Shown here piece by piece: positions 1 through 64,000 of a DNA stretch of 64,000 nt. The stretch lies in the NCBI GenBank assembly GCA_001443005.1, contig LEKQ01000001.1, positions 1 through 64,000 of the forward strand, given 5' to 3'. The notes under the pieces are model-generated. The model saw nothing but the letters and a program-made list of their open reading frames with translations. It was not told the origin of the DNA and made no database searches. Numbering within the stretch: position 1 is the stretch's first letter; each line of letters opens with the position of its first letter. This DNA is from a bacterium GBS-1 (GTDB lineage Bacteria; Synergistota; GBS-1). The translations under genes and the position numbers were made by a program.

Positions 1-67
<67 letters not shown>

Positions 68-115
68 CTTTAGGTGTTAGAGGTACGCTATTTTCTCTCA
101 AGCTGATTTATTAGT

Positions 116-193
116 GGGCCTATAGCTCAGTTAGGTGAGAGCGCACGCCTGATAAGCGTGAGGTCGGAGGTTCGAATCCTCCTAGGCCCACCA
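116..193 (+). tRNA. tRNA-Ile (anticodon GAT)
   Basis: A full cloverleaf is visible. The acceptor strand GGGCCTA (116-122) pairs with TAGGCCC (183-189). The anticodon arm carries GAT inside CACGCCTGATAAGCGTG, and the T arm contains GGTTCGAATCC. CCA is encoded at 191-193. Its place after 16S is the usual one for rRNA spacer tRNAs. Confidence 0.97.
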
Positions 194-203
194 ATTTATT
201 AAT

Positions 204-278
204 GGGGCGGTAGCTCAATGGGAGAGCGTCTGGTTTGCAACCAGAAGGTTGGGGGTTCGAATCCCCTCCGCTCCACCA
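204..278 (+). tRNA. tRNA-Ala (anticodon TGC)
   Basis: The acceptor GGGGCGG (204-210) pairs with CCGCTCC (268-274), which includes a G3:U70 wobble pair, the classic alanine identity element. The anticodon is TGC in TCTGGTTTGCAACCAGA. The T arm has GGTTCGAATCC and CCA is encoded at 276-278. It forms the usual Ile-Ala spacer pair with the preceding tRNA, but no 23S rRNA gene follows. Confidence 0.97.
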
Positions 279-301
279 AAATATGAACTTTGGAGAGAGG
301 G

Positions 302-330
302 GGCTGGAAGATAATCTCTTCCAGCCTTTT
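302..330 (+). terminator. Intrinsic terminator after tRNA-Ala
   Basis: A perfect 10-bp stem GGCTGGAAGA / TCTTCCAGCC (302-311 and 317-326) with loop TAATC is followed by TTTT (327-330). It sits 23 bases after tRNA-Ala and should end the 16S-tRNA-tRNA transcript here. Confidence 0.88.
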
Positions 331-338
331 ATGTTATT

Positions 339-568
339 ATGCGATTAGATAAGTTTTTAAAAAAGAGCGGTATAATAAAAAGAAGGACCTTAGCTCAGGA
401 GATGATAGAGAGGGGATTGGTTTTATTGAACGATAAGGAAGCTAAGCCCTCCTCTTCTGTTAAAATAGGAGACAAAATAAAGGTTTTCTTTCCCTTTAAG
501 GTGTTGATTTTTGAAGTCAAAGCTTTGGAAGAGGGGGATCTCGTTAAAATAGAGGGGATAGAACAATT

Positions 569-572
<4 letters not shown>
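339..572 (+). CDS. S4-domain RNA-binding protein (RqcP/Hsp15-like)
   Basis: This 77-residue protein is almost entirely one S4 RNA-binding domain. It begins MRLDKFLKKSGIIKRRTLAQ and continues with the usual glycine and 'V.IGD.I.V' turn around residues 26-50. Small stand-alone S4 proteins of this type (RqcP, Hsp15) bind large-subunit or tRNA-containing ribosomal complexes during rescue and quality control; that role is inferred from family resemblance only. The ATG lies 9 bases after the U-tract of the rRNA terminator and has no recognisable Shine-Dalgarno sequence, so either it is read by terminator read-through or its message is nearly leaderless. Its stop overlaps the phoU start (ATGA). Confidence 0.82.
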
Positions 573-2534
<1,962 letters not shown>

Positions 2535-2560
2535 TACTCTTAGGAAATGCAGAGGTCATT

Positions 2561-2591
2561 AAAGGGGGAGCTTTCCGAAAGCTCCCCCTTT
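2561..2591. terminator. Bidirectional intrinsic terminator
   Basis: A perfect 14-bp inverted repeat, with AAAGGGGGAGCTTT at 2561-2574 and its complement at 2578-2591 around a CCG loop, lies between the convergent enolase and TPR-protein genes. The stem ends give A/T tracts on both sides, so it can serve both strands. Confidence 0.85.
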
Positions 2592-2598
2592 AATTAAT

Positions 2599-4110
2599 TT
2601 ATGTTGTGTTGTCACTATCGTGTGAGTCTGAAGAGAGCGCGATGTTTATAAACCTCATCAACATGCCTTTGAACTCCTTTTTGTATCTACTTTTTTCTAG
2701 AGTTCTGTTAAGTTCCTCGAAGAAGGGTTTTGGAACGATGTTTGTGGCAATGTTCCAGTAAACCCCAAGTATAAGCGGATGTATCTGCCAGCATCTCTTC
2801 CAATAGTTTAGAGTCTTGGACATATTCCCTTGAAGTAGGCTAATTAGTCCTGCTACGAAGTATAGTAGAGCCTCTTCTTTAGGTATTAAGAGAGCATATT
2901 GGACTATGTCAAAAGCTGTTTCTACATCTCCCTGGTATATGCAGCATATAGCGAGATTGGCATAAGCGTAGGTATCTGTTGAGTCTATGTCTATGGCTTC
3001 TTCCCAATATTCTATAGCTTGGTCAAGTTTTCCAGTTTGTTGGCATAAAGCAGCTAAGGTTAGTATTATCTTTCTATCTTGGGGGCGGAGTTCCTTTAGC
3101 TTTTGAAAGCAAGCTAAAGCTGATTCATAGTTGCCTTGTGCCATGTAAGCTTCTCCCAGATTCTCTACGAGGGTGAGATTTTCATTGCCCTCCTTAAGCA
3201 GAGGTTCCCAAACTTCTATAGCTTCCTTGCTTTGTCCTTTCTTATGATAGAGCAGCCCCTTTAGGAACTTTACTTTTGAGTTCTCCGGTTCTTCAAGCAA
3301 AAGCTTATCTATTATCAAGGATGCCTCTTTCAGATTTCCCTTGGTGATCAAGTACTTTGCTGTGCTGATTAAAACTTCTTTATCATCTGGGAATAGGGCG
3401 TAAAGCTCTTTTAGTGTATTTCCTATCACTCCGTCTTCGGTTATATATTCGAGTAACTTAAGGAGCAGAAATCTTATCTCTTCCCTTCTTGAGCTGTCTT
3501 CCTCACTTCTTATAAGTTGGAGTAGGAGAGAAACCGCTTCTCTTGGTTTGAATATGTTTATATACACTTCAGCAAGGTGATAAGCTACCCTTATGTCCTT
3601 AGGGTGCTCTTCTTTCACTTCCTCCCAGAGCTTATAAGCCTCTTTTTCTCTGCCATCCTCGTATAGTATCTTACCTAAACTAATCTTAGCCTCCCAGTTG
3701 GTAGGGTCTACTTTTAGAACCCTTTCATAGTATTGCTTTGCTTCCTTTGTAGCCTTTCTTTCCAGATGATATTCAGCCAACGCTAATAAGGTTGGGATAT
3801 AATTGGGATTTTCCTGAAGTATCTCCATCCATTCTTTAATGGCATTGCTACTTTTTCCCTGTAATCGGTATACGAGTCCTAAGTTATGCTTCGCTGGTAA
3901 GTTTTTTCTGTCCATCAATAATATCTGCTTAAACTGAAGCTCCGCTCTGTAGAAATCTTTTATTATCGTATAGGTACGACCAAGCTCGAGGTGAGCTTCA
4001 ATATAGGTGGGATCTTCCCTTATGGCTTTCTTGAGAAGCTTGATAGCTTCTTCATAATTTCCTTTTTCTTTTTCCACTTTTCCCTTCTTTAACAAAAGTA
4101 TCTCTTTCAT
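2599..4110 (-). CDS. TPR-repeat protein of unknown specific function
   Basis: The protein is about 503 residues long, counted from the ATG at 4110 that is preceded by GGGTGAG; a TTG start at 4125 is possible. It is built almost wholly of tetratricopeptide repeats, with recurrent motifs such as 'A..LG..Y...G....A...W...L...P' from residue 1 to about 470. Alanine/glycine positions and the closing P.N/P.D are well kept (for example GNYEEAIKLLKKAIREDP). No signal peptide, membrane segment or catalytic domain is visible, so it is probably a cytoplasmic scaffold or adaptor. It lies directly downstream of polA on the same strand and is probably cotranscribed. Its partner cannot be told from sequence. 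Confidence 0.8.
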   Translation of the reverse strand: MKEILLLKKGKVEKEKGNYEEAIKLLKKAIREDPTYIEAHLELGRTYTIIKDFYRAELQFKQILLMDRKNLPAKHNLGLVYRLQGKSSNAIKEWMEILQENPNYIPTLLALAEYHLERKATKEAKQYYERVLKVDPTNWEAKISLGKILYEDGREKEAYKLWEEVKEEHPKDIRVAYHLAEVYINIFKPREAVSLLLQLIRSEEDSSRREEIRFLLLKLLEYITEDGVIGNTLKELYALFPDDKEVLISTAKYLITKGNLKEASLIIDKLLLEEPENSKVKFLKGLLYHKKGQSKEAIEVWEPLLKEGNENLTLVENLGEAYMAQGNYESALACFQKLKELRPQDRKIILTLAALCQQTGKLDQAIEYWEEAIDIDSTDTYAYANLAICCIYQGDVETAFDIVQYALLIPKEEALLYFVAGLISLLQGNMSKTLNYWKRCWQIHPLILGVYWNIATNIVPKPFFEELNRTLEKSRYKKEFKGMLMRFINIALSSDSHDSDNTT

Positions 4111-4146
4111 CTTCTCACCCGTCAACTTCTTTCAGGAAGATTTTAA

Positions 4147-6747
4147 TCAAGAAACATGCTTCTTATATTCTATCATATCTCCCCAATTTTTTCCCACTTT
4201 AATACTAACTTTTATCGGAACAGAGAGTTTGATTACACTCGTCATTATACTTTCTATCTTTTCTATATCTTCGTGAAGCTTTTCTTCAGGTCCCTCGAAG
4301 AGGAGTTCGTCGTGGATTTGGAGAAGTATCTTAAAAGCATTGAGTCTTCTATGTAGCTCTATCATCGCAAGCTTTATTATGTCTGCTGCACTACCTTGCA
4401 TTGGTGTATTTATAGCACATCTTTCTGCTTGCTCCCTTAGCTTCTTATATCTACTGTTTATCCCCTCTATCTTTCTTTTTCTTCCTAAGATGGTTTTAAC
4501 GAAACCATTCTCTCGCGCTTCATCAAGGAGTTTTTCTATGAACTCTTTAACCTTAGGATACTTCGAGAAGTATCTCTTTATATACTCTTCAGCCTCTCTT
4601 TGGGAAATCCCTAATTCTTGAGCTAATCCATGGGGGCTCATTCCATATATTACGCCAAAGTTTATGACCTTTGCCATTCTCCTTTGCTCTTCAGTTACCT
4701 CTTCTTCCCTAACTCCAAAAAGCTCGGAAGCCGTTTTTGAGTGTATATCCAAGTTTCTCTCAAAGGCTTCCAGTAGCTTTGGATCCTGAGAGAAGTGCGC
4801 TAAGATCCTAAGCTCTATTTGGGAATAGTCAGCAGAGATGAAGATATTCTTCTCATCCCTTACCCTAAAGGCTCTTCTTATCGCCTTTCCTAGAGGCGTT
4901 TTAACTGGTATGTTTTGTAGGTTAGGATCGCTCGATGAAAGCCTGCCTGTGGCAGTTATAGTTTGATTGAAGCTAGTATGTATACATCTTGTTCTAGGAT
5001 GGATTAACTTAGGTAAGCTCGAGATATAGGAGCTCTTGATCTTCGAAAGCTGTCTATAAAGAAGGATTTTCTCTATAGCATCGCTGTAAGGATTTTTTTG
5101 TCTCATCAGTTCTATGAGCGTTTGGGCATCTGTCGACAGCTTTTTGCCTTTGCTTGGTGAATCTATCTTAAGATGCTCAAATAATACCTCTCCAAGTTGC
5201 TTTGGCGAATTGAGGTTAAATCTTAACCCTAGGCGGGAAAAGATATCCTCTTCCAATTTCTTTATCTCTTTTTCCATCTCCGCTTCAAGCGAGAGCAAGG
5301 CGATATCATCTACCATGATTCCTTCAATTTCCATATCTGCAAGTACGTTCATTAGAGGAAGCTCAACCTTTTCAAAAAGGTTGAGAAGCTCGTTCTCTTC
5401 AAGTTCTCTTTTCAATATAGGCTTTAAAGTGAAGGCGAGTTCTGCTTCTCTTGCGAGTCTTCTAATCTTATCTCCTTCCGAAAGATATTCTCCCAAGTAA
5501 GATAAGGAAAGGTTTTCTAAAGAGTGAGAGTTTCTCTCAGGATCTATAAGATAGGAGGCTAAGGCCAGATCAAAACTTATTTCTTTCAAATCAAACCCCT
5601 CTCTCTTGATAATGGTTAGGTCCCTTTTTAAATCACAACCTATTTTAGGTATATCCGAGGAGAAGATGTAATGAAGCTGATTTAAGAGCTCAAATATGGG
5701 AAAGAATTTCGTAGGAAATATGAAAGCCTTGTGAGGTGTTGACAAACATATACTTTCTATGCTTGCCCACATAGGGGGATGCTCACTGGTTGAAACTTTA
5801 ATGTAAAGTTCCTCTGCCTCTTTAAGCTCCTTTAATGCATTTTTGAGGTCTTGGTTCGTTTGAACTAAGGAAAAAGGCATTTTAGGTTTTATTTCAACAA
5901 TCTCTTCTGTTAATCCCAATTCGCTTATAATGCTTTGAAACTCTAACCTCTTTAGGAAGCTGAGCAGCTTGACCCTATCTGGCTGAGATATCTTGAGGCT
6001 CTCTATATCTATATTGAGAGGGAGGTCTCTTCTTATGGTTGCTAAGGACAGATAGGTTTTTAAACGTTCTTTATTTTCCATTATTAAGTCCAGTCCAGAT
6101 TTCGATATGATCTCCTCTATGCTTCCGTATTTCTTCAGGAGCTCGATAGCTCTTTTGGGACCTATTGATGGGATTCCGGGGATGTTGTCTGATTGGTCTC
6201 CCTTTAGTGCTATAAAGTGCGGTATCTTATTTGGTTCTATTCCATATTCCCCTATAACTCTTTTTAGGTCATAAACTTCGATATCTGAGATTCCTTTGAT
6301 GGTTCTTAAAAGCTTTGTTTTATCACTCACAAGTTGAAGAGCATCTCTATCTCCGCTTACAATGAAAACTTCGTATCCTTCCTGTTCTGCCTTTAGCGAT
6401 AGGGTTCCTATTATGTCGTCAGCTTCGAAACCTTCAAATTCGAGGGTCTTTATACCTAAGGCGTTCAGGATCTCCTTAGTTATGCTTATCTGTGGTTTTA
6501 AGTCATCTGGCATTTCAGGTCGAGTTATTTTATAATCTGTAAACTCCTTGTGTCTAAAGGTTGGTTTTGGTGTGTCAAAGGCTACCCCGCAATGGGAAGG
6601 GTTATACTCCTTGAACAGCTTTATTAGCATTTTTAGTAAGCCGTAAGTAGCATTCGTTGGAAAACCATCTTTAGTTCTTAAAGGGGGTAGAGCGTAGAAA
6701 GCTCGATATAATAAGCTGTGGCCATCTATCAGAATTAACCTTTTCAA
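4147..6747 (-). CDS. polA: DNA polymerase I
   Basis: This 866-residue polymerase fills gaps and removes RNA primers in replication and repair. Residues 1 to about 290 form the 5'-nuclease domain (LILIDGHSLLYRAFYALP, then GFEADDIIGTL and GDQSDNIPG). About 290-470 is the 3'-5' exonuclease-like domain; its first acidic motif is not recognisable and the third is altered, so proofreading is probably lost, as in several thermophilic Pol I enzymes. About 480-866 is the polymerase domain: motif A DYSQIELR with Asp640, O-helix RRMAKVINFGVIYGM with Phe at the sugar-discriminating site, and motif C HDE with Asp813. The start is TTG, preceded by AGAGGTGA. It heads a two-gene minus-strand unit. Confidence 0.97.
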   Translation of the reverse strand: MKRLILIDGHSLLYRAFYALPPLRTKDGFPTNATYGLLKMLIKLFKEYNPSHCGVAFDTPKPTFRHKEFTDYKITRPEMPDDLKPQISITKEILNALGIKTLEFEGFEADDIIGTLSLKAEQEGYEVFIVSGDRDALQLVSDKTKLLRTIKGISDIEVYDLKRVIGEYGIEPNKIPHFIALKGDQSDNIPGIPSIGPKRAIELLKKYGSIEEIISKSGLDLIMENKERLKTYLSLATIRRDLPLNIDIESLKISQPDRVKLLSFLKRLEFQSIISELGLTEEIVEIKPKMPFSLVQTNQDLKNALKELKEAEELYIKVSTSEHPPMWASIESICLSTPHKAFIFPTKFFPIFELLNQLHYIFSSDIPKIGCDLKRDLTIIKREGFDLKEISFDLALASYLIDPERNSHSLENLSLSYLGEYLSEGDKIRRLAREAELAFTLKPILKRELEENELLNLFEKVELPLMNVLADMEIEGIMVDDIALLSLEAEMEKEIKKLEEDIFSRLGLRFNLNSPKQLGEVLFEHLKIDSPSKGKKLSTDAQTLIELMRQKNPYSDAIEKILLYRQLSKIKSSYISSLPKLIHPRTRCIHTSFNQTITATGRLSSSDPNLQNIPVKTPLGKAIRRAFRVRDEKNIFISADYSQIELRILAHFSQDPKLLEAFERNLDIHSKTASELFGVREEEVTEEQRRMAKVINFGVIYGMSPHGLAQELGISQREAEEYIKRYFSKYPKVKEFIEKLLDEARENGFVKTILGRKRKIEGINSRYKKLREQAERCAINTPMQGSAADIIKLAMIELHRRLNAFKILLQIHDELLFEGPEEKLHEDIEKIESIMTSVIKLSVPIKVSIKVGKNWGDMIEYKKHVS

Positions 6748-6772
6748 TCTAGTTCACCTCTCTTGATTTTTC

Positions 6773-6801
6773 TTGAACGTCTTTTTCCTTTATTGTAAAA
6801 T
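6773..6801 (+). promoter_or_regulatory. Sigma-70-type promoter of the FBP aldolase/phosphatase gene
   Basis: TTGAAC (6773-6778) and TAAAAT (6796-6801) are spaced by 17 bases, which is the ideal arrangement. The predicted start near 6808 leaves a short leader with GGAAGGAGG just before the ATG at 6841. The gene diverges from polA and has its own terminator, so it appears to be a single-gene unit. Confidence 0.75.
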
Positions 6802-6840
6802 AGAAGCAGCTAAAAGTAAATGGAAGGAGGTTGTATGTGA

Positions 6841-7929
6841 ATGATTACCGTTTCCTTAATTAAAGCTGACGTTGGTAGCTTTCCTGGTCACACACAGGCT
6901 CCTAAGAAGCTTGTTGATAAGTGTAAAGAATTTTTAGAGGAGGTTAAAGGTCAATTAATAGTAGATTATTATGTTACGAGGTGCGGGGATGACCTTCAAT
7001 TATTGATGACGCATCACAAGGGAGTGGATAATGAGGAAATTCATGCCCTAGCTTGGTCTGTATTTGAGAGGGTGGCTAACATAGCAATAGAGGATAAGCT
7101 TTACGGAGCAGGACAAGATCTTCTTGCTGATGCTTTCTCCGGGAATATAAGAGGGTTAGGACCGGGATGTGCCGAAATGGAATTTGAGGAAAGAGAAGCC
7201 GAATCGATCGTGACTTTTATGTGCGATAAGACTGATCCTGCTGCTTTTAACCTGCCCCTGTTTAAGATATTTGCGGATCCCTTTAATACGCCAGGCCTGG
7301 TTATAGACAAAAAGCTAACTCAGGGTTTCGTCTTTGAGGTGCATGATCTGTTAGGTGGAAAGAAAATTTCCCTTAAGACGCCAGAGGAGATGTATGAACT
7401 TTTAGCATTGATAGGAAATCGAGATCGCTACGCGATAAAGAGAGTTTATAGGAAGGATGGCCTTCTTGCTGCTGTTGTTAGCACTGAGAAGCTAAGTCTT
7501 ATAGCTGGTGAGTATGTGGGCAAGGATGATCCTGTAGCATTGGTCCGCTGTCAGGGAGGGCTTCCTGCTGTTGGAGAGGTCTTGGAACCTTTCGCTTTCC
7601 CTCAACTCGTTGCGGGATGGATGAGGGGGTCTCATTGGGGGCCACTTATGCCAGTTTCGGAAAAGGATGCCAACCCAAGCAGGTTCGATGGCCCTCCTCG
7701 CATTATAGCTCTTGGTTTCCAACTTAGGAATGGGAAGCTTTTGGGGCCTATTGATCTGTTTGCTGATGTTGCCTTTGACAGGGCAAGAGCTTTAGCGAAC
7801 GAGATAGCTGATTATATAAGAATGCATGGTCCCTTCCAGCCTCATCGACTTTCGGAGGAGCAGATGGAATACACTACTTTGCCTCATGTGCTTGAGAAAC
7901 TAAGTTCACGCTTCGCACCTATAGAGTGA
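6841..7929 (+). CDS. fbp: Bifunctional fructose-1,6-bisphosphate aldolase/phosphatase
   Basis: This 362-residue enzyme joins the two triose phosphates and then removes the 1-phosphate to give fructose 6-phosphate, making gluconeogenesis one-way. It belongs to the archaeal-type class V FBPase family, also found in thermophilic bacteria. Family marks are the N-terminal LIKADVGSFPGHT, CGDDLQLLMTH, GGLPAVGEV, GSHWGPLMPV and RFDGPPRIIALGFQL. The segment EYVGKDDP places Tyr225 and Lys228 at the family's switchable active site, where the Lys forms the Schiff base. The ATG follows GGAAGGAGG. Such enzymes suit a heat-loving organism, because they avoid build-up of labile triose phosphates. Confidence 0.95.
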   Translation: MITVSLIKADVGSFPGHTQAPKKLVDKCKEFLEEVKGQLIVDYYVTRCGDDLQLLMTHHKGVDNEEIHALAWSVFERVANIAIEDKLYGAGQDLLADAFSGNIRGLGPGCAEMEFEEREAESIVTFMCDKTDPAAFNLPLFKIFADPFNTPGLVIDKKLTQGFVFEVHDLLGGKKISLKTPEEMYELLALIGNRDRYAIKRVYRKDGLLAAVVSTEKLSLIAGEYVGKDDPVALVRCQGGLPAVGEVLEPFAFPQLVAGWMRGSHWGPLMPVSEKDANPSRFDGPPRIIALGFQLRNGKLLGPIDLFADVAFDRARALANEIADYIRMHGPFQPHRLSEEQMEYTTLPHVLEKLSSRFAPIE

Positions 7930-7943
7930 AGAGAAGATTCTCG

Positions 7944-7973
7944 CGGGGGCTTGATATCAAGCCCCCGGCTTTT
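7944..7973 (+). terminator. Intrinsic terminator after the FBP aldolase/phosphatase gene
   Basis: The near-perfect palindrome CGGGGGCTTGATATCAAGCC and onwards (7944-7967) forms a 10-bp GC-rich stem with an ATAT loop, followed by GCTTTT. On the minus strand no T-run follows the stem, so it mainly serves the plus-strand gene. Its end overlaps the stop codon of the convergent DUF4097 gene. Confidence 0.85.
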
Positions 7974-9207
7974 ATTTCTTTCTTATATTGATATCTCCTT
8001 CGGAAGTGGTTAACTTTACTAAGGCCTTATATTGATTTAGAACGCCTGTAAGCTCATCTCTGCTGCTTTGGGTAACTATGAGGGGTAGTTCGCAGGTGAT
8101 AATACCCTTTATGGTCTTGGCCACTATCGCTGTAGAGGCATCTGTGGGAATTTTAACGTTTATGGTGCCCTCTGAGGTTTCAACTATATACCTGCCGTTT
8201 TCCTTAATCACCGTATCAAGGTTTATATCTCCTGTATTAGATGAAAGCTCTATGCGGTAAGAATGCTTGTTTCCCAAGGTTAAAGAGCCCTGCTTGAAAT
8301 GTACAGTAATGTTCCCTTCTATATCATCAAGGAGCATATCTCCTTCTTCGACGACTATGTTAAGGTTTTTCTCTATATGTTCCCCTATTATTCTGGTTTT
8401 AGTAGCTTTGACTTCCGCGTTTCCCTTAACGTCAAAAATGGATATACTGCCCTTGCCAACGCTGACGGTTACGTTCTGCTTTGAATGAAACACCTTAATG
8501 TTTCCTTCGGAGCTCTCTACATCTACATTGCCGTTTATGTTCTCTGCATGTATCTCCCCCTTCTCAGTTATTATGGTTACGTTTCCTCCAATGTTACTAA
8601 TGAGTACGCTTCCAGAGGAAGTTTGAGCGTGAACGTTTCCCATGACATTTCTTATAAAGACGTTCCCTGAGGATGTTTTTACCTTTAGGTTTTTATTTAG
8701 ATCACTTATGAAGACATCACTTTCTTCCGCTTCTATAGCTATATTTAAGCTCCTTGGTATGAAGATTTTGTAGCTGACATAGCCTCTTTTCCCGTTAGCT
8801 TGCGGGAGGAAAGTTTCCAAAGATATGTTCTCATCTCTTTGTATTATCCTGATCTCAATATCTTTGGATAACTCTTGAGCTTCTTTTTTGTTCCTTCCCC
8901 AGGTATGCTTTACCGCTGTTACCTTTAAAAGCATTTGATCCCAAGATTTGACCACTATATCTCCAGCCTTATTGGTACAGGAAAGTAAAGCGTTTTCTGA
9001 AACAAGCAGCAGCTTCTCAAAAGGTTCAGTATGTTCTATAAGAGCTTCACTCTTCACCACACTTTCAGTTACCATGAGCATTCCTCCCTTGGGGGTAATT
9101 TCTTCTTCCTTCAAAGATCTATATGTAAGGTCACCCTTAAGTGGGGTAACCGTTTCTGGGGTTTTTGGTTTGAAGAACTTAAATATCTCACCTATAAGTA
9201 TGGCCAT
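7972..9207 (-). CDS. DUF4097-family beta-roll protein (second of pair)
   Basis: The protein has 411 residues from the ATG at 9207, which has GAGGAGG about 9 bases upstream and is preferred over an upstream in-frame start at 9252. From about residue 100 it is a chain of short beta-rungs with recurring 'SS-G-N/S-V' turns (KTSSGNVFI, QTSSGSVLI, SSEGNIKVF, TSEGTINV), as in the DUF4097 (YvlB/LiaG-like) putative adhesin domain. There is no signal peptide or membrane segment, so it is probably cytoplasmic or exported by an unknown route. It overlaps the preceding gene by 20 bases, so the two are translationally coupled paralogues. Function unknown. Confidence 0.8.
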   Translation of the reverse strand: MAILIGEIFKFFKPKTPETVTPLKGDLTYRSLKEEEITPKGGMLMVTESVVKSEALIEHTEPFEKLLLVSENALLSCTNKAGDIVVKSWDQMLLKVTAVKHTWGRNKKEAQELSKDIEIRIIQRDENISLETFLPQANGKRGYVSYKIFIPRSLNIAIEAEESDVFISDLNKNLKVKTSSGNVFIRNVMGNVHAQTSSGSVLISNIGGNVTIITEKGEIHAENINGNVDVESSEGNIKVFHSKQNVTVSVGKGSISIFDVKGNAEVKATKTRIIGEHIEKNLNIVVEEGDMLLDDIEGNITVHFKQGSLTLGNKHSYRIELSSNTGDINLDTVIKENGRYIVETSEGTINVKIPTDASTAIVAKTIKGIITCELPLIVTQSSRDELTGVLNQYKALVKLTTSEGDINIRKK

Positions 9208-10135
9208 CTTCTTTTTCCTCCTCAAGCTTATGGAGAACATAAATATTACCACTTGATGTCTTTAAGGCTAAGGAACTTTCGCCCGATCCTAAGCGCATTT
9301 CATTTCCTTCTAGGGTAAAGGGAGGTTCACTAAGAATTTTACCACATTTTGTTTCCAATCTTACATGGCAGGAGGAGTGAAAAGGAAGCTTAAGCTTTAT
9401 GTACCCTGAATAGCTTTCGAGATCATACGCTCCTTCCTTTATTGGATTGATATCGGCTTTTATGTTTCCGCTCGAAGTTTTAACGCTAAGCAGGAGCGCT
9501 TCTATTCCTTTTAATGTTATGTTGCCGCTTTTATTTCTAACATATATGGCTCCAAGGCATTCTTCTAAAAAAATGTCTCCGCTTTCGTTTTTTACGTTCA
9601 TCTCTCCAGAAAAGCCCTTTATAGTTATTCTACCGCTTGAGCTCTCCACCGATATTTTCCCCTCGGAGTTTTTAATCTCTATATCAGCTGGACCAGATAG
9701 GATGCTTAAGCTTCCCTTCACATTTTGTATCTTCGTAAGGAGCTTATCTTTGTAAGACAAGTTTATATAACCTTCTTTTCTGCTTCCATTAAGCTTTTGT
9801 AGACCAGTGTCTATCTCTAAGTTAATATAGGGTGGAGCAAAAACGTCAAGGTCTACACCTATCTTCACGTCTGGTGTTAATATAAACAGAGGTACGCTAA
9901 CCTCTAAGCTTAGCCCTTTTTCTGATTCCTTTTCTTTTAACTCAATATGCTTAAGTCTTTTCTCAGCTTCCTGTTCAGAGAAATCTCCTGTAAGATGTTT
10001 AGTTATCGTGAGTTTTAATCTATGGGAGTTCCATGTTTTAAGTTTCGTATTTCCATATAGGTTTCTTATAAAGATCCTTTTCTCTTCACCTATAACTATC
10101 TCTTTTTCTTCAACTTGGGCAAAGGATCCCTTCAT
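9188..10135 (-). CDS. DUF4097-family beta-roll protein (first of pair)
   Basis: This 315-residue protein has an N-terminal region of about 110 residues with little similarity to known domains, then a repeated beta-rung region (about 120-305). That region is rich in 'SSGRITI', 'ESGDIFL', 'KSGNITL' and 'TSSGNIK' turns typical of DUF4097 domains. No signal peptide or transmembrane helix is present. The ATG has AAGGAGAG upstream. It is the first gene of a two-gene minus-strand unit and is divergent from a small coiled-coil protein across a 57-base gap that holds a palindrome (10155-10168). DUF4097 proteins elsewhere are linked to envelope-stress loci, but nothing here proves that role. Confidence 0.8.
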   Translation of the reverse strand: MKGSFAQVEEKEIVIGEEKRIFIRNLYGNTKLKTWNSHRLKLTITKHLTGDFSEQEAEKRLKHIELKEKESEKGLSLEVSVPLFILTPDVKIGVDLDVFAPPYINLEIDTGLQKLNGSRKEGYINLSYKDKLLTKIQNVKGSLSILSGPADIEIKNSEGKISVESSSGRITIKGFSGEMNVKNESGDIFLEECLGAIYVRNKSGNITLKGIEALLLSVKTSSGNIKADINPIKEGAYDLESYSGYIKLKLPFHSSCHVRLETKCGKILSEPPFTLEGNEMRLGSGESSLALKTSSGNIYVLHKLEEEKEDGHTYR

Positions 10136-10154
10136 TTTCCTTCTCTCCTTTTAA

Positions 10155-10176
10155 ACTTTCGAGAAAGTGGTATAAT
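10155..10176 (+). promoter_or_regulatory. Promoter -10 with overlapping palindrome (candidate operator)
   Basis: TATAAT at 10171-10176 is a consensus -10 element 17 bases before the ATG of the small coiled-coil gene. The -35 is unclear; TTTAAA/TTAAAC near 10150-10156 is a weak match at short spacing. The perfect palindrome ACTTTC-GA-GAAAGT (10155-10168) fills the spacer just ahead of the -10, where a repressor would block RNA polymerase. It also lies about 20 bases upstream of the divergent DUF4097 gene. Confidence 0.5.
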
Positions 10177-10192
10177 CAGATAGGAGGGGAAG

Positions 10193-10519
10193 ATGCGCAT
10201 GCCTCAGGATAAGGAAGAGCTCCTCGCTGTACTTAAGGAGTTATTTGAGCTCTTGGTAAATGAATTGGCAGCGCTTAACAAAAGAATGGAAAATATCGAA
10301 AAGGAGCAAGCTCTTTTGCGTTCCTTAATTTCTTCCCTTCTTGAAAGAGAAAACACCCAAACCTCACCTTCCTTAACGGCTAAACTAAAGGCGCTATTCG
10401 CAGGAAAGAAAATTTCAACTTTTGATCCCTATCTTCTCTTTCTCAGGGAGAACCCTGAGAAGATCCCCATTTCCGGATATTTTAAGAGATCTTCCTTAAA
10501 CAAGGGAAGCAATTCTTAG
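10193..10519 (+). CDS. Small coiled-coil protein, function unknown
   Basis: I do not recognise this 108-residue protein. Residues 5-60 form a heptad-rich helix (ELLAVLKELFELLVNELAAL, then NKRMENIEKEQALL), which suggests a dimeric or trimeric coiled coil. The remainder is basic and possibly disordered, with 'FDPYLLFLRENPEKIP'. There is no signal peptide or membrane helix. The ATG follows AGGAGGGG, and a consensus -10 lies just upstream, giving a very short leader. It is divergent from the DUF4097 pair, so a shared regulatory region is likely. The gene is followed by about 118 bases with no clear element. Confidence 0.7.
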   Translation: MRMPQDKEELLAVLKELFELLVNELAALNKRMENIEKEQALLRSLISSLLERENTQTSPSLTAKLKALFAGKKISTFDPYLLFLRENPEKIPISGYFKRSSLNKGSNS

Positions 10520-10637
10520 TTTTTACCCCCCCTTTCTTTAGGGATTTCTCTTTAAGGATAGCATAAATCTTTTACTCTGAAAAGTCAGAAGATCACTAAA
10601 ATTGCAATCCAAGATAACTTTAAGAGGTGAATGCAAT

Positions 10638-11615
10638 TTGGACTCGTTATTGAAGATCCCTGAAGGTGTAATACTTATATTGGGGAAAGTTGACTCTGGT
10701 AAAACTACCTTTACCCTTTTTTTAGTCAATGCGTTTATATCTGAAGGTAGAAGGGTGGCTGTAGTTGATGCAGATCCAGGTCAAGCGGATATTGGTCCAC
10801 CTGGAACGCTAAGCCTTGGTTTTCCAGAGAGAGAGATTCAAAAGCTATCCGAGATTTTACCTGTTAGGATGGCCTTTATAGGATCCACATCGCCTGCCGG
10901 AATCTTCATGTGGCCTACCGTTTGGGGGGTTTATGATCTGGTGAAGTTTGCACGCGAAAGAAGGGAAATAGTCATTATAGATTCCTCTGGTCTGGTTTTT
11001 GGAAGAGATGGCTATACCTTAATAAGGAGTAAAATCTCTCTCATAAGGCCTGATCTTGTAGTTTTCTTAGGTGAGGAAAGGGAATACATTCACCTTATAG
11101 AGGAGGCTTCAAGATATAGCGTTGTTAAGCTCTTTCCTTCTTCACCTAGTGTAAAAAGGAAAAGCTTTGAAGAGAGGAAAGCCAATCGCATTAGGAGATG
11201 GAAGAACTACTTTACCGGTTCCTTTGAGGCAGAGCTTTATTGGGATAGCCTTAAAATAGGGGGGTTCCCTCACTTTGGTGTAGGAATCCCTTTCCCGAGA
11301 GAAAGATTAAGGGAACTTTCTTTGGAGCTTGGTACGACTATTCTTTGGGCGGAGGAATACAATGGAATGTTAAAATGTTTAACCTTTTCTTGTCCTAAGG
11401 GTGATTTTGAAGTCAATTTAGATTGGTTATCTTTAGAATCTCTTAAGCATACCTTGGTTGGGCTTGAGGGAAGAGAAGGATTGATAGATGTGGGGTTAGT
11501 TCTGTCTGCAGATGGAAATGGGGTTCTAATTAAGACTCGCTGCGTTAGGCTGAATGAAGTAGAAAGGGTTCTCTTGTCTAAGCTGAAGGTTGATGAGGAG
11601 GTATTCAGAGATTGA
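10638..11615 (+). CDS. Clp1/Grc3-type P-loop polynucleotide kinase-like protein
   Basis: The protein resembles the Clp1_P family of polynucleotide 5'-hydroxyl kinases (Clp1, Grc3/Nol9), which phosphorylate RNA or DNA 5' ends. The Walker A GKVDSGKTTF comes about 16 residues after the start. It is followed by the characteristic VVDADPGQADIGPPG, GSTSPAG and a hydrophobic strand ending in a Walker-B-like VIIDSSG. A C-terminal domain of about 150 residues is less conserved. I place the start at the TTG at 10638, preceded by AAGAGGTGA with 7-base spacing; an upstream TTG at 10602 is in frame but lacks a ribosome site. The substrate is unknown. It precedes tRNA-Leu, and an archease gene lies at 55679. 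Confidence 0.75.
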   Translation: MDSLLKIPEGVILILGKVDSGKTTFTLFLVNAFISEGRRVAVVDADPGQADIGPPGTLSLGFPEREIQKLSEILPVRMAFIGSTSPAGIFMWPTVWGVYDLVKFARERREIVIIDSSGLVFGRDGYTLIRSKISLIRPDLVVFLGEEREYIHLIEEASRYSVVKLFPSSPSVKRKSFEERKANRIRRWKNYFTGSFEAELYWDSLKIGGFPHFGVGIPFPRERLRELSLELGTTILWAEEYNGMLKCLTFSCPKGDFEVNLDWLSLESLKHTLVGLEGREGLIDVGLVLSADGNGVLIKTRCVRLNEVERVLLSKLKVDEEVFRD

Positions 11616-11689
11616 AGCTTAGCAGGCCGATTATCCATACAGTGGATAAACGACGAGGTGGTATTAGGAGCTTTTTAGAGTGGCAAGTA

Positions 11690-11718
11690 TTGAAGAGAGA
11701 GCCGTTTGGATGTATAAT
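11690..11718 (+). promoter_or_regulatory. Promoter of tRNA-Leu
   Basis: TTGAAG (11690-11695) and the consensus TATAAT (11713-11718) are 17 bases apart. The predicted transcription start falls at about 11725, four bases before the mature 5' end of the tRNA. The remaining gap after the kinase gene holds only a weak hairpin. Confidence 0.8.
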
Positions 11719-11728
11719 TTGGTAGGGT

Positions 11729-11816
11729 GTCGGAGTGGCGGAACCTGGCAGACGCGCTGGACTCAGGATCCAGTGGGCTTTCGCCCATGCGGGTTCAAAT
11801 CCCGCCTCCGACACCA
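11729..11816 (+). tRNA. tRNA-Leu (anticodon CAG)
   Basis: The acceptor GTCGGAG (11729-11735) pairs with CTCCGAC (11806-11812). The anticodon arm CTGGACTCAGGATCCAG gives CAG. A long variable arm (TGGGCTTTCGCCCA) identifies it as a class II tRNA, and the T arm has GGTTCAAATCC. CCA is encoded at 11814-11816. It has its own promoter and converges on rlmN. Confidence 0.97.
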
Positions 11817-11824
11817 TTTTTTTT
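11817..11824 (+). terminator. T-tract directly after tRNA-Leu
   Basis: Eight T residues follow the encoded CCA with no separate hairpin between. The stable tRNA T-arm or acceptor structure plus this tract could end transcription. The tract reaches the stop codon of convergent rlmN. Confidence 0.35.
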
Positions 11825-12845
11825 AAATCATTCTTATTCTCCTTAATTGTCCGCATGCAGCTTCGATGTCGTTTCCCTTTTCTTTTCTTATTATTGCGTT
11901 TATTCCTAACTTAATTAGGGTTTGGTGAAATCTCCTTATCTCTTCTAAATCTGGTCTTTCAAAAGGACTTCCTTTAACTGGATTATATGGTATGAGATTT
12001 ACGAAAGCCTTTATGCCTTTGAGGAAAATTTTAAGGGATATAGCATCTTCCTCGGATGTATTAAATTCCCTAAGTAAAACGTACTCTATTGTTATTCTTT
12101 TCCCTTTTTCCTTTTGAAAGCTTAAAATCGCCTTTTTAAGTTCATTGAGCCTGTATTTAGCAGCTATGGGTATGATCTTTTCCCTTTTTCTTTGTTGGGC
12201 AGAGTGCAAAGAAATGGCTAACCTATAGCTGCCGGTTACTTTAGCAAATTCATAAATCTTAGGAACCATGCCTACCGTTGAAAGGGTTATGCTTCTTGTG
12301 CTTATGTTTGCTCCTGCAGGATGGCTTAGTATTTCGAGGCTCTTAATGACTTCATCATAGTTCAGGAAGGGTTCTCCCATTCCCATGTATACTATTCTGT
12401 TAGGGGGAGTTTTAGAATCTGCTTTTAGTGTTAAGACTTGATTGACTATTTCGCCAGCATTAAGGTTTCTTTGAAATCCTGCCATTCCTGTAGCGCAAAA
12501 TGCACATCCTATAGGGCAACCAACTTGTGTTGATATGCAATAGGTGATCCTGTTTGGATGAGGTATTATCACGCTTTCTATACAGGAGCCATCTCGGAGC
12601 TTCAAGAGATATTTGGTCGTACCGTCTTGAGCGATTCTTTTCTCAATTATGTTTAAGGGGGAAAGGAAGAAGTTTTCCTCTAGATATTTTCTAAGCTCTT
12701 TGCTAAGATCTGTCATAGCATTGAAATTCGAGACTCCCTTTCCATAAATCCAAGAAAAAATCTGAGAAGCCCTATACCCTTTTTCTCCTTTTTCAGATAA
12801 TATCTTTAGTAGATCCTTGTATGTAAGGCTCAATATGTCTTTCAT
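11823..12845 (-). CDS. rlmN: Dual-specificity RNA methyltransferase RlmN
   Basis: This radical-SAM enzyme methylates C2 of adenine 2503 in 23S rRNA, and A37 in some tRNAs. The 340-residue length is normal. The iron-sulfur cysteines are C110, C114 and C117 in CPIGCAFCATG, followed by MAGFQRNL. The resolving methyl-carrier cysteine is C331 in ACGQLRR near the C terminus, and YMGMGEPFLNYD is also conserved. The ATG at 12845 is divergent from the Ppx/GppA gene, with only 35 bases between them, so the two promoters must be tightly packed. Confidence 0.96.
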   Translation of the reverse strand: MKDILSLTYKDLLKILSEKGEKGYRASQIFSWIYGKGVSNFNAMTDLSKELRKYLEENFFLSPLNIIEKRIAQDGTTKYLLKLRDGSCIESVIIPHPNRITYCISTQVGCPIGCAFCATGMAGFQRNLNAGEIVNQVLTLKADSKTPPNRIVYMGMGEPFLNYDEVIKSLEILSHPAGANISTRSITLSTVGMVPKIYEFAKVTGSYRLAISLHSAQQRKREKIIPIAAKYRLNELKKAILSFQKEKGKRITIEYVLLREFNTSEEDAISLKIFLKGIKAFVNLIPYNPVKGSPFERPDLEEIRRFHQTLIKLGINAIIRKEKGNDIEAACGQLRRIRMI

Positions 12846-12880
12846 GGCGATAAAGATTATATCACAAGGGGGAAAGCGTT

Positions 12881-13795
12881 TTGAGGGTTGGTGTTATAGA
12901 TGTTGGAAGTAACAGTTTAAGAAGCCTCTTCGGGGAGATCTTGGAAGACCAGAAGTTTAAGAAAGCAGGGGGAGAGCTCTTAACTACAAGATTGGGAGAG
13001 GGGTTGTCGTTTAAAAAGGCTTTAAGTGAAGAGGCTATGAGAAGGACTCTCAAGGGACTGATTGATTTGCGCGAAAGGATTAATAATTATGGCGCTGAAG
13101 ATATCTACGCTTTTGCTACAAGTGCGGTTAGAGATGCTGAGAACGGGGAGGAATTTCTGAGGAGGGTTTTCGAGGAAACAGGAATAAGGGTGGAGTTGCT
13201 CTCTGGTGAGGAAGAAGCCCTACAGAATCTACTGGGTGTTGAAACAGGTCTCGGAGTTAGCGATAACTACCTCCTTTTAGATATAGGAGGGGGGAGTACG
13301 GAAATTGCTGTAAAAAGGGGAGGTGAGGTTTTTTTAAAGAGCTTCCCTATAGGAGCTCTCAAGTTAAAGGAGAGGTTTAAGGGGAATCTTGAGGATATGT
13401 TATTTTTCCTTGAGAGGTTCTGGTTTGAGGAAGCTTCCTTATTAAGATCATTATCTTGTAAAGCCCTAAACTTTATAGGTATGGGTGGAACCCTTTCAGC
13501 CCTGGTTTCTTTTAAGGAGGGAGCCAGTTTTTACGATATTAAGGTTGTCCACGGTAAAAAGATAGAGGCGATGTGGTTATATAGAACCGTAAGGTTTATT
13601 AGTGAGATCAGTACTGAAGAGCTTAAGAGGCGTCTGGTTTTCGAGCCTGATAGAGCTTACATACTTCTTGAAGGAAGTACCATACTTTTATCACTGATGA
13701 GCTTCCTTTTTATACCGGAGATTCTGGTTTCAGAAACCAACCTTCTTTGGGGAGGACTAGTTAAAAAGTGGAAAGTTAAAGGTTTTGTATTTTAA
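12881..13795 (+). CDS. Ppx/GppA-family exopolyphosphatase or (p)ppGpp phosphatase
   Basis: This 304-residue member of the actin-like ATPase fold hydrolyses polyphosphate or pppGpp in related proteins. It has the short two-domain Ppx/GppA form without the C-terminal HD domain of E. coli Ppx. Visible motifs are GVIDVGSNSLR, AFATSAVRDA, the phosphate-binding LLLDIGGGSTEIA and GMGGTLSAL. The start is TTG, with AAGGGGG at 12866-12872. Sequence alone does not tell which substrate is used. It is the first gene of the long plus-strand run. Confidence 0.88.
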   Translation: MRVGVIDVGSNSLRSLFGEILEDQKFKKAGGELLTTRLGEGLSFKKALSEEAMRRTLKGLIDLRERINNYGAEDIYAFATSAVRDAENGEEFLRRVFEETGIRVELLSGEEEALQNLLGVETGLGVSDNYLLLDIGGGSTEIAVKRGGEVFLKSFPIGALKLKERFKGNLEDMLFFLERFWFEEASLLRSLSCKALNFIGMGGTLSALVSFKEGASFYDIKVVHGKKIEAMWLYRTVRFISEISTEELKRRLVFEPDRAYILLEGSTILLSLMSFLFIPEILVSETNLLWGGLVKKWKVKGFVF

Positions 13796-13891
13796 GTTTA
13801 TGCCTTTTATGTTAAAATTATGTCAAAATACTCAATGTTTTTAAAGACGCGGTTTGTAATATTAATTTTTATAAGGGGGGTGTTCCTGAGT

Positions 13892-15253
13892 ATGTATATT
13901 CTCACATTAAATTGTGGGAGCTCTTCAGTCAAATATATGCTTTATGACTGGGAGAAGAAGCTCCCTATGGTAAAAGGTATAGTTGAGCGAGTGACGGTGG
14001 GAGGATCTTTCTGTGTACACTCTCCTCATGGGAGAAGTAGCGTCAGGGTTGAGCATGATTGTCCTACTCACAAGGAAGCCATCAAGCTTATAATTGAATT
14101 ACTCGTCCATCCTGAACACGGGGTAATAAGCGACGTGAAGGAAATAGACGCGGTAGGGCATAGAATGGTTCATGGGGGAGAGGAGTTCGCTCGCTCTGTT
14201 CTAATTGATGAAAGGTTCTTGGATACTTTTAGAAGACTTTCAGATCTTGCTCCTCTTCATAATCCTCCAAATATGATGGGAGTTGAAGCTGCAAAGGAAC
14301 TTCTGCCTGACGTTCCTCATGTGGCAGTCATGGATACAGCATGGCATCAAACCATGCCGCCAAGCTCTTACATTTACGCTCTTCCTTATGAATGGTATCA
14401 GAAATATAAGGTTAGAAGATATGGTTTCCATGGGACATCCTTACTTTATGTGGCCAAAAGAGCAGCGGTTCTTCTTGGTAAGAATCCATTTGAAACCAAC
14501 ATAGTTTCCCTTCATATAGGTAATGGAGTTAGCGCAAATGCTGTTAAGAATGGCATCTCCTTTGATACGAGCATGGGATTCACCCCCCTTGAAGGGTTAG
14601 TTATGGGAACCAGGGCTGGTGACCACGATCCAGCCATTGACCTTTATGTTATGGAGAAAGAGGGGCTATCTCCCAAGGCTATGAGTGACATATTGAATAA
14701 GAAAAGCGGAATCCTAGGTATTACGGGAAAGTATATAGATAGAAGAGATGTGTTAGCGGCTATGGAGGCTGGTGATGAAAGGGCGAAACTTGCATTTGAA
14801 ATTGAGTGCTATAGGCTTAAGAAGTACATAGGTGCTTACTGTTTTGCTCTTGGCAGAGTTGATGCTATAGTTTTTACGGCTGGTGTTGGTGAGATGTCCC
14901 CTGAAACGAGGGGGAAAGCTTTGGAAGGGCTTGAGTTCTGGGGGATAAAGATAGACCTCCGGAGGAATCAGCTCTCAAAGACAAGAAATGCAGAAACTTT
15001 CATTCATGCTGACGACTCTAAGGTTAGAGTTTTCGTTATACCTACTGATGAAGAGCTTGTTTTTGTTGAAGATGTGGTTGCCATCTTGGAGGGGAGATAT
15101 GATGTTCACACCAAGTTTAGGTATTCTTTTGAAGATCCTAACTTCGTTAATCCACTAAGAGCTGAGGAGTTTAAGAAAGAGCTTGAGGAAAAACCCCAGC
15201 TTAGGGAGATAGTTGCCATTCCTCCTAATGGAAGATCTATAGTAGGGATTTAA
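13892..15253 (+). CDS. ackA: Acetate kinase
   Basis: The enzyme makes ATP from acetyl phosphate and ADP, the last step of acetate fermentation. I use the ATG at 13892, preceded by AAGGGGGGTG, because homology starts at MYILTLNCGSSSVKY; an upstream ATG at 13820 adds 24 unrelated residues. Active-site residues fall at the family's standard numbers: Asn7, Arg91, Asp148, His180 and Arg241, with the late PTDEELVF segment. At 453 residues it is about 50 longer than usual. The extra C-terminal tail (about 405-453, ending in PPNGRSIVGI) is not part of the catalytic core. No phosphotransacetylase gene is in the window. Confidence 0.95.
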   Translation: MYILTLNCGSSSVKYMLYDWEKKLPMVKGIVERVTVGGSFCVHSPHGRSSVRVEHDCPTHKEAIKLIIELLVHPEHGVISDVKEIDAVGHRMVHGGEEFARSVLIDERFLDTFRRLSDLAPLHNPPNMMGVEAAKELLPDVPHVAVMDTAWHQTMPPSSYIYALPYEWYQKYKVRRYGFHGTSLLYVAKRAAVLLGKNPFETNIVSLHIGNGVSANAVKNGISFDTSMGFTPLEGLVMGTRAGDHDPAIDLYVMEKEGLSPKAMSDILNKKSGILGITGKYIDRRDVLAAMEAGDERAKLAFEIECYRLKKYIGAYCFALGRVDAIVFTAGVGEMSPETRGKALEGLEFWGIKIDLRRNQLSKTRNAETFIHADDSKVRVFVIPTDEELVFVEDVVAILEGRYDVHTKFRYSFEDPNFVNPLRAEEFKKELEEKPQLREIVAIPPNGRSIVGI

Positions 15254-15265
15254 TGAGAGCCTAAG

Positions 15266-16012
15266 ATGAGCATAATTATCTTCCTTTTAGGTTCTGTGGT
15301 AGGAAGTTTCTTAAACTCTTGCATATATCGGTTGCCTCGGGGGGTGTCGATAGTGCACCCCCCTTCTTTTTGCCCTTCCTGTAAGCATAGGCTTCATTGG
15401 TATGACCTTATCCCCATACTAAGCTATATATTATTAAGGGGAAAATGTAGATACTGTGGAGTTAAAATTTCCTATAGTTATCTATTAGTTGAGATCCTTA
15501 CAGCTTTCTTGTTTCTGTTATCTTATTACCATTTTGGATTGACATTAGAATTTATCTTTTCTTGCTTCTTCCTTTCTTTGTTAGAGTTTATAGCTATGGT
15601 TGATTTAAGGACCTTTGAAGTTATGGACTTCGCTGTTTACATCGGCATTATTATTGGGGTAATCTTCTATTTCGTGAAGTTTGATTTTGAGGGGTTTATC
15701 TTCTCAATCAAGGGAATAATATATGGCGCAGGTATAATGGCTTTGATATTCTATGTTTCAAATGGAAAGATGGGAGAGGGAGATATAGGCATAGCTGCGC
15801 TTATAGGAGCTTGGCTTGGGGACATTAATACTATAGTTGCTATCTTTTTGGCTTTCTTAATCGGAGGGACTATAGGAGCTTTTTTGATTATTCTTAAGCT
15901 CAAAAAACTGGGAGATAAACTGCCCTTTGGTCCCTTTTTAGCAATTGGGGGAGGTATAACTTTTCTTAAGGGCAATTTTTTGATAGAATTGTATTGGAGG
16001 TTTTTAGGGTGA
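15266..16012 (+). CDS. pilD: Type IV prepilin peptidase/methyltransferase
   Basis: This integral membrane aspartic protease cleaves type IV prepilin leaders and N-methylates the new end. Its 248 residues include the N-terminal methyltransferase-linked zinc motif (C36, C39, C61, C64 in CPSC and CRYC) and the two catalytic aspartates, Asp113 (MVDLRT) and Asp173 in GEGD. About seven or eight hydrophobic segments are visible. It opens the pilus operon, and its stop overlaps the first minor pilin start (GTGA). Confidence 0.94.
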   Translation: MSIIIFLLGSVVGSFLNSCIYRLPRGVSIVHPPSFCPSCKHRLHWYDLIPILSYILLRGKCRYCGVKISYSYLLVEILTAFLFLLSYYHFGLTLEFIFSCFFLSLLEFIAMVDLRTFEVMDFAVYIGIIIGVIFYFVKFDFEGFIFSIKGIIYGAGIMALIFYVSNGKMGEGDIGIAALIGAWLGDINTIVAIFLAFLIGGTIGAFLIILKLKKLGDKLPFGPFLAIGGGITFLKGNFLIELYWRFLG

Positions 16013-16431
16013 GGAGAGGGCTCAGTTTATTAGAGTTGCTTATAACTGTAGTCCTTGTCGGAGTTGGAGTTTTCGCTCTATACTCTCTCTTCTACAGCAT
16101 TGAATTTAAAGGGGAAAGGATGAAATCTCGCTTTGTTATGCTTAAGTTGGCCGAAGGCAAGCTTGAGGAGTTACAATATGGTATTTCTGATAGCGATCTT
16201 CCCTCTTCCCTTCCAACACAGGTTGTGTTTTCTGGTCTTGAGTTCAACTTAGCGAGACTTCCGTCTTACTTGTTCCCGTCCCTTCATGAAAGCTCCTACA
16301 ATGGCGTTTCCTATTCCTGTGCTGTTGACCTTTCATCTCCCTCAACAGGAGTTGTGATGATAAGGGTTAGGGTGTGGGAAAGCGCTCGCCCTAACAGGTT
16401 TGTTGAGCTCGTTGGAGCGAGATTAAGGTGA
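16009..16431 (+). CDS. Minor type IV pilin / pseudopilin (PilV/GspI-like)
   Basis: With the GTG at 16009 (GTGA overlap with pilD, TTGGAGG 9 bases upstream) the protein has 140 residues. It begins MRRGLSLLELLITVVL, a short type III-type leader whose cleavage would fall between Gly4 and Leu5 and which keeps Glu at position 5 of the mature pilin. One N-terminal hydrophobic helix is followed by a small globular domain with LKLAEGKLEELQYG. The size and order before a GspJ-like protein suggest a PilV/GspI role in the tip-initiating minor pilin complex; this is inferred. Confidence 0.82.
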   Translation: MRRGLSLLELLITVVLVGVGVFALYSLFYSIEFKGERMKSRFVMLKLAEGKLEELQYGISDSDLPSSLPTQVVFSGLEFNLARLPSYLFPSLHESSYNGVSYSCAVDLSSPSTGVVMIRVRVWESARPNRFVELVGARLR

Positions 16432-17036
16432 AGATCAGAAGGGGGTTAACCTTAGTTGAAGCCTTAGTTACCATAGCTATATTTGCCGTGGTTATCTTAG
16501 TGCTTATGGAGATCCTCTTTGGTGGATTAAGGCTTTATAGACATGGGGTTTCTCGGGAGGACCTCGTTCAAAACGCTCGAGTCATCCTTGAGAGAATAAG
16601 GTCGGAGATGATTCCCGGAGGGAAGAGATTGCTATCTTCGACACACCCTTTGTTGATATCCGATGAAGAGCACAATGTACTACAGGTTCTGCGTGACAAT
16701 GACAGTGTTTACTTCGGATGCTATAGGGGAAGAAGTCTCCCTAGTGGTGAGGATGTGTATATCCTGGGAAGGGCTACGGATACGGGAAGCGTTCAGCCCC
16801 TAACCGATGGGTATGATGGAGGAAAGGACCCGTATTGGGTGAGCGTGGAGATGTTTAAGGTGGTTCTGCTTACGGCAGGTAACTCCTTCATGTATGGGCT
16901 TACGCCTGGGTCAGTCGCTTCGAATAAGGGGGTTTACATCTACCTTAAGCTTGCTGGTCCTGGTGGCGTTGAAAGCAAAAGATTCAGCAAGAGCAAGTTT
17001 TTTGAGGTTTCGACGATAATATATCTAAGAGAATGA
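16428..17036 (+). CDS. Minor type IV pilin / pseudopilin (PilW/GspJ-like)
   Basis: This 202-residue pilin-like protein begins MKIRRGLTLVEALVTIAIF, giving a Gly-Leu cleavage site and the conserved mature Glu5. The region after the membrane helix, RVILERIRSEM, resembles PilW and GspJ. The GTG start overlaps the preceding stop (GTGA), and its own stop overlaps the next ATG. It sits between a GspI-like pilin and a GspK/PilX-like protein, the usual I-J-K order of the tip complex. Confidence 0.82.
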   Translation: MKIRRGLTLVEALVTIAIFAVVILVLMEILFGGLRLYRHGVSREDLVQNARVILERIRSEMIPGGKRLLSSTHPLLISDEEHNVLQVLRDNDSVYFGCYRGRSLPSGEDVYILGRATDTGSVQPLTDGYDGGKDPYWVSVEMFKVVLLTAGNSFMYGLTPGSVASNKGVYIYLKLAGPGGVESKRFSKSKFFEVSTIIYLRE

Positions 17037-20000
17037 AAAAAGGGGTTTCCATTCTAGGTTTTACTTTATTAATAATGTTGGTTTTGGGTGTAATAGGGGG
17101 AGGCTTTGCCTTCCTTTATAATACGCAGGAGGTTATCTCGCGCTCTGAGCTTAGAGGGGCTCAGAGCTTCTTTGCGGCGGAAGCTGCTATTAAGAAGTCC
17201 CTTGCAAAGTATAGAGAAGATAACCCTTCCATCTCTCTTTCCAGCCCGGTTTGGTATTATGGAAGAGATGCCTTATCTTTGTCTCTCCCGTGGACAAACT
17301 CTTCCTATTTGCCTGATCATGATCTTGCATCCGAAGGCGCCATAACCTTTAGAGCCGAAAGGTTCAAACTCTATGATGGAGTTAACGAGGTTTACTTTTA
17401 CGCTGAAGGGGTTTTAAGAGAGGGGGGAAAGGACGCTTCTCGCTTCCCCATAGCCTTAAGGATGAATAAGTCATTTGCCCAGGAGGGCATAGAGTTGGAA
17501 TTGGGTTTAGGTGTTGGAGAGGTGTTGATAAAGAGGGGAGGAGTGATATGGAAAAGATTGAGTAATGAGGGTTATCGTGGGGGGCAAGCGTTAAAAAGAG
17601 CATTTACCCTTGTCGGCGGAGGGCATGATTATGAGATAGTTCTCGGGCCGGGAGTTTACATGATTCCCATGAGAAGAGCAGGTGATTATTGCTTCGGGCT
17701 TGAGTTAGAGGGAAACAAGACCGTGGTTTTAAGGTCGGCTAGGGGACTTGGGCCTCATTGGGTTAAAGTAGTAGGTATTTTACCCTATAAATCAGCAGGG
17801 CAGCCTTATATGGCAAAGTATTGGACGACGATCTTGTTAAGAAACGGAGCTAATTTAACTATAGAGGATCTATGGATTTCGCCACCTATTGAGAGAGGCC
17901 ATCTTGAGGGTGAGGTTCAAAGTGATAGAGATTTCTCAGCTATCCTCTTAGACGATGTTAATACGAGCTTAACCTTGGTTAATTCTATCTTGAAAAACAG
18001 GGACTTAGTTAGGTATCTTGGCTCCTCTATTTCCGGAGTTAGGGTGCTTTTGAAAGGAAGAGGCGTTTCCGACTTAAGCGTTAGGAATTGCATATTAGAT
18101 GGCGGAAGTTTTCTTAACTATGAGACTGGTTCAAGGAGTTATGGGATTTGGGCCTCCAAACTTTCAAATAAAAGCTTTACCCTTAATGCAATTGTGGAGA
18201 GAAGCGTCATCATTAGACATGATGTAGGCCTGTCTAACGAGATCCCGGGAAGCGCTTTGGTTGCTCGGGAATCTCTGTTTTTTGGTAATGCCACAAATTC
18301 TATCGGAAACGTTAGTCAAGTCAATATACTTCAGGAGAATCCAAGGTTTAAGACCTTTTACAGTTTCCTAAAAGGAGAAGATGATCTTATAGAGTGGTTT
18401 AGGCACTGGGATGCTTACGTTCCGGATGAGGGTTCCATACTTGAGGAAATGGGGATAGGGCTGACGTCGCTTTATTGGAAGAGGACGGTTCCCGTTCCTA
18501 AGGGGGGTGAAATAGTTTTACTTTTAGAGAGAGGAAACAGCAGATATTCCATATCCTATTTTTATGATGTTGATTCGGCCTTCAATGTTCTTAAGGATTA
18601 TTACCTTCTTAACCCTAACGGTTCTTCGATGCTTCTTTTTGGAAGAGGGCTTTGGTATATCAAGAATCAACACGATTTGACCGGAATCAAGAAATTTCAT
18701 ATGGTTTCTGCATGGGGGCCTTTGTTCACACCGATATTTGTCTTTTTACCATCTGTCTGGGATTCCTCCTCAAGCACAAGGGCTGTCCTGAACTTCATGA
18801 ACTGTGATGAAGTGAAGATAAATGGTTTCTACTTTGCCTTAAGCGGTGGAAAAGCTACTGATGGTGGAAAAACTTTTATTCACTTTTATAGATCTAATTC
18901 CATCGAGGTAACCGATTGTGTGTTTAAGAGAGCTTACGGTGGAAGAGGATATTTAGTTGAAATTAAGCTTGAAGATTGTTCTGATGTAAACATCTACAAC
19001 AACGTTTTCGACCACAAATATAGGAAAGTAGTGGCTGATTCATCAGGGGTTCCAATTTTATACGAAAGCGAGATTGTATTAACTACGGGGATCCAAGGGA
19101 TAATGGGGAATTTCAAAGTAAGTGGAAACCTGTTTTGGGGAGAAAGCCCGCAGGGCGGTTTCAATGAGGAAGTCAGGCCTCAAGATGAGGTTAACTTCAT
19201 TCAAGATGGGGACAGCAGGGTCATAAACTCTCCATTCAACCCTCTTTCTTACAGACTGGTGCTTTCTAATACTAACAGGTTTCTCGAGGAAAATTTTGAT
19301 GGTGGAGATATAGGATTGAGGTTTGATCTTTATCCCTATGTTAGATCTTTTGAGGGAAGGACTCTTTCTTTCGTTAGGCTTGAAAACCCAATAGAGGAAA
19401 CGGAAGTAAGCAATTTGAAGTTAATTGTTGAGAAGTTGGAAGAGGGCGAAACTTTAATTCTAGGTAAAGGAAGCTACAGCATGAATGATCAAACTTCTGT
19501 TGCTCAGAATGGAGTAGCTCTACTTGGAATGTGGGGACCCTATTATACTAAGATTAAAGCTTCTTCATCTTTGAACTTTTTGGGAAGGGGAACCCTTCTT
19601 TATGGGCTGGGGTTTGAACTATACGGCAATTTAAGTGGAGGTGCTTTTCTTTCTCTCGAAGGTGAAAACTCCGTCATTAAGGATATATCTGTAACTGTGA
19701 AAGAGATTTCTAAGTTTTACAAATATGGCATTAAAGCCAGTTTTGCTAATGGTTTGCTTAAAAACATCTACGTTAACGGGGGCTTGCTTGAAAACGGTAT
19801 ATGGATGGCTAAATGCGATTATGGCATTTACATTGCAGGGGAGAATGTCCTTATCGATCATGTTAACAGCCTTAAACACAAGATTACAGGCGTAAAATGG
19901 AGTCAGTGGATTTATGGCTGTAACTCTTACTCCTATGAGGGAGGAGAAATACCGCCAGGTTATAGAGCTTACGATCCAAATAACGTGGATATTACTAACC

Positions 20001-20155
20001 TCAGCGTTCACCCTGAAGGGGGGAATGACTCTAGATATAACTGGCTTTGCTTTTCCTACTTTTCACCTTGCTATTGGTGGAATAACCCTGGTGAAGCTAA
20101 TACGGGCTCTTATAGGGGTGTTGATTGGGCTAACTTTCCTATAAAGCCCAGATAG
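17033..20155 (+). CDS. Giant pilin-like protein with triplicated beta-helix region (PilX/GspK-type N terminus)
   Basis: The 1040-residue protein begins MKKGVSILGFTLLIMLVLGV, a prepilin-type leader and membrane helix, followed by AQSFFAAEAAIKKSLAKY as in PilX_N/GspK proteins. Position 5 of the mature form is Gly rather than Glu, a trait of GspK-type tip subunits. The rest looks like right-handed parallel beta-helix. I see three related blocks, each with a 'G.G.(Y/W)' turn and then a 'GP' motif about 25-35 residues later: G205-Y209/GPHW240-243, G537-Y542/WGP561-563 and G811-Y815/WGP834-836. Two cysteines sit in the aromatic C-terminal 40 residues. It probably caps the pilus and contacts a surface or polymer; the ligand is unknown. 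It overlaps the GspJ-like gene by 4 bases. Confidence 0.8.
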   Translation: MKKGVSILGFTLLIMLVLGVIGGGFAFLYNTQEVISRSELRGAQSFFAAEAAIKKSLAKYREDNPSISLSSPVWYYGRDALSLSLPWTNSSYLPDHDLASEGAITFRAERFKLYDGVNEVYFYAEGVLREGGKDASRFPIALRMNKSFAQEGIELELGLGVGEVLIKRGGVIWKRLSNEGYRGGQALKRAFTLVGGGHDYEIVLGPGVYMIPMRRAGDYCFGLELEGNKTVVLRSARGLGPHWVKVVGILPYKSAGQPYMAKYWTTILLRNGANLTIEDLWISPPIERGHLEGEVQSDRDFSAILLDDVNTSLTLVNSILKNRDLVRYLGSSISGVRVLLKGRGVSDLSVRNCILDGGSFLNYETGSRSYGIWASKLSNKSFTLNAIVERSVIIRHDVGLSNEIPGSALVARESLFFGNATNSIGNVSQVNILQENPRFKTFYSFLKGEDDLIEWFRHWDAYVPDEGSILEEMGIGLTSLYWKRTVPVPKGGEIVLLLERGNSRYSISYFYDVDSAFNVLKDYYLLNPNGSSMLLFGRGLWYIKNQHDLTGIKKFHMVSAWGPLFTPIFVFLPSVWDSSSSTRAVLNFMNCDEVKINGFYFALSGGKATDGGKTFIHFYRSNSIEVTDCVFKRAYGGRGYLVEIKLEDCSDVNIYNNVFDHKYRKVVADSSGVPILYESEIVLTTGIQGIMGNFKVSGNLFWGESPQGGFNEEVRPQDEVNFIQDGDSRVINSPFNPLSYRLVLSNTNRFLEENFDGGDIGLRFDLYPYVRSFEGRTLSFVRLENPIEETEVSNLKLIVEKLEEGETLILGKGSYSMNDQTSVAQNGVALLGMWGPYYTKIKASSSLNFLGRGTLLYGLGFELYGNLSGGAFLSLEGENSVIKDISVTVKEISKFYKYGIKASFANGLLKNIYVNGGLLENGIWMAKCDYGIYIAGENVLIDHVNSLKHKITGVKWSQWIYGCNSYSYEGGEIPPGYRAYDPNNVDITNLSVHPEGGNDSRYNWLCFSYFSPCYWWNNPGEANTGSYRGVDWANFPIKPR

Positions 20156-20176
20156 AACTTGAGGAGTGAGGTAAAG

Positions 20177-20461
20177 ATGGTTCCAGATGAAAGGATGCCT
20201 AGAAATTATATGGAGAAGCTGGTCAGGGAAACCTTGATGAGGTTACTAAAGGATAAGGAGGGTATTTGCAAGTGTGAAAAGTGTATATCTGATATGATGG
20301 CTTACGCTTTGAACAGGCTTCCTCCAAGGTATGTGACTACGGACAGGGGGTACATCTTTTCTAAGTTAAGGGAGATAGAGGTCCAAACTCAGGTTGATGT
20401 TTTGGAAGCTGTTCTTGAAGCTATTGATGTAGTTTCCAAAAACCCTAAGCACTCTTGTTAA
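20177..20461 (+). CDS. ComFB-family protein
   Basis: The protein has 94 residues from the ATG at 20177, which has GAGGAG and GTGAGG just upstream; an in-frame TTG at 20159 is less likely. The pattern is that of the late-competence ComFB family: NYMEKLVRETL, then CKCEKCISDMMAYALNRLPP with Cys31, Cys33 and Cys36, then RYVTTDRGYI. Some ComFB-family proteins have been reported as c-di-GMP receptors controlling motility. Its place between the tip pilin and pilM suggests control of the pilus, which is inferred. Confidence 0.85.
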   Translation: MVPDERMPRNYMEKLVRETLMRLLKDKEGICKCEKCISDMMAYALNRLPPRYVTTDRGYIFSKLREIEVQTQVDVLEAVLEAIDVVSKNPKHSC

Positions 20462-20473
20462 GGAATAGAGGTC

Positions 20474-21478
20474 ATGGGCAAAGGTGGTTCTTGGATCGGT
20501 ATCGATATTGGAACCATGGGAATAAAGTTCGCCAAGCTCAGTGGGTATAAACTTGAGGATTGGGGAAGTGTTCCACTTCCTCAGGGGAGTATAGCTGCTG
20601 GGGTTATAAAGGATTTTGCTGCGGTTTCAAAAGCCATAAGTGAACTGTTTAATAAGCGCGGTATCAAGAGGAGAAGAGTGGTAAGTTGCGTTGGAGGGCG
20701 AGAAACCGTTATAAGAACGATGACCCTCCCCAGGTTAGAGAAAAAGGAGTTTGAGAAGTTCTTAGTGTGGGAGATAGAAAGGTTTCTTCCTTTTCCAGTG
20801 GAAGACGCAGTCTATAACTATCAAATATTGCGTAGTTTTAGAGACGGAGAGGGAGAAAAACTGGAGGTGATGGTGGTTGTTACGCGAAAGTCGCTTTCAA
20901 GAGCTATATATGAAGCCTTTAAGGGAGCCGAAATTGAATTAGAGGCTATCGAAGCCTTACCTTTTCCTCTTTTGAGGAGTGCAGAACTTTCTAGAATTAA
21001 GGATGGATTCATGATTATCGACATGGGAGCTGGAACCACGGATATGGCTGTTGTTCGAGAGAATAATATAGTGCTATTTAGGTCTATTCCTATAGGGGGA
21101 AACTCCTTTACGTCAGCCATATCTGCTTCGGCTAAACTTGATTTCTCTACAGCTGAGAAGCTTAAAGTGGATAGCTCCTTTGCAGAAATTAGGGAATATG
21201 TGAGTGATGTTTTAAGCAACCTTACAGATGAGGTAAGGAGATGTTTCGATTACGTTATAGGCCAATTTAAGGAAAACATAGTTAGCGTGATTTATCTAAC
21301 AGGAGGAGGATGTGCTTTCAAAGGTTTTGATGTATTTCTCGAAGGCATGTTTGGTATCTCCACAAGAAGGCTTGATCCTTTGAAAGGACTTCAACTTAGA
21401 ACCCCTGTTGGTGAGCTTGACGAACTTAAGAGTCGTTGGAGTTTAGCCATCGGTCTTGCCCTTAGAGGTGTTCACTGA
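20474..21478 (+). CDS. pilM: Type IV pilus assembly protein PilM
   Basis: PilM is the cytoplasmic actin-like component that binds the PilN tail and links the inner-membrane platform to the motors. The 334 residues carry the actin-fold motifs WIGIDIGTMGIKFAKL, FMIIDMGAGTTDMAVV and IYLTGGGCAFKG. The typical PilM segment KKEFEKFLVWEIERFLPFP is present. The ATG is preceded by GAGGT and pilN follows after 2 bases. Confidence 0.93.
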   Translation: MGKGGSWIGIDIGTMGIKFAKLSGYKLEDWGSVPLPQGSIAAGVIKDFAAVSKAISELFNKRGIKRRRVVSCVGGRETVIRTMTLPRLEKKEFEKFLVWEIERFLPFPVEDAVYNYQILRSFRDGEGEKLEVMVVVTRKSLSRAIYEAFKGAEIELEAIEALPFPLLRSAELSRIKDGFMIIDMGAGTTDMAVVRENNIVLFRSIPIGGNSFTSAISASAKLDFSTAEKLKVDSSFAEIREYVSDVLSNLTDEVRRCFDYVIGQFKENIVSVIYLTGGGCAFKGFDVFLEGMFGISTRRLDPLKGLQLRTPVGELDELKSRWSLAIGLALRGVH

Positions 21479-21480
21479 TA

Positions 21481-22026
21481 ATGGAGATTACGAATTTTAG
21501 GGTTAATCTGTTGCCACCAGAGGTAATTAAGCTCAGAAAGAGGAGGCTATTATTCACTGCTATGCGGATAACTTTACTCCTTTTATGGATAGTGACTCTC
21601 TTTTACACTGGCTGGATTTATTACCACTATAGGTCTCTTAGTGAGGCGGTTTCTGAAAAAGAGAAAGTCCTTGATGCTTTAACTAAGCAGCTACAGAAAG
21701 AGGACCTCCTTAAGCTTTTTAAGGAAGCAGAAGCGTTCGTGAACGACTTAAGGAGCTTTACTTCTGATCTTATACCGGTCTATGAATTTTTACTTCATCT
21801 TTCTTCTAGCTTGCCTGAGGGGATAAAATTGAATAAACTAGAAACCCTGAAAGGTAGAGAGCTAAGAATATCAGGATTGGCTGACTCGCCTGAGGCGATG
21901 GCAGAGCTTTTAAAGGTGCTTAAGGACGCGGATTTTGTGGAGGATATATCTTTGCCAGGGATTGAAGGGGAGTTGGAGAGGGGAATACCTTTCAATTTCA
22001 CTTGCCGGCTTAAAGGTTGGTGGTGA
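21481..22026 (+). CDS. pilN: Type IV pilus assembly protein PilN
   Basis: This 181-residue bitopic inner-membrane protein has the cytoplasmic motif FRVNLLPPEVIKLRKRR (about 5-21) that binds PilM. A membrane helix follows (about 26-47), then a periplasmic coiled coil and a small ferredoxin-like domain. The order pilM-N-O is standard, and PilN pairs with PilO. The gene ends 5 bases before the pilO start. Confidence 0.9.
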   Translation: MEITNFRVNLLPPEVIKLRKRRLLFTAMRITLLLLWIVTLFYTGWIYYHYRSLSEAVSEKEKVLDALTKQLQKEDLLKLFKEAEAFVNDLRSFTSDLIPVYEFLLHLSSSLPEGIKLNKLETLKGRELRISGLADSPEAMAELLKVLKDADFVEDISLPGIEGELERGIPFNFTCRLKGWW

Positions 22027-22030
22027 AGTT

Positions 22031-22567
22031 TTGGTTGAAGTCTGGAGAGATCTGCTAAGTAAGTTTAGGAGCAGAGATTTTATATTGATCTGGGGTATAG
22101 GTGTTATAGCGTTAGTTGTTTTTTTCTTTATTTTAACGCTGAGACTTAGTGATGCTTTAGAGAACATGAGAGCCAAGGATCAAAAGCTTTCCTCGGAGAT
22201 AAGAAGATTAGAAGCACAGATAATCAAGGCTAAAGAAGTAAAAGAGAAACTGGAAATCTTGCTTAATCTTGTTGAAAGATACAGGGCTTTCTTGCCTAAG
22301 GCAGAAGACGCTAACAATGTGGCTATCCTCTTGGGTAGTTCAGCGAGAAACAGCGGTTTTGAGCTGGAAAGGTTAGTATTTAGGAGGGAAAATAGGGTAA
22401 TGATATTTAACTTGAGACTCAAAGGGAGCTTTTCATCACTAATTGACTTCTTGGACAAGATTTGGGGTTCTACCTTTTTGATAGGTGTTAGAGATATTAA
22501 GGTTACTGCTTCAAATGAAGCGCCTATACTGAATGTGGAGCTAGAGCTAAGGTCTTTGGAGAGGTAG
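22031..22567 (+). CDS. pilO: Type IV pilus assembly protein PilO
   Basis: The protein is about 178 residues long. The likely start is the TTG at 22031, with GGTGGTGA over the pilN stop; an open frame extends upstream inside pilN but has no family likeness. A short cytoplasmic tail, one membrane helix (IWGIGVIALVVFFFILTL), a coiled coil (about 40-80) and a periplasmic domain fit PilO, the partner of PilN in the alignment complex. Confidence 0.85.
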   Translation: MVEVWRDLLSKFRSRDFILIWGIGVIALVVFFFILTLRLSDALENMRAKDQKLSSEIRRLEAQIIKAKEVKEKLEILLNLVERYRAFLPKAEDANNVAILLGSSARNSGFELERLVFRRENRVMIFNLRLKGSFSSLIDFLDKIWGSTFLIGVRDIKVTASNEAPILNVELELRSLER

Positions 22568-22573
22568 ATAACC

Positions 22574-23101
22574 TTGAGAAGGGGCTTTCTAGTAGCTTTG
22601 GTTTTGGTGCTTGGGTTTGGGGTACCTTATCTTTACTATAGTGGTTTATTCGATAGATTTGTGTTTGAAATGCCTTCCATTGAAAGTCGCAATGATTCCA
22701 AAAACTTTCCCAAGCTTTCTTTACAAGATATAGATAGGGTTTTAGACATCCTTCAAGACTTTCCTAAAAGTGAGCGTTACCTTAAGCACCTTGAGTCTAA
22801 AGTGCATGACCTAAAGGATCCCTTTTTTTTACCGTATGAACCTCCTATTAGAAAGCTTGAAGTTGACGTTGCTCCGGCGCGGAGCGCAGTTATGGAGGTT
22901 CCTCCTCCAATGAAGCTTGAGGGAATAGTTGATGTTGGAACCAAGAAACTAGCAATATTAATGATCGGTGATGAAAAGGGGATAATTCTTTCTCAAGGGG
23001 AGAGCTGGAAGGAGATCAGGGTTATAAAGATCGAGAAAGGAAGTGTAGTCTTAAGCTGGAAAAATCAGATGAAGTTTTTGCGTCTTTCAGAGGAAAGGTA
23101 A
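22574..23101 (+). CDS. pilP: PilP-like pilus lipoprotein-equivalent (no lipobox)
   Basis: The 175-residue protein has a short cytoplasmic tail, an N-terminal signal-anchor helix (FLVALVLVLGFGVPYLYY), a long linker, and a C-terminal beta domain (about 110-172). That domain follows the PilP/GspC HR pattern: MKLEGIVDVGTKKLAILMIG, GIILSQGESWKEIRVI, GSVVLSW. PilP joins the PilNO complex to the PilQ secretin. No lipobox cysteine is seen, so it is anchored by its helix, as GspC is. The start is TTG with GGAGAGGT upstream. The assignment rests on operon order plus this domain. Confidence 0.75.
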   Translation: MRRGFLVALVLVLGFGVPYLYYSGLFDRFVFEMPSIESRNDSKNFPKLSLQDIDRVLDILQDFPKSERYLKHLESKVHDLKDPFFLPYEPPIRKLEVDVAPARSAVMEVPPPMKLEGIVDVGTKKLAILMIGDEKGIILSQGESWKEIRVIKIEKGSVVLSWKNQMKFLRLSEER

Positions 23102-23123
23102 AAAAAACGAGGTGAAAAGGGGT

Positions 23124-25073
23124 ATGAAGAAGACATATATTGTTTTGGCTTTATTGCTGAGCTTATGTTTTATAGATAAGTCTTTTGCGCTTGACAAAAG
23201 TATAGAAAAGGTTGAGGTCTATCCCTCTAAGAAAGTGGTAAAGCTCATTATAAAGCTTAGCTACCCTTTCAAACCGAGGATAAGCTGGCTTCCCGGAGAT
23301 AGGGAAAGGATGATAATATCCTTTGATGGCTTTATTTATAGAGCCACTCTTAGGAAGCTGTCTATCAGGAGAGAGGATGTATGGGAAGTGAGAGGAGGGC
23401 AGTATACTAAAGGTGAGGCCAGAGTAGTGGTTGAGTTTTTCTCAGAAAGGCTTCAGTATGAAAGTGCAGAGAGAGACGGTGGCAAAACGATCGTGTTTTA
23501 CTTTTATCCTGTACCTCCCAGAGGGAGAGAACCGGTGGTTTCAGAACGCAGGCTATTCTATATAGAGGATATAGATGCAAGTTTGACGAAGGATGTTTTA
23601 AGAGTTGTAATAAGCGGGGGTCCCCCTTTAGATCCCAAGGTGAATTGGGTTAAGGGAGACAAGGGACCTGACAGCCTGATTTTAGATTTCCATGGATTTG
23701 CCCTAAGGAAGCAGGGGATAAGCAAGGATATTAACACTTTTGGGGTTTTATCCCTTCGTGCTTTTCAGTTTACACCAGAAATAGTGAGGCTTGTGGTTAA
23801 CCTGGAGGGGGATAGGGTGAACTATAAGCTTGAGCGAGACCCATCAGGGAGACAAGTTTTGCTTTACTTCTTCCCCAAGCACAAGGAGAAGGTGCCACCT
23901 TTACGTAAGCCTGAGAAAGTTGAACCAATCGCCCCTCAAAATTGGGCCTCTAAAAAAGTTAGTCTAGAGTTTAGAGATACTGACATAAGGGATGTCTTTA
24001 GGGCTCTTGCAAAGGCCGTAGACTTAAACATTGTTCTTGACCAAAGCGTTTCTGGAACTGTAACGGTGGGTTTTAGGGATGTCCCATTCGCTCAGGCTTT
24101 TGATTGGTTACTTAAGATATCAAATCTAAGCTATAGAAATCTCGGAGATACAATCATTATAGGAAAGGAAGATAGACTTAAAGAGCTTTTCGATAAAAAG
24201 GAAACCAAGGTTTTCGTACTGTCCAATGCTTTGGCTTCTAACGTTGTTAAAGCAGTTTCAGATATCACAGGGATGGATAGTATTATAGTTGACCCGAGGA
24301 TGAACGCTCTGATTGTTAAAGCCTCACCATCTGATCTTAAGAGGGTAGAGGAGGTAATTAAGCTTTTGGATCAGGAGGTTCCTCAAGTTATGGTTGAAGC
24401 TAAGCTAGTTGGGATCACTCTGGAAAGAGGGAAAAGTTTGGGATTTATACTTTCTAACATATCCAAGGGAAAGTTCTATAACATAAACATAACTCCTGGC
24501 TCTGAAATAACTATAAGCTATAGCAGCGATGAGAAGGCGTCAGCTGCTTTTGATGCTACCATAAACGCGTGGGTTTCCTCTGGTAGAGCAAGGGTCTTAG
24601 CAAGCCCGAGCGTAGCTACCTTGAGCGGTATGAAGGCGGTTGTTAACTTGACTCGAGATTACAAATATTATAGTAGAGTAGAAGAGATCTCTGATAGTGA
24701 GAAAACCATAACCCAGAAGTGGGAGACCATAACTTATGGGCCTCAACTTGTTATAACTCCCTATGTAGGTGAAGAGGATAAGATAACTCTTGATATAGAT
24801 ATAGATGTCAGTATAGTTACAAGATGGATAGAGTATAGGGATCAGAGAGTTCCGGAGATCGGCCATAGAAAGGTTACGACTAAATTAAGGGTTAAGGATG
24901 GTCAGCCCATAATTATTGGTGGATTGATAACAGAGGAGGATGTCAAAAACCTGCTTAAGGTTCCTCTTTTAGGTGATATTCCGTTCTTAGGGACTCTTTT
25001 TAGGAGCGAGACATCCTCCCGTACGCGGGAAGAAGTTGTTCTTATAGTTACTCCAAGGATATTAAAGGATTAG
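23124..25073 (+). CDS. pilQ: Type IV pilus secretin PilQ
   Basis: The outer-membrane secretin forms the pore for the pilus fibre. From the ATG at 23124 (GAGGTGA 8 bases upstream; a GTG at 23112 is possible) it has a signal peptide MKKTYIVLALLLSLCFIDKS with cleavage probably after SFA. Two AMIN-type peptidoglycan-binding domains follow (about 25-125 and 145-255), then secretin N domains (about 270-420, VSLEFRDTDIRDVFRALAKA) and the secretin core (about 450-649). The core contains VLASPSVATLSGMKAVVN and, near the end, IIIGGLITEEDVKN and VPLLGDIPFLGTLF. Its presence is strong evidence for an outer membrane. Confidence 0.95.
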   Translation: MKKTYIVLALLLSLCFIDKSFALDKSIEKVEVYPSKKVVKLIIKLSYPFKPRISWLPGDRERMIISFDGFIYRATLRKLSIRREDVWEVRGGQYTKGEARVVVEFFSERLQYESAERDGGKTIVFYFYPVPPRGREPVVSERRLFYIEDIDASLTKDVLRVVISGGPPLDPKVNWVKGDKGPDSLILDFHGFALRKQGISKDINTFGVLSLRAFQFTPEIVRLVVNLEGDRVNYKLERDPSGRQVLLYFFPKHKEKVPPLRKPEKVEPIAPQNWASKKVSLEFRDTDIRDVFRALAKAVDLNIVLDQSVSGTVTVGFRDVPFAQAFDWLLKISNLSYRNLGDTIIIGKEDRLKELFDKKETKVFVLSNALASNVVKAVSDITGMDSIIVDPRMNALIVKASPSDLKRVEEVIKLLDQEVPQVMVEAKLVGITLERGKSLGFILSNISKGKFYNINITPGSEITISYSSDEKASAAFDATINAWVSSGRARVLASPSVATLSGMKAVVNLTRDYKYYSRVEEISDSEKTITQKWETITYGPQLVITPYVGEEDKITLDIDIDVSIVTRWIEYRDQRVPEIGHRKVTTKLRVKDGQPIIIGGLITEEDVKNLLKVPLLGDIPFLGTLFRSETSSRTREEVVLIVTPRILKD

Positions 25074-25083
25074 GTGATAATAA

Positions 25084-26739
25084 ATGGAAAGGAAAAAGTT
25101 GGGGGAGCTTCTTTTGGAAGCTGGAGCTATAAAGAGTGCTGATCTTGAAAGAGCTCTTGAGGAGCAAAGGGTTACAGGTGAGCGTTTGGGAAGTATCCTT
25201 GTGAAAAAAGGTATCTTAAGTGAGAGGGAGATAGCATCAGCAATCGCAAAACAGCTTAAAATTCCAATGATATCGCTTAGGAAAGCTAAAATAGATCCTA
25301 AAGTTTTAAGCTTGGTTCCAGAAAGCCTCGCCAGAAGACATCTTCTTATCCCTATAGAGTTGAAGAACGGGAAGCTGGTAGTAGCAATGTCTGATCCTCT
25401 AAATGTTCCTGTTCAAGATGAGCTAAGGCTTTTAACAGGGTATGATGTAGAGGTAGTGGTTGCTCCAAGTAGCGAGATCAAACAGGCTATAGAGGATCAC
25501 TACAGTATGAGAGGAAAGGTTGAAGCCTTAATTCGTGAACGTGAAGTAGTTAAGGAGGAAGTTACCCCAGTAGAGGTAGCTGAAGAGGATATAGCGCCCA
25601 TAGTTCAGGTTGTTAATGGTGTTATATCCCAAGCTATAAGGGAAAGGGCGAGTGATATTCATATAGAGCCTAAAGAGGAAGAGGTACTTATAAGGTTTAG
25701 AGTAGATGGTGTTTTAAGGCCGGTAACGACTCTTCCCAAGAGCGTCCACTCTATTATCTCTACCAGGATAAAAGTCATGGCTGGTATGAACATAGCTGAG
25801 AGGAGACTTCCCCAAGATGGAAGGATCCTGGTTTCAAGCGACGGTAGAGAAGTGGACTTGAGAGTTTCAACTTTACCGACCATCTTTGGGGAGAAGATAG
25901 TTATGAGGATACTTGATAAGGCGGGTATCTTAATAGGTCTTGAGAGTTTGGGTCTTTTGAGTGATTCCCTTGAAAGAGTAGAAAAATTAATATTAAAGCC
26001 CTATGGTATGATACTTGTAACAGGCCCTACTGGTAGCGGTAAGACCACAACACTTTATTCCATATTGAAAAGGTTAAACTCAATTGATAAAAACATCATT
26101 ACAATAGAAGACCCTGTTGAGTATCAGCTTGAGGGGATCAACCAAGTGCAGGTTAATGAGAAAATAGGTTTAACCTTTTCCAGTGCCCTTAGGTCTATAT
26201 TAAGGCAGGACCCCGATATAATAATGGTTGGGGAGATAAGAGATGTGGAAACAGCTGAGATAGCGATAAGATCTGCATTGACAGGCCATCTGGTCCTTTC
26301 TACCCTTCATACTAATGATGCTCCAAGTGCTATAACGAGGCTTATAGATATGGGGGTAGAACCTTACCTTGTTGCATCCTCAGTTATAGGGGTTTTAGCT
26401 CAGCGACTCATAAGAAAGGTTTGTGAGCATTGTAAGGAACCAAAATTGATTGAAGAGAAGAGCATATGGATTGCAGAGGGATTCGACGCAGGCACAACAT
26501 ATTACATTGGTAAGGGGTGCGATGAGTGTGGTGATACAGGATATAAAGGAAGAACTGGGCTCTTTGAGGTCATGATTATGAGTGAGGAGATACAGCGCCT
26601 TACGGTTGAGCGATTCCCCACTTCTAAGATAAGAGAACAGGCGATCAGGGAAGGCATGATCACGCTAAGAGAAGATGGCATACGGAAGGTTAAGATGGGT
26701 ATAACTACGCCTGAAGAGGTAATAAGGGTGACGTTCTAA
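25084..26739 (+). CDS. pilB: Type IV pilus extension ATPase PilB
   Basis: This 551-residue hexameric motor drives pilus assembly. An N-terminal MshEN-type domain (about 1-150; family members bind c-di-GMP) begins KKLGELLLEAGAI and contains VPESLARRHLLIPI. The ATPase core has Walker A GPTGSGKTTTLYS (Gly314-Thr321), an Asp-box IITIEDPVEYQ, Walker B IIMVGEIRDVETAE and a His-box HTNDAPSAITRL. Zinc cysteines are C447, C450, C479 and C482. The stop overlaps the pilT start (TAATG). Confidence 0.96.
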   Translation: MERKKLGELLLEAGAIKSADLERALEEQRVTGERLGSILVKKGILSEREIASAIAKQLKIPMISLRKAKIDPKVLSLVPESLARRHLLIPIELKNGKLVVAMSDPLNVPVQDELRLLTGYDVEVVVAPSSEIKQAIEDHYSMRGKVEALIREREVVKEEVTPVEVAEEDIAPIVQVVNGVISQAIRERASDIHIEPKEEEVLIRFRVDGVLRPVTTLPKSVHSIISTRIKVMAGMNIAERRLPQDGRILVSSDGREVDLRVSTLPTIFGEKIVMRILDKAGILIGLESLGLLSDSLERVEKLILKPYGMILVTGPTGSGKTTTLYSILKRLNSIDKNIITIEDPVEYQLEGINQVQVNEKIGLTFSSALRSILRQDPDIIMVGEIRDVETAEIAIRSALTGHLVLSTLHTNDAPSAITRLIDMGVEPYLVASSVIGVLAQRLIRKVCEHCKEPKLIEEKSIWIAEGFDAGTTYYIGKGCDECGDTGYKGRTGLFEVMIMSEEIQRLTVERFPTSKIREQAIREGMITLREDGIRKVKMGITTPEEVIRVTF

Positions 26740-27797
26740 TGGGTAGACTAACGGAACTGATGCTTAAGATGATCGATCTTGATGCTTCTGATCTTCACCT
26801 AGCTGTTGGCACGGAGCCGACCTTTAGAATAGATGGAAGGCTTCAGCGAGCTTCAGGATGGTCACCGCTTAGAGGTGAGGAGATAAGTTCTATTTTAAGT
26901 GAAATATTAGATCCTAATCATAAGAGAGTTTTTGAGGAGAGGAGAGAATGTGATTTTGCCTTTGAGATTGAAGGAAAAGCAAGATATCGTGTGAATCTCT
27001 TCTATCATCAAGGCTCTCCTGGAGCCTCTATAAGGCTTATACCTAATAGGATAAGGAGCATAGAAGAGCTAGGGCTCCCACTCGTATTAAAGGACTTAGC
27101 TATGAAGTTAAGGGGATTAATTTTGGTTACTGGTCCTACAGGGAGCGGAAAGAACACAACGTTGGCCGCTATGGTTGATTACATAAACGAGAACGCTTCC
27201 CGCAAGATAATTACGATCGAAGATCCTATAGAGTATGTTCATAAGCATAAGAAGAGTCTTATAGTTCAAAGAGAGGTTGGAGTAGATACTCACGACTTTG
27301 CTTCAGGGGTGAAATATGCGTTAAGACAGGACCCAGATGTGATTCTTATAGGTGAGATGAGAGATTTGGAGACCATCTCCGCTGCTATTACGGCTGCGGA
27401 AACAGGACACCTTGTTATGACAACCTTACACACTCCAGATGCTCCGCAAACGATAGATAGAATCATAGATGTTTTCCCACCTCATCAGCAAAATCAGATC
27501 AGGGTTCAACTTTCCAACGTAATTCAAGGAGTTATATCTCAACAGCTACTTCCCAAAAAGGATAAGGGTAGGGTTGTGGCTGTGGAGCTTATGGTAGCTA
27601 CTCCTGCGATTAGAAACCTTATAAGAGAAGGAAAAACTGCTCAAATATACTCGGTGATTCAAACAGGCGCAAAACTGGGAATGCAGACAATGGATCAAGC
27701 TATAGCTAAGCTTTATAAGAAGGGGCTCATAAGTAAGGAAGTGGCTATGGAGTTTGCTCACAATCCTGACATTCTTGAGAAGCTTCTTATTGCTTGA
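26739..27797 (+). CDS. pilT: Type IV pilus retraction ATPase PilT, with altered Walker A
   Basis: PilT powers pilus retraction and twitching. The 352 residues include the PAS-like N domain (LHLAVGTEPTFRIDG), Asp-box IITIEDPIEY, Walker B ILIGEMRDLET, His-box HTPDAPQTIDRIID and the PilT-specific C-terminal LIREGKTAQI. The Walker A reads GPTGSGKNTTLAA: Asn139 (AAC, 27153-27155) replaces the Ser/Thr that normally coordinates Mg and ATP phosphate. Everything else looks intact, so the gene is not decayed, but the effect on ATPase activity is uncertain. It overlaps pilB by one base. Confidence 0.94.
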   Translation: MGRLTELMLKMIDLDASDLHLAVGTEPTFRIDGRLQRASGWSPLRGEEISSILSEILDPNHKRVFEERRECDFAFEIEGKARYRVNLFYHQGSPGASIRLIPNRIRSIEELGLPLVLKDLAMKLRGLILVTGPTGSGKNTTLAAMVDYINENASRKIITIEDPIEYVHKHKKSLIVQREVGVDTHDFASGVKYALRQDPDVILIGEMRDLETISAAITAAETGHLVMTTLHTPDAPQTIDRIIDVFPPHQQNQIRVQLSNVIQGVISQQLLPKKDKGRVVAVELMVATPAIRNLIREGKTAQIYSVIQTGAKLGMQTMDQAIAKLYKKGLISKEVAMEFAHNPDILEKLLIA

Positions 27798-27809
27798 GGG
27801 AGGTCATAA

Positions 27810-29030
27810 ATGCCCCTCTACTTTTATAGAGCTCGAGCCTCTAATGGAACTATAGTTGAGGGAAGATTAGAGGCCGGAAGCGAAAGGATCTTATTTTCTA
27901 AGCTGAGAGAAGAAGGATTGTTCCCAATAGATATAAGGGAGGAGAAAAGCCAAACTCGGGGAGCCCCAAAGGATACCAGTTTTTTCTTAAGGCGCGTATC
28001 CTTGCGCGATCTTGCGCTCTTCAGTAGACAGTTTTCCACCATGATTAAGGCTGGCATAAACATAGTAGCAGCGTTGGATGTGCTCATTCAGCAGGTATAT
28101 AATCGTAGGCTTAAACTAACTCTCGTAATGGTTAAGAAAGATGTGGAGGAGGGAACTACCCTAGCAGAAGCGCTGTCTAAGCATCGAGATATATTTGATG
28201 ACCTTTACACTAGCTTGGTAAAGGCGGGAGAGGCAAGCGGTGCTTTGGACGAGGTTTTAGAAAGAATAGCTTTTCACCTAGAACGGGAAAACTCCCTTAT
28301 TCAGCGTGTCAAAACTGCAATGCGTTACCCCATCTTTGTCTTATCAATGGCTATCGGTGTCATTATTCTTTTACTTACATTTATTGTTCCAAGGTTTATA
28401 ATGATCCTTGAGGGAATCGGTGTTCCTCTTCCAACTCCAACTTTACTTTTAATATACATAGTTAGTTGGATCGAGAATAACTACTATCAACTTTTGATTA
28501 TTCCACTTTTAGTTTGGTTGTCTTTAAAACTTTTAAGGAGATCTGAGAATGCATCCTATTTGATGGACAAGATTAAGCTTAGACTTCCGATCGTAGGTCA
28601 TATATTATACAGAGTCGCTATAGTTAGGGTTTCTAGAACTCTGGCAACCCTAAGCTCTGCTGCTGTTCCCGTGCTTGATTCCTTAGAGATGGTTTCCAAT
28701 GTGGCTGGGAACAAGGTCATAGGTAGGGCACTTAAGCTCGCGAAAAACGGAGTTCAGGAAGGACGAAGCTTAGCGGAGTCGATTTTAGTGAGTGGTGTTT
28801 TTCCCCCCATGGTGACCCAGATGATAGCTGTTGGTGAGGAAACCGGAAAAATAGATGAGATGCTCCACAAGGTAGCAGACTTCTTTGATGAGGAGGTAGA
28901 CAATGCTATCAAGGGCTTGTCTTCTATGATAGAGCCCGTTTTAGTTTTGTTTTTGGGTGGAATAGTAGGTTTTATAGCGATTTCAGTTTTCTTACCATTG
29001 TTTCAGCTCATAGGGGGGTTAGCTAAATGA
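27810..29030 (+). CDS. pilC: Type IV pilus inner-membrane platform protein PilC
   Basis: PilC is the polytopic platform on which PilB and PilT act. The 406 residues contain two GspF domains (about 65-190 and 270-390), with typical LALFSRQFSTMIKAGI and VARTLAT-like segments (VSRTLATLSSAAVPVLDSL). Three membrane helices lie near 175-197, 215-240 and 375-400. The ATG follows GAGGGAGGTC. Its stop overlaps the pepQ ATG by 4 bases, so the pilus operon may run into the housekeeping genes. Confidence 0.95.
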   Translation: MPLYFYRARASNGTIVEGRLEAGSERILFSKLREEGLFPIDIREEKSQTRGAPKDTSFFLRRVSLRDLALFSRQFSTMIKAGINIVAALDVLIQQVYNRRLKLTLVMVKKDVEEGTTLAEALSKHRDIFDDLYTSLVKAGEASGALDEVLERIAFHLERENSLIQRVKTAMRYPIFVLSMAIGVIILLLTFIVPRFIMILEGIGVPLPTPTLLLIYIVSWIENNYYQLLIIPLLVWLSLKLLRRSENASYLMDKIKLRLPIVGHILYRVAIVRVSRTLATLSSAAVPVLDSLEMVSNVAGNKVIGRALKLAKNGVQEGRSLAESILVSGVFPPMVTQMIAVGEETGKIDEMLHKVADFFDEEVDNAIKGLSSMIEPVLVLFLGGIVGFIAISVFLPLFQLIGGLAK

Positions 29031-30088
29031 ATAGATGGGAAAAAGCACTTGAAGCAGCTGAGACTCATGATTGTGAAGCCTATATCATATCTAATCCAGT
29101 TAACATAAGATATCTAAGCAGTTATAGAGGGGAGGCTTCTCTTCTCCTTTTGTCTAGCTACGGTATTGAGCTCTTTACCGATTTCAGATGTTTGGAAGAT
29201 GCAGAGAGGGAGGCAATAGGGGAGTGTAAGGTTTATGAAGTTCCCGATAACTTTACTCTGTTGGACTATGTTTTGGAGCACATCAAGAGAAGATCGATCA
29301 AGAAAGTTGCTTTTGAGTCAAAGTATATATCTTATGAGACTTACGAGCGTATTAGGTCAGCTTTTGAGTGTTATCCCATACCAAATGGCATAGAGAAACT
29401 GAGGATGATAAAGGATGAAAGTGAGATTGATAGTATACGTAAAGCTGGTGAGATAGTATCTCAGGGCTATAGATGGATCATCGAGAACTTGAGGCCTGGC
29501 GTATCTGAAAGATTTATGGAGATTCAGCTTGAGGCTTTTTTAAAAACCGTAGGAGCTGAAGACAGGGCTTTTCCTTTTATAATAGCTGCAGGTGAAAACG
29601 CTGCTAAACCTCATGCTCGTCCATCCAACAGGCTTATTTTGAAAGGTGATCCTGTAGTATTTGACTTTGGAGTTGTGTATAATGGATATCACATTGATGT
29701 TACAAGAACATTTTTCATAGGGGAAGTTTCCTCTAAAGTGATGGAGGTGTATAAAAGAGTTAGGGATGCTCAAGAAAGGGTTCTTGAGGAGGTTAAACCA
29801 GGGGTAAAAGTTAAGGAGCTTTGTGAGAAAGCCATAAGCCTTTTGGGTGAGTGGGCCCAATTTTTCAAGCATTCACTTGGTCATGGAGTTGGCTTGGAGA
29901 TACATGAAGCTCCGCGGCTTTCTAAAAGTAGCGAAGATTTTCTTGAGGAGGGAATGGTTATAACCATAGAGCCTGGTGTATACTTGAGAGGTAGCTTTGG
30001 AATTCGCATAGAGGATACAGTAGTGGTTAGGAGCGGAGGAGTGGAGATCTTAACGCCATTGTCGAAGGAGGGGATATTATGTCTTTAA
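29027..30088 (+). CDS. pepQ: M24 Xaa-Pro dipeptidase/aminopeptidase
   Basis: This 353-residue cytoplasmic peptidase removes N-terminal residues ahead of proline or splits X-Pro dipeptides. The creatinase-like N domain spans 1-125 and the pita-bread catalytic domain 130-353. All five metal ligands are visible: Asp213, Asp224, His286 (in HSLGHGVGLEIHE), Glu315 (ITIEPGVY) and Glu329 (RIEDTVV). Starting with ATGA inside the pilC stop, it opens a housekeeping run and overlaps the next gene by 10 bases. Confidence 0.93.
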   Translation: MNRWEKALEAAETHDCEAYIISNPVNIRYLSSYRGEASLLLLSSYGIELFTDFRCLEDAEREAIGECKVYEVPDNFTLLDYVLEHIKRRSIKKVAFESKYISYETYERIRSAFECYPIPNGIEKLRMIKDESEIDSIRKAGEIVSQGYRWIIENLRPGVSERFMEIQLEAFLKTVGAEDRAFPFIIAAGENAAKPHARPSNRLILKGDPVVFDFGVVYNGYHIDVTRTFFIGEVSSKVMEVYKRVRDAQERVLEEVKPGVKVKELCEKAISLLGEWAQFFKHSLGHGVGLEIHEAPRLSKSSEDFLEEGMVITIEPGVYLRGSFGIRIEDTVVVRSGGVEILTPLSKEGILCL

Positions 30089-30492
30089 AGGAGAAAGTAG
30101 CCTACATAAAGGGGTTTATTAAGGGAGGAGGGGTTAGTGAGAAAAATTTTGAGGAGGTGATAGAGCTTATAGTTGACGCTCTTGAGGAAATTGCTCATGA
30201 GATCGACGAACTTGAGAAAACGCAGATTGATCTTGAAGAGTATGTGGAGTCGATAGACGAAGACCTTGCGAGCTTGGAGAAGGAGGTCTTTGGGGAAGGT
30301 GAAGAAGCTGAGGTTGAAGAAGAATTTGAAGAGGTAGAATGCCCTAGCTGTGGGGAGATGTTCTTTGTGCCAGCTCAAGACTACTATTCCGGAGAGGAAA
30401 TAAGGTGCCCGGTTTGTGGTAAAGTTGTAATTTCTGAAGAGGGGGAGGAGGAGGGTGGAGAGCAAACTTCCAGAGATAAAGGGAGAAATTAA
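30079..30492 (+). CDS. CD1247-type protein with C-terminal zinc ribbon
   Basis: The 137-residue protein has an N-terminal helical region (KEKVAYIKGFIKGG, then helices to about 80), an acidic linker, and a zinc ribbon with two CxxC pairs (CPSCGEMF and CPVCGKVV, about 89-116). The arrangement recalls the CD1247 N-terminal domain proteins of Firmicutes-like genomes, which often lie near asp23 and nusB as here. No function is established. It overlaps the next gene by 38 bases. Confidence 0.75.
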   Translation: MSLKEKVAYIKGFIKGGGVSEKNFEEVIELIVDALEEIAHEIDELEKTQIDLEEYVESIDEDLASLEKEVFGEGEEAEVEEEFEEVECPSCGEMFFVPAQDYYSGEEIRCPVCGKVVISEEGEEEGGEQTSRDKGRN

Positions 30493-30838
30493 AATTAATG
30501 AGGATGTTATAGCGACTATAGTTGCTATGGCTTTGGCCGAAATTAGGGGGATAAGGCCGGCTACAGGCGGTAGCTTTATAGAGGAGCTCGCTGAGAAGCT
30601 TGGTAAGAAGCCCATGCCTCGCGGAGTGAAGGTAGAGTTGGAAGGGGATGAGGTTAGCGTTGATCTATTCCTCACTGTTGAGTACGGGATGAGGATTCCA
30701 AGTTTAGTTTGGGAGGTGCAAGAGAAGATAAAGAACACCGTTGAGGAGATGACAGGTTATAAGGTTAAGGAGATAAACGTTACGATTCAGGGTATACATT
30801 TGGGTAAAAGAGAGGAGAAGGTAGAAGGGGAGGAATAA
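30455..30838 (+). CDS. Asp23/Gls24 family envelope-stress protein
   Basis: The 127-residue protein carries the Asp23 domain: GEIKINEDVIATIVAMALAE, then a VKVELEGDEVSVDLFLTVEYG sheet (one stretch, about 57-77) and VWEVQEKIKNTVEEMTGYKV. Asp23 relatives in Firmicutes are membrane-associated stress proteins; the bare domain here is a cytoplasmic member. The GTG at 30455 follows GGGGGAGGAGG and lies inside the previous gene, suggesting translational coupling. The asp23-nusB pairing is common in Firmicutes-like genomes. Confidence 0.87.
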   Translation: MESKLPEIKGEIKINEDVIATIVAMALAEIRGIRPATGGSFIEELAEKLGKKPMPRGVKVELEGDEVSVDLFLTVEYGMRIPSLVWEVQEKIKNTVEEMTGYKVKEINVTIQGIHLGKREEKVEGEE

Positions 30839-30847
30839 TTAGGAACC

Positions 30848-31261
30848 TTGAAAAGAAGAAGGGGAAGGGAGTTAGCGCTCCAGATACTTTTTCAGTTTGA
30901 CTTTAGGCCTATGCTTACCTATGAGAAAGCTATAAGGAGCCTGCCTCTGGAGCTTGAGTTTCCTGAGGTTAAATGTTTCGTTGAGGAAACGGTTAAAGGA
31001 GTCTTGACTCATAAGAATGAGATAGATGAAATAATAGAGAAACACACTGTAGGATGGAAGCTCGACAGAATGGCAAGCGTTGATAGAAATGTTTTAAGAA
31101 TAGCCCTTTATGAGATACTTAAGCGGAAGGATGATGTTCCTCTATCTGTTGCTATAAATGAGGCTGTCGAACTCGCTAAGAAATACGGTACTGAGGAATC
31201 TGGGAAGTTTGTGAACGGTGTTTTAGCTAAAATAGTTCGTGAAGAAGGGTTAGATGAATAG
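30848..31261 (+). CDS. nusB: Transcription antitermination factor NusB
   Basis: NusB binds boxA RNA with S10 and supports antitermination of rRNA transcription. At 137 residues it has normal length. It begins KRRRGRELALQILFQFDF and ends with the typical VPLSVAINEAVELAKKYG and KFVNGVLAKI motifs. The start is TTG. It overlaps ttcA by 8 bases. Confidence 0.94.
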   Translation: MKRRRGRELALQILFQFDFRPMLTYEKAIRSLPLELEFPEVKCFVEETVKGVLTHKNEIDEIIEKHTVGWKLDRMASVDRNVLRIALYEILKRKDDVPLSVAINEAVELAKKYGTEESGKFVNGVLAKIVREEGLDE

Positions 31262-32006
31262 ATATAAAAGGGAAAGCTTAGGTAGACTTAAGTATAGATA
31301 TAGCCTTTGGAGACCTTTAGGACAAGCAATGGATGATTTTAAGATGATCCTTAATGGGGAAAAGGTGGGAGTGGCGGTTTCTGGAGGAAAGGATAGTTTT
31401 GTTCTGTTGGACCTCTTATGGAAATTATTGAAGTTCGCTCCGATAAAGTTTGAGCTCTATTGCTTGACCTTAAATATGGGATGGAAGGGATTTGACCCCA
31501 CTCCTATAGCCAGCTTCTGTAAGGCTCGAGATATCCCCTTCTTCTATATGGAGACGGAAATAGCGAAAATCCTTGAACTTAGGAGAGAAAAAGATCCCTG
31601 TTCTTTGTGTAGTTCTATGCGCAGAGGTGCTCTTTATGAGCTTGCTGAGCGAGCAGGCTGCGATAAGATAGCCTTGGGTCATCATCTCGATGATCTTATT
31701 ACGGCTTTCATGTTAAGCTTGTTTTTCGCTGGCTCTCTTGAAACTGGAAGACCTTGGGTTAGGTCAGAGTGTGGAAGGTTTGTGATAATAAGACCCCTCT
31801 CTTATGTAAGGGAAGAGGTGATAGCATCTTACCATAAGGAGATGGGACTTCCCTTGGTTGAGAACTCTTGTCCTTATGCATCGTCCAATTATAGGTTGAA
31901 GATGAAGGAGATTCTTAGGGAACTTGAAAAGATGAACCCAAATGTTAAAAGCTGTATTCTTAACGCTTTGAAGAAAGGGGGGCTATTGAACCCTATTGAG
32001 CGTTGA
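31254..32006 (+). CDS. ttcA: TtcA-family tRNA thiolation PP-loop ATPase
   Basis: This 250-residue enzyme belongs to the TtcA family, which adenylates a tRNA base and transfers sulfur with the help of a [4Fe-4S] cluster (2-thiocytidine 32 in E. coli). The PP-loop is SGGKDS at 43-48. The three expected cluster cysteines are present: C116 and C119 in CSLCSSMRRG, and C206 in ENSCPYASSN. The LGHHLDD motif is at 141-147. The exact base target is inferred from family only. Confidence 0.88.
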   Translation: MNRYKRESLGRLKYRYSLWRPLGQAMDDFKMILNGEKVGVAVSGGKDSFVLLDLLWKLLKFAPIKFELYCLTLNMGWKGFDPTPIASFCKARDIPFFYMETEIAKILELRREKDPCSLCSSMRRGALYELAERAGCDKIALGHHLDDLITAFMLSLFFAGSLETGRPWVRSECGRFVIIRPLSYVREEVIASYHKEMGLPLVENSCPYASSNYRLKMKEILRELEKMNPNVKSCILNALKKGGLLNPIER

Positions 32007-32946
32007 GAGATTGATCGAAGAGGCTAGAAAAAGCCTTAGCGATTGCGAAGTTGTGGTTGCGCTTTCCGGTGGGATGGATAGTTCTTTAGCCCTACATATA
32101 GTCTCTTTAGCTATTCCTAAGGATAGGGTGAAGGCTGTGACTCTGGATTATGGGACTTACACCTATCGTATATCTATAGCTTCGGCTAGGATGGTTGCAG
32201 AAGATGTTGGCGTTAAGCACTTTATAATAGACGCTCGTGATATCTTTGAGAAAGTTCATAAGAGGGGTCAGGCATGTAATAGATGCGTTAGAACCAAGCT
32301 CTCTATAATAAGAGAGCGTTTCCCTAATAACGTCATAGTTACTGGTGCTAACCTTGCTGATAGTTGGAGCAGAATTGGCACTAAGCGATTCAGGGATATT
32401 TACGCTCCGCTATTAGATCTAAGTAAAGCTGAAGTTAAAAAGATGGGGGAAGAGCTTGGAGTAAGGTACCTCAGGATAGGAGAAGGGGTTTCAAGGGAAG
32501 GTTGCAAGGTAAAGCATCTTTGGAAACCTTTAGTAGCACCTAACTACCACGGAGTTGCTGTCGCTTTAGCGAACGACCTTGTTTTAGACTTCCTTAGGAG
32601 GGAAGGGTGGAGCTTTAGCTTTGCTAATGTTAAGGTTATAGGTCCCCTGAGCAAAAACATAGGATTGGTTAATGTTAGTCCAAATCTTCCGTCCAGTTTG
32701 AAGGAAAAGCTTTACAATGAGCTTATATCGATAAAGGAGATAGAGGAGGTTCACTTTCTTGAGGGGAAATACCTGCTCAAGGTTAAAACTAACCCTTCGG
32801 TTTACCTCGTAGAGAGCTCTAAAAGAGATTTGGAGATGGGTAAATTTAAGAAGGAGATAGCTTGTGATATTTCGGTGGAATGGTTGCTTTCGGGAAATAG
32901 GAGATTGTTAACTTTCCATGTCGTTGATGCGATAAGGGAGGTGTGA
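31996..32946 (+). CDS. PP-loop ATPase of unknown specificity
   Basis: This 316-residue protein has an N-terminal PP-loop adenylation domain (SGGMDSS at 24-30) with a CxxC pair (C94, C97 in [10 protein letters not shown]) and a third cysteine, C170. That mirrors the CxxC-plus-Cys layout of [4Fe-4S] tRNA thiolases. [10 protein letters not shown] and [15 protein letters not shown] follow the general LarE/thiolase pattern. About 105 C-terminal residues form an extra domain I do not recognise. It starts with TTG inside ttcA, an overlap of 11 bases. It could be a tRNA thiolase or a sulfur transferase for a small molecule. Function is uncertain. Confidence 0.75.
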
Positions 32947-32951
32947 GGGCT

Positions 32952-33953
32952 TTGCTTCCTCCAGCTTTAAGGTGGGAAGATGATATGCTTCAAATACTTG
33001 ATCAGCGAAGACTACCTTGGGAAGTAAAATATGTCCTCTGTAGGGATCATGAAGAAGTGGCTTTCGCTATAAAGAACATGGTTGTGAGAGGGGCCCCTGC
33101 TATAGGTATAGCGGCTGCTTATGGTGTGGTTTTGGGAGTTAAAAATCTATCTTTAAGCAAACTTGACGAGATCATTGAAACTCTTTCCAGGACGCGACCC
33201 ACTGCGGTTAACCTCTTTTGGGCACTGGAAAGAATGAAAAGGAGGGCTCGCTTATCCTCCTCCTGGAGGGAGCTACTTGAGGAAGCAAGGGCTATACACG
33301 ATGAAGATATTAAAGCTAATGAAGCGATGGGACTTTATGGTGCTGAGCTTGTTCCGGAAAAGGCTTCAGTCTTAACCCATTGCAATGCAGGAGCTCTTGC
33401 AACTGGTGGATTTGGAACAGCTCTAGGTGTTATAAGGATGGCGATACGCCAAGGGAAAAGTGTTAAGGTTTTTGCTGATGAAACGAGACCAGTTCTTCAG
33501 GGAGCAAGATTGACTACATGGGAGCTTATGATGGACGGCATAGACGTAACTCTGATAACGGATAACATGGCAGGATACCTTATGTCTAAGGGAGAAATAG
33601 ATTTAGTTATAGTTGGAGCTGATAGGATAGCGGCCAATGGTGATGTTGCTAACAAGATAGGGACCTATAGTATAGCCGTTTTGGCCAAGTATCATAATAT
33701 CCCATTTTATGTAGCTGCTCCAACTTCTACTATAGATCTTGGGGTATCCTCGGGCAAAGATATTCCCATAGAGGAAAGGAATCCTGAAGAGGTTAAGGAG
33801 ATAAACGGAGTTAAAATTGCTCCGGATGGTGTAAAGGTTCGGAACCCTGCTTTCGATGTCACTCCTAACCAGCTTGTAAGCGCTATAATAACTGAAAAGG
33901 GAGTCATAAGGCCTCCCTTTGAGAAGGAAATTCCCAAGATTTTAGGGAGGTAG
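32952..33953 (+). CDS. mtnA: S-methyl-5-thioribose-1-phosphate isomerase
   Basis: MtnA converts methylthioribose 1-phosphate to methylthioribulose 1-phosphate in methionine salvage, and pairs functionally with the MTA phosphorylase at 56106. I choose the TTG at 32952, 10 bases after AGGGAGG, giving 333 residues; a GTG at 32943 lies too close to that site. Motifs include [47 protein letters not shown] (catalytic Cys) and [19 protein letters not shown] (catalytic Asp). The eIF2B-like fold is clear. Confidence 0.94.
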
Positions 33954-36506
33954 ATGAGTTTGAAAGTGAAAAAAATAAGCGGTCATGAGCTTAGGAAGCT
34001 ATTTCTTCAGTTTTTCGAGGAAAGGGGGCATAAGGTTTTTCCAAGCTTTTCCCTGATACCTGACGATCCCACGATATTGCTTACTATAGCTGGCATGGTC
34101 CCCTTTAAGCCTTATTTCCTTGGGGAGAAAACTCCTCCTGTTAACAGAGCAGTCACATGCCAAAAATGTGTGAGAACTAACGATATAGAGAATGTGGGGT
34201 ATACAGCTCGGCATCACACCTTTTTCGAAATGCTAGGGAACTTTTCCTTTGGAGACTACTTTAAGAGAGAGGCCATAGATTGGGCCTGGACTTTCGTAAC
34301 GAAAGTTCTGGGATTACCTGAAGATAGGCTTTGGGTGACTATATATAGGGATGATGATGAGGCCTTTGAGATATGGTCCAAACTTGTTGGTGTTCCGGAG
34401 GATAGAATAGTTAGAATGGGGGAGGAAGATAATTTCTGGAAGGTTGGGCCAGTTGGGCCTTGCGGACCTTGTTCTGAGATCATTATAGATCAAGGCGAGG
34501 AGTTTGGCTGTGGTCGGGATACTTGTGGTGTTGGATGTGATTGTGATAGATATTTGGAGCTATGGAACCTTGTATTTATGCAGTATAACAGGAAAGAGGA
34601 TGGGAGCTTAGAACCATTGCCCAAAAAGAACATTGATACAGGTATGGGTTTGGAAAGACTAGCTTCTGTTATGCAGGGTGTTAGAAACGATTTTGAAACC
34701 GATCTTCTTTTCCCAATAATAAAGAAGATCGAAAGTTTATCAGGCCTAACATACGGAGGCAGTATAGATACAGATAGATCCATGAAGATAATAGCGGATC
34801 ATATAAGGGCTTTGGTTTTCATGATTTCTGACGGTATAATGCCCTCTAATGAGGGAAGAGGATATATTTTAAGAAGGATCCTGAGAAGAGCTGTAGTTAG
34901 CGGTTATAAATTGGGGTTTGAGAAACCCTTCTTGCACGATCTTGTTCCTAAGGTTATAGAGATAATGGGAGATATCTATCCGGAGATCATCGAAAACAAT
35001 CGAATTACTTCTGAGGTGATACTCCTTGAGGAGGAAAGGTTTAGAAGGACGCTTTCTTATGGCTTAAACCTCTTTGATGAGATTGTCTCATCAGCTAAGT
35101 TAAGAGGAGATAAGCTTATCTCGGGAGAAGAGGTATTTAGGCTTTATGATACCTATGGCTTTCCCTATGAGCTGACCAAAGAGATGGCTCGTGAGAACGG
35201 GCTTGACGTGGATGAAGAAGGCTTTCGCAGGGCTATGGAGGAGCAAAGGGAGCGAGCGAGACGAGTTACAAGGAAGGAAGCAAAGGAGGAAACCTATAGA
35301 GAGATCAAAGAAGATGTAGGAGATACCTTTTTCGTTGGATATGAGAAGCTTGAATCTCAAGCCAAAGTCCTCAGGATTTTAGAGAGTGATGGCTTAATTG
35401 AGGTGATTCTTGATAGAACGCCTTGCTATCCGGAAAAGGGAGGGCAGATCGGAGATAGGGGGAAAATAGTTTCCACTAAGTTTGAGGGAGCTATAGAGGA
35501 TACTTATTCTCCAATAGAGGGGTTAATAGTTCACAAGGTTAGACCACTAAAGGGAAGCCTATCCGAGGGAGATTTAGTAGAAGTGATAGTAGATGCTATG
35601 TGGAGAAGAGAAATAGCTAAGCATCATACTGCTACGCATCTACTTCACCAGGCCTTGTGCGATGTTTTGGGTCCTCATGTCAAGCAGTCTGGATCCCTAG
35701 TTGCTCCTGATAGATTACGCTTTGATTTTACCCACTTTTCTCCCTTAAGACCTGAGGAGACTGAAATGGTTGAAAGGATAGTTAATGAAAAAATATGGGA
35801 AGACCTTAAGGTAGAGGTTCTTAAGGTGGACTTAGAGGAAGCCAAGAGGATGGGAGCAAAGGCCCTCTTTGAAAGTAAATATGAGGAGAAGGTTAGGGTC
35901 TTGAAGATAGGGAACTATAGTCTTGAGCTATGCGGGGGGACCCATCTTGAGAGAACAGGTTTAATAGGTGTTTTCAGGATCATTTCTGAAACTGGTATAG
36001 GAGCGAATTTGCGTAGAATAGAGGCTGTTTGTGGTAAGGCAGCCTTTGAGTACATCAAGAAGGTAGAAAGGGAGCAAAAGGGAAAAATCTTAAGCCTCGA
36101 GGAAGAAAAAGAACATCTTCAAGAGCTTTTAAGGGAGAAAAGGCTAGAGATTGGAAGGCTGAGGTTAGAGAAGGTATCCGCTAAGGTTGTAAGGGGAGCT
36201 AATGTCTTCTCAGCCTTTCTACCCGAGCTCGACGTATCGATGATGAGGTTTCTTGGAGATGAAGTGAAGGCTCGCCTTAAAAGTTGTATAGTCATCTTGG
36301 GTAGTGCGGAAAACGGACGCGCTCAAGTAATAGTCATGGTTACTTCTGATTTAGTTGATACTGGTTGGGATGCCTCAAAAATCGTTAAAAGCATAGGAAC
36401 TCTGATAGGTGGAGGGGGTGGAGGTAAGGCGGCTTACGCTCAAGCGGGCGGTACCGACGTTAGGAAGCTTGAGGAAATTTTATCTAATATAGAAATTTAT
36501 CTATGA
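33954..36506 (+). CDS. alaS: Alanyl-tRNA synthetase
   Basis: AlaS charges tRNA-Ala and edits mischarged Ser and Gly. The 850-residue protein begins in the catalytic domain (FLQFFEERGHKVFPS and the ARHHTFFEMLGNFSFGDYF region). It also has RGYILRRILRRAV, an editing domain with the zinc motifs HHTATHLLHQAL and CGGTHL, and a C-terminal C-Ala domain ending in a glycine-rich GGGGGGKAAYAQAGG. The ATG directly follows the mtnA stop, with AGGGAGG upstream. Its cognate tRNA-Ala with the G3:U70 pair is at 204. Confidence 0.97.
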   Translation: MSLKVKKISGHELRKLFLQFFEERGHKVFPSFSLIPDDPTILLTIAGMVPFKPYFLGEKTPPVNRAVTCQKCVRTNDIENVGYTARHHTFFEMLGNFSFGDYFKREAIDWAWTFVTKVLGLPEDRLWVTIYRDDDEAFEIWSKLVGVPEDRIVRMGEEDNFWKVGPVGPCGPCSEIIIDQGEEFGCGRDTCGVGCDCDRYLELWNLVFMQYNRKEDGSLEPLPKKNIDTGMGLERLASVMQGVRNDFETDLLFPIIKKIESLSGLTYGGSIDTDRSMKIIADHIRALVFMISDGIMPSNEGRGYILRRILRRAVVSGYKLGFEKPFLHDLVPKVIEIMGDIYPEIIENNRITSEVILLEEERFRRTLSYGLNLFDEIVSSAKLRGDKLISGEEVFRLYDTYGFPYELTKEMARENGLDVDEEGFRRAMEEQRERARRVTRKEAKEETYREIKEDVGDTFFVGYEKLESQAKVLRILESDGLIEVILDRTPCYPEKGGQIGDRGKIVSTKFEGAIEDTYSPIEGLIVHKVRPLKGSLSEGDLVEVIVDAMWRREIAKHHTATHLLHQALCDVLGPHVKQSGSLVAPDRLRFDFTHFSPLRPEETEMVERIVNEKIWEDLKVEVLKVDLEEAKRMGAKALFESKYEEKVRVLKIGNYSLELCGGTHLERTGLIGVFRIISETGIGANLRRIEAVCGKAAFEYIKKVEREQKGKILSLEEEKEHLQELLREKRLEIGRLRLEKVSAKVVRGANVFSAFLPELDVSMMRFLGDEVKARLKSCIVILGSAENGRAQVIVMVTSDLVDTGWDASKIVKSIGTLIGGGGGGKAAYAQAGGTDVRKLEEILSNIEIYL

Positions 36507-36916
36507 GGTACGTGGGATTAGACTGGGGAGAAAAACGAGTTGGAATAGCCATAAGCGATCCCCAAGGGAAAATAGCTATGCCATTAAAAGCAGTGAATAG
36601 AGAGATTTTATTGTCTGAAATAGAGAAGCTTAAGGAGATGTATGGAGAATTTGAGATCGTACTTGGTTTACCAGTCAGAACGGATGGGGTTAGGGGAGGG
36701 CGATCGGAGTCAGAAGCTTTAAAGCTCAGGGAAGATCTTGAACGTATGGGTATAAGGGTTAATGTATGGAAAGAATGGTTTTCCTCAGTTGAGGCTGAAA
36801 AGATACTTAAGACTGGCGAGACGAGCTGGAGGAGGAGAAGGGGTAAGGTAGATAAGGTTTCTGCTGCTTTGATCCTTGAAGCCTTTTTAAGGAGTGTTTC
36901 TAAAGGTGATAGATAA
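36503..36916 (+). CDS. ruvX: RuvX/YqgF Holliday-junction resolvase-like nuclease
   Basis: This 137-residue RNase H-fold protein processes 16S pre-rRNA or Holliday junctions in relatives. It has MRYVGLDWGEKRVGIAISDP (catalytic Asp in GLDWG), IVLGLPVRTDG and the C-terminal DKVSAALILEAFL. It overlaps alaS by 4 bases (ATGA). The alaS-ruvX order is widespread in bacteria. Confidence 0.94.
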   Translation: MRYVGLDWGEKRVGIAISDPQGKIAMPLKAVNREILLSEIEKLKEMYGEFEIVLGLPVRTDGVRGGRSESEALKLREDLERMGIRVNVWKEWFSSVEAEKILKTGETSWRRRRGKVDKVSAALILEAFLRSVSKGDR

Positions 36917-39320
36917 AGAGGAGCTCACTCCTGCTTTAAAGCAGTATATGGAAATAAAGGAAAGATATCCAGATGCTATAGTGTTCTTTAGGATGGGAGA
37001 TTTCTATGAGATGTTTTATGAAGATGCTTACATAGCATCTCGAGAATTGGGTCTTACGCTTACCTCAAGAGATAAGGAAAGAAAGATTCCTCTTGCGGGT
37101 GTTCCATATCACTCTGCTTCCTCCTATATTCGTAAAATGGTTAAAAGAGGCTATAAAGTTGTTATATGCGAGCAAGTTGGGGAACCGAAGGGAAAGAGAT
37201 TAGTTGAAAGGGAAGTCGTGAGGGTTATCACTCCTGGGACGATTGAAGATGAAGAAGGAGAAGCAAACTATATCGCTTCTATATATCCGGCGGGGAGCGC
37301 CTTCGGTTTAAGCTATGCAGATCTAATTGATGGAGAGTTCTATTTAAGCGAGCTAGATAAAAAAGATCTTTTATCCGAGATAGAAAGAATCTCGCCAGGA
37401 GAGATATTACTGCCTGAGGGTGTAGATATAGAGGAGATTTCTGGGGATATCCCTCGCACGTTTCTTCCCAAATCCGATTTCGATTGGAAATCAGCCGAGG
37501 AGATATTAAAGAAACATTTCGGTGTTAAAAGCCTTGAGGTATTCGGTTGCAAGGATAAGCTTATGGGAATCTCCTCGGCTGGGGCTCTCCTATCTTACCT
37601 TTACAGAACTCAACTCGTTGACTTAAAGCATATAACCCAGATAAAGGTTGAGTACCCCAAGGATTACCTAGTCTTAGATACTACTACTCAAAGAAATCTT
37701 GAGCTTGTTAATAGCTTGCATGGTGATAGCGAAGCAACTTTATTCGCTGTTCTTAATAAGACGCGAACCCCTATGGGTAAGAGGCTCTTAAAGAGCTGGA
37801 TATTAAGGCCTCTTAGATCTAAGGCGAAGATAAACGAGAGGCTTGATAAAATTGAGTGCTTCTATTATAACTTTGAGCTATTAAAGGAAGTAAGGTTCGC
37901 TTTAACGGGTATATGCGACATTGAGAGGGTATTGGGTAAGGTTAGCCTGAAAAGCTTTGGCGTGAGAGATTTAGCGATGCTTCGCGACTCTTTAGGCAAG
38001 ATACCACATATAGGAAATCTATTAAAGGAAGTTTCGATCTTCTCTGGGATTTTATCCCTTCTTTTTGAAACTCAAGAGCTCTTTGAAATATTGGATAATG
38101 CTATAGTTAATATTCCACCCCATTCTATCAACGAAGAGGATTTTGTGAGGATAGGCTATAATGAGGAACTCGATGAGCTTAGGGAGCTTCTGCTTAAGGG
38201 AAGGGAATGGATAGCTTCTTTTGAGGAGAGGGAAAGAAAAAGAACGGGGATAAAGTCCCTTAAAGTTGGCTATAATAAAGTTTTCGGATACTACATAGAG
38301 GTTACGAAAGCGAACCTGAACATGGTTCCTGAGGATTATGAAAGAAGGCAAACTCTGAGCCAAGCGGAGAGATTTACAACTAAGGAGCTAAAAGAGTATG
38401 AGGAGAAGATCCTTACAGCGGAGGAAAAGATACTTGAAATCAATTTAAAGACGAAGGAAGATCTTAGAAGCGAAGTATTAAAGAGAGCTTCCCTACTAAA
38501 GAGTCTTTCTGAAGCTATAGCGGAAATAGACGTTCTCTCGACGCTGGCTTTCGTAGCCCTTGAGAATGATTACGTTAGACCAGAGATTACCGATTCAAAT
38601 GTAATCATAATAAAAGATGGAAGACATCCCGTTGTTGAGCGTTTCGTAGGCAAGGAGAGGTTCATCCCCAATGATGTTAGATTAGACCCCTCAAGATGTA
38701 GGATAGCTATAATTACGGGACCTAATATGGCAGGAAAATCAACTTATTTAAGGCAGGTAGCTCACATAGTTATTATGGCCCAGATGGGTAGTTTTGTTCC
38801 AGCTGCTTCCGCTAAGATAGGTTTAGTAGATAGGATATTCACTCGTATAGGGGCTATTGATGATCTATCAAGGGGAGAAAGCACCTTCATGATAGAGATG
38901 TCTGAGACCGCCAATATACTTAGAAACGCTACTCCTCGAAGCTTGGTTATCTTGGATGAGATTGGAAGAGGAACAAGCACATATGACGGCCTTAGTATCG
39001 CTTGGGCTGTTATAGAGTACCTATATAATTTCATAGGGGCGAAAGTTTTATTCGCTACTCACTATCATGAGTTAACTGAACTTGAAAAATACTTGCCAGC
39101 TCTCAAAAATTACCACATGGCAGTTGAAGAAAAAGATGGGGGGATAGTTTTTCTCTACAAAGTTAGGAGCGGTAGCATGAACAGGAGTTATGGAATAGAA
39201 GTCGCTAAAATAGCTGGTTTGCCCTTGGAGGTCATCAGGAGAGCAAATGAGATACTAAAGAAACTCGAAAAGAAAGATGAAAAGATAGAAACTCCGAAGC
39301 AGCTTAACCTTTTTGCATGA
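36906..39320 (+). CDS. mutS: DNA mismatch repair protein MutS
   Basis: MutS recognises base mismatches and recruits MutL. Taking the GTG at 36906 (AAGGAG 11 bases upstream; GTG 36894 also possible) gives 804 residues. The mismatch-binding domain has FRMGDFYEMF near residue 26, followed by connector, core and clamp domains. The ABC-type ATPase has Walker A GPNMAGKST (about 605-613), the signature SRGESTFMIEM, Walker B LVILDEIGRGTST and the DYDG-like TYDG. It overlaps ruvX by 11 bases and is followed by mutL. Confidence 0.97.
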   Translation: MIDKEELTPALKQYMEIKERYPDAIVFFRMGDFYEMFYEDAYIASRELGLTLTSRDKERKIPLAGVPYHSASSYIRKMVKRGYKVVICEQVGEPKGKRLVEREVVRVITPGTIEDEEGEANYIASIYPAGSAFGLSYADLIDGEFYLSELDKKDLLSEIERISPGEILLPEGVDIEEISGDIPRTFLPKSDFDWKSAEEILKKHFGVKSLEVFGCKDKLMGISSAGALLSYLYRTQLVDLKHITQIKVEYPKDYLVLDTTTQRNLELVNSLHGDSEATLFAVLNKTRTPMGKRLLKSWILRPLRSKAKINERLDKIECFYYNFELLKEVRFALTGICDIERVLGKVSLKSFGVRDLAMLRDSLGKIPHIGNLLKEVSIFSGILSLLFETQELFEILDNAIVNIPPHSINEEDFVRIGYNEELDELRELLLKGREWIASFEERERKRTGIKSLKVGYNKVFGYYIEVTKANLNMVPEDYERRQTLSQAERFTTKELKEYEEKILTAEEKILEINLKTKEDLRSEVLKRASLLKSLSEAIAEIDVLSTLAFVALENDYVRPEITDSNVIIIKDGRHPVVERFVGKERFIPNDVRLDPSRCRIAIITGPNMAGKSTYLRQVAHIVIMAQMGSFVPAASAKIGLVDRIFTRIGAIDDLSRGESTFMIEMSETANILRNATPRSLVILDEIGRGTSTYDGLSIAWAVIEYLYNFIGAKVLFATHYHELTELEKYLPALKNYHMAVEEKDGGIVFLYKVRSGSMNRSYGIEVAKIAGLPLEVIRRANEILKKLEKKDEKIETPKQLNLFA

Positions 39321-39332
39321 GGGGCGAAAACT

Positions 39333-40955
39333 TTGGGAAAGATATTCAAGTTACCTCCTGAAGTCGTTTCCAAAATAGCAGCTGGGGAGATAGTCGAAAG
39401 TCCCGCTTCTGTTGTTAAGGAGCTTGTAGAGAACTCTATAGATGCGCTCTCGAGCAAGATAAAAGTTTACATCGAGGAGGGCGGTAAAGATCTAATAAGA
39501 GTAGTAGATGACGGTCTGGGAATATCTCTGGAAGATGTGGAACTGGTTTTTGAAAGGCATGCTACGAGTAAGATAACGAGTTTTGATGACCTTAAAAATC
39601 TTTACACCTTTGGTTTTAGGGGAGAAGCCTTACACAGCATAGCTGAAGTCTCGAAGGTTGAGCTCATAACGAGGGCTCAAGGTGAAGAAAAGGGTACGAG
39701 GATAGTTGTAGAAGGAGGGAAGAAGATTTTAAGTGAGTTAGGTTACTTTCCTCAAGGTACGAGTATAACAGTCCGTTCCCTGTTTTATAATATTCCTTTA
39801 AGGAGAAAGCTTCTTAGAAGTCCTTCAGTAGAGTGGAATAAAATCTTGAAGGTAGTTCTATCCTATATCTTAGCCTTTTCAGAAGAGGTGGAGTTTTATC
39901 TTTATAAAGATGGTGAGCTTTACCTGAAGAGCGTTAAAGATATTAAAGAGAACTTAAAAATCATCTTTGGAGTAGATTTCGTAAAGAACGCTAGGGAATT
40001 AAGCTTGAGAAGATGGGATTATGCTCTGTCAGGCTTTATCGCCCTTGCGGGAGAAGGAGCAGGAGATTTTTTCACTCTTGTGAATAGAAGACCCGTAAGA
40101 GATAGCCTTATAAGGCGAGCGATTATAGACGCTCTATTTATCCCTCCTGGTAAATTTCCCGTTAGGGGATTTATCAGGATTGAGGTTCCTCCCTCTGTAG
40201 TTGACCAGAACATCCATCCCGCTAAACTAGAGGTTCGGTTTCTTAAACCCGGTGAAGTTTACTCTCTGGTGTATGATGCCGTTAGAGAAACTTTTTCTAT
40301 CTCTGAGCCTACTGCTGAAAGCTATAGAGCTTCACTTCCTAAAAACATTGCTGAGGAAGTACCCACTTTAAGGGAAAGCTTGTTTGAATATGACACATTA
40401 GAGGAAAAGAGGCAGAGAAGTTCTATCAGGGTTCTTGCCCGCTCATCAAAGGGATACTTTATAGCTGAAACCCCAGATGGAATTGCTATATTAGATCCTC
40501 ACGCAATCGCGGAAAGGCTTTTATTTGAAAAACTAAAGTTTTCCAGAAACGTTGTTCAGCTACTTCTGCCTGTTGTTATCCAGCTTGATATGTATAGCTT
40601 TTCCATTCTTAGAGATAGGCTTCCATTCTTAAAGGATATAGGTTTTGAGATAGAAGAGTTTGGTAGAAATGCCTTTATTCTAAGAGGTGTTCCTTCTCCT
40701 TTAGCAGACTTGAATATAAATTGGGCAGAAGCTATAAAATCTATGGTGGAGGAAAACTCTTCAGAGTTAGTGAAGGCTTGGGCGAACCTTGCTTGTCATG
40801 GAGCTCCGAAGCTTGGTGATGTTAGGGAGCCGGCGGAGCTTCAGACTTTGTTGGATGAGCTTGCCTCCTATGGGGAATTTGAAATCTGTCCCCATGGTAG
40901 ACCTTTATTCTATCTGTTAAGCTATGAAGAGTTAGAAAGATGGATAAGAAGATAG
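39333..40955 (+). CDS. mutL: DNA mismatch repair protein MutL
   Basis: MutL couples mismatch recognition to excision. The 540-residue protein has the GHKL ATPase domain (IAAGEIVESPASVVKELVEN, DDGLGI, FGFRGEAL). The C-terminal dimerisation domain keeps the endonuclease motif as DPHAIAERLLFE (388-399) plus ACHGAP and CPHGRP, so it should be a nicking MutL of the non-E. coli type. The usual DQHA reads DPHA here. The start is TTG. It overlaps miaA by 16 bases. Confidence 0.96.
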   Translation: MGKIFKLPPEVVSKIAAGEIVESPASVVKELVENSIDALSSKIKVYIEEGGKDLIRVVDDGLGISLEDVELVFERHATSKITSFDDLKNLYTFGFRGEALHSIAEVSKVELITRAQGEEKGTRIVVEGGKKILSELGYFPQGTSITVRSLFYNIPLRRKLLRSPSVEWNKILKVVLSYILAFSEEVEFYLYKDGELYLKSVKDIKENLKIIFGVDFVKNARELSLRRWDYALSGFIALAGEGAGDFFTLVNRRPVRDSLIRRAIIDALFIPPGKFPVRGFIRIEVPPSVVDQNIHPAKLEVRFLKPGEVYSLVYDAVRETFSISEPTAESYRASLPKNIAEEVPTLRESLFEYDTLEEKRQRSSIRVLARSSKGYFIAETPDGIAILDPHAIAERLLFEKLKFSRNVVQLLLPVVIQLDMYSFSILRDRLPFLKDIGFEIEEFGRNAFILRGVPSPLADLNINWAEAIKSMVEENSSELVKAWANLACHGAPKLGDVREPAELQTLLDELASYGEFEICPHGRPLFYLLSYEELERWIRR

Positions 40956-41857
40956 TTTTGATTCTTCTTGGTCCTACGGCTGTTGGTAAAACTGAGATAT
41001 CTCTTAAAATAGCGAAAGAGTTCCCATGTGAGATAGTTTCCGTTGATTCAAGGCAGATTTATAAGCTTATGGACATAGGGACAGCTAAGGTCCCTCCTGA
41101 GATAAGAAAGGAGATACCTCATCACCTCATAGATATAGTTTTCCCTGATGAAGTATACACCGCTGGTGATTTTTGCTCCGATGCTAAAAATATCGTAGAG
41201 AACATATTAAGTCGTAATAAGATCCCATTTCTCGTAGGGGGAACAGCCCTCTACTATTGGCTCTTTTTAAGGAACCCCTTGTCCCCCCTTCCTAAGGGCG
41301 ATAGAACCTTACGAAGTGAGCTTCTTACGAAGAATAGGTTTACGCTTTATGAAGAGCTATTAAAGGTCGATCCTATAAGTGCGAGTAAAATCCATCCAAA
41401 TGATCTTTATAGGATAGTGAGAGCCTTAGAAGTTTACAAGTTAACTGGTAAGCCTATGAGCTTTTGGCATAAAGAAAGTGAGCTTAAAGAGAGTTATGAA
41501 ACTTTATGGTTGGGGCTGTTTCGAGATAGGGGCGAACTATATGAGCGCATAAACAAGAGGGTTGATGATATGATTTCTCAAGGTTTAGTGGATGAGGTCA
41601 AGAAACTGCTTGATATGGGTTATTCACCTGAGCTTCCAGCGATGAGGGGGCATGGGTATAGAGAGCTTTGCGACTACTTTCAGGGTAAAATATCTTTGGA
41701 GGAAGCTATCGATGCCATAAAAAGGGATACGAGACACTATGCAAAACGTCAGATGACGTGGTTTAAAAAGTGGAAGGATGTAGAGTGGTTTCATCCAGGC
41801 GAAGTTTCAAAGATTCTAGATAGGATAAAGAGGTGGTTATATGCAAGCCTTGAGTAA
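40940..41857 (+). CDS. miaA: tRNA dimethylallyltransferase MiaA
   Basis: MiaA prenylates A37 of tRNAs that read UNN codons. The 305-residue protein has LLGPTAVGKTEISLKIA (P-loop), VSVDSRQIYKLMDIGTAKV, FLVGGTALYYWLFL and ARQMTWFK-like KRQMTWFKKW near the end. It starts inside mutL; the mutL-miaA order is common in bacteria. The 3' end overlaps the DUF2284 gene by 17 bases. Confidence 0.96.
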   Translation: MDKKIVLILLGPTAVGKTEISLKIAKEFPCEIVSVDSRQIYKLMDIGTAKVPPEIRKEIPHHLIDIVFPDEVYTAGDFCSDAKNIVENILSRNKIPFLVGGTALYYWLFLRNPLSPLPKGDRTLRSELLTKNRFTLYEELLKVDPISASKIHPNDLYRIVRALEVYKLTGKPMSFWHKESELKESYETLWLGLFRDRGELYERINKRVDDMISQGLVDEVKKLLDMGYSPELPAMRGHGYRELCDYFQGKISLEEAIDAIKRDTRHYAKRQMTWFKKWKDVEWFHPGEVSKILDRIKRWLYASLE

Positions 41858-42338
41858 ATTTGTCTCCTTAGCTCTGGGGTTAGGAGCCCTAGAGGCTGTG
41901 CTCGCTCCTTTAAGTAAGCTCGTTATAGATTATCGGTTCTATCTTAAATGTAGGTTTGGTTGCCCTCACTGGAATAAATACTGGACATGTCCTTCTGCGC
42001 CAGATTTTCCCAAGCCGTGGGAGTTTAAAGGAATCCTTGATTCTTATACCATATTCCTTGCCATTCGTACATCCAGCGATGGGGATAGCCAAAGAGTATC
42101 CTATGAGGTTGAAAGAGCTGCCCAGAAAGATGGTCTTCTACTTGCCTTTAGCATATCTAATTGCGCAGTTTTATGTAATTACGAGTGTACCTATCCCAAC
42201 TTTCCTTGTAGATATCCTGAGAAGGCGAGACCATCTCCTTCCGCTCTTTGTATAGATGTTTCTAAAACAGCACATAACCTTTCAATGAAATTCGAATTTA
42301 ATAGCAATGATTGGTATAGTTATGTTTTTCTAATATGA
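41841..42338 (+). CDS. DUF2284 metal-binding cysteine-rich protein
   Basis: This 165-residue protein has the DUF2284 cysteine layout: Cys37, Cys41 and Cys50 in CRFGCPHWNKYWTCPS, then a second cluster NCAVLCNYECTYPNFPC followed by RYPEKARPS. Such proteins are predicted to bind metal or iron-sulfur clusters; no reaction is established. A hydrophobic N-terminal stretch (about 7-25) is present but is not a convincing signal. Its stop overlaps the ispH start (ATGA). Confidence 0.8.
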   Translation: MQALSKFVSLALGLGALEAVLAPLSKLVIDYRFYLKCRFGCPHWNKYWTCPSAPDFPKPWEFKGILDSYTIFLAIRTSSDGDSQRVSYEVERAAQKDGLLLAFSISNCAVLCNYECTYPNFPCRYPEKARPSPSALCIDVSKTAHNLSMKFEFNSNDWYSYVFLI

Positions 42339-43225
42339 ACGTAGTCTTGTCTTCTGAGATAGGTTTCTGTTTTGGAGTTAAAAGAGCGGTAAAAATGACA
42401 GAGGATCTTTTAAGTGAGGTTGGTAAAGCTTACGTGGTTGGAAGTCTTATTCACAACCCTTTAGAGATGAAGCGCTTGTCTAAAAAGGGTTTAATAAGCG
42501 TTAGCAGCGTAGAGGAGATCCCACCTAGATCGGCTGTTATAATAAGATCTCATGGTATTCCTAAGGAGGATAAAGAGAAGCTCCTGGAGATGGGAGGAAG
42601 GGTCGTTGATGCAACGTGTCCTTTTGTGAGGAAAGTCCAAGACATAGCCAAGGATCTTGTTAAAGATGGATACAGGCTGTTAATTTATGGGGATCCGAAA
42701 CATCCTGAGATTAAAGGAATTCTGAGTCATTTAGGGGAAGAAGCCTTAGTTATACATAAAGAAGAGGACTTGGATTTTATTTCTCCATCTGATAAAATAG
42801 GCTTAGTTTCTCAGACTACTCAAGAATTAGATGCCTTTTTGAAAATAGCAGCTACCTTGAGCACAAGGGTTGATGAGCTCAGGGTATTTAATACTATTTG
42901 TGACGCAACTATTAAAAGAAGAAGAGCTCTGCTGGATTTAGCATCAAAAAGTGATATCATTATAGTTGTAGGGGGTAAGAATAGCTCCAACACTTGCAAG
43001 CTTGTTGAGTTAGCAGCTAAGCATATGAAGAAAGTATACCACATAGAGTCTCCAATTGAGATTTCAAGGAGGTGGTTTGAAGGGGTTAAGGTTTTAGGCT
43101 TAGCCAGTGGGGCCTCGACGCCCGATTGGCAGATAAGATCTGTTTTAGCGATCATAAGAAAGTACGGGGGTGAAGTAAATAATGGAGATAACCCAAACGC
43201 AGGAGGGAACAACTTATCATATTGA
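42335..43225 (+). CDS. ispH: 4-hydroxy-3-methylbut-2-enyl diphosphate reductase
   Basis: IspH is the last enzyme of the MEP isoprenoid pathway and uses a [4Fe-4S] cluster to make IPP and DMAPP. The 296-residue protein keeps cluster cysteines Cys12, Cys95 and Cys189; substrate histidines His40, His73 and His123; catalytic Glu125 in KHPEIKG; and the SQTTQ loop (159-163). It overlaps the S1-domain gene by 44 bases in another frame. In many Firmicutes the two are one fused polypeptide. Confidence 0.96.
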   Translation: MNVVLSSEIGFCFGVKRAVKMTEDLLSEVGKAYVVGSLIHNPLEMKRLSKKGLISVSSVEEIPPRSAVIIRSHGIPKEDKEKLLEMGGRVVDATCPFVRKVQDIAKDLVKDGYRLLIYGDPKHPEIKGILSHLGEEALVIHKEEDLDFISPSDKIGLVSQTTQELDAFLKIAATLSTRVDELRVFNTICDATIKRRRALLDLASKSDIIIVVGGKNSSNTCKLVELAAKHMKKVYHIESPIEISRRWFEGVKVLGLASGASTPDWQIRSVLAIIRKYGGEVNNGDNPNAGGNNLSY

Positions 43226-44657
43226 AATACGCCAGCCTCAGAAGGGGGATATTATTGAGGGGAAAATCGTTCAAGTTAAACCGGATGAAATAATAGTTGA
43301 TATAGGAACAAAAACCGAGGGGGTGATACCTAAATCGGAGTGGAGTGCGCCTTTCTTAGTAGACAAGGATAAGAAGCCTGAAATAGGAGATAAGGTCAAG
43401 GTTTACGTTCTAGATGTCGGTAAGGGAGAGGATGGATTGATAAAGCTTTCACGGTGGCGTGCCATATTTGAGGAGGCATGGGACTATATAAGAGAGGCAA
43501 AGAATGATGATAAGTCTATAAAAGTAAAAGGAGTTAAGAAGGTGAAAGGTGGGCTGATGGTAGACGTATTTGGATTAGAAGGCTTTATCCCTCAGTCTCA
43601 CTTATCTTTACCAGATAAGCCTGTATCTGCGTGGAAGTTCAAGGGCAAGGAGATGGAGGTTAAGATCCTTGAGGCTGAGAGAAAAAGGAGAAGGATAGTC
43701 TTGTCAAGGAGAAGCATTCTTGAGGAGGAACTGCAAAAACAAAAGGAAAAGTTCTTCAGCAATCTTAAGGAAGGAGATATAGTAGAGGGCAAGGTAAGTG
43801 GAATAACCAACTTCGGTGTCTTTGTTGATCTTGGACCTGTGGAGGGGTTAATTCACTTAAGCGAGCTTTCTTGGAGTAGAGATGTACAACCAAGAGATGT
43901 AGTGAAGAAGGGGCAGAAGATTAAAGTTAAGGTTATAGAGGTTAAGCCAGAAGAGGGCAAACTATCTCTGAGTTTAAAGCAGTTACAGCCTGACCCTTGG
44001 GAAAAGGTTGGAGAGAAATACAAGGTTGGAGAGGTGTATGAAGGTAAGATCACGAGAATTACGGATTTTGGAGTATTTGTAGAGCTCGAGCCTGGGGTAG
44101 AGGGTTTGATACTTTTAAGGGACCTGGACTGGGAAAACATTGAAAATCCAAGGAAGATAGTGCGTGAGGGGCAAAAGATAGAGGTGAAAGTTCTTAGCGT
44201 GAATCAGGCTGAAAAAAGGATAAGGCTTGGCAGAAAGCAGCTTTTAGATCCATGGCAAGATATAGCTGAAAAGTTTAAGGTTGGAGATATTGTAAAGGTT
44301 AAGGTTACCAAGCTAGCTGATTTTGGGGCTTTCGTTGAACTTAAACCTGGCGTGGAGGGATTAGTTCACGTATCCCATCTAGCTAAAGGTAGGATTAAGC
44401 ATCCAAGCGAATGCGTTAGAGAAGGAGATGAAATTGAGGTAAAGATACTTGAGGTGAAACCGGAAGAAAAGAGGGTAAGACTGAGCGTTAGGGAGCTACT
44501 CCTGGAGAGAGAAAGGGAAGAGAGAAAGAAAAAAGAAGAGGAAAAGAAAGAACAAGAAGAAAAACTTAAGGAAAGTATGAAAGAGATTCTAGGGGAAGAA
44601 CCCACCGTTACGATGGGAGACATAATGAATTGGAAGAAACTCCACAAGGCTAGATAG
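43182..44657 (+). CDS. S1-domain RNA-binding protein (ribosomal protein S1 homologue)
   Basis: This 491-residue protein contains five OB-fold S1 domains, at about 20-92, 105-170, 190-262, 277-347 and 362-432. The last three are most canonical (GKVSGITNFGVFVDLGPVEG, GKITRITDFGVFVELEPGVEG-type, KVTKLADFGAFVELKPGVEG). A charged Lys/Glu coiled-coil tail follows. It probably helps place mRNA on the ribosome. The ATG has GGGGGTGA upstream inside ispH. The domain number is between the four-domain Firmicute form and the six-domain proteobacterial S1. Confidence 0.9.
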   Translation: MEITQTQEGTTYHIEIRQPQKGDIIEGKIVQVKPDEIIVDIGTKTEGVIPKSEWSAPFLVDKDKKPEIGDKVKVYVLDVGKGEDGLIKLSRWRAIFEEAWDYIREAKNDDKSIKVKGVKKVKGGLMVDVFGLEGFIPQSHLSLPDKPVSAWKFKGKEMEVKILEAERKRRRIVLSRRSILEEELQKQKEKFFSNLKEGDIVEGKVSGITNFGVFVDLGPVEGLIHLSELSWSRDVQPRDVVKKGQKIKVKVIEVKPEEGKLSLSLKQLQPDPWEKVGEKYKVGEVYEGKITRITDFGVFVELEPGVEGLILLRDLDWENIENPRKIVREGQKIEVKVLSVNQAEKRIRLGRKQLLDPWQDIAEKFKVGDIVKVKVTKLADFGAFVELKPGVEGLVHVSHLAKGRIKHPSECVREGDEIEVKILEVKPEEKRVRLSVRELLLEREREERKKKEEEKKEQEEKLKESMKEILGEEPTVTMGDIMNWKKLHKAR

Positions 44658-44667
44658 GGATGGAGAT

Positions 44668-45159
44668 ATGGAGAAGTTAAAGATAAGGTTGTATGGGGAT
44701 CCAATCCTCCGCAAAAGAAGCGAGGAAGTCACTCTTTTTGACGCAAGTCTCTCTTCCTTCGTAAAAGATATGATAGATGTTATGTTTAGGTATGATGGTT
44801 TGGGTTTGGCCGCACCTCAAATTGGGGTTTCAAAAAGGATAGCTGTAGTTCTGAAGGATAAGGAGCCTGTCGTTCTAATTAATCCAGTTTTGTTGAAGGT
44901 TAGTGACGATCTTCAGGAGGCTAACGAGGGGTGTTTAAGCTTTCCTGACATATATGAGGCCATAAAGAGGCCGGTATGGGTTAAAGTAAAGGCTTTTGAT
45001 ACTGAGGGGAGAGAGTTTGAAGTTTCTGGAGAGGGATTAACTGCTAGGGCAATCCTTCATGAGTTAGATCATTTGGATGGGAAACTGCTCATCGATTATC
45101 TCTCTCCAGCAAAGAAAGCGTTAGTTAAATCTAAGATGAGGAAGTTGTGGAAAAAGTGA
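44668..45159 (+). CDS. def: Peptide deformylase
   Basis: Def removes the formyl group from new N-terminal methionines. The 163 residues show all three motifs: GLGLAAPQIG (45-54), EGCLSFP with metal ligand Cys89, and HELDH with His131, Glu132 and His135. The ATG at 44668 is preceded by GGGATGGAGA. The gene overlaps fmt (GTGA), the usual def-fmt pairing. Confidence 0.96.
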   Translation: MEKLKIRLYGDPILRKRSEEVTLFDASLSSFVKDMIDVMFRYDGLGLAAPQIGVSKRIAVVLKDKEPVVLINPVLLKVSDDLQEANEGCLSFPDIYEAIKRPVWVKVKAFDTEGREFEVSGEGLTARAILHELDHLDGKLLIDYLSPAKKALVKSKMRKLWKK

Positions 45160-46061
45160 AGGTGCTTTTGGCTGGAAGCGGAATATTTGCTATTCCTTCT
45201 TTCGAGAGAGTATGTGATAAATTTGACGTTATAGGGGTTTTAACGCAGGTTGATAGGCCCAAAGGAAGGGGATATAGGCTATCCCCAACTCCTGTAGCTT
45301 CCTGGGCTGAAGGTCAGGGGTTAAAGGTGTGGAAGCTTTCCTCCTTAAAGGATTTTTCTCCAGAGGGAGACCTCATGCTTATCATTGACTGTGGGTTCAT
45401 AATTCCTCGAAAGATTATAGAAGCTTACCCTTTGGGTGTAGTCGCTCTTCATCCCTCTTTGCTTCCTAAGTATCGGGGAGCTGACCCTATACGACGTGCT
45501 ATAATTTCAGGCGAGACTGAAACAGGAGTGACAACTTTCTTTGTAAACGAGAAAATAGACGCAGGTGATATAATCTTGCAGAAAAGTACCGAAATAGGGG
45601 AAAGAGAAACATACGGAGAGTTATGTAATCGCCTTGCGCTTATAGGAGCTGATGTGGTGGAAGAAACTCTTGTTATGGTGGTTGAAGGCAGGGCTCCGAG
45701 AATTCCCCAAAAGGATGAGGAAGCTACCTATGCACCAAAGTTAAAAAAGGAAGACAGATTCATAAATTGGTTTCTTCCCGCCATACAGATAGACAGGTTG
45801 ATAAGGGCCTTAGCCCCTGAGCCTGGGGCATTGACCTACTTTAGGGGAAAACTACTTAAGATATTAGAGGCTGAGGTTTTATGTGAAAGAACCGGAAAAC
45901 CTGGAGAGATATTAGATGTGAGCAAAGAAGGGGTTTTAGTCTCTACGGGGAATGGTGCCTTATTGATTAAAAAACTTCAACCTGAGAGTAAGAAGTGTAT
46001 GAGAGTGAACGAGTTTTTATGTGGATATAAGCCTCTAAGGGGTGAGATTTTAGGACCGTGA
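45156..46061 (+). CDS. fmt: Methionyl-tRNA formyltransferase, catalytic Asn replaced
   Basis: Fmt formylates initiator Met-tRNA using 10-formyl-THF. I use the GTG at 45156, which overlaps the def stop; a GTG at 45147 is possible. The N domain has LAGSGIFAIPSF and RPKGRGYRLSPTPV. The active-site region reads VALHPSLLPKYRGADP, where the usual Asn of the N-x-H triad is Ala (codon 45444-45446), while His (45450-45452) and Asp in KIDAGDIILQ remain. The C-terminal OB domain (about 205-300) is intact. The def-fmt context makes this the organism's presumed formyltransferase, but the missing Asn is odd. Confidence 0.92.
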   Translation: MKVLLAGSGIFAIPSFERVCDKFDVIGVLTQVDRPKGRGYRLSPTPVASWAEGQGLKVWKLSSLKDFSPEGDLMLIIDCGFIIPRKIIEAYPLGVVALHPSLLPKYRGADPIRRAIISGETETGVTTFFVNEKIDAGDIILQKSTEIGERETYGELCNRLALIGADVVEETLVMVVEGRAPRIPQKDEEATYAPKLKKEDRFINWFLPAIQIDRLIRALAPEPGALTYFRGKLLKILEAEVLCERTGKPGEILDVSKEGVLVSTGNGALLIKKLQPESKKCMRVNEFLCGYKPLRGEILGP

Positions 46062-46522
46062 AGGCTGAGTATATAAATCCTTTTATAAGTGCGTTTTTTA
46101 ATGTGTTAAAGCAAGCAGCTCAAACTGATGGTAAGAGGGGACAACTTACCCTGAGAACTAGTATGCTTTCATCCCATGATATAGCCGTGCTGATAAGCAT
46201 AATAGGTGATTTAGAGGGGCAAGTTGTATATACTATGAGTGAAGAGGTTGCCAAAAGACTAGCTTCTGCTATGATGATGGGTTTTCCAGTAGAGGAACTC
46301 AATGATCTTGCAAGAAGCGCTATAAGCGAGTTTGCAAACATGGTTACGGGTAATGCCGTTATGCTATTAGGTTCTCAAGGGCTTAAGATAAACATATCGC
46401 CTCCTACCCTGGTTAAGGGGAAAGAGATGGAAATAACCTTTGAGATTCCAATGCTTAGTATCCCAATATCTACCCCTCTTGGAGAAATGGAAATAGACGT
46501 TGCTCTTCGAGAGAAGAGCTAA
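46058..46522 (+). CDS. cheX: CheX-type chemotaxis phosphatase
   Basis: This 154-residue protein has the CheC/CheX/FliY fold with the catalytic pair Glu91 and Asn94 in SEFANMVTGNA, which in CheX removes phosphate from CheY-P. VVYTMSEEVAKRLASAMMMG and the final ISTPLGEMEIDVALR are also typical. Neither a flagellar nor another chemotaxis gene is in the window, so the target response regulator is unknown; it could act on a pilus-linked regulator. The GTG start overlaps the fmt stop. Confidence 0.85.
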   Translation: MKAEYINPFISAFFNVLKQAAQTDGKRGQLTLRTSMLSSHDIAVLISIIGDLEGQVVYTMSEEVAKRLASAMMMGFPVEELNDLARSAISEFANMVTGNAVMLLGSQGLKINISPPTLVKGKEMEITFEIPMLSIPISTPLGEMEIDVALREKS

Positions 46523-46593
46523 GGTTTTAACATTATAAAAGGTAGGTCTGGAGTGATTAGTTTTTCCCTCGGTTCTTTGGGAGGTGAGAGGCG

Positions 46594-46800
46594 GTGGCAA
46601 GAATAGTTATCGATGGGGAAAGGTGTAAAAGCTGTAGTCTGTGTGTAGAAGCTTGTCCGAGGAAGCTCATAGTCATATCTGACACCCTTAACAGCAAAGG
46701 CTATAGACCCGCTAAGTTCGTTGACGAGGATGGTAAGTGCATTGGATGTGCCTTCTGTGCCATCTCCTGTCCTGATATTGCAATAGAGGTCTACAGATAG
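46594..46800 (+). CDS. 2-oxoacid:ferredoxin oxidoreductase, ferredoxin (delta) subunit
   Basis: This 68-residue 2[4Fe-4S] ferredoxin-like subunit carries two cluster motifs, CKSCSLCVEACP (about 13-24) and CIGCAFCAISCP (about 50-61). It passes electrons within the oxidoreductase encoded by the next three genes. The GTG start follows GGGAGGTGA. The 71-base gap before it is the largest in this part of the window; it has TATAAA at 46534-46539 but no good -35. Confidence 0.92.
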   Translation: MARIVIDGERCKSCSLCVEACPRKLIVISDTLNSKGYRPAKFVDEDGKCIGCAFCAISCPDIAIEVYR

Positions 46801-46815
46801 GGAGGATGAACGGTC

Positions 46816-47889
46816 ATGGCAGAAAAGCTACTTATGAAAGGCAATGAGGTTTTGGCGGAGGCTGCTGTAAGAGCTGGTTGCAGGTACTTCTTCGGTTATC
46901 CCATAACACCTCAAAATGAGATACCTGAATACATGTCCTGGAGACTTCCTGAAGTTGGTGGTGTATACCTTCAGGCAGAAAGCGAGGTTGCAGCTATAAA
47001 CATGGTTTTCGGAGCTGCAGGTGCTGGTGCAAGGGTTTTGATATCCTCATCGGGTCCAGGAATAAGTCTAATGCAGGAAGGCATATCCTATATAGCAGCT
47101 GCTGAGCTTCCTTGTGTGATCATTAATGTAAGTAGAGGAGGACCAGGGTTAGGTGGAATCCTTCCTGCTCAATCCGACTACTTTCAAGCTACTCGTGGAG
47201 GTGGACATGGCGATTACCACCTTATAGTGCTGGCTCCTCACACTCTTCAAGAAGCTTTTGATCTTACGGTTTTAGCCTTTGATCTCGCTGATAAATACAG
47301 AAACCCCGTTATGATCTACGCTGATGGTTTTATCGGGCAGATGATGGAGCCAGTTGAGCTTAGGGACCCAATAGACCTATCAACCCTTCCTCCAAAGCCC
47401 TGGGCGATAACTGGAGCAAAGGGTCGGGAGAGAAATCTAATAAAGACGCTCTATTTGGAAGGAGACAAACTTGAAGCCCACAACTTTAGGCTTAAAAGAA
47501 AATATGACGAGATAGTAAGGAATGAGGTTAGATATGAACTTTACATGATGGATGATGCGGATTTTGCTATAGCTGCATATGGCACAAGCGCGAGGATAGC
47601 TAAAACGGCAGTAAAAGTCTTGAGAGATAAAGGTATAAAGGTAGGGGTTATAAGACCCATTACCCTATTTCCTTTCCCATACAGCGTTTATGAGAGCTTT
47701 GCTAACCAGCTTAAGTACATATTGGTTGTGGAAATGAGCATGGGACAACTTATCTATGACGTCGAATATAGCGTTAAAGGTAAGGTTCCAGTAGGTCTTT
47801 TGCCCCACGCTGGTGGTATAGCTCCAACGCACGAGGAGATAGTCTCTCGGATATTGGAGAGGGTGGAAAGCAGAGGTGATCAGAGATGA
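46816..47889 (+). CDS. vorB: 2-oxoacid:ferredoxin oxidoreductase, alpha subunit (VorB-like)
   Basis: The 357-residue alpha subunit of a CoA-dependent 2-oxoacid oxidoreductase has [53 protein letters not shown] and the [16 protein letters not shown] loop. The wording of these motifs is closest to the 2-oxoisovalerate (VorB) type, but 2-oxoglutarate (KorA) cannot be excluded. Substrates would come from amino acid breakdown, with the CoA ester feeding ATP synthesis. It overlaps the beta-subunit gene by 4 bases. Confidence 0.92.
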
Positions 47890-48629
47890 AGCTTGTTTTC
47901 TCTCGACCCAAGAGTATGTTTGATAGGCAAACGCATTATTGCCCTGGGTGTGGACATGGTATAGTCCACAGAATAATTGGAGAGGTTATAGATGAACTTG
48001 ATATAAGAGAGCGAACTGTTGGTGTAGCACCCGTAGGCTGTGCTGTGCTGATATACGACTACATAAATTGCGACATGTATGAAGCTGCTCATGGAAGAGC
48101 TCCCGCTGTAGCCACTGGTTGCAAGAGGGTTCACCCAGACCTTATAGTCTTTACCTATCAGGGGGATGGAGACCTTGCTTCTATAGGCATATCTGAGATC
48201 ATTCATGCAGCAAACAGAGGGGAGAAAATAACGACTATATTTATAAACAACGCAGTATATGGTATGACAGGAGGGCAGATGGCTCCCACAACCCTTCCTG
48301 GGCAGAGAACTACCACGTCTCCCTCAGGGAGAACCCCAGATAAAGAAGGGTATCCCATAAAGATTTGTGAGATGCTTTCAATTCTCGATGGTTCCGCTTA
48401 TATAGCAAGGGGGTCTCTCGCTTCGCCTCAGAAGATACTCCAAGTCAAAAGATATATAAAGAAAGCCTTTGAAACCCAAATTAAAGGTTTAGGTTTTTCA
48501 TTAGTTGAAGTTTTGTCTATGTGTCCAACAAACTGGGGTTTACCTCCTGCAAAGGCTCAAAAGTGGGTAGAAGAACGTATGGAAGCTTTGTATCCAATTG
48601 GGGAGTTTAAGATGCCTAAGGAGGGGTGA
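47886..48629 (+). CDS. 2-oxoacid:ferredoxin oxidoreductase, beta subunit (TPP-binding)
   Basis: The 247-residue beta subunit binds thiamine diphosphate. The pyrophosphate/Mg motif is [10 protein letters not shown] with [17 protein letters not shown], and the cluster region begins [17 protein letters not shown]. It follows alpha with an ATGA overlap and precedes gamma by 6 bases, giving a delta-alpha-beta-gamma order. Confidence 0.93.
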
Positions 48630-48635
48630 AGTCGC

Positions 48636-49178
48636 ATGTTTGAAAGCATCATACTTGCTGGTTTTGGGGGACAAGGGATACTCCTCGCCGGTAGGCTCTT
48701 AGCCTTAGCTGGGATGAAAGAAGGGAAACATGTAACATGGCTTCCCTCTTATGGTCCAGAGATGAGAGGAGGAACTGCAAATTGTATGGTTATAATTTCA
48801 AACGAACCTATTGGGTCTCCCATAGTAACTTTTCCGAATACTCTTTTCATTTTTAATCAGCCATCTTTAGAGAAGTTTCTACCCAAGCTCTTACCCGGGG
48901 GGCTCTTAATATATGACAGCTCTCTGGTAAACTACAATAGTTCTAGAAAGGACATAGATTTGGTAGCTATTCCAGCTACTCGCCTTTCCGTAGACATAGG
49001 AGATCAACGCGTAGCAAATCTGATAATGCTTGGAGCCTATGTTGCAAGAAAGGGTTTTCCGAGTACGGAAAAGATGCTTTCTGCTTTAAAGGAAACGCTT
49101 GGAGAGAAAAAAGCCTCTATGTTTGAGATAAATGAGAGAGCTTTCAGGAAGGGGTTAACTTATGGAAAAGAAGCTTAG
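48636..49178 (+). CDS. 2-oxoacid:ferredoxin oxidoreductase, gamma subunit
   Basis: This 180-residue gamma subunit has the typical ILAGFGGQGILLAGRLLA start and the SYGPEMRGGTANCMVIIS segment. It completes the four-subunit enzyme. The ATG has AAGGAGGGGTG upstream. It overlaps the Nudix gene by 17 bases. Confidence 0.93.
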   Translation: MFESIILAGFGGQGILLAGRLLALAGMKEGKHVTWLPSYGPEMRGGTANCMVIISNEPIGSPIVTFPNTLFIFNQPSLEKFLPKLLPGGLLIYDSSLVNYNSSRKDIDLVAIPATRLSVDIGDQRVANLIMLGAYVARKGFPSTEKMLSALKETLGEKKASMFEINERAFRKGLTYGKEA

Positions 49179-49710
49179 CGGAAGGTTAATCTACTCCGGA
49201 AAAGTTCTTAACCTTAGGGTCGATGAGGTTGAGCTTGAGGATGGGAAAAGGGCTCTAAGAGAAGTAGTTGAGCATCGAGGCGCAGTGGTGATTATACCCG
49301 TTCTGAACGATGAGAAGATAGTCATGGTTAGACAGTACAGGTACGCTACTGGTAAGGAGCTTTTAGAGTTGCCTGCTGGAACAATGGAGGAGGGGGAAAA
49401 CCCCCTCCTCTGCGCTAAGAGGGAACTTTTGGAAGAAACGGGATATGAAGCTAATGATCTGATATATCTTCTCTCTTGCTATTCAAGCCCGGGGTTTTGC
49501 GATGAAAAGTTTCACCTGTTTTTAGCGAAGGATCTAAGGAAGAGAGAGCAAAACCTTGATAGCGATGAGAAAATAAAGGTTGAAATATATAGCATAGAAG
49601 AGTTAAAAGAACGCGTGAAGCGCGGAGAGATGGAAGATGCAAAGAGCATAGCTGGTATTCTTTACTATATAGCCTTTTGTCATGAAGGAAGAACTTCTCC
49701 AAAGGTTTAG
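49162..49710 (+). CDS. Nudix hydrolase (ADP-ribose pyrophosphatase-like)
   Basis: This 182-residue protein has a complete Nudix box beginning GTMEEGENPLLCAKRELLEE (about 73-95). The surrounding MVRQYRYATGKELLELPAG matches ADP-ribose pyrophosphatases. It probably hydrolyses ADP-ribose to AMP and ribose 5-phosphate. This could suit the NAD-consuming sirtuin at 56887, although the link is only inferred. It overlaps the recombinase gene by 29 bases. Confidence 0.9.
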   Translation: MEKKLSGRLIYSGKVLNLRVDEVELEDGKRALREVVEHRGAVVIIPVLNDEKIVMVRQYRYATGKELLELPAGTMEEGENPLLCAKRELLEETGYEANDLIYLLSCYSSPGFCDEKFHLFLAKDLRKREQNLDSDEKIKVEIYSIEELKERVKRGEMEDAKSIAGILYYIAFCHEGRTSPKV

Positions 49711-50563
49711 CGACTTCCTTATAACGGAAAGAGGGATATCTGAAAATTCTCTAAAAGCTTACCTTAAAGATGTGGAGAGCTTCTTAGAAAGCTTAGAATC
49801 CCTGGACCTCGATAGGCTCGAGGATGATATCACAAAATTTGTGGAACAGCTTCGGGCCTCTCGATATAGAGAAACAACTATTGCAAGGAAGATTTCTTCG
49901 TTGAGGGCTTTTCTTGAGTTTTTAGCTATCGTGACTCCAAAAGAAAAGCTTTGCAAAGCTACGATAGCTTCTATATCTGTTAAGAAGAAGTTGCCTCTCT
50001 TTTTATCTAAAGAGGAAGTAAATCGTTTACTCGAGGTGATAGACGCTAAAAATATTTTGGGGATTCGAGATAGAGCGATAATTGAAGTGCTATACGCTTC
50101 TGGGTTGAGAGTTTCTGAGCTCATTAATTTGAGGTTAAATGACCTAGACTTCGGAGAGGGGTTGTTAAGGTGTAAGGGGAAAGGCAACAAAGAAAGGGTT
50201 GTTCCTATAGGCAAAGAAGCCATCCACTGGGTTAGGAGATATCTATTTGAGGCTAGGCCCAAGATACTAAAGGGGAAAAAGGATCCGGGTTTCTTGTTTT
50301 TAAGCTCGCGAGGGAAGAGGCTCTCAAGAGAAGTGCTGTGGCTTCGGTTTAAGGATTACCTGCTAAAGGCCGGTTTAAAAGAGAGATTCACTCTTCACTC
50401 CCTGAGGCATACCTTCGCTACACATCTACTTGAAGGAGGGGCAGACCTTAGAACTCTTCAAGAGATGTTGGGACATGCAAGCCTTAATACAACCCAAATC
50501 TACACACATGTCGATATAAAGCGGTTAAAGGAAATTTACAAGAAATCTCATCCCAGAGCTTAG
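49682..50563 (+). CDS. xerD: XerC/XerD-type tyrosine recombinase
   Basis: The 293-residue protein resembles the Xer recombinases that resolve chromosome dimers at dif. The SAM-like N domain spans 1-90. The catalytic domain has Arg143 (ASGLRVSEL), Lys167 (GKGNKER), His239 and Arg242 (HSLRHTFATHLLEGG), His265 (LGHASLNTT) and the nucleophile Tyr274. It sits in a housekeeping operon with no att sites or phage genes, which argues for a chromosomal Xer rather than an integrase. Whether it is XerC, XerD or a single XerH-like enzyme cannot be told. Confidence 0.92.
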   Translation: MKEELLQRFSDFLITERGISENSLKAYLKDVESFLESLESLDLDRLEDDITKFVEQLRASRYRETTIARKISSLRAFLEFLAIVTPKEKLCKATIASISVKKKLPLFLSKEEVNRLLEVIDAKNILGIRDRAIIEVLYASGLRVSELINLRLNDLDFGEGLLRCKGKGNKERVVPIGKEAIHWVRRYLFEARPKILKGKKDPGFLFLSSRGKRLSREVLWLRFKDYLLKAGLKERFTLHSLRHTFATHLLEGGADLRTLQEMLGHASLNTTQIYTHVDIKRLKEIYKKSHPRA

Positions 50564-50579
50564 TAAAGGGGTGATGTAA

Positions 50580-51407
50580 GTGCCCTCCCTATTGGAGAGA
50601 GTCAAGGAGAGCTCTGACTTCTTAAGAAGCAGGTTTAAGGGAAAAAGTCCCTTAATAGGTGTGATCCTTGGCTCAGGATTTGGAGACATAGCTCGTGAAG
50701 TTGGTAGTCTGGGCTTTATACTATACAAAGATATTCCAAACTTTCCCATTCCCACCGTTCCTGGCCATGAAGGTAAGCTATGGTGGGGAGAGAGAAAAGA
50801 AAGATGCTTTGCTATTCTTCAGGGTAGATCTCACTTCTATGAGGGGTACTCTATGATTGAAATCACACTTCCCATAAGAGTTCTTGCCCTTTGGGGAGCG
50901 AAGCTTATAATTATAACCGCCTCTGCAGGAGGCGTTTCTGATAGCATTAATCCGGGGGATATAGTCCTTATCAAAGATCACATAAACTTAATGGGAGAAA
51001 ACCCTTTAAGGGGCATAAATGAACCGACCTTAGGGAATAGATTTGTAGATTTATCTAATGCTTATGACCCCAAAGTGAGAAGTGTCTTAAAAGAGAAGTT
51101 TAATCTCAAGGAAGGCGTATATGCGGCTCTTTCAGGCCCATCCTATGAAACTCCTGCGGAGATCAAAGCTCTAAAGATATTAGGTGCTGATATGGTTGGA
51201 ATGTCAGTAGTTCCGGAGACAATAGTCGCAAGACAAATGGGTTTAAAGGTCGTAGGAATTGTGGGCATAACGAACAAAGCAGGATGTACTGATGAAGGAA
51301 TAGATATAACTCATGAAAATGTGCTTGATAGCGCTAGAAAGATTAAGGATAAAATGAGGGAAATCATTTCCTTCTGTTTGGAGGAGTTAAGCGTTGATAC
51401 CATCTGA
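50580..51407 (+). CDS. punA: Purine-nucleoside phosphorylase (type I)
   Basis: This enzyme phosphorolyses inosine and guanosine. The 275 residues match the trimeric PNP family: IGVILGSGFGDIA, VPGHEGKL, LQGRSHFYEGY, ITASAGGVSDSINPGDIV, SGPSYETPAEIK (catalytic Glu), DMVGMSVVPETIVAR and ITNKAGC (purine-binding Asn). The GTG start has AAGGGGTGAT upstream. It overlaps the pyrimidine phosphorylase gene by 14 bases, forming a nucleoside salvage pair. Confidence 0.94.
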   Translation: MPSLLERVKESSDFLRSRFKGKSPLIGVILGSGFGDIAREVGSLGFILYKDIPNFPIPTVPGHEGKLWWGERKERCFAILQGRSHFYEGYSMIEITLPIRVLALWGAKLIIITASAGGVSDSINPGDIVLIKDHINLMGENPLRGINEPTLGNRFVDLSNAYDPKVRSVLKEKFNLKEGVYAALSGPSYETPAEIKALKILGADMVGMSVVPETIVARQMGLKVVGIVGITNKAGCTDEGIDITHENVLDSARKIKDKMREIISFCLEELSVDTI

Positions 51408-52686
51408 AATAATAAAGAAGAAAAGGGATGGAGAAGAGCTTTCAACGGAAGAGCTTAAGTTTTTCATAGAAGGCTATCTGAAGGGTAAGGTAGCTGATTA
51501 TCAAGTTTCAGCTTGGTGTATGGCTGTGTATTTTAAAGGGATGTCCCCTAGGGAGATAAGGGATTTAGTCGAGATTATAGGAAGATCCGGGAAGCTTTTG
51601 GACTTAAGCGATTTTGATCTTCCTAAAGTCGATAAGCATAGCACAGGTGGAGTAGGAGACAAAACAAGCATAACTTTGGTCCCATTAATGGCCTCATGCG
51701 GTTTTCTGTTCCCTAAATTAGCTGGAAGGGGACTGGGGTATACTGGTGGAACTATAGATAAAATAGAGTCTATACCTGGATTTAGGACTAATCTTTGTCT
51801 TGAAGACTTAAAACTAGCCTTAAGGAGATCTGGAGCAATTATAGCAGCCCAGACTGAAGAGCTAGCTCCCGCTGATAAAAAGATCTATGCCTTGAGGGAT
51901 GTCACCGCAACAGTAGATTCTATCCCTTTGATAGTTTCGAGTATATTAGGGAAAAAGCTTGCTGTTGGCGCCGATGCATGGGTTTTCGATGTTAAGGTTG
52001 GGAAAGGAGCCTTTATGAAGGAAATGGATAAAGCCAGAGAACTTGCTACTTTTTTGATATCTATATCTAAAGATCTTGGGAAAAGAGTTTGCGCATTTAT
52101 AACCGATATGGATCAACCTCTGGGAAATAACGTTGGTAATACAATAGAAGTTGAAGAAGCCATAGATACTTTGAAGGGAAAGGGACCAGCTGATTTAACT
52201 GAACTTGTTCTTTCTTTAGGAAGTGAGCTTTCTACTCTTGCGAATAAGCCTCTTTCAAGGGAGGAGCTTTACGAAAAGATAGTTAAAGGGGAGGCCCTTC
52301 AGAAACTTGCTGATATTATAGAAGCTCAGGGAGGAGACCCAAGGGTTTTGGAAAATTACAACCTAATGCCTCATGCTCCCTACAGTTTTGTGATTGAGGC
52401 AGATAAAGCTGGTTTCATCGAATCTGTTGATGCCGAGAAGATAGGATTAGCAGTTTTATCCTTGGGAGGAGGAAGGAAAAGAAAAGGAAAAGAAATCGAC
52501 AGGGGAGTTGGAATCAGGCTATTTAAGAAAAGGGGAGATAAGGTTGAGAAGGGAGAAGCCATAGCTGAGATTCTATATAGATCTGAAAGCTCTCTGGCTG
52601 AAGCTCTTCAATTTTTGAAGTCAGCCTATAGCATAGGTGAACGCTGCTCTATAGAGGGGAAGCTCATATATGAGAAGGTGCTTTAG
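51394..52686 (+). CDS. deoA: Thymidine / pyrimidine-nucleoside phosphorylase
   Basis: This 430-residue glycosyltransferase cleaves pyrimidine nucleosides with phosphate. Key motifs are the phosphate-binding KHSTGGVGDKTSI, GRGLGYTGGTIDKIESIPGF, ALRDVTATVDS and DVKVGKGAFM. The C-terminal domain (about 340-430) has GVGIRLFKKRGDKVEKGEAI. The TTG start follows GGAGGAG by 7 bases. Substrate preference (thymidine or uridine as well) cannot be judged here. Confidence 0.94.
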   Translation: MIPSEIIKKKRDGEELSTEELKFFIEGYLKGKVADYQVSAWCMAVYFKGMSPREIRDLVEIIGRSGKLLDLSDFDLPKVDKHSTGGVGDKTSITLVPLMASCGFLFPKLAGRGLGYTGGTIDKIESIPGFRTNLCLEDLKLALRRSGAIIAAQTEELAPADKKIYALRDVTATVDSIPLIVSSILGKKLAVGADAWVFDVKVGKGAFMKEMDKARELATFLISISKDLGKRVCAFITDMDQPLGNNVGNTIEVEEAIDTLKGKGPADLTELVLSLGSELSTLANKPLSREELYEKIVKGEALQKLADIIEAQGGDPRVLENYNLMPHAPYSFVIEADKAGFIESVDAEKIGLAVLSLGGGRKRKGKEIDRGVGIRLFKKRGDKVEKGEAIAEILYRSESSLAEALQFLKSAYSIGERCSIEGKLIYEKVL

Positions 52687-54025
52687 ACCGCTTTTGAGAG
52701 GACACGATAGGCTTTGGCTTGGAGAGGACTTGATAGAGGTTTCCAAAAGATATGGTTTGGCTGGTGAATTGAAAATTTACGCTGATCCTTTTCCTCCTTC
52801 AAAACGAAGCTACCCTTTAGTTTTAGAAGAGGCTATCTCGAAGCTAAAGGAACACGAACTTTCCCCCTACCTTGAGGAGCTAACTCATGTAGCATCTAAG
52901 GTAGATGCTAAACTATACCTCGTGGGAGGAGCATTAAGGGACATCTTAATTGGAGGTTGCGTTTATAGAGAACTTGACCTCTTGCTTGAGGGAGATTTAG
53001 AAAGATTCTTAGAATCTGCGAAGAAATGTAAGTTTTCCCTTAAAGAATTAACTCCATTCCTAACTTTAAAGCTAGTTAAGGATGGGAAAGTTTTTGATAT
53101 AGCCTTGGGTAGAAAGGAGATATACGAAAGGGCGGGTGCTCTTCCTAAGGTCTTTCCAGCTAAGCTTTATGAAGACCTTCAAAGGAGAGACTTCACTATA
53201 AACGCAATGGCTTTGGGACTCTCAGAAGGCATTAAGGGGTTGCTTTTTGATCCCTTTTACGGTTTAGATGATATAAAAAGGGGCATACTTCGCTTAATAA
53301 AACCTTACGCGTTCATAGAGGATCCGACGAGGATAATTCGTGGTATAAGATTAAAGGTGCGCTTCTCTCTAAATTTCGAAGATAGAACACTGGATCTCAT
53401 GAAGAAAGCCATTGATAAAGGTGCTCTCCTCTGGGTTGGGTGGGTTAGAATCTGGAAGGAGCTCGAGGAGCTATTCAAAGAGGATGAATATTTAAATGGG
53501 ATAGTTCTTATGGAAGATTTAGGATGTTGGCAAAGCATAGGAGTTAAGTTAAGTAAGTTGGATATGGAGGTTTTAGATAGGCTTAAAGGGGAGAAATTCC
53601 TTTCTCAGGAGAATCGTAAAGAATTCCTTCTCTTCACAATCTTTGGTTCAGAAGCACATAAACATCCTCGCGATTGGGGCCTTAGATTTCAGCTTCCAAA
53701 ACGTCTAAGGGAAGACCTATCCTTAGCCCCTTTATGGCGCGAGCTTAAATCATTGAGTTTTGAGAATAGGTACAGAAAGTTTTTGAGGGCCTCACAAAAC
53801 CTGGTTAAATTTTGGTCTATCTGCCTTGAAGAGGATTTATTCTCCCTTTGGAAGGCTTATAGGGAAGCACGTCCCATTCTCTCTCAAGAGGAAATGGAAA
53901 ATATAGCTTCCCTAAAGGGAAAAGAATATGGTAGGATAAAAATAGAGGTTCTAAGGCTTCAGCTCGAAGAGGGCCTTAGATCTAAGGATGACATATTAGA
54001 AAGATTGAGGAAGGAGAGTGTTTAA
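52670..54025 (+). CDS. CCA-adding enzyme / poly(A) polymerase family nucleotidyltransferase
   Basis: This 451-residue class II nucleotidyltransferase has an extra N-terminal segment of about 80 residues with no match I recognise. The catalytic head then shows YLVGGALRDILIGG, the acidic pair in RELDLLLEG, RRDFTINAMAL and DPTRIIRGIRLKVRF. A helical body and tail follow to the C terminus. The tRNA genes seen here already encode CCA, so the enzyme would repair CCA ends or add A tails. The ATG overlaps the previous gene by 17 bases. Confidence 0.85.
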   Translation: MRRCFRPLLRGHDRLWLGEDLIEVSKRYGLAGELKIYADPFPPSKRSYPLVLEEAISKLKEHELSPYLEELTHVASKVDAKLYLVGGALRDILIGGCVYRELDLLLEGDLERFLESAKKCKFSLKELTPFLTLKLVKDGKVFDIALGRKEIYERAGALPKVFPAKLYEDLQRRDFTINAMALGLSEGIKGLLFDPFYGLDDIKRGILRLIKPYAFIEDPTRIIRGIRLKVRFSLNFEDRTLDLMKKAIDKGALLWVGWVRIWKELEELFKEDEYLNGIVLMEDLGCWQSIGVKLSKLDMEVLDRLKGEKFLSQENRKEFLLFTIFGSEAHKHPRDWGLRFQLPKRLREDLSLAPLWRELKSLSFENRYRKFLRASQNLVKFWSICLEEDLFSLWKAYREARPILSQEEMENIASLKGKEYGRIKIEVLRLQLEEGLRSKDDILERLRKESV

Positions 54026-54028
54026 AAG

Positions 54029-54619
54029 GTGTTAACTTCCTTCTCTGATTTGGTTTTAAGTTTTCCGGCAGTTATAATTGCATTAAGCTTCCATGAGTTT
54101 GCTCATGCTTGGGTAGCTGATAAGCTTGGTGATCTTACGCCAAGATTCACTGGAAGGTTAACCATCAATCCGTTAGCTCACCTCGACATATTAGGAACCA
54201 TAATGCTTCTCTTTTTTAGGTTTGGCTGGGCTAAACCGGTGATGATTAACCCAGATAACTTTAAAAAACCTAAGAGAGATATGGCTTTAGTGGCCCTATC
54301 AGGTCCCATGATGAATCTTCTTCTCGCTTTTCTCTTTGCTATTCCATTCAGATTGGGTATCCACATGGGTTGGGCTACAGAGCGATTTTTCTTTAATGCG
54401 CTTATAATAAATATATCTCTTATGGTGTTTAACTTAATACCCTTGCCACCACTTGATGGATCTAGGATAGTAAGCTATTTTCTATCGCACAAAATTGATA
54501 AATACTATAGGGAGATAGAGAGATATGGGATGATAATACTGCTTCTACTTATAGGTTTAGGTGTTATTAGGAAGGTAATGTTGCCTTTGATTTTCTCAAT
54601 ACTATATATATTGATATGA
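54029..54619 (+). CDS. Site-2-type (M50) membrane metalloprotease
   Basis: The 196-residue polytopic protein has the zinc motif HEFAH (22-26), a GPMMNLLLAF segment and NLIPLPPLDGSRI with the third ligand Asp. It has four or five membrane helices. It is the short YwhC/SREBP-type form without a PDZ domain. Such proteases cut membrane proteins; the substrate is unknown. The GTG start lies 3 bases after the previous stop. Confidence 0.9.
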   Translation: MLTSFSDLVLSFPAVIIALSFHEFAHAWVADKLGDLTPRFTGRLTINPLAHLDILGTIMLLFFRFGWAKPVMINPDNFKKPKRDMALVALSGPMMNLLLAFLFAIPFRLGIHMGWATERFFFNALIINISLMVFNLIPLPPLDGSRIVSYFLSHKIDKYYREIERYGMIILLLLIGLGVIRKVMLPLIFSILYILI

Positions 54620-54622
54620 GAG

Positions 54623-54910
54623 GTGCTTAGGAAGGTGAGGGGCCGCTTAAGAGCCAAGGTATATGGAATGGTTCAAGGGGTAGGTTTCAGATATTTCGTT
54701 AAGAAAGAAGCAAGAGCTCTTGGACTTACGGGATGGGTTAGAAATTGTTCCGATGGTAGCGTAGAGGTTGTAGCGGAAGGAGATAGGAAAGAGCTTGAGC
54801 TTTTGCTTTCGATCCTTCAAAGAGGTTCACCTTTTTCCATAGTTCAAAGGGTTGATCACTCTTGGGAAAATTATAAAGGGGAGTTTAAAGATTTTGAGGT
54901 ACGTTATTAA
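54623..54910 (+). CDS. acyP: Acylphosphatase
   Basis: This small enzyme hydrolyses acyl phosphates. Its 95 residues include the catalytic Arg in GMVQGVGFRYFVKKEA and the catalytic Asn in GLTGWVRNCSDGSVEVVAEG, both in the usual places. GTG starts at 54623 and 54635 are both possible. It could protect against excess acetyl phosphate in an acetate-forming cell, though this is inference. Confidence 0.92.
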   Translation: MLRKVRGRLRAKVYGMVQGVGFRYFVKKEARALGLTGWVRNCSDGSVEVVAEGDRKELELLLSILQRGSPFSIVQRVDHSWENYKGEFKDFEVRY

Positions 54911-54935
54911 AAAGTCTAGGGGAGGATAGAAAAAG

Positions 54936-55682
54936 ATGGCTATACTTCTTACAAACGATGATGGTATTTACTCAGAGGGATTAATCGCCCTTGTTAATGC
55001 TCTTAGAGACTTGGATGAAGTTGTAGTTGTAGCTCCAGATAGCGAAAGAAGTTCAATAGGACACGCTATAACTTTAAGAAGGCCGCTGAGGATAAATAAG
55101 CTATGTATTGACATAGGTGGTTGTAAAAACGTGTACACTTGCGATGGAACACCTGTGGATTGTGTCATACTTGGTGTAAGTGAGGTTCTTAAAGGTAAGG
55201 AGGTAAGAGCCATTATCTCCGGTATAAACAAAGGGTTAAACCTTGGGATAGATATCGTTTATTCAGGTACGGTAGCAGCAGCTATGGAAGGAGCTCTGTT
55301 GGGTATAACATCGGTAGCTATTTCTGCAGACTCAACCAATTTAGAGGTTTTCAAAGATGCTGCGAGTTTTGTAAGAAGCTTTCTTCCTAAGCTCTTAGAA
55401 AAGGGGTTGCCCCAGCATACCTTCCTAAACATAAACTTTCCCAAAAATCCTAGAGGAGTCAGAATTACGAAACAGGGATATAGGGTTTACTCTGGAAGAG
55501 TCTTGAAGTATGAGGACCCATGGGGGGAGAAGTGTTACTGGATAAGTGGAGATGTAATAGAGAGGCTTGAGTATGATAGTGACATTTGGGCTGTATCTAA
55601 CGGTTATATCTCTGTAACACCCCTGCATGTAGATCTGACAAACTATGAATGTTTAGGATCACTCAGGGAGTGGTATTTATGA
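54936..55682 (+). CDS. surE: 5'/3'-nucleotidase SurE
   Basis: SurE dephosphorylates nucleoside monophosphates. The 248 residues have ILLTNDDGIYSEGL (metal Asp8 and Asp9), the SERSSIGHAIT loop, GTPVDCVILG and SGINKGLNLGIDIVYSGTVA. The ATG is preceded by AGGGGAGGAT. With the two nucleoside phosphorylases upstream it forms a route from nucleotides to bases. Its stop overlaps the archease start. Confidence 0.95.
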   Translation: MAILLTNDDGIYSEGLIALVNALRDLDEVVVVAPDSERSSIGHAITLRRPLRINKLCIDIGGCKNVYTCDGTPVDCVILGVSEVLKGKEVRAIISGINKGLNLGIDIVYSGTVAAAMEGALLGITSVAISADSTNLEVFKDAASFVRSFLPKLLEKGLPQHTFLNINFPKNPRGVRITKQGYRVYSGRVLKYEDPWGEKCYWISGDVIERLEYDSDIWAVSNGYISVTPLHVDLTNYECLGSLREWYL

Positions 55683-56092
55683 TAGAGATACTTGATCACA
55701 CTGCTGATATCGGCATAAGGGTTAGAACAAAGAGCTTAGAGGAACTTTTCAAGGAAGCGGCCCTTGGGTTAGTTAAGATAATGTTTTCCTTCAAAAGAGA
55801 CCTCTTTCCGGTGGAGGAGAGGGTCACTATCACTATCGAGGCAGAGGATGTGGAAGAGCTTCTCGTGACCTGGTTAAATGAGATCCTATATTTATTTGAA
55901 AGCAGAGAGCTAGCCTTTAAAGATATAAACTTTATGGAACTTAAACTTCATTATCTTAAGGCTGAGCTCGACTGCTTTAAGGTAAAAAACGATGAGGTAT
56001 CCTGCTATATTAAAGCTGCAACTTATCACGGTTTAAGTGTGAAGAAAGATGAAGCTGGATTTTATGAAGCTACTATCATATTTGATATATGA
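55679..56092 (+). CDS. Archease
   Basis: The true start is the ATG at 55679 (ATGA over the surE stop; CAGGGAGTGG upstream), giving 137 residues that begin MIEILDHTADIGIRVRTKSL. The conserved His/Asp in DHTADIG, LVTWLNEILYLFESRE, the central AELDCF and the closing TYHGLSVKKDEAG are archease hallmarks. Archease speeds guanylation and turnover of the RtcB RNA ligase. No rtcB is in this window. Confidence 0.93.
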   Translation: MIEILDHTADIGIRVRTKSLEELFKEAALGLVKIMFSFKRDLFPVEERVTITIEAEDVEELLVTWLNEILYLFESRELAFKDINFMELKLHYLKAELDCFKVKNDEVSCYIKAATYHGLSVKKDEAGFYEATIIFDI

Positions 56093-56105
56093 GGGGGTGT
56101 AGAGG

Positions 56106-56900
56106 TTGGAGCCTAAGGCTGACATAGGGGTATTTGGTGGTACTGGTTTCTATGAGCTCATGAAAGAATATGAGGAGGTTAAGGTCGAAACTCCCTATGG
56201 GTCTCCGAGTGACAAGATAGCCATTGGTGAGATCAGCGGTAAAAGAGTAGCTTTTCTTCCAAGGCATGGTAAAGATCATCGCTATCCTCCTCACATGATT
56301 CCCTACAGAGCTAACCTTTATGCTTTTAAGAAATTAGGAGTCAAGAGGATAATAGCTCCGTGTGCGGCTGGTAGTCTTCAAAAGCATGTTAAGCCTGGAG
56401 ATTTTGTCGTGTGCGACCAGCTTGTTAATAGAACATTTAGACGAATAGATACCTTCTATGATGGTCCCATCGTAACTCATGTTAGCTTTGCTGATCCTTA
56501 TTGTCCTGAGCTAAGGAAGATTGCCATAGATGTCATAAAGGAGCTTGGCATTCCGCTTCATGACAGGGGAACGGTAGTTGTTATAGAGGGTCCGAGATTT
56601 TCAACGCGGGCAGAAAGTAGATGGTACACACAAATGGGATGGGAAGTCATAAACATGACGCAATATCCCGAAGCGATCTTAGCGAGGGAACTCGAGATGT
56701 GCTACGTCAATATATCTTTGATAACTGACTACGATGTTGGTATAGAGGGGGAAGTTCCTCCTGTAACAGCTGAAGAGGTAATGAAGATATTTAAGGAAAA
56801 CGTAGACAAAGCTAAAAAGGTTGTTCTAAAGATGATAGAGCGCATGCCCCTTGAGAGAGGATGCAAGTGTGGTGAGGCATTAAAATATGCTAGAGTTTAA
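56106..56900 (+). CDS. mtnP: S-methyl-5'-thioadenosine phosphorylase
   Basis: This enzyme splits methylthioadenosine, a by-product of polyamine synthesis and radical SAM reactions, into adenine and methylthioribose 1-phosphate, the substrate of MtnA (32952). The 264 residues show IGVFGGTGFYEL, LPRHGKDHRYPPHMIPYRAN, VIEGPRFSTRAES and the MTAP-type INMTQYPEAILARELEMCY, followed by TDYDVGI. The start is TTG with AGGGGGTG upstream. It overlaps the sirtuin gene by 14 bases. Confidence 0.95.
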   Translation: MEPKADIGVFGGTGFYELMKEYEEVKVETPYGSPSDKIAIGEISGKRVAFLPRHGKDHRYPPHMIPYRANLYAFKKLGVKRIIAPCAAGSLQKHVKPGDFVVCDQLVNRTFRRIDTFYDGPIVTHVSFADPYCPELRKIAIDVIKELGIPLHDRGTVVVIEGPRFSTRAESRWYTQMGWEVINMTQYPEAILARELEMCYVNISLITDYDVGIEGEVPPVTAEEVMKIFKENVDKAKKVVLKMIERMPLERGCKCGEALKYARV

Positions 56901-57654
56901 AGAAAGGATAAAAAACTTTGCTGAGATCTTAATTAAAAAGAAGCCTGCAGTGGTTTTCACGGGAGCTGGGATGTCTACGGCGTCAGGTATTCCCGACTTT
57001 AGAAGCAGAGATGGAATTTGGAGCAAAGTTGATCCTTTTAAGGTGGCATCCATAGATGCCTTAAGAAGAGATCCAGCCGCTTTCTACAAGTTCTATAAGG
57101 AGAGACTTGTAACCCTCACCAGGGCTCAGCCCAATGAAGGACATAAGATACTTGGTAAACTTGAGAAAGCAGGCTTGGTCCAAGCAGTCATAACCCAAAA
57201 TATAGATGGGCTGCATCAGAAAGGTGGTTCTTCTAAAGTCATAGAACTTCATGGGAACATGAGATACGCCCATTGTATGAAGTGCAATAAGGTAATTTCG
57301 TCTGATGAGCTTCTGAGAATTCTTGAGAAAGAGGACATTCCTTACTGTAGCTGCGGTGGCATATATAAAATAGATGTAGTGCTATTCGGTGAGCTTCTCC
57401 CTGAATCAGCGCTGTATGAAGCGTCTAAACTTATTCTCGGTGGATACTTATGGATCATTCTCGGCTCCTCTCTCCAGGTTATGCCTGCTGCTAATTTCCC
57501 ATACCAGGCGTATCTCAATGGTAGCCCCATAGTTATAGTAAATAGGGACCCCACCTATCTTGATGTCCATGCCGAGATAATCTTTCGAGAGGATATAGTC
57601 GAAGTCTTAAAAGCTTTGGAGGAAGAGCTCTATGCGCAAGGTTATCTCTCGTGA
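56887..57654 (+). CDS. cobB: Sir2-family NAD-dependent protein deacylase
   Basis: This 255-residue sirtuin has FTGAGMSTASGIPDFRS, TQNIDGLHQKGG (NAD site), the catalytic His in ELHGN, and a zinc site formed by CMKC and CSC(GG). The LGSSLQVMPAANFPY and NRDPT motifs close the fold. It removes acyl groups from lysines, including acetyl-CoA synthetase in other bacteria. The gene overlaps moeA by 23 bases. Confidence 0.94.
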   Translation: MLEFKERIKNFAEILIKKKPAVVFTGAGMSTASGIPDFRSRDGIWSKVDPFKVASIDALRRDPAAFYKFYKERLVTLTRAQPNEGHKILGKLEKAGLVQAVITQNIDGLHQKGGSSKVIELHGNMRYAHCMKCNKVISSDELLRILEKEDIPYCSCGGIYKIDVVLFGELLPESALYEASKLILGGYLWIILGSSLQVMPAANFPYQAYLNGSPIVIVNRDPTYLDVHAEIIFREDIVEVLKALEEELYAQGYLS

Positions 57655-58828
57655 AAAAGCTATAAAGATCATGAGTGAAGCTGGAAAACCACCTTTAAGA
57701 AGCAAGATCCTCTCTTTAAGTGAAGCGTTGGGGAAGAGATCTGCCTCTAACCTTAAAGCTCCCTTTGACCTTCCTCCCCTGTCCCGTTCCACACGTGATG
57801 GTTATGCTGTAAATCATCGTGATCTTAAGGGCGTTTCAGAAGGGATGCCAGCTTACCTTAACCTTATAGGAGAGATAAGGGTTGGAGAGCTACCCAACAT
57901 TTCTATTTCATTGGGTGAGGCAGTAAGAGTTTTCACGGGGTCGTACTTGCCTCAAGGAGCTGATGCTGTAGTTATGAATGAGTTTGTGGAAGAATCCCAA
58001 GGAGTTATAGAGGTTTACAGATCTGTAGCAGCAGGGGAGAATGTACTTGCTAAGGGAGAAGATTGGCCTCAAGGATCCACCATATTAGATTATGGGGAGA
58101 GGATCAATTTAGGAAAGGTTGGACTCCTTGCAGCCTATGGTTTTGATAAGGTTGAAGTAATCGAACTAAGGGTCGGAATAGCCTCTACGGGTGATGAGGT
58201 GGTTTCTCCTGGCAACGAACTCCCAGCAGGTAAGATATACGATATTAACTCCTATACTCTGTACTCTTTGCTGAAGAACTGGGGGGCTGAACCCTGGATC
58301 TACGGCGTTGTTTCTGATAACCTGGACAAGCTTGTAGAAGTTCTTGACCTTCTTTTGGATAAAAGCGATGTTGTCGTTTTATCGGGTGGAAGCTCAATAG
58401 GAGTCAGGGATTACACTAGGGAGCTCTTTCGAAAACTAAAAGGGGACCTCTTGATTGAGGGATTAAATATATCCCCTGGAAAACCCACGGTGGCAGGATG
58501 GATAAGAGGTAAGCCTGTTTTCGGTTTGCCTGGTCACCCTATATCGAGCATAGTTTCCGCCAGAGTTTTTATGATACCTGCGCTTGAATCTATGCTGGGA
58601 GTGGCAAATCAGGAGGAGCCCTTCTTTATTAGAATAGGTACTAACCTTCCATCAGTATTAGGCGTTGAAGAGTTTATCTGTGCTTGCCTAGGGGATAAAT
58701 GCATCCTTCCAATATGGGGAAAGTCTGGAGCGATAAGCAGGGTAGCGAGGGGTAACTTCCTAATAAGAGTTCCAGAAGATGTGGAAGGATACAGAGAAGG
58801 AGAGGTGGTGGAGGTCTGGAGTATTTAA
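57632..58828 (+). CDS. moeA: Molybdopterin molybdenumtransferase MoeA
   Basis: MoeA inserts molybdate (or tungstate) into adenylated molybdopterin. The 398 residues keep SRSTRDGYAVNH, FTGSYLPQGADAVV, AGENVLAKGEDW, ASTGDEV, YDINSYTLYS, LSGGSSIGVRDYT and GLPGHPIS. The ATG lies inside cobB. The last codons overlap the next gene, which is a second MoeA paralogue. Confidence 0.94.
   Translation: MRKVISREKAIKIMSEAGKPPLRSKILSLSEALGKRSASNLKAPFDLPPLSRSTRDGYAVNHRDLKGVSEGMPAYLNLIGEIRVGELPNISISLGEAVRVFTGSYLPQGADAVVMNEFVEESQGVIEVYRSVAAGENVLAKGEDWPQGSTILDYGERINLGKVGLLAAYGFDKVEVIELRVGIASTGDEVVSPGNELPAGKIYDINSYTLYSLLKNWGAEPWIYGVVSDNLDKLVEVLDLLLDKSDVVVLSGGSSIGVRDYTRELFRKLKGDLLIEGLNISPGKPTVAGWIRGKPVFGLPGHPISSIVSARVFMIPALESMLGVANQEEPFFIRIGTNLPSVLGVEEFICACLGDKCILPIWGKSGAISRVARGNFLIRVPEDVEGYREGEVVEVWSI
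58798..58818 (+). promoter_or_regulatory. Ribosome binding site and apparent CTG start of the second moeA
   Basis: AGGAGAGG (58798-58805) and GGTGGAGG (58807-58814) precede CTG at 58816-58818, within the 3' end of the first moeA. The reading frame is open from 58756, but between 58756 and 58912 it has no ATG, GTG or TTG. Confidence 0.55.
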
Positions 58829-60690
58829 GGGGAGTACTTCCAAGGGATGATGCCCTAAATTTATGGCTTTCTGAGTTAAACATCTCTCCTTTAGGTGAGG
58901 AAAAGGTTTCATTGATTGATGCAGTAGGTAGGGTTACTTCCCGCCCCATATTTGCCACAATTTCCTCCCCTTCAGTTAAGGTCTCAGGGATGGATGGCTT
59001 CGCCTTGAGATCTTCCCAGACGAATGGGGCCACGGAAGTCAACCCGATAAGCCTGGATGACTATATGCCTGTAAACACAGGTTTTCCTGTTCCCGACAAG
59101 TACGATGCAGTCCTTCTTAAGGAAGAAGCCCTGTTTGATGGAAATAAGTTGAAACTTTTAAGAAGTATTAGAGCAGGGGAAAATATTAGATTCCCAGGAG
59201 AGAATTTTTCCCAAGGAGAGCTTCTCCTCGAATCCTCCAGACGTATAGGCTTTCAGGAGGTTCAGTTGCTTGCTGCTTCGGGAATTAGTGAAGTCTGGGT
59301 ATGGAAAAAACCAAAGATTTGTTTCATTCCCGTTGGAGACGAACTTGCAGCTTTGGGAGAAAATCTAAAAGGCAAGCTAGCTTATGAGAGTAATTCTTTC
59401 ATGTTGAAAGCCCTCGTCGAAGATTGGGGAGGAGAGGTAATCATACACAAGATATTACCTGATAACTTCGAGATTGTCTTAGAAGCCCTACTTGAGGAGA
59501 TAGAAAAAAATGATTTAGTCATAATAGGTGCGGGGTCTTCCAAAGGAAATAGAGATTTTACAGCAGATGTCATATCTAAGGTAGGAAAGGTCATAGTTGA
59601 TGGCATAGCTTGTAGACCTGGTAAGCCCTTAATACTTGGTAAGGTTAAAGGTAAGCCGGTTATTGGGCTTCCAGGTTATCCTGTTTCCGCGTGGGTTGGG
59701 TTGTACTTCTTCGTTAATCCGCTTATAGCAGCCTTCTTAAAGACTGCTCCTAGAGAGTTGGACAGGATGAAGATGTATCTGTCAAAGGGAATAGTGTCCG
59801 TTCAAGGCATAGAGGAAATCATAAGGGTAAGAGTCGGTAAAGTTTCTGGAAGATGGGTTGCAGTTAGTCTTCCGCGAGGGGCTGGGAACATATCATCCTT
59901 GGGAAAAGCTGATGGCTTCATTCTAGTTCCTCGAGAAGTTATTGAAATAGAAAGAGGAAGCGAAGTAGAGGTGCATCTTTTTAGGGAAAAGAGCGAGTTA
60001 GAGGGAACGCTACTTTTCATAGGAAGTCATGATCTACTTCTTGACCTCATCGCAGATGAGATAAGAAAAGGTTTTCCGAGGTTTAGGTTTGTTTCAGCCC
60101 ATGTGGGTAGCTTAGGAGGACTGTTTGCATTGAAGAATAGAGAGGCTCATCTTTCTGGAATTCACCTCTTCGACGAGGTGACGGAATCTTATAACACTCC
60201 ATTCATAGAAAAGCACTTAACTGGCGAAAATGTAGAAGTGTTGAAGTTCGTTTATAGAGAGCAGGGGCTGATGGTTAGGCCCGGTAACCCTAAGAAGATA
60301 AGAGGATTATCAGACCTTAGAAGGGAGGACATTCTGTTTGTAAATAGGCAGAGAGGCTCAGGAACAAGAATCCTCTTAGATTATCTCCTTAGAAAAGAGG
60401 GCATATCACCATCCGAGATCAGAGGTTACGATGATGAGGAGTTCACACACCTAGGAGTTGCTATGAGGATCGCATCAGGAAACGCTGACGTAGGAATGGG
60501 GATATACGCTGCTGCCAAGATAATGGGCTTAGATTTTATCCCGTTATTCGAAGAGGAATATGATTTAGTTACCCTTAAAGAATATATCGATTTACCTCAG
60601 TTCAAAGCTATATGCCAAATTTTGGATAGCCCCTCCTTTAAAGAGAGAGCCCTATCCTTAGGAGGATATAAATGGGCGAGGAAAAGTTAA
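58816..60690 (+). CDS. MoeA paralogue fused to a PBP-like domain
   Basis: Family similarity begins at codon 58816 (LEYLRGVLPRDDALNLWLSE), the normal MoeA N terminus, so I place the start at CTG 58816, giving 624 residues. The first standard start (TTG 58912) would remove 32 conserved residues. The MoeA part (about 1-410) has SGMDGFALRS, AGENIRFPGENF, GSSKGNRDF and GLPGYPVSAW. The C-terminal 210 residues form a PBP_like substrate-binding domain (GSHDLLLDLIADEI, RQRGSGTRILLDYLL, ADVGMGIYAAAK). The fusion may sense molybdate or tungstate, or choose between them; this is inferred. It overlaps moaA by 19 bases. Confidence 0.88.
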   Translation: MEYLRGVLPRDDALNLWLSELNISPLGEEKVSLIDAVGRVTSRPIFATISSPSVKVSGMDGFALRSSQTNGATEVNPISLDDYMPVNTGFPVPDKYDAVLLKEEALFDGNKLKLLRSIRAGENIRFPGENFSQGELLLESSRRIGFQEVQLLAASGISEVWVWKKPKICFIPVGDELAALGENLKGKLAYESNSFMLKALVEDWGGEVIIHKILPDNFEIVLEALLEEIEKNDLVIIGAGSSKGNRDFTADVISKVGKVIVDGIACRPGKPLILGKVKGKPVIGLPGYPVSAWVGLYFFVNPLIAAFLKTAPRELDRMKMYLSKGIVSVQGIEEIIRVRVGKVSGRWVAVSLPRGAGNISSLGKADGFILVPREVIEIERGSEVEVHLFREKSELEGTLLFIGSHDLLLDLIADEIRKGFPRFRFVSAHVGSLGGLFALKNREAHLSGIHLFDEVTESYNTPFIEKHLTGENVEVLKFVYREQGLMVRPGNPKKIRGLSDLRREDILFVNRQRGSGTRILLDYLLRKEGISPSEIRGYDDEEFTHLGVAMRIASGNADVGMGIYAAAKIMGLDFIPLFEEEYDLVTLKEYIDLPQFKAICQILDSPSFKERALSLGGYKWARKS

Positions 60691-61649
60691 AGGATAGTTT
60701 CGGAAGGGTCATAAACTATCTTAGGGTTTCCGTAACAGATAGGTGCAACTTAAGATGTAGGTACTGTATGCCGGAGAGGGGTATTGAGCTTATTCCTCAC
60801 TCGGAAATACTTAGATATGAAGAGATACTTAGAGTGCTTGGGATCTTTAGCTACCTTGGGCTCGAAAGAGTTAGATTTACCGGCGGAGAACCTTTGGTAA
60901 GAGATGGGTTCGTCAATTTTTTAAAGGATGTGAAGAAAAGCTTCCCACGCCTTCTTATCTCTCTAACTACTAATGGTATACTATTAACCAAATATAGCAA
61001 TGAGCTTAAGAGTTTAGGTTTGGATTCCTTAAACGTGAGCCTGGATACCCTTGATCCAGATAAATATAGGTACATAACTCGTCTAGGAGATATAAATGAT
61101 GTTTGGGAAGGAGTAAAACGCTTTCTAAACGAGGAGCTACTCGTAAAAATCAACGTTGTAGCTATAAGGGGTTTCAACGATGATGAAATCTTGGACTTCG
61201 TTAACCTAACCAAGAAAATGAGATTAATAGTGAGATTTATCGAGTTCATGCCCATAACAAAAAGCACATGGAAGAAGGAAGATTTTCTATCAGCAGATGA
61301 GATAAAGCAAGTCATAGAAAGGAAATATTCTTTGACGCCTCTTGGCCATAGAATTGGATATGGACCAGCTACCTATTTTAAACTCCCATGGGGAGGAGTA
61401 ATAGGACTTATAGGAGCTATAAGTCATCACTTCTGTGATAGGTGTAACAGAATAAGGTTAACAGCTAATGGTAGGTTAAGAACCTGCTTGTTTGGAGAAA
61501 AGGAAATAGATCTTAAGGAAGCCATGAGAAGGGGAGCAGACGATAAAGAGCTAATTACGCTGATTAAAGAGGCCATAAGTCTTAAACCTCTTGGATGGTT
61601 TACACTGGAGCGATGGGGTGACGGGTTCATGTCAAAGATAGGAGGGTGA
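60672..61649 (+). CDS. moaA: GTP 3',8-cyclase MoaA
   Basis: This radical-SAM enzyme begins molybdopterin synthesis from GTP. The 325 residues have the N-terminal cluster motif CNLRCRYCMP (Cys25, Cys29, Cys32), FTGGEPLVR, the C-terminal cluster cysteines in CDRCNRIRLTANGRLRTC, and end in the essential Gly-Gly. The ATG lies inside the upstream gene. Confidence 0.96.
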   Translation: MGEEKLKDSFGRVINYLRVSVTDRCNLRCRYCMPERGIELIPHSEILRYEEILRVLGIFSYLGLERVRFTGGEPLVRDGFVNFLKDVKKSFPRLLISLTTNGILLTKYSNELKSLGLDSLNVSLDTLDPDKYRYITRLGDINDVWEGVKRFLNEELLVKINVVAIRGFNDDEILDFVNLTKKMRLIVRFIEFMPITKSTWKKEDFLSADEIKQVIERKYSLTPLGHRIGYGPATYFKLPWGGVIGLIGAISHHFCDRCNRIRLTANGRLRTCLFGEKEIDLKEAMRRGADDKELITLIKEAISLKPLGWFTLERWGDGFMSKIGG

Positions 61650-61654
61650 TTTCC

Positions 61655-62101
61655 TTGGCTAATATGATAGATGTTTCCAATAAGGATCTGACAGAAAGAG
61701 AAGCTTTGGCTTACGGTAAGGTGATCTTGGGAGAGAGGGTTTACTCCGCCTTAATTCAAGGGAACTTACCTAAGGGAGATCCCCGAGAGACTGCGCGCAT
61801 TGCTGGCATACTGGGAGCGAAGAAGGTACCAGAGCTCATACCTCTTTGTCATCCTATAATTTTAGACCACATATCCTTAGATTTTGAGCTACTTCCAAAA
61901 GAGTTCGGAATTAAGATAATGGCTAAGGCTAAGGCAAAAGAAAGGACTGGGGTGGAGATGGAGGCTTTAACAGCAGTAGCCATAGCTGCCTTAACTATTT
62001 ACGATATGTGTAAGGGTGTAGATATGGGGATAATTATAAAGGAGATATGCCTGCTAGCCAAAAGAGGGGGTAAAAGCGGTGAGTATTATAGGGAAGGGTA
62101 A
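61655..62101 (+). CDS. moaC: Cyclic pyranopterin monophosphate synthase MoaC
   Basis: MoaC completes cyclic pyranopterin monophosphate with MoaA. From the TTG at 61655, spaced well from GGAGGG at 61641-61646, the protein has 148 residues and begins MANMIDVSNKD; a GTG at 61646 would abut the ribosome site. The motifs ELIPLCHPI, ERTGVEMEALTAV and YDMCKGVDM are complete. It overlaps the next gene by 23 bases. Confidence 0.95.
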   Translation: MANMIDVSNKDLTEREALAYGKVILGERVYSALIQGNLPKGDPRETARIAGILGAKKVPELIPLCHPIILDHISLDFELLPKEFGIKIMAKAKAKERTGVEMEALTAVAIAALTIYDMCKGVDMGIIIKEICLLAKRGGKSGEYYREG

Positions 62102-62951
62102 AGTTCTATCTGTTAATGTTAATTCCTACCGTTCTTCAAGGAAAATGCCTGCCCTTGAAGCCAACTTTCTGAAAGGAGATGAGTTGTTGGTCTTCCCTAT
62201 AGAGTTTATTCCTCAAGAGTTTCCTTTCCCTTCAGAGTTTAAAAGCTTTTTTGAGGATTTAACCATCAAAGGTATAACAGCTGTTGAGGTGGGTGATTTT
62301 TTGAAGATTGGAGAGGTTGTAAGTAGAGTGAAATCAACAGGTGATAGAGAAGCTAGCTTACCTAAAGATCGTTCTTCACTTGTGAAGATATACGGATGGA
62401 AGTGCGAGGTCGTTAAGGATGGTAAGATAAAGATAGGAGATAAGGTTATGAGATTCCTACCTATAAAGGTAGGTATAATTATAGCGAGTGATAAAGGAGC
62501 ACGGGGAGAAAGGGAGGACTTAAGCGGTAAAGTTATAGAGGAGAAGATCTTAGAAATAGGAGGAGAGATTAAAAGGTACATTATCATTCCAGATGAGATT
62601 GATTTGATAGCTGAGAAGATAAGAGAGTTTGCTTCTGACGGATGCGATATAATCTTCACGAGTGGGGGAACTGGCTGGAGCAAGAGAGATGTGACACCAG
62701 AAGCAACTTTAAGGGTTATTGAGAGAGGGGTTCCAGGGTTACCCGAGATAATGAGGCTTGAAGGGTATAAGTTCACACCTGAGGCTGTTTTGTCTCGAGG
62801 GGTTGCTGGTATATTAGGGGAGACCCTTGTAGTTAACTTGCCTGGTAGCCCAAAAGGGGTTAGAGAGAGTTTAGATATAATTTTACCTGTTCTTGCACAT
62901 GGAATTAATATCTTAAAAGGATGGGAGAAAGAATGTGGGAGAATTCGATAA
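62079..62951 (+). CDS. MOSC-like domain fused to molybdopterin adenylyltransferase (MogA/MoaB)
   Basis: The first 125 residues look like a MOSC sulfur-carrier domain (GKGKVLSVNVNSYRSSRKMP, DLTIKGITAVEVGDFLKIGE, GWKCEVVKDGKIKIGDKVM). The usual G-x-x-C-H cysteine motif is not visible, and the H...R segment is missing, so it may be non-catalytic. Residues about 128-290 are a full MogA domain with VGIIIASDKGARGEREDLSG, FTSGGTGWSKRDVTPEA and VVNLPGSPKGVRESLD, which adenylates molybdopterin before MoeA acts. The GTG start follows AGGGGG. Confidence 0.86.
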   Translation: MSIIGKGKVLSVNVNSYRSSRKMPALEANFLKGDELLVFPIEFIPQEFPFPSEFKSFFEDLTIKGITAVEVGDFLKIGEVVSRVKSTGDREASLPKDRSSLVKIYGWKCEVVKDGKIKIGDKVMRFLPIKVGIIIASDKGARGEREDLSGKVIEEKILEIGGEIKRYIIIPDEIDLIAEKIREFASDGCDIIFTSGGTGWSKRDVTPEATLRVIERGVPGLPEIMRLEGYKFTPEAVLSRGVAGILGETLVVNLPGSPKGVRESLDIILPVLAHGINILKGWEKECGRIR

Positions 62952-63751
62952 AATTGGTTGTAGTTGACTTGGATGGGACACTTCTTTCACGAGATGGAAT
63001 CCTTGAACCTCAGGTAGTAGGGGAGTTTAGAAAATTAAGAGAGTTGGGTATAAGATCTATTGTAGCTACGGGAAGGTTAACTATGGCAGCACGTGAGTTT
63101 GCAAAGAGCATAGGTAGTGATCTTCCAATAATAGCATGCAACGGGGCTTTAATAGAAAGTATTGATGGCCGTATTCTTTATACCACACCGCTTAAGAAAG
63201 AGGTCTTGGTAGACGTGCTAAACGTTTTGAAGTTAGTACCTGGTTTTCACCCTCACTTCTTCACACCTTACAAGATGCTAGCCCTTAGGATGAGCGAAGT
63301 TTTAAGATTCTATATGAATTATGTCAAGGAAGAAGTTATGGTGGCCAGAAGTTTGGAAGAAATTTTTAAGGAAAGGCTGATCCTTAAAGTTCTTCTCTTG
63401 GCTGAAACGTCTAGACTTGTAGATAGATTCTTACCCTTTATAAAGAACTTCTTGAAGGGGAAAGCTCATGTAGCCAGATCTTTCCCCACCTACGTTGAGA
63501 TAGTAGATCCCAAGGCTAACAAAGGCAATGCCCTGGAAAGACTTCTTACGATGTTAGGATACGATCTTAAAAGCGTATTAGCTTTTGGAGACAGCGAAAA
63601 CGACATTGAGATCTTCAAAAAAGTGGGTTTTTCTGTAGCTGTGTCTAATGCTGATCCTTCACTAAAAAAGCATGCTACTTACGTTTCTCGCGCCTCCTTT
63701 GGTGATGGTGTAATAGAAGGTCTAAAGCTATTCTTAGGGCAATGCAGTTAG
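62933..63751 (+). CDS. Cof-type HAD-IIB phosphatase
   Basis: The protein has about 272 residues from the ATG at 62933 (GGGAG upstream); an ATG at 62921 is also in frame. It has the HAD nucleophile motif VVVDLDGTLLSRDG, motif II IVATGR, a C2-type cap (about 85-190), and the motif III/IV segment KGNALERLL with AFGDSENDIEIFKKVGFSVA. Related enzymes hydrolyse sugar phosphates, FMN or pyridoxal phosphate; the substrate is unknown. Its 3' end overlaps rapZ by 10 bases. Confidence 0.9.
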   Translation: MWENSIKLVVVDLDGTLLSRDGILEPQVVGEFRKLRELGIRSIVATGRLTMAAREFAKSIGSDLPIIACNGALIESIDGRILYTTPLKKEVLVDVLNVLKLVPGFHPHFFTPYKMLALRMSEVLRFYMNYVKEEVMVARSLEEIFKERLILKVLLLAETSRLVDRFLPFIKNFLKGKAHVARSFPTYVEIVDPKANKGNALERLLTMLGYDLKSVLAFGDSENDIEIFKKVGFSVAVSNADPSLKKHATYVSRASFGDGVIEGLKLFLGQCS

Positions 63752-64000
63752 TTATAGTAACTGGTTTATCAGGAGCTGGGAAATCCTTAGCCTTAAGAAG
63801 CCTTGAAGATAGTGGATACTTCTGTATCGATAACCTTCCCCCGGTTTTAATACCTAAGCTTGTGGAGTTATCCCTTCTCTCTAGAGGGTTGGAGAGAATA
63901 GCCTTAGTTATAGATATAAGGGGTAGAGACTTTCTTGATGACATAAGAAGCAGTTTGTCCTTTTTAAAGGAAAGGGGTATAGCCTTCAGAGTGATATTTC
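63742..64000 (+). CDS. rapZ: RapZ/YvcJ nucleotide-binding protein, N-terminal part
   Basis: The reading frame from the ATG at 63742 runs off the window end; only 86 residues are seen. It begins MQLVIVTGLSGAGKSLALRS (Walker A), then EDSGYFCIDNLPPVLIPKLV and LALVIDIRG-like ALVIDIRGRDFL, all characteristic of the RapZ/YvcJ family. RapZ guides RNase E to the small RNA GlmZ in E. coli. In Gram-positive-type genomes yvcJ is usually followed by yvcK and whiA, which cannot be checked here. Confidence 0.93.
   Translation, partial: MQLVIVTGLSGAGKSLALRSLEDSGYFCIDNLPPVLIPKLVELSLLSRGLERIALVIDIRGRDFLDDIRSSLSFLKERGIAFRVIF

Follow-up and report, generated by a model that had tools for sequence, protein, structure and literature searches.

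A 1,040-residue minor pilin with putative beta-helix modules in the PilX position of a Synergistota type IV pilus operon

The pilus operon and its third minor pilin

The stretch of DNA analysed here (the window) comprises 64,000 nucleotides from a bacterium of the phylum Synergistota and carries a complete type IV pilus operon (Table 1). The genes are ordered as prepilin peptidase, two minor pilins, a giant minor pilin, ComFB and then PilM, N, O, P, Q, B, T, and C, the names of PilO, PilP, PilB, and PilC resting on gene order and sequence. By this order the giant protein is assigned to the third slot, that of GspK/PilX. The open reading frame proposed for it in the original prediction was found to be intact. 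A scan of the region of this gene for promoters and terminators gave nothing above chance.

Table 1: Features of the pilus operon and of the giant pilin, in window coordinates.
Feature	Position	Strand	Remarks
Prepilin peptidase (A24), heading the minor-pilin group	15266..16012	+	A24_N_bact E 7.9e-36; Peptidase_A24 E 6.9e-11
Minor pilin 1 (GspI/PilV position), Glu5	15994..16431	+	N_methyl E 1.2e-4; leader RRG^LSLLE
Minor pilin 2 (GspJ/PilW position), Glu5	16428..17036	+	N_methyl E 9.6e-6; 27% identity with the equivalent G005 pilin
Giant K-type minor pilin	17033..20155	+	1,040 aa, ATG start, intact; full-length orthologues 55% and 52% identical
Pilin module, residues 1-150	17033..17482	+	Leader cleaved behind Gly4; Glu5 lacking; a long alpha helix precedes a strand-rich segment; approximate boundaries
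Beta-helix-like module D1, residues 151-483	17483..18481	+	PF13229 E 0.025 in the G001 segment, window copy without match; rung-like motifs; boundaries approximate
Start-of-module motif 1, residues 202-209	17636..17659	+	IVLGPGVY
Beta-helix-like module D2, residues 484-775	18482..19357	+	PF13229 E 0.0093; NosD E 0.018; low-confidence model of 520-715; boundaries approximate
Start-of-module motif 2, residues 534-541	18632..18655	+	LLFGRGLW
Beta-helix-like module D3, residues 776-1040	19358..20152	+	TIGR03805 beta_helix_1 E 0.0054, segment residues 23-170; boundaries approximate
Start-of-module motif 3, residues 808-815	19454..19477	+	LILGKGSY
ComFB, cyclic dinucleotide receptor family, between giant pilin and pilM	20159..20461	+	PF10719 E 1.4e-29; 54% identical to G005 ComFB in the same position
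PilM	20474..21478	+	PilM_2 E 1.3e-39
PilN, PilO-like, PilP-like, PilQ secretin, PilB, PilT, PilC	21481..29030	+	Pfam for PilN and secretin; PilT relatives 49-60% identity

The N terminus of the giant protein, MKKG^VSILGFTLLIMLVLG, is a class III prepilin leader (MKKG^VSILG) followed by a hydrophobic helix, and the orthologues are alike in this. The N_methyl motif and Glu5 are present in both minor pilins encoded directly upstream; the giant has Gly at mature position 5, and its three orthologues (the window copy included) have Gly, Ala, and Ser, never Glu. Since it lacks Glu5, the giant is expected to be the outermost subunit of the fibre. The PilX_N model (PF14341) matched two of the three orthologues, with a best E value of 8.4e-6; against a cut-off of 25.5 bits, the G002 orthologue scored above (31.6) and both the G001 orthologue (22.1) and the window copy (14.4) scored below. 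The leader and helix of the original prediction stand; its PilX/GspK segment is recognised above the cut-off in the G002 orthologue only, and the window copy stays under the threshold. The pilin-like segment seems, tentatively, to end near residue 148, and no further pilin-like sequence could be recognised beyond the modules. The non-pilin part has about 890 residues, not the 960 or so first proposed.

Three modules and their predicted fold

Each of the three modules is marked by a start segment formed by a hydrophobic strand, G-x-G-x-Y/W, and a second strand ending in G-P, which is similar to the opening turn known from right-handed beta-helix proteins. Each of the three orthologues has exactly three copies of the pattern hhhG.G.[YW], at corresponding positions, while shuffled sequences gave a mean of 0.02-0.03 occurrences and none of 5,000 shuffles reached three, figures that are somewhat optimistic because the pattern was widened (W beside Y, preceding hydrophobic residues) after the sequence had been seen. 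In the 20,384 amino acids of the window's open reading frames it was found three times, always in the giant. A G-P lies within 45 residues beyond each motif in the window copy (G000) and in G002, and beyond two of the three motifs in G001, because the middle block of the latter reads W-G-A. The positions given earlier for the three turns and their G-P motifs (205/240, 537/562, and 811/835) were confirmed, except that the middle turn, G-R-G-L-W, has no tyrosine.

From the repetition of this motif an internal triplication had been proposed, for which similarity between the blocks was sought by self-comparison. Beyond the motif, no significant similarity among D1, D2, and D3 was detected by hhalign (P 0.03-0.45) or by blastp (E > 1). 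By the refuting condition set with the original prediction, a lack of self-similarity between the blocks, triplication is not supported at the level of sequence, where the threefold start motif is what is left of the proposal. Because the profile-profile comparison gave no significant similarity between the modules, we rejected a recent triplication. The modules share the start signature and probably a fold.

Regarding the nature of that fold, only one member per module matched a beta-helix family (Table 1), every one of these matches being below the curated cut-offs. Other segments had chance matches to unrelated families at similar E values, or none. Weak matches to Smg4_UPF3 and Kallistatin were also discarded as chance. 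What carries weight is that all three modules, taken separately, point to one and the same fold. Motifs of the kind V-x-I-x-N-N-x-F, typical of strands, were enriched in the window protein, with 14 observed and 6.3 expected (P 0.002), the pattern having been written after the sequence was seen.

Structure prediction was carried out with AlphaFold using the window's own single sequence, without an alignment. For the whole chain the model was uninformative (pLDDT 30), and only the first helix was partly confident. Residues 520-715, in block 2, were modelled at pLDDT 40 as all-beta with strand pairs every ~30 residues; in this low-confidence model the paired strands lie at segment positions 63-84, 94-114, and 122-140. 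A Foldseek search with the block 2 model returned 17 PDB matches, none of them significant; most are presumably beta-solenoids, to which we gave little weight. Searching the PDB by profile, first with the complete chain and then module by module, produced no meaningful match. The beta-helix claimed at the outset thus gains from weak matches in all three blocks and from the rung-like motifs, while no curated threshold was reached and the model is of low confidence. Taken together, residues 151-1040 likely adopt a beta-helix fold.

Orthologues and the same slot in related genomes

The same fusion is present, full length, in G001 and G002 (55% and 52% identity), with the same gene order and neighbours, and among the 41 nearest genomes it was found only in these two other well-sequenced members of the same family (f1). 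A profile search that covered 188 Synergistota genomes gave no further full-length match. The phylum was recognised from G009, one of these genomes, whose PilT protein is 100% identical to that of a contig named Synergistes sp. A fourth genome of the family, G003, is 77% complete and its PilQ begins 32 bases from the contig end, so the missing gene is uninformative there. The search for relatives in viral contigs found none, nor did the comparison of conserved peptides with 84,980 species genomes; in both cases near relatives may lie outside the collection.

Identity among the orthologues is about equal along the chain, being 53-57% in the pilin part and 45-56% in the modules. We therefore consider that the whole chain is under selection and that the extension is neither in decay nor free to vary. 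Many tryptophan and tyrosine residues are invariant among the orthologues, which would fit glycan binding, although this is only suggestive. The conservation of the giant is about as high as that of PilM, which is more than expected of a fast-evolving adhesin and counts against a binding head.

In the sister family, represented by G005, a protein of only 189 residues is encoded in the same slot, with the GspJ-like pilin on one side and ComFB on the other. The N-terminal helix of this short protein matches that of the giant, and only that helix, with 34% identity over 50 residues (E 3e-8); the pilin and ComFB that flank it are also homologous to the neighbours of the giant (27% and 54% identity). 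Since the shared slot occurs with an extra domain in f1 and without it in G005, the extension is indicated to be a graft. A pilin module joined to a domain that is not specific to pili is what defines a modular pilin, and the giant has this make-up, the extension being present in f1 and missing in G005.

The slot is organised in another way in families f5 and f6, where the order is GspJ-like pilin, PilX (198-208 aa), PilY1 (1,057-1,071 aa), and PilM. In nine more genomes (G006, G020, G029, G032, G040, G054, G057, G120, and G121) the matches to PilY1 and PilM share a strand and lie 1.3-1.8 kb apart. The PilY1 model (PF05567, beta-propeller) matched neither the giant nor anything in the three good f1 genomes, and PilY1 was not detected by protein search in five genomes, a search without a positive control of its own. 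With the same model, the 846-residue protein that occupies the PilY1 slot in G022 obtains no score. For this reason, and for the lack of a control in the protein search, the absence of PilY1 in f1 is provisional. Apparently the giant takes the place of the usual two-protein tip of PilX and PilY1.

A proposed one-chain pilus tip and its alternatives

The original view of the giant as a tip-type pilin with a beta-helix, that is, a pilin of the GspK/PilX slot with a large putative beta-helix region, is supported by the gene order, the lack of Glu5, the PilX_N matches of the orthologues, and the weak but concordant beta-helix matches. PilX and GspK, which have no Glu5, are assigned the outermost position at the (pseudo)pilus tip, and pilus assembly is primed by the complex of PilY1 with minor pilins, which also makes up the adhesive tip (PMC7541494). 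On this basis we propose, as a reading we hold to be somewhat more likely than not, that the giant is the modular tip pilin of a type IVa-like pilus, with a GspK/PilX-type cap and a binding head of three beta-helices, one chain doing the work of PilX and PilY1. The N-terminal 150 residues would constitute a GspK/PilX-type minor pilin which, with the two minor pilins encoded upstream, would cap and prime the fibre. In the C-terminal 890 residues, three right-handed beta-helix modules would follow one another, each starting with hhhG-x-G-x-[YW] ... G-P, and together they would project from the tip as a stiff head. This head may bind a constant extracellular ligand (a surface polymer, a glycan, or DNA), and retraction would then pull cell and ligand together. 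In f1, one polypeptide would thereby cover what relatives split between PilX, the tip pilin, and PilY1, the tip adhesin. The stronger statement, that a single pilin of 1,040 residues with three beta-helix modules both primes the fibre in place of PilX and takes over from PilY1 the adhesive, force-bearing role, is tentative and we regard it as rather doubtful. If it holds, a two-protein tip complex can be fused or wholly replaced by a solenoid array.

Among the other explanations, the one that deserves most attention is that of a competence pilus on which the beta-helix array would catch extracellular DNA and bring it in. The GspK-like tip pilin ComZ carries a DNA-binding beta-solenoid (PMC6561018), a ComEC-type match to the Competence family was found in five of five genomes searched, and the family of the adjoining ComFB consists of cyclic dinucleotide receptors needed for pilus biogenesis and competence in cyanobacteria (PMC12313861). 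This precedent, the neighbour, and the Competence match make DNA a serious candidate ligand. However, many bacteria have ComFB and ComEC-like matches, both are present in G005, which lacks the giant head, and the Competence open frames have ~400 aa in the f1 genomes as against 592 in G005. The modules have no consistent positive charge (pI 4.5-8.6), an argument weakened by the fact that ComZ has no clear positive patches either; the solenoid of ComZ is inserted between the last two pilin strands, whereas the putative modules of the giant appear to follow the pilin module, and the PDB profile search with the giant gave no pilin chain. We regard a DNA receptor of this type as unlikely, though less so than the two explanations that follow. 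The modules might instead be a surface-displayed enzyme that rides on the pilus and acts on polysaccharides as a lyase or hydrolase. Right-handed beta-helices with such a start motif are common in carbohydrate-active enzymes, but no family of these enzymes matched any segment of the giant up to E 10 and no PDB beta-helix enzyme matched the modules, which leaves an enzymatic role very improbable. Scarcely better are the prospects of an extension acting without a ligand, as a structural plug closing off the secretin and bringing retraction to a halt, in the manner proposed for the PilY1 complex. The high conservation of the whole chain, similar to that of PilM, would suit it, and in Myxococcus the complex of PilY1 and minor pilins has been described as plug and cork (PMC7541494); on the other hand, a three-module array of 890 residues is far larger than a plug needs, and the slot protein of G005 has only 189 residues.

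The proposed modular tip pilin was compared with known systems. In type II secretion, GspK likewise comes third among the minor (pseudo)pilins, behind I and J, has no Glu5, and is proposed to be outermost; the system of the giant differs in being a pilus, as it has PilM-N-Q-B-T-C. GspK carries a helical insert and not a beta-helix array. The PilX-PilY1 tip complex of type IVa pili shares with the giant the operon slot, the tip pilin without Glu5, and, on our reading of the giant, a tip head of ~1,000 residues (PMC7541494). PilY1, however, is made as a protein apart, with a signal peptide and a conserved PilY1 domain of its own, and no PilY1 was detected in f1. Modular pilins such as PilB and PilC of Streptococcus sanguinis, CofB, and TcpB likewise combine a small pilin module with a bulky functional one grafted on at the C terminus; their grafts are of vWA, lectin, or beta-repeat/sandwich type, the most extreme protein named having 860 residues, while the giant has a putative triple beta-helix and sits in the GspK/PilX slot (PMC8179133). 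Such pilins are widespread, with 264 architectures in one survey (PMC8179133). The closest parallel is ComZ of Thermus thermophilus, a GspK-like pilin with a large beta-solenoid that is encoded beside minor pilins and whose structure is argued to fit only the pilus tip; it has one solenoid of ~380 residues between the last two pilin strands, and the giant three modules totalling ~890 residues apparently C-terminal to the pilin (PMC6561018). ComZ was the only relevant case found when a library of papers was searched for beta-helix minor pilins.

Given these precedents (PMC6561018, PMC8179133), to speak of a new kind of device, as was done at first, was an overstatement, the principle of a large binding module on a tip pilin being already known. 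What is new is the C-terminal layout of three modules, the size of 1,040 aa, the fixation in one Synergistota family, and the apparent replacement of PilX and PilY1. The tips of type IV pili decide what the pilus grips, and those of well-studied type IVa pili need PilY1 and minor pilins; a family apparently without PilY1 and with a putative beta-helix head in the PilX slot would serve as an experiment of nature on which functions of the tip are indispensable. The giant would also be a second case, beside ComZ, of a solenoid tip head, and offers a simple one-chain system for structural work.

Gene neighbourhood of the probable tip pilin

Considering that ComFB is kept beside the K-slot pilin in G002, of the same family f1, and in the sister-family genome G005, this adjacency suggests that the pilus of the window would be under cyclic dinucleotide control. 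A DUF4097 (toastrack) gene pair precedes the pilin group by 5 kb, and the same pair adjoins the pilins in G005.

Coordinates of the features described
Feature	Location	Strand	Remarks
Two overlapping DUF4097 genes	window 7972-10135	-	
DUF4097 pair, G005	L035 5407-7599		
ComFB	window 20159-20461		between tip pilin and pilM
460-aa protein	L052:1564-2946	-	G041, family f9
Competence (ComEC) domain open frame	G000:C8:52896-53537		genome of the window; equivalents in other genomes
Second secretin gene	G001:C2, G002:C2, G003:C191		f1 genomes; distant

The slot before PilM in another family

In G041, of another Synergistota family, the slot preceding PilM is occupied by a 460-aa protein whose N-terminal segment is hydrophobic; it gave no Pfam match, and PilY1 was absent beside it in this locus. 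It is possibly another, independent enlargement of a K-type pilin.

Secretin and competence genes elsewhere

The second secretin of the f1 genomes is possibly part of a separate secretion or pilus system, and further pilin genes were found near it in G002 and G003. The Competence (ComEC) domain open frames are only ~400 aa long in family f1, versus 592 aa in G005.
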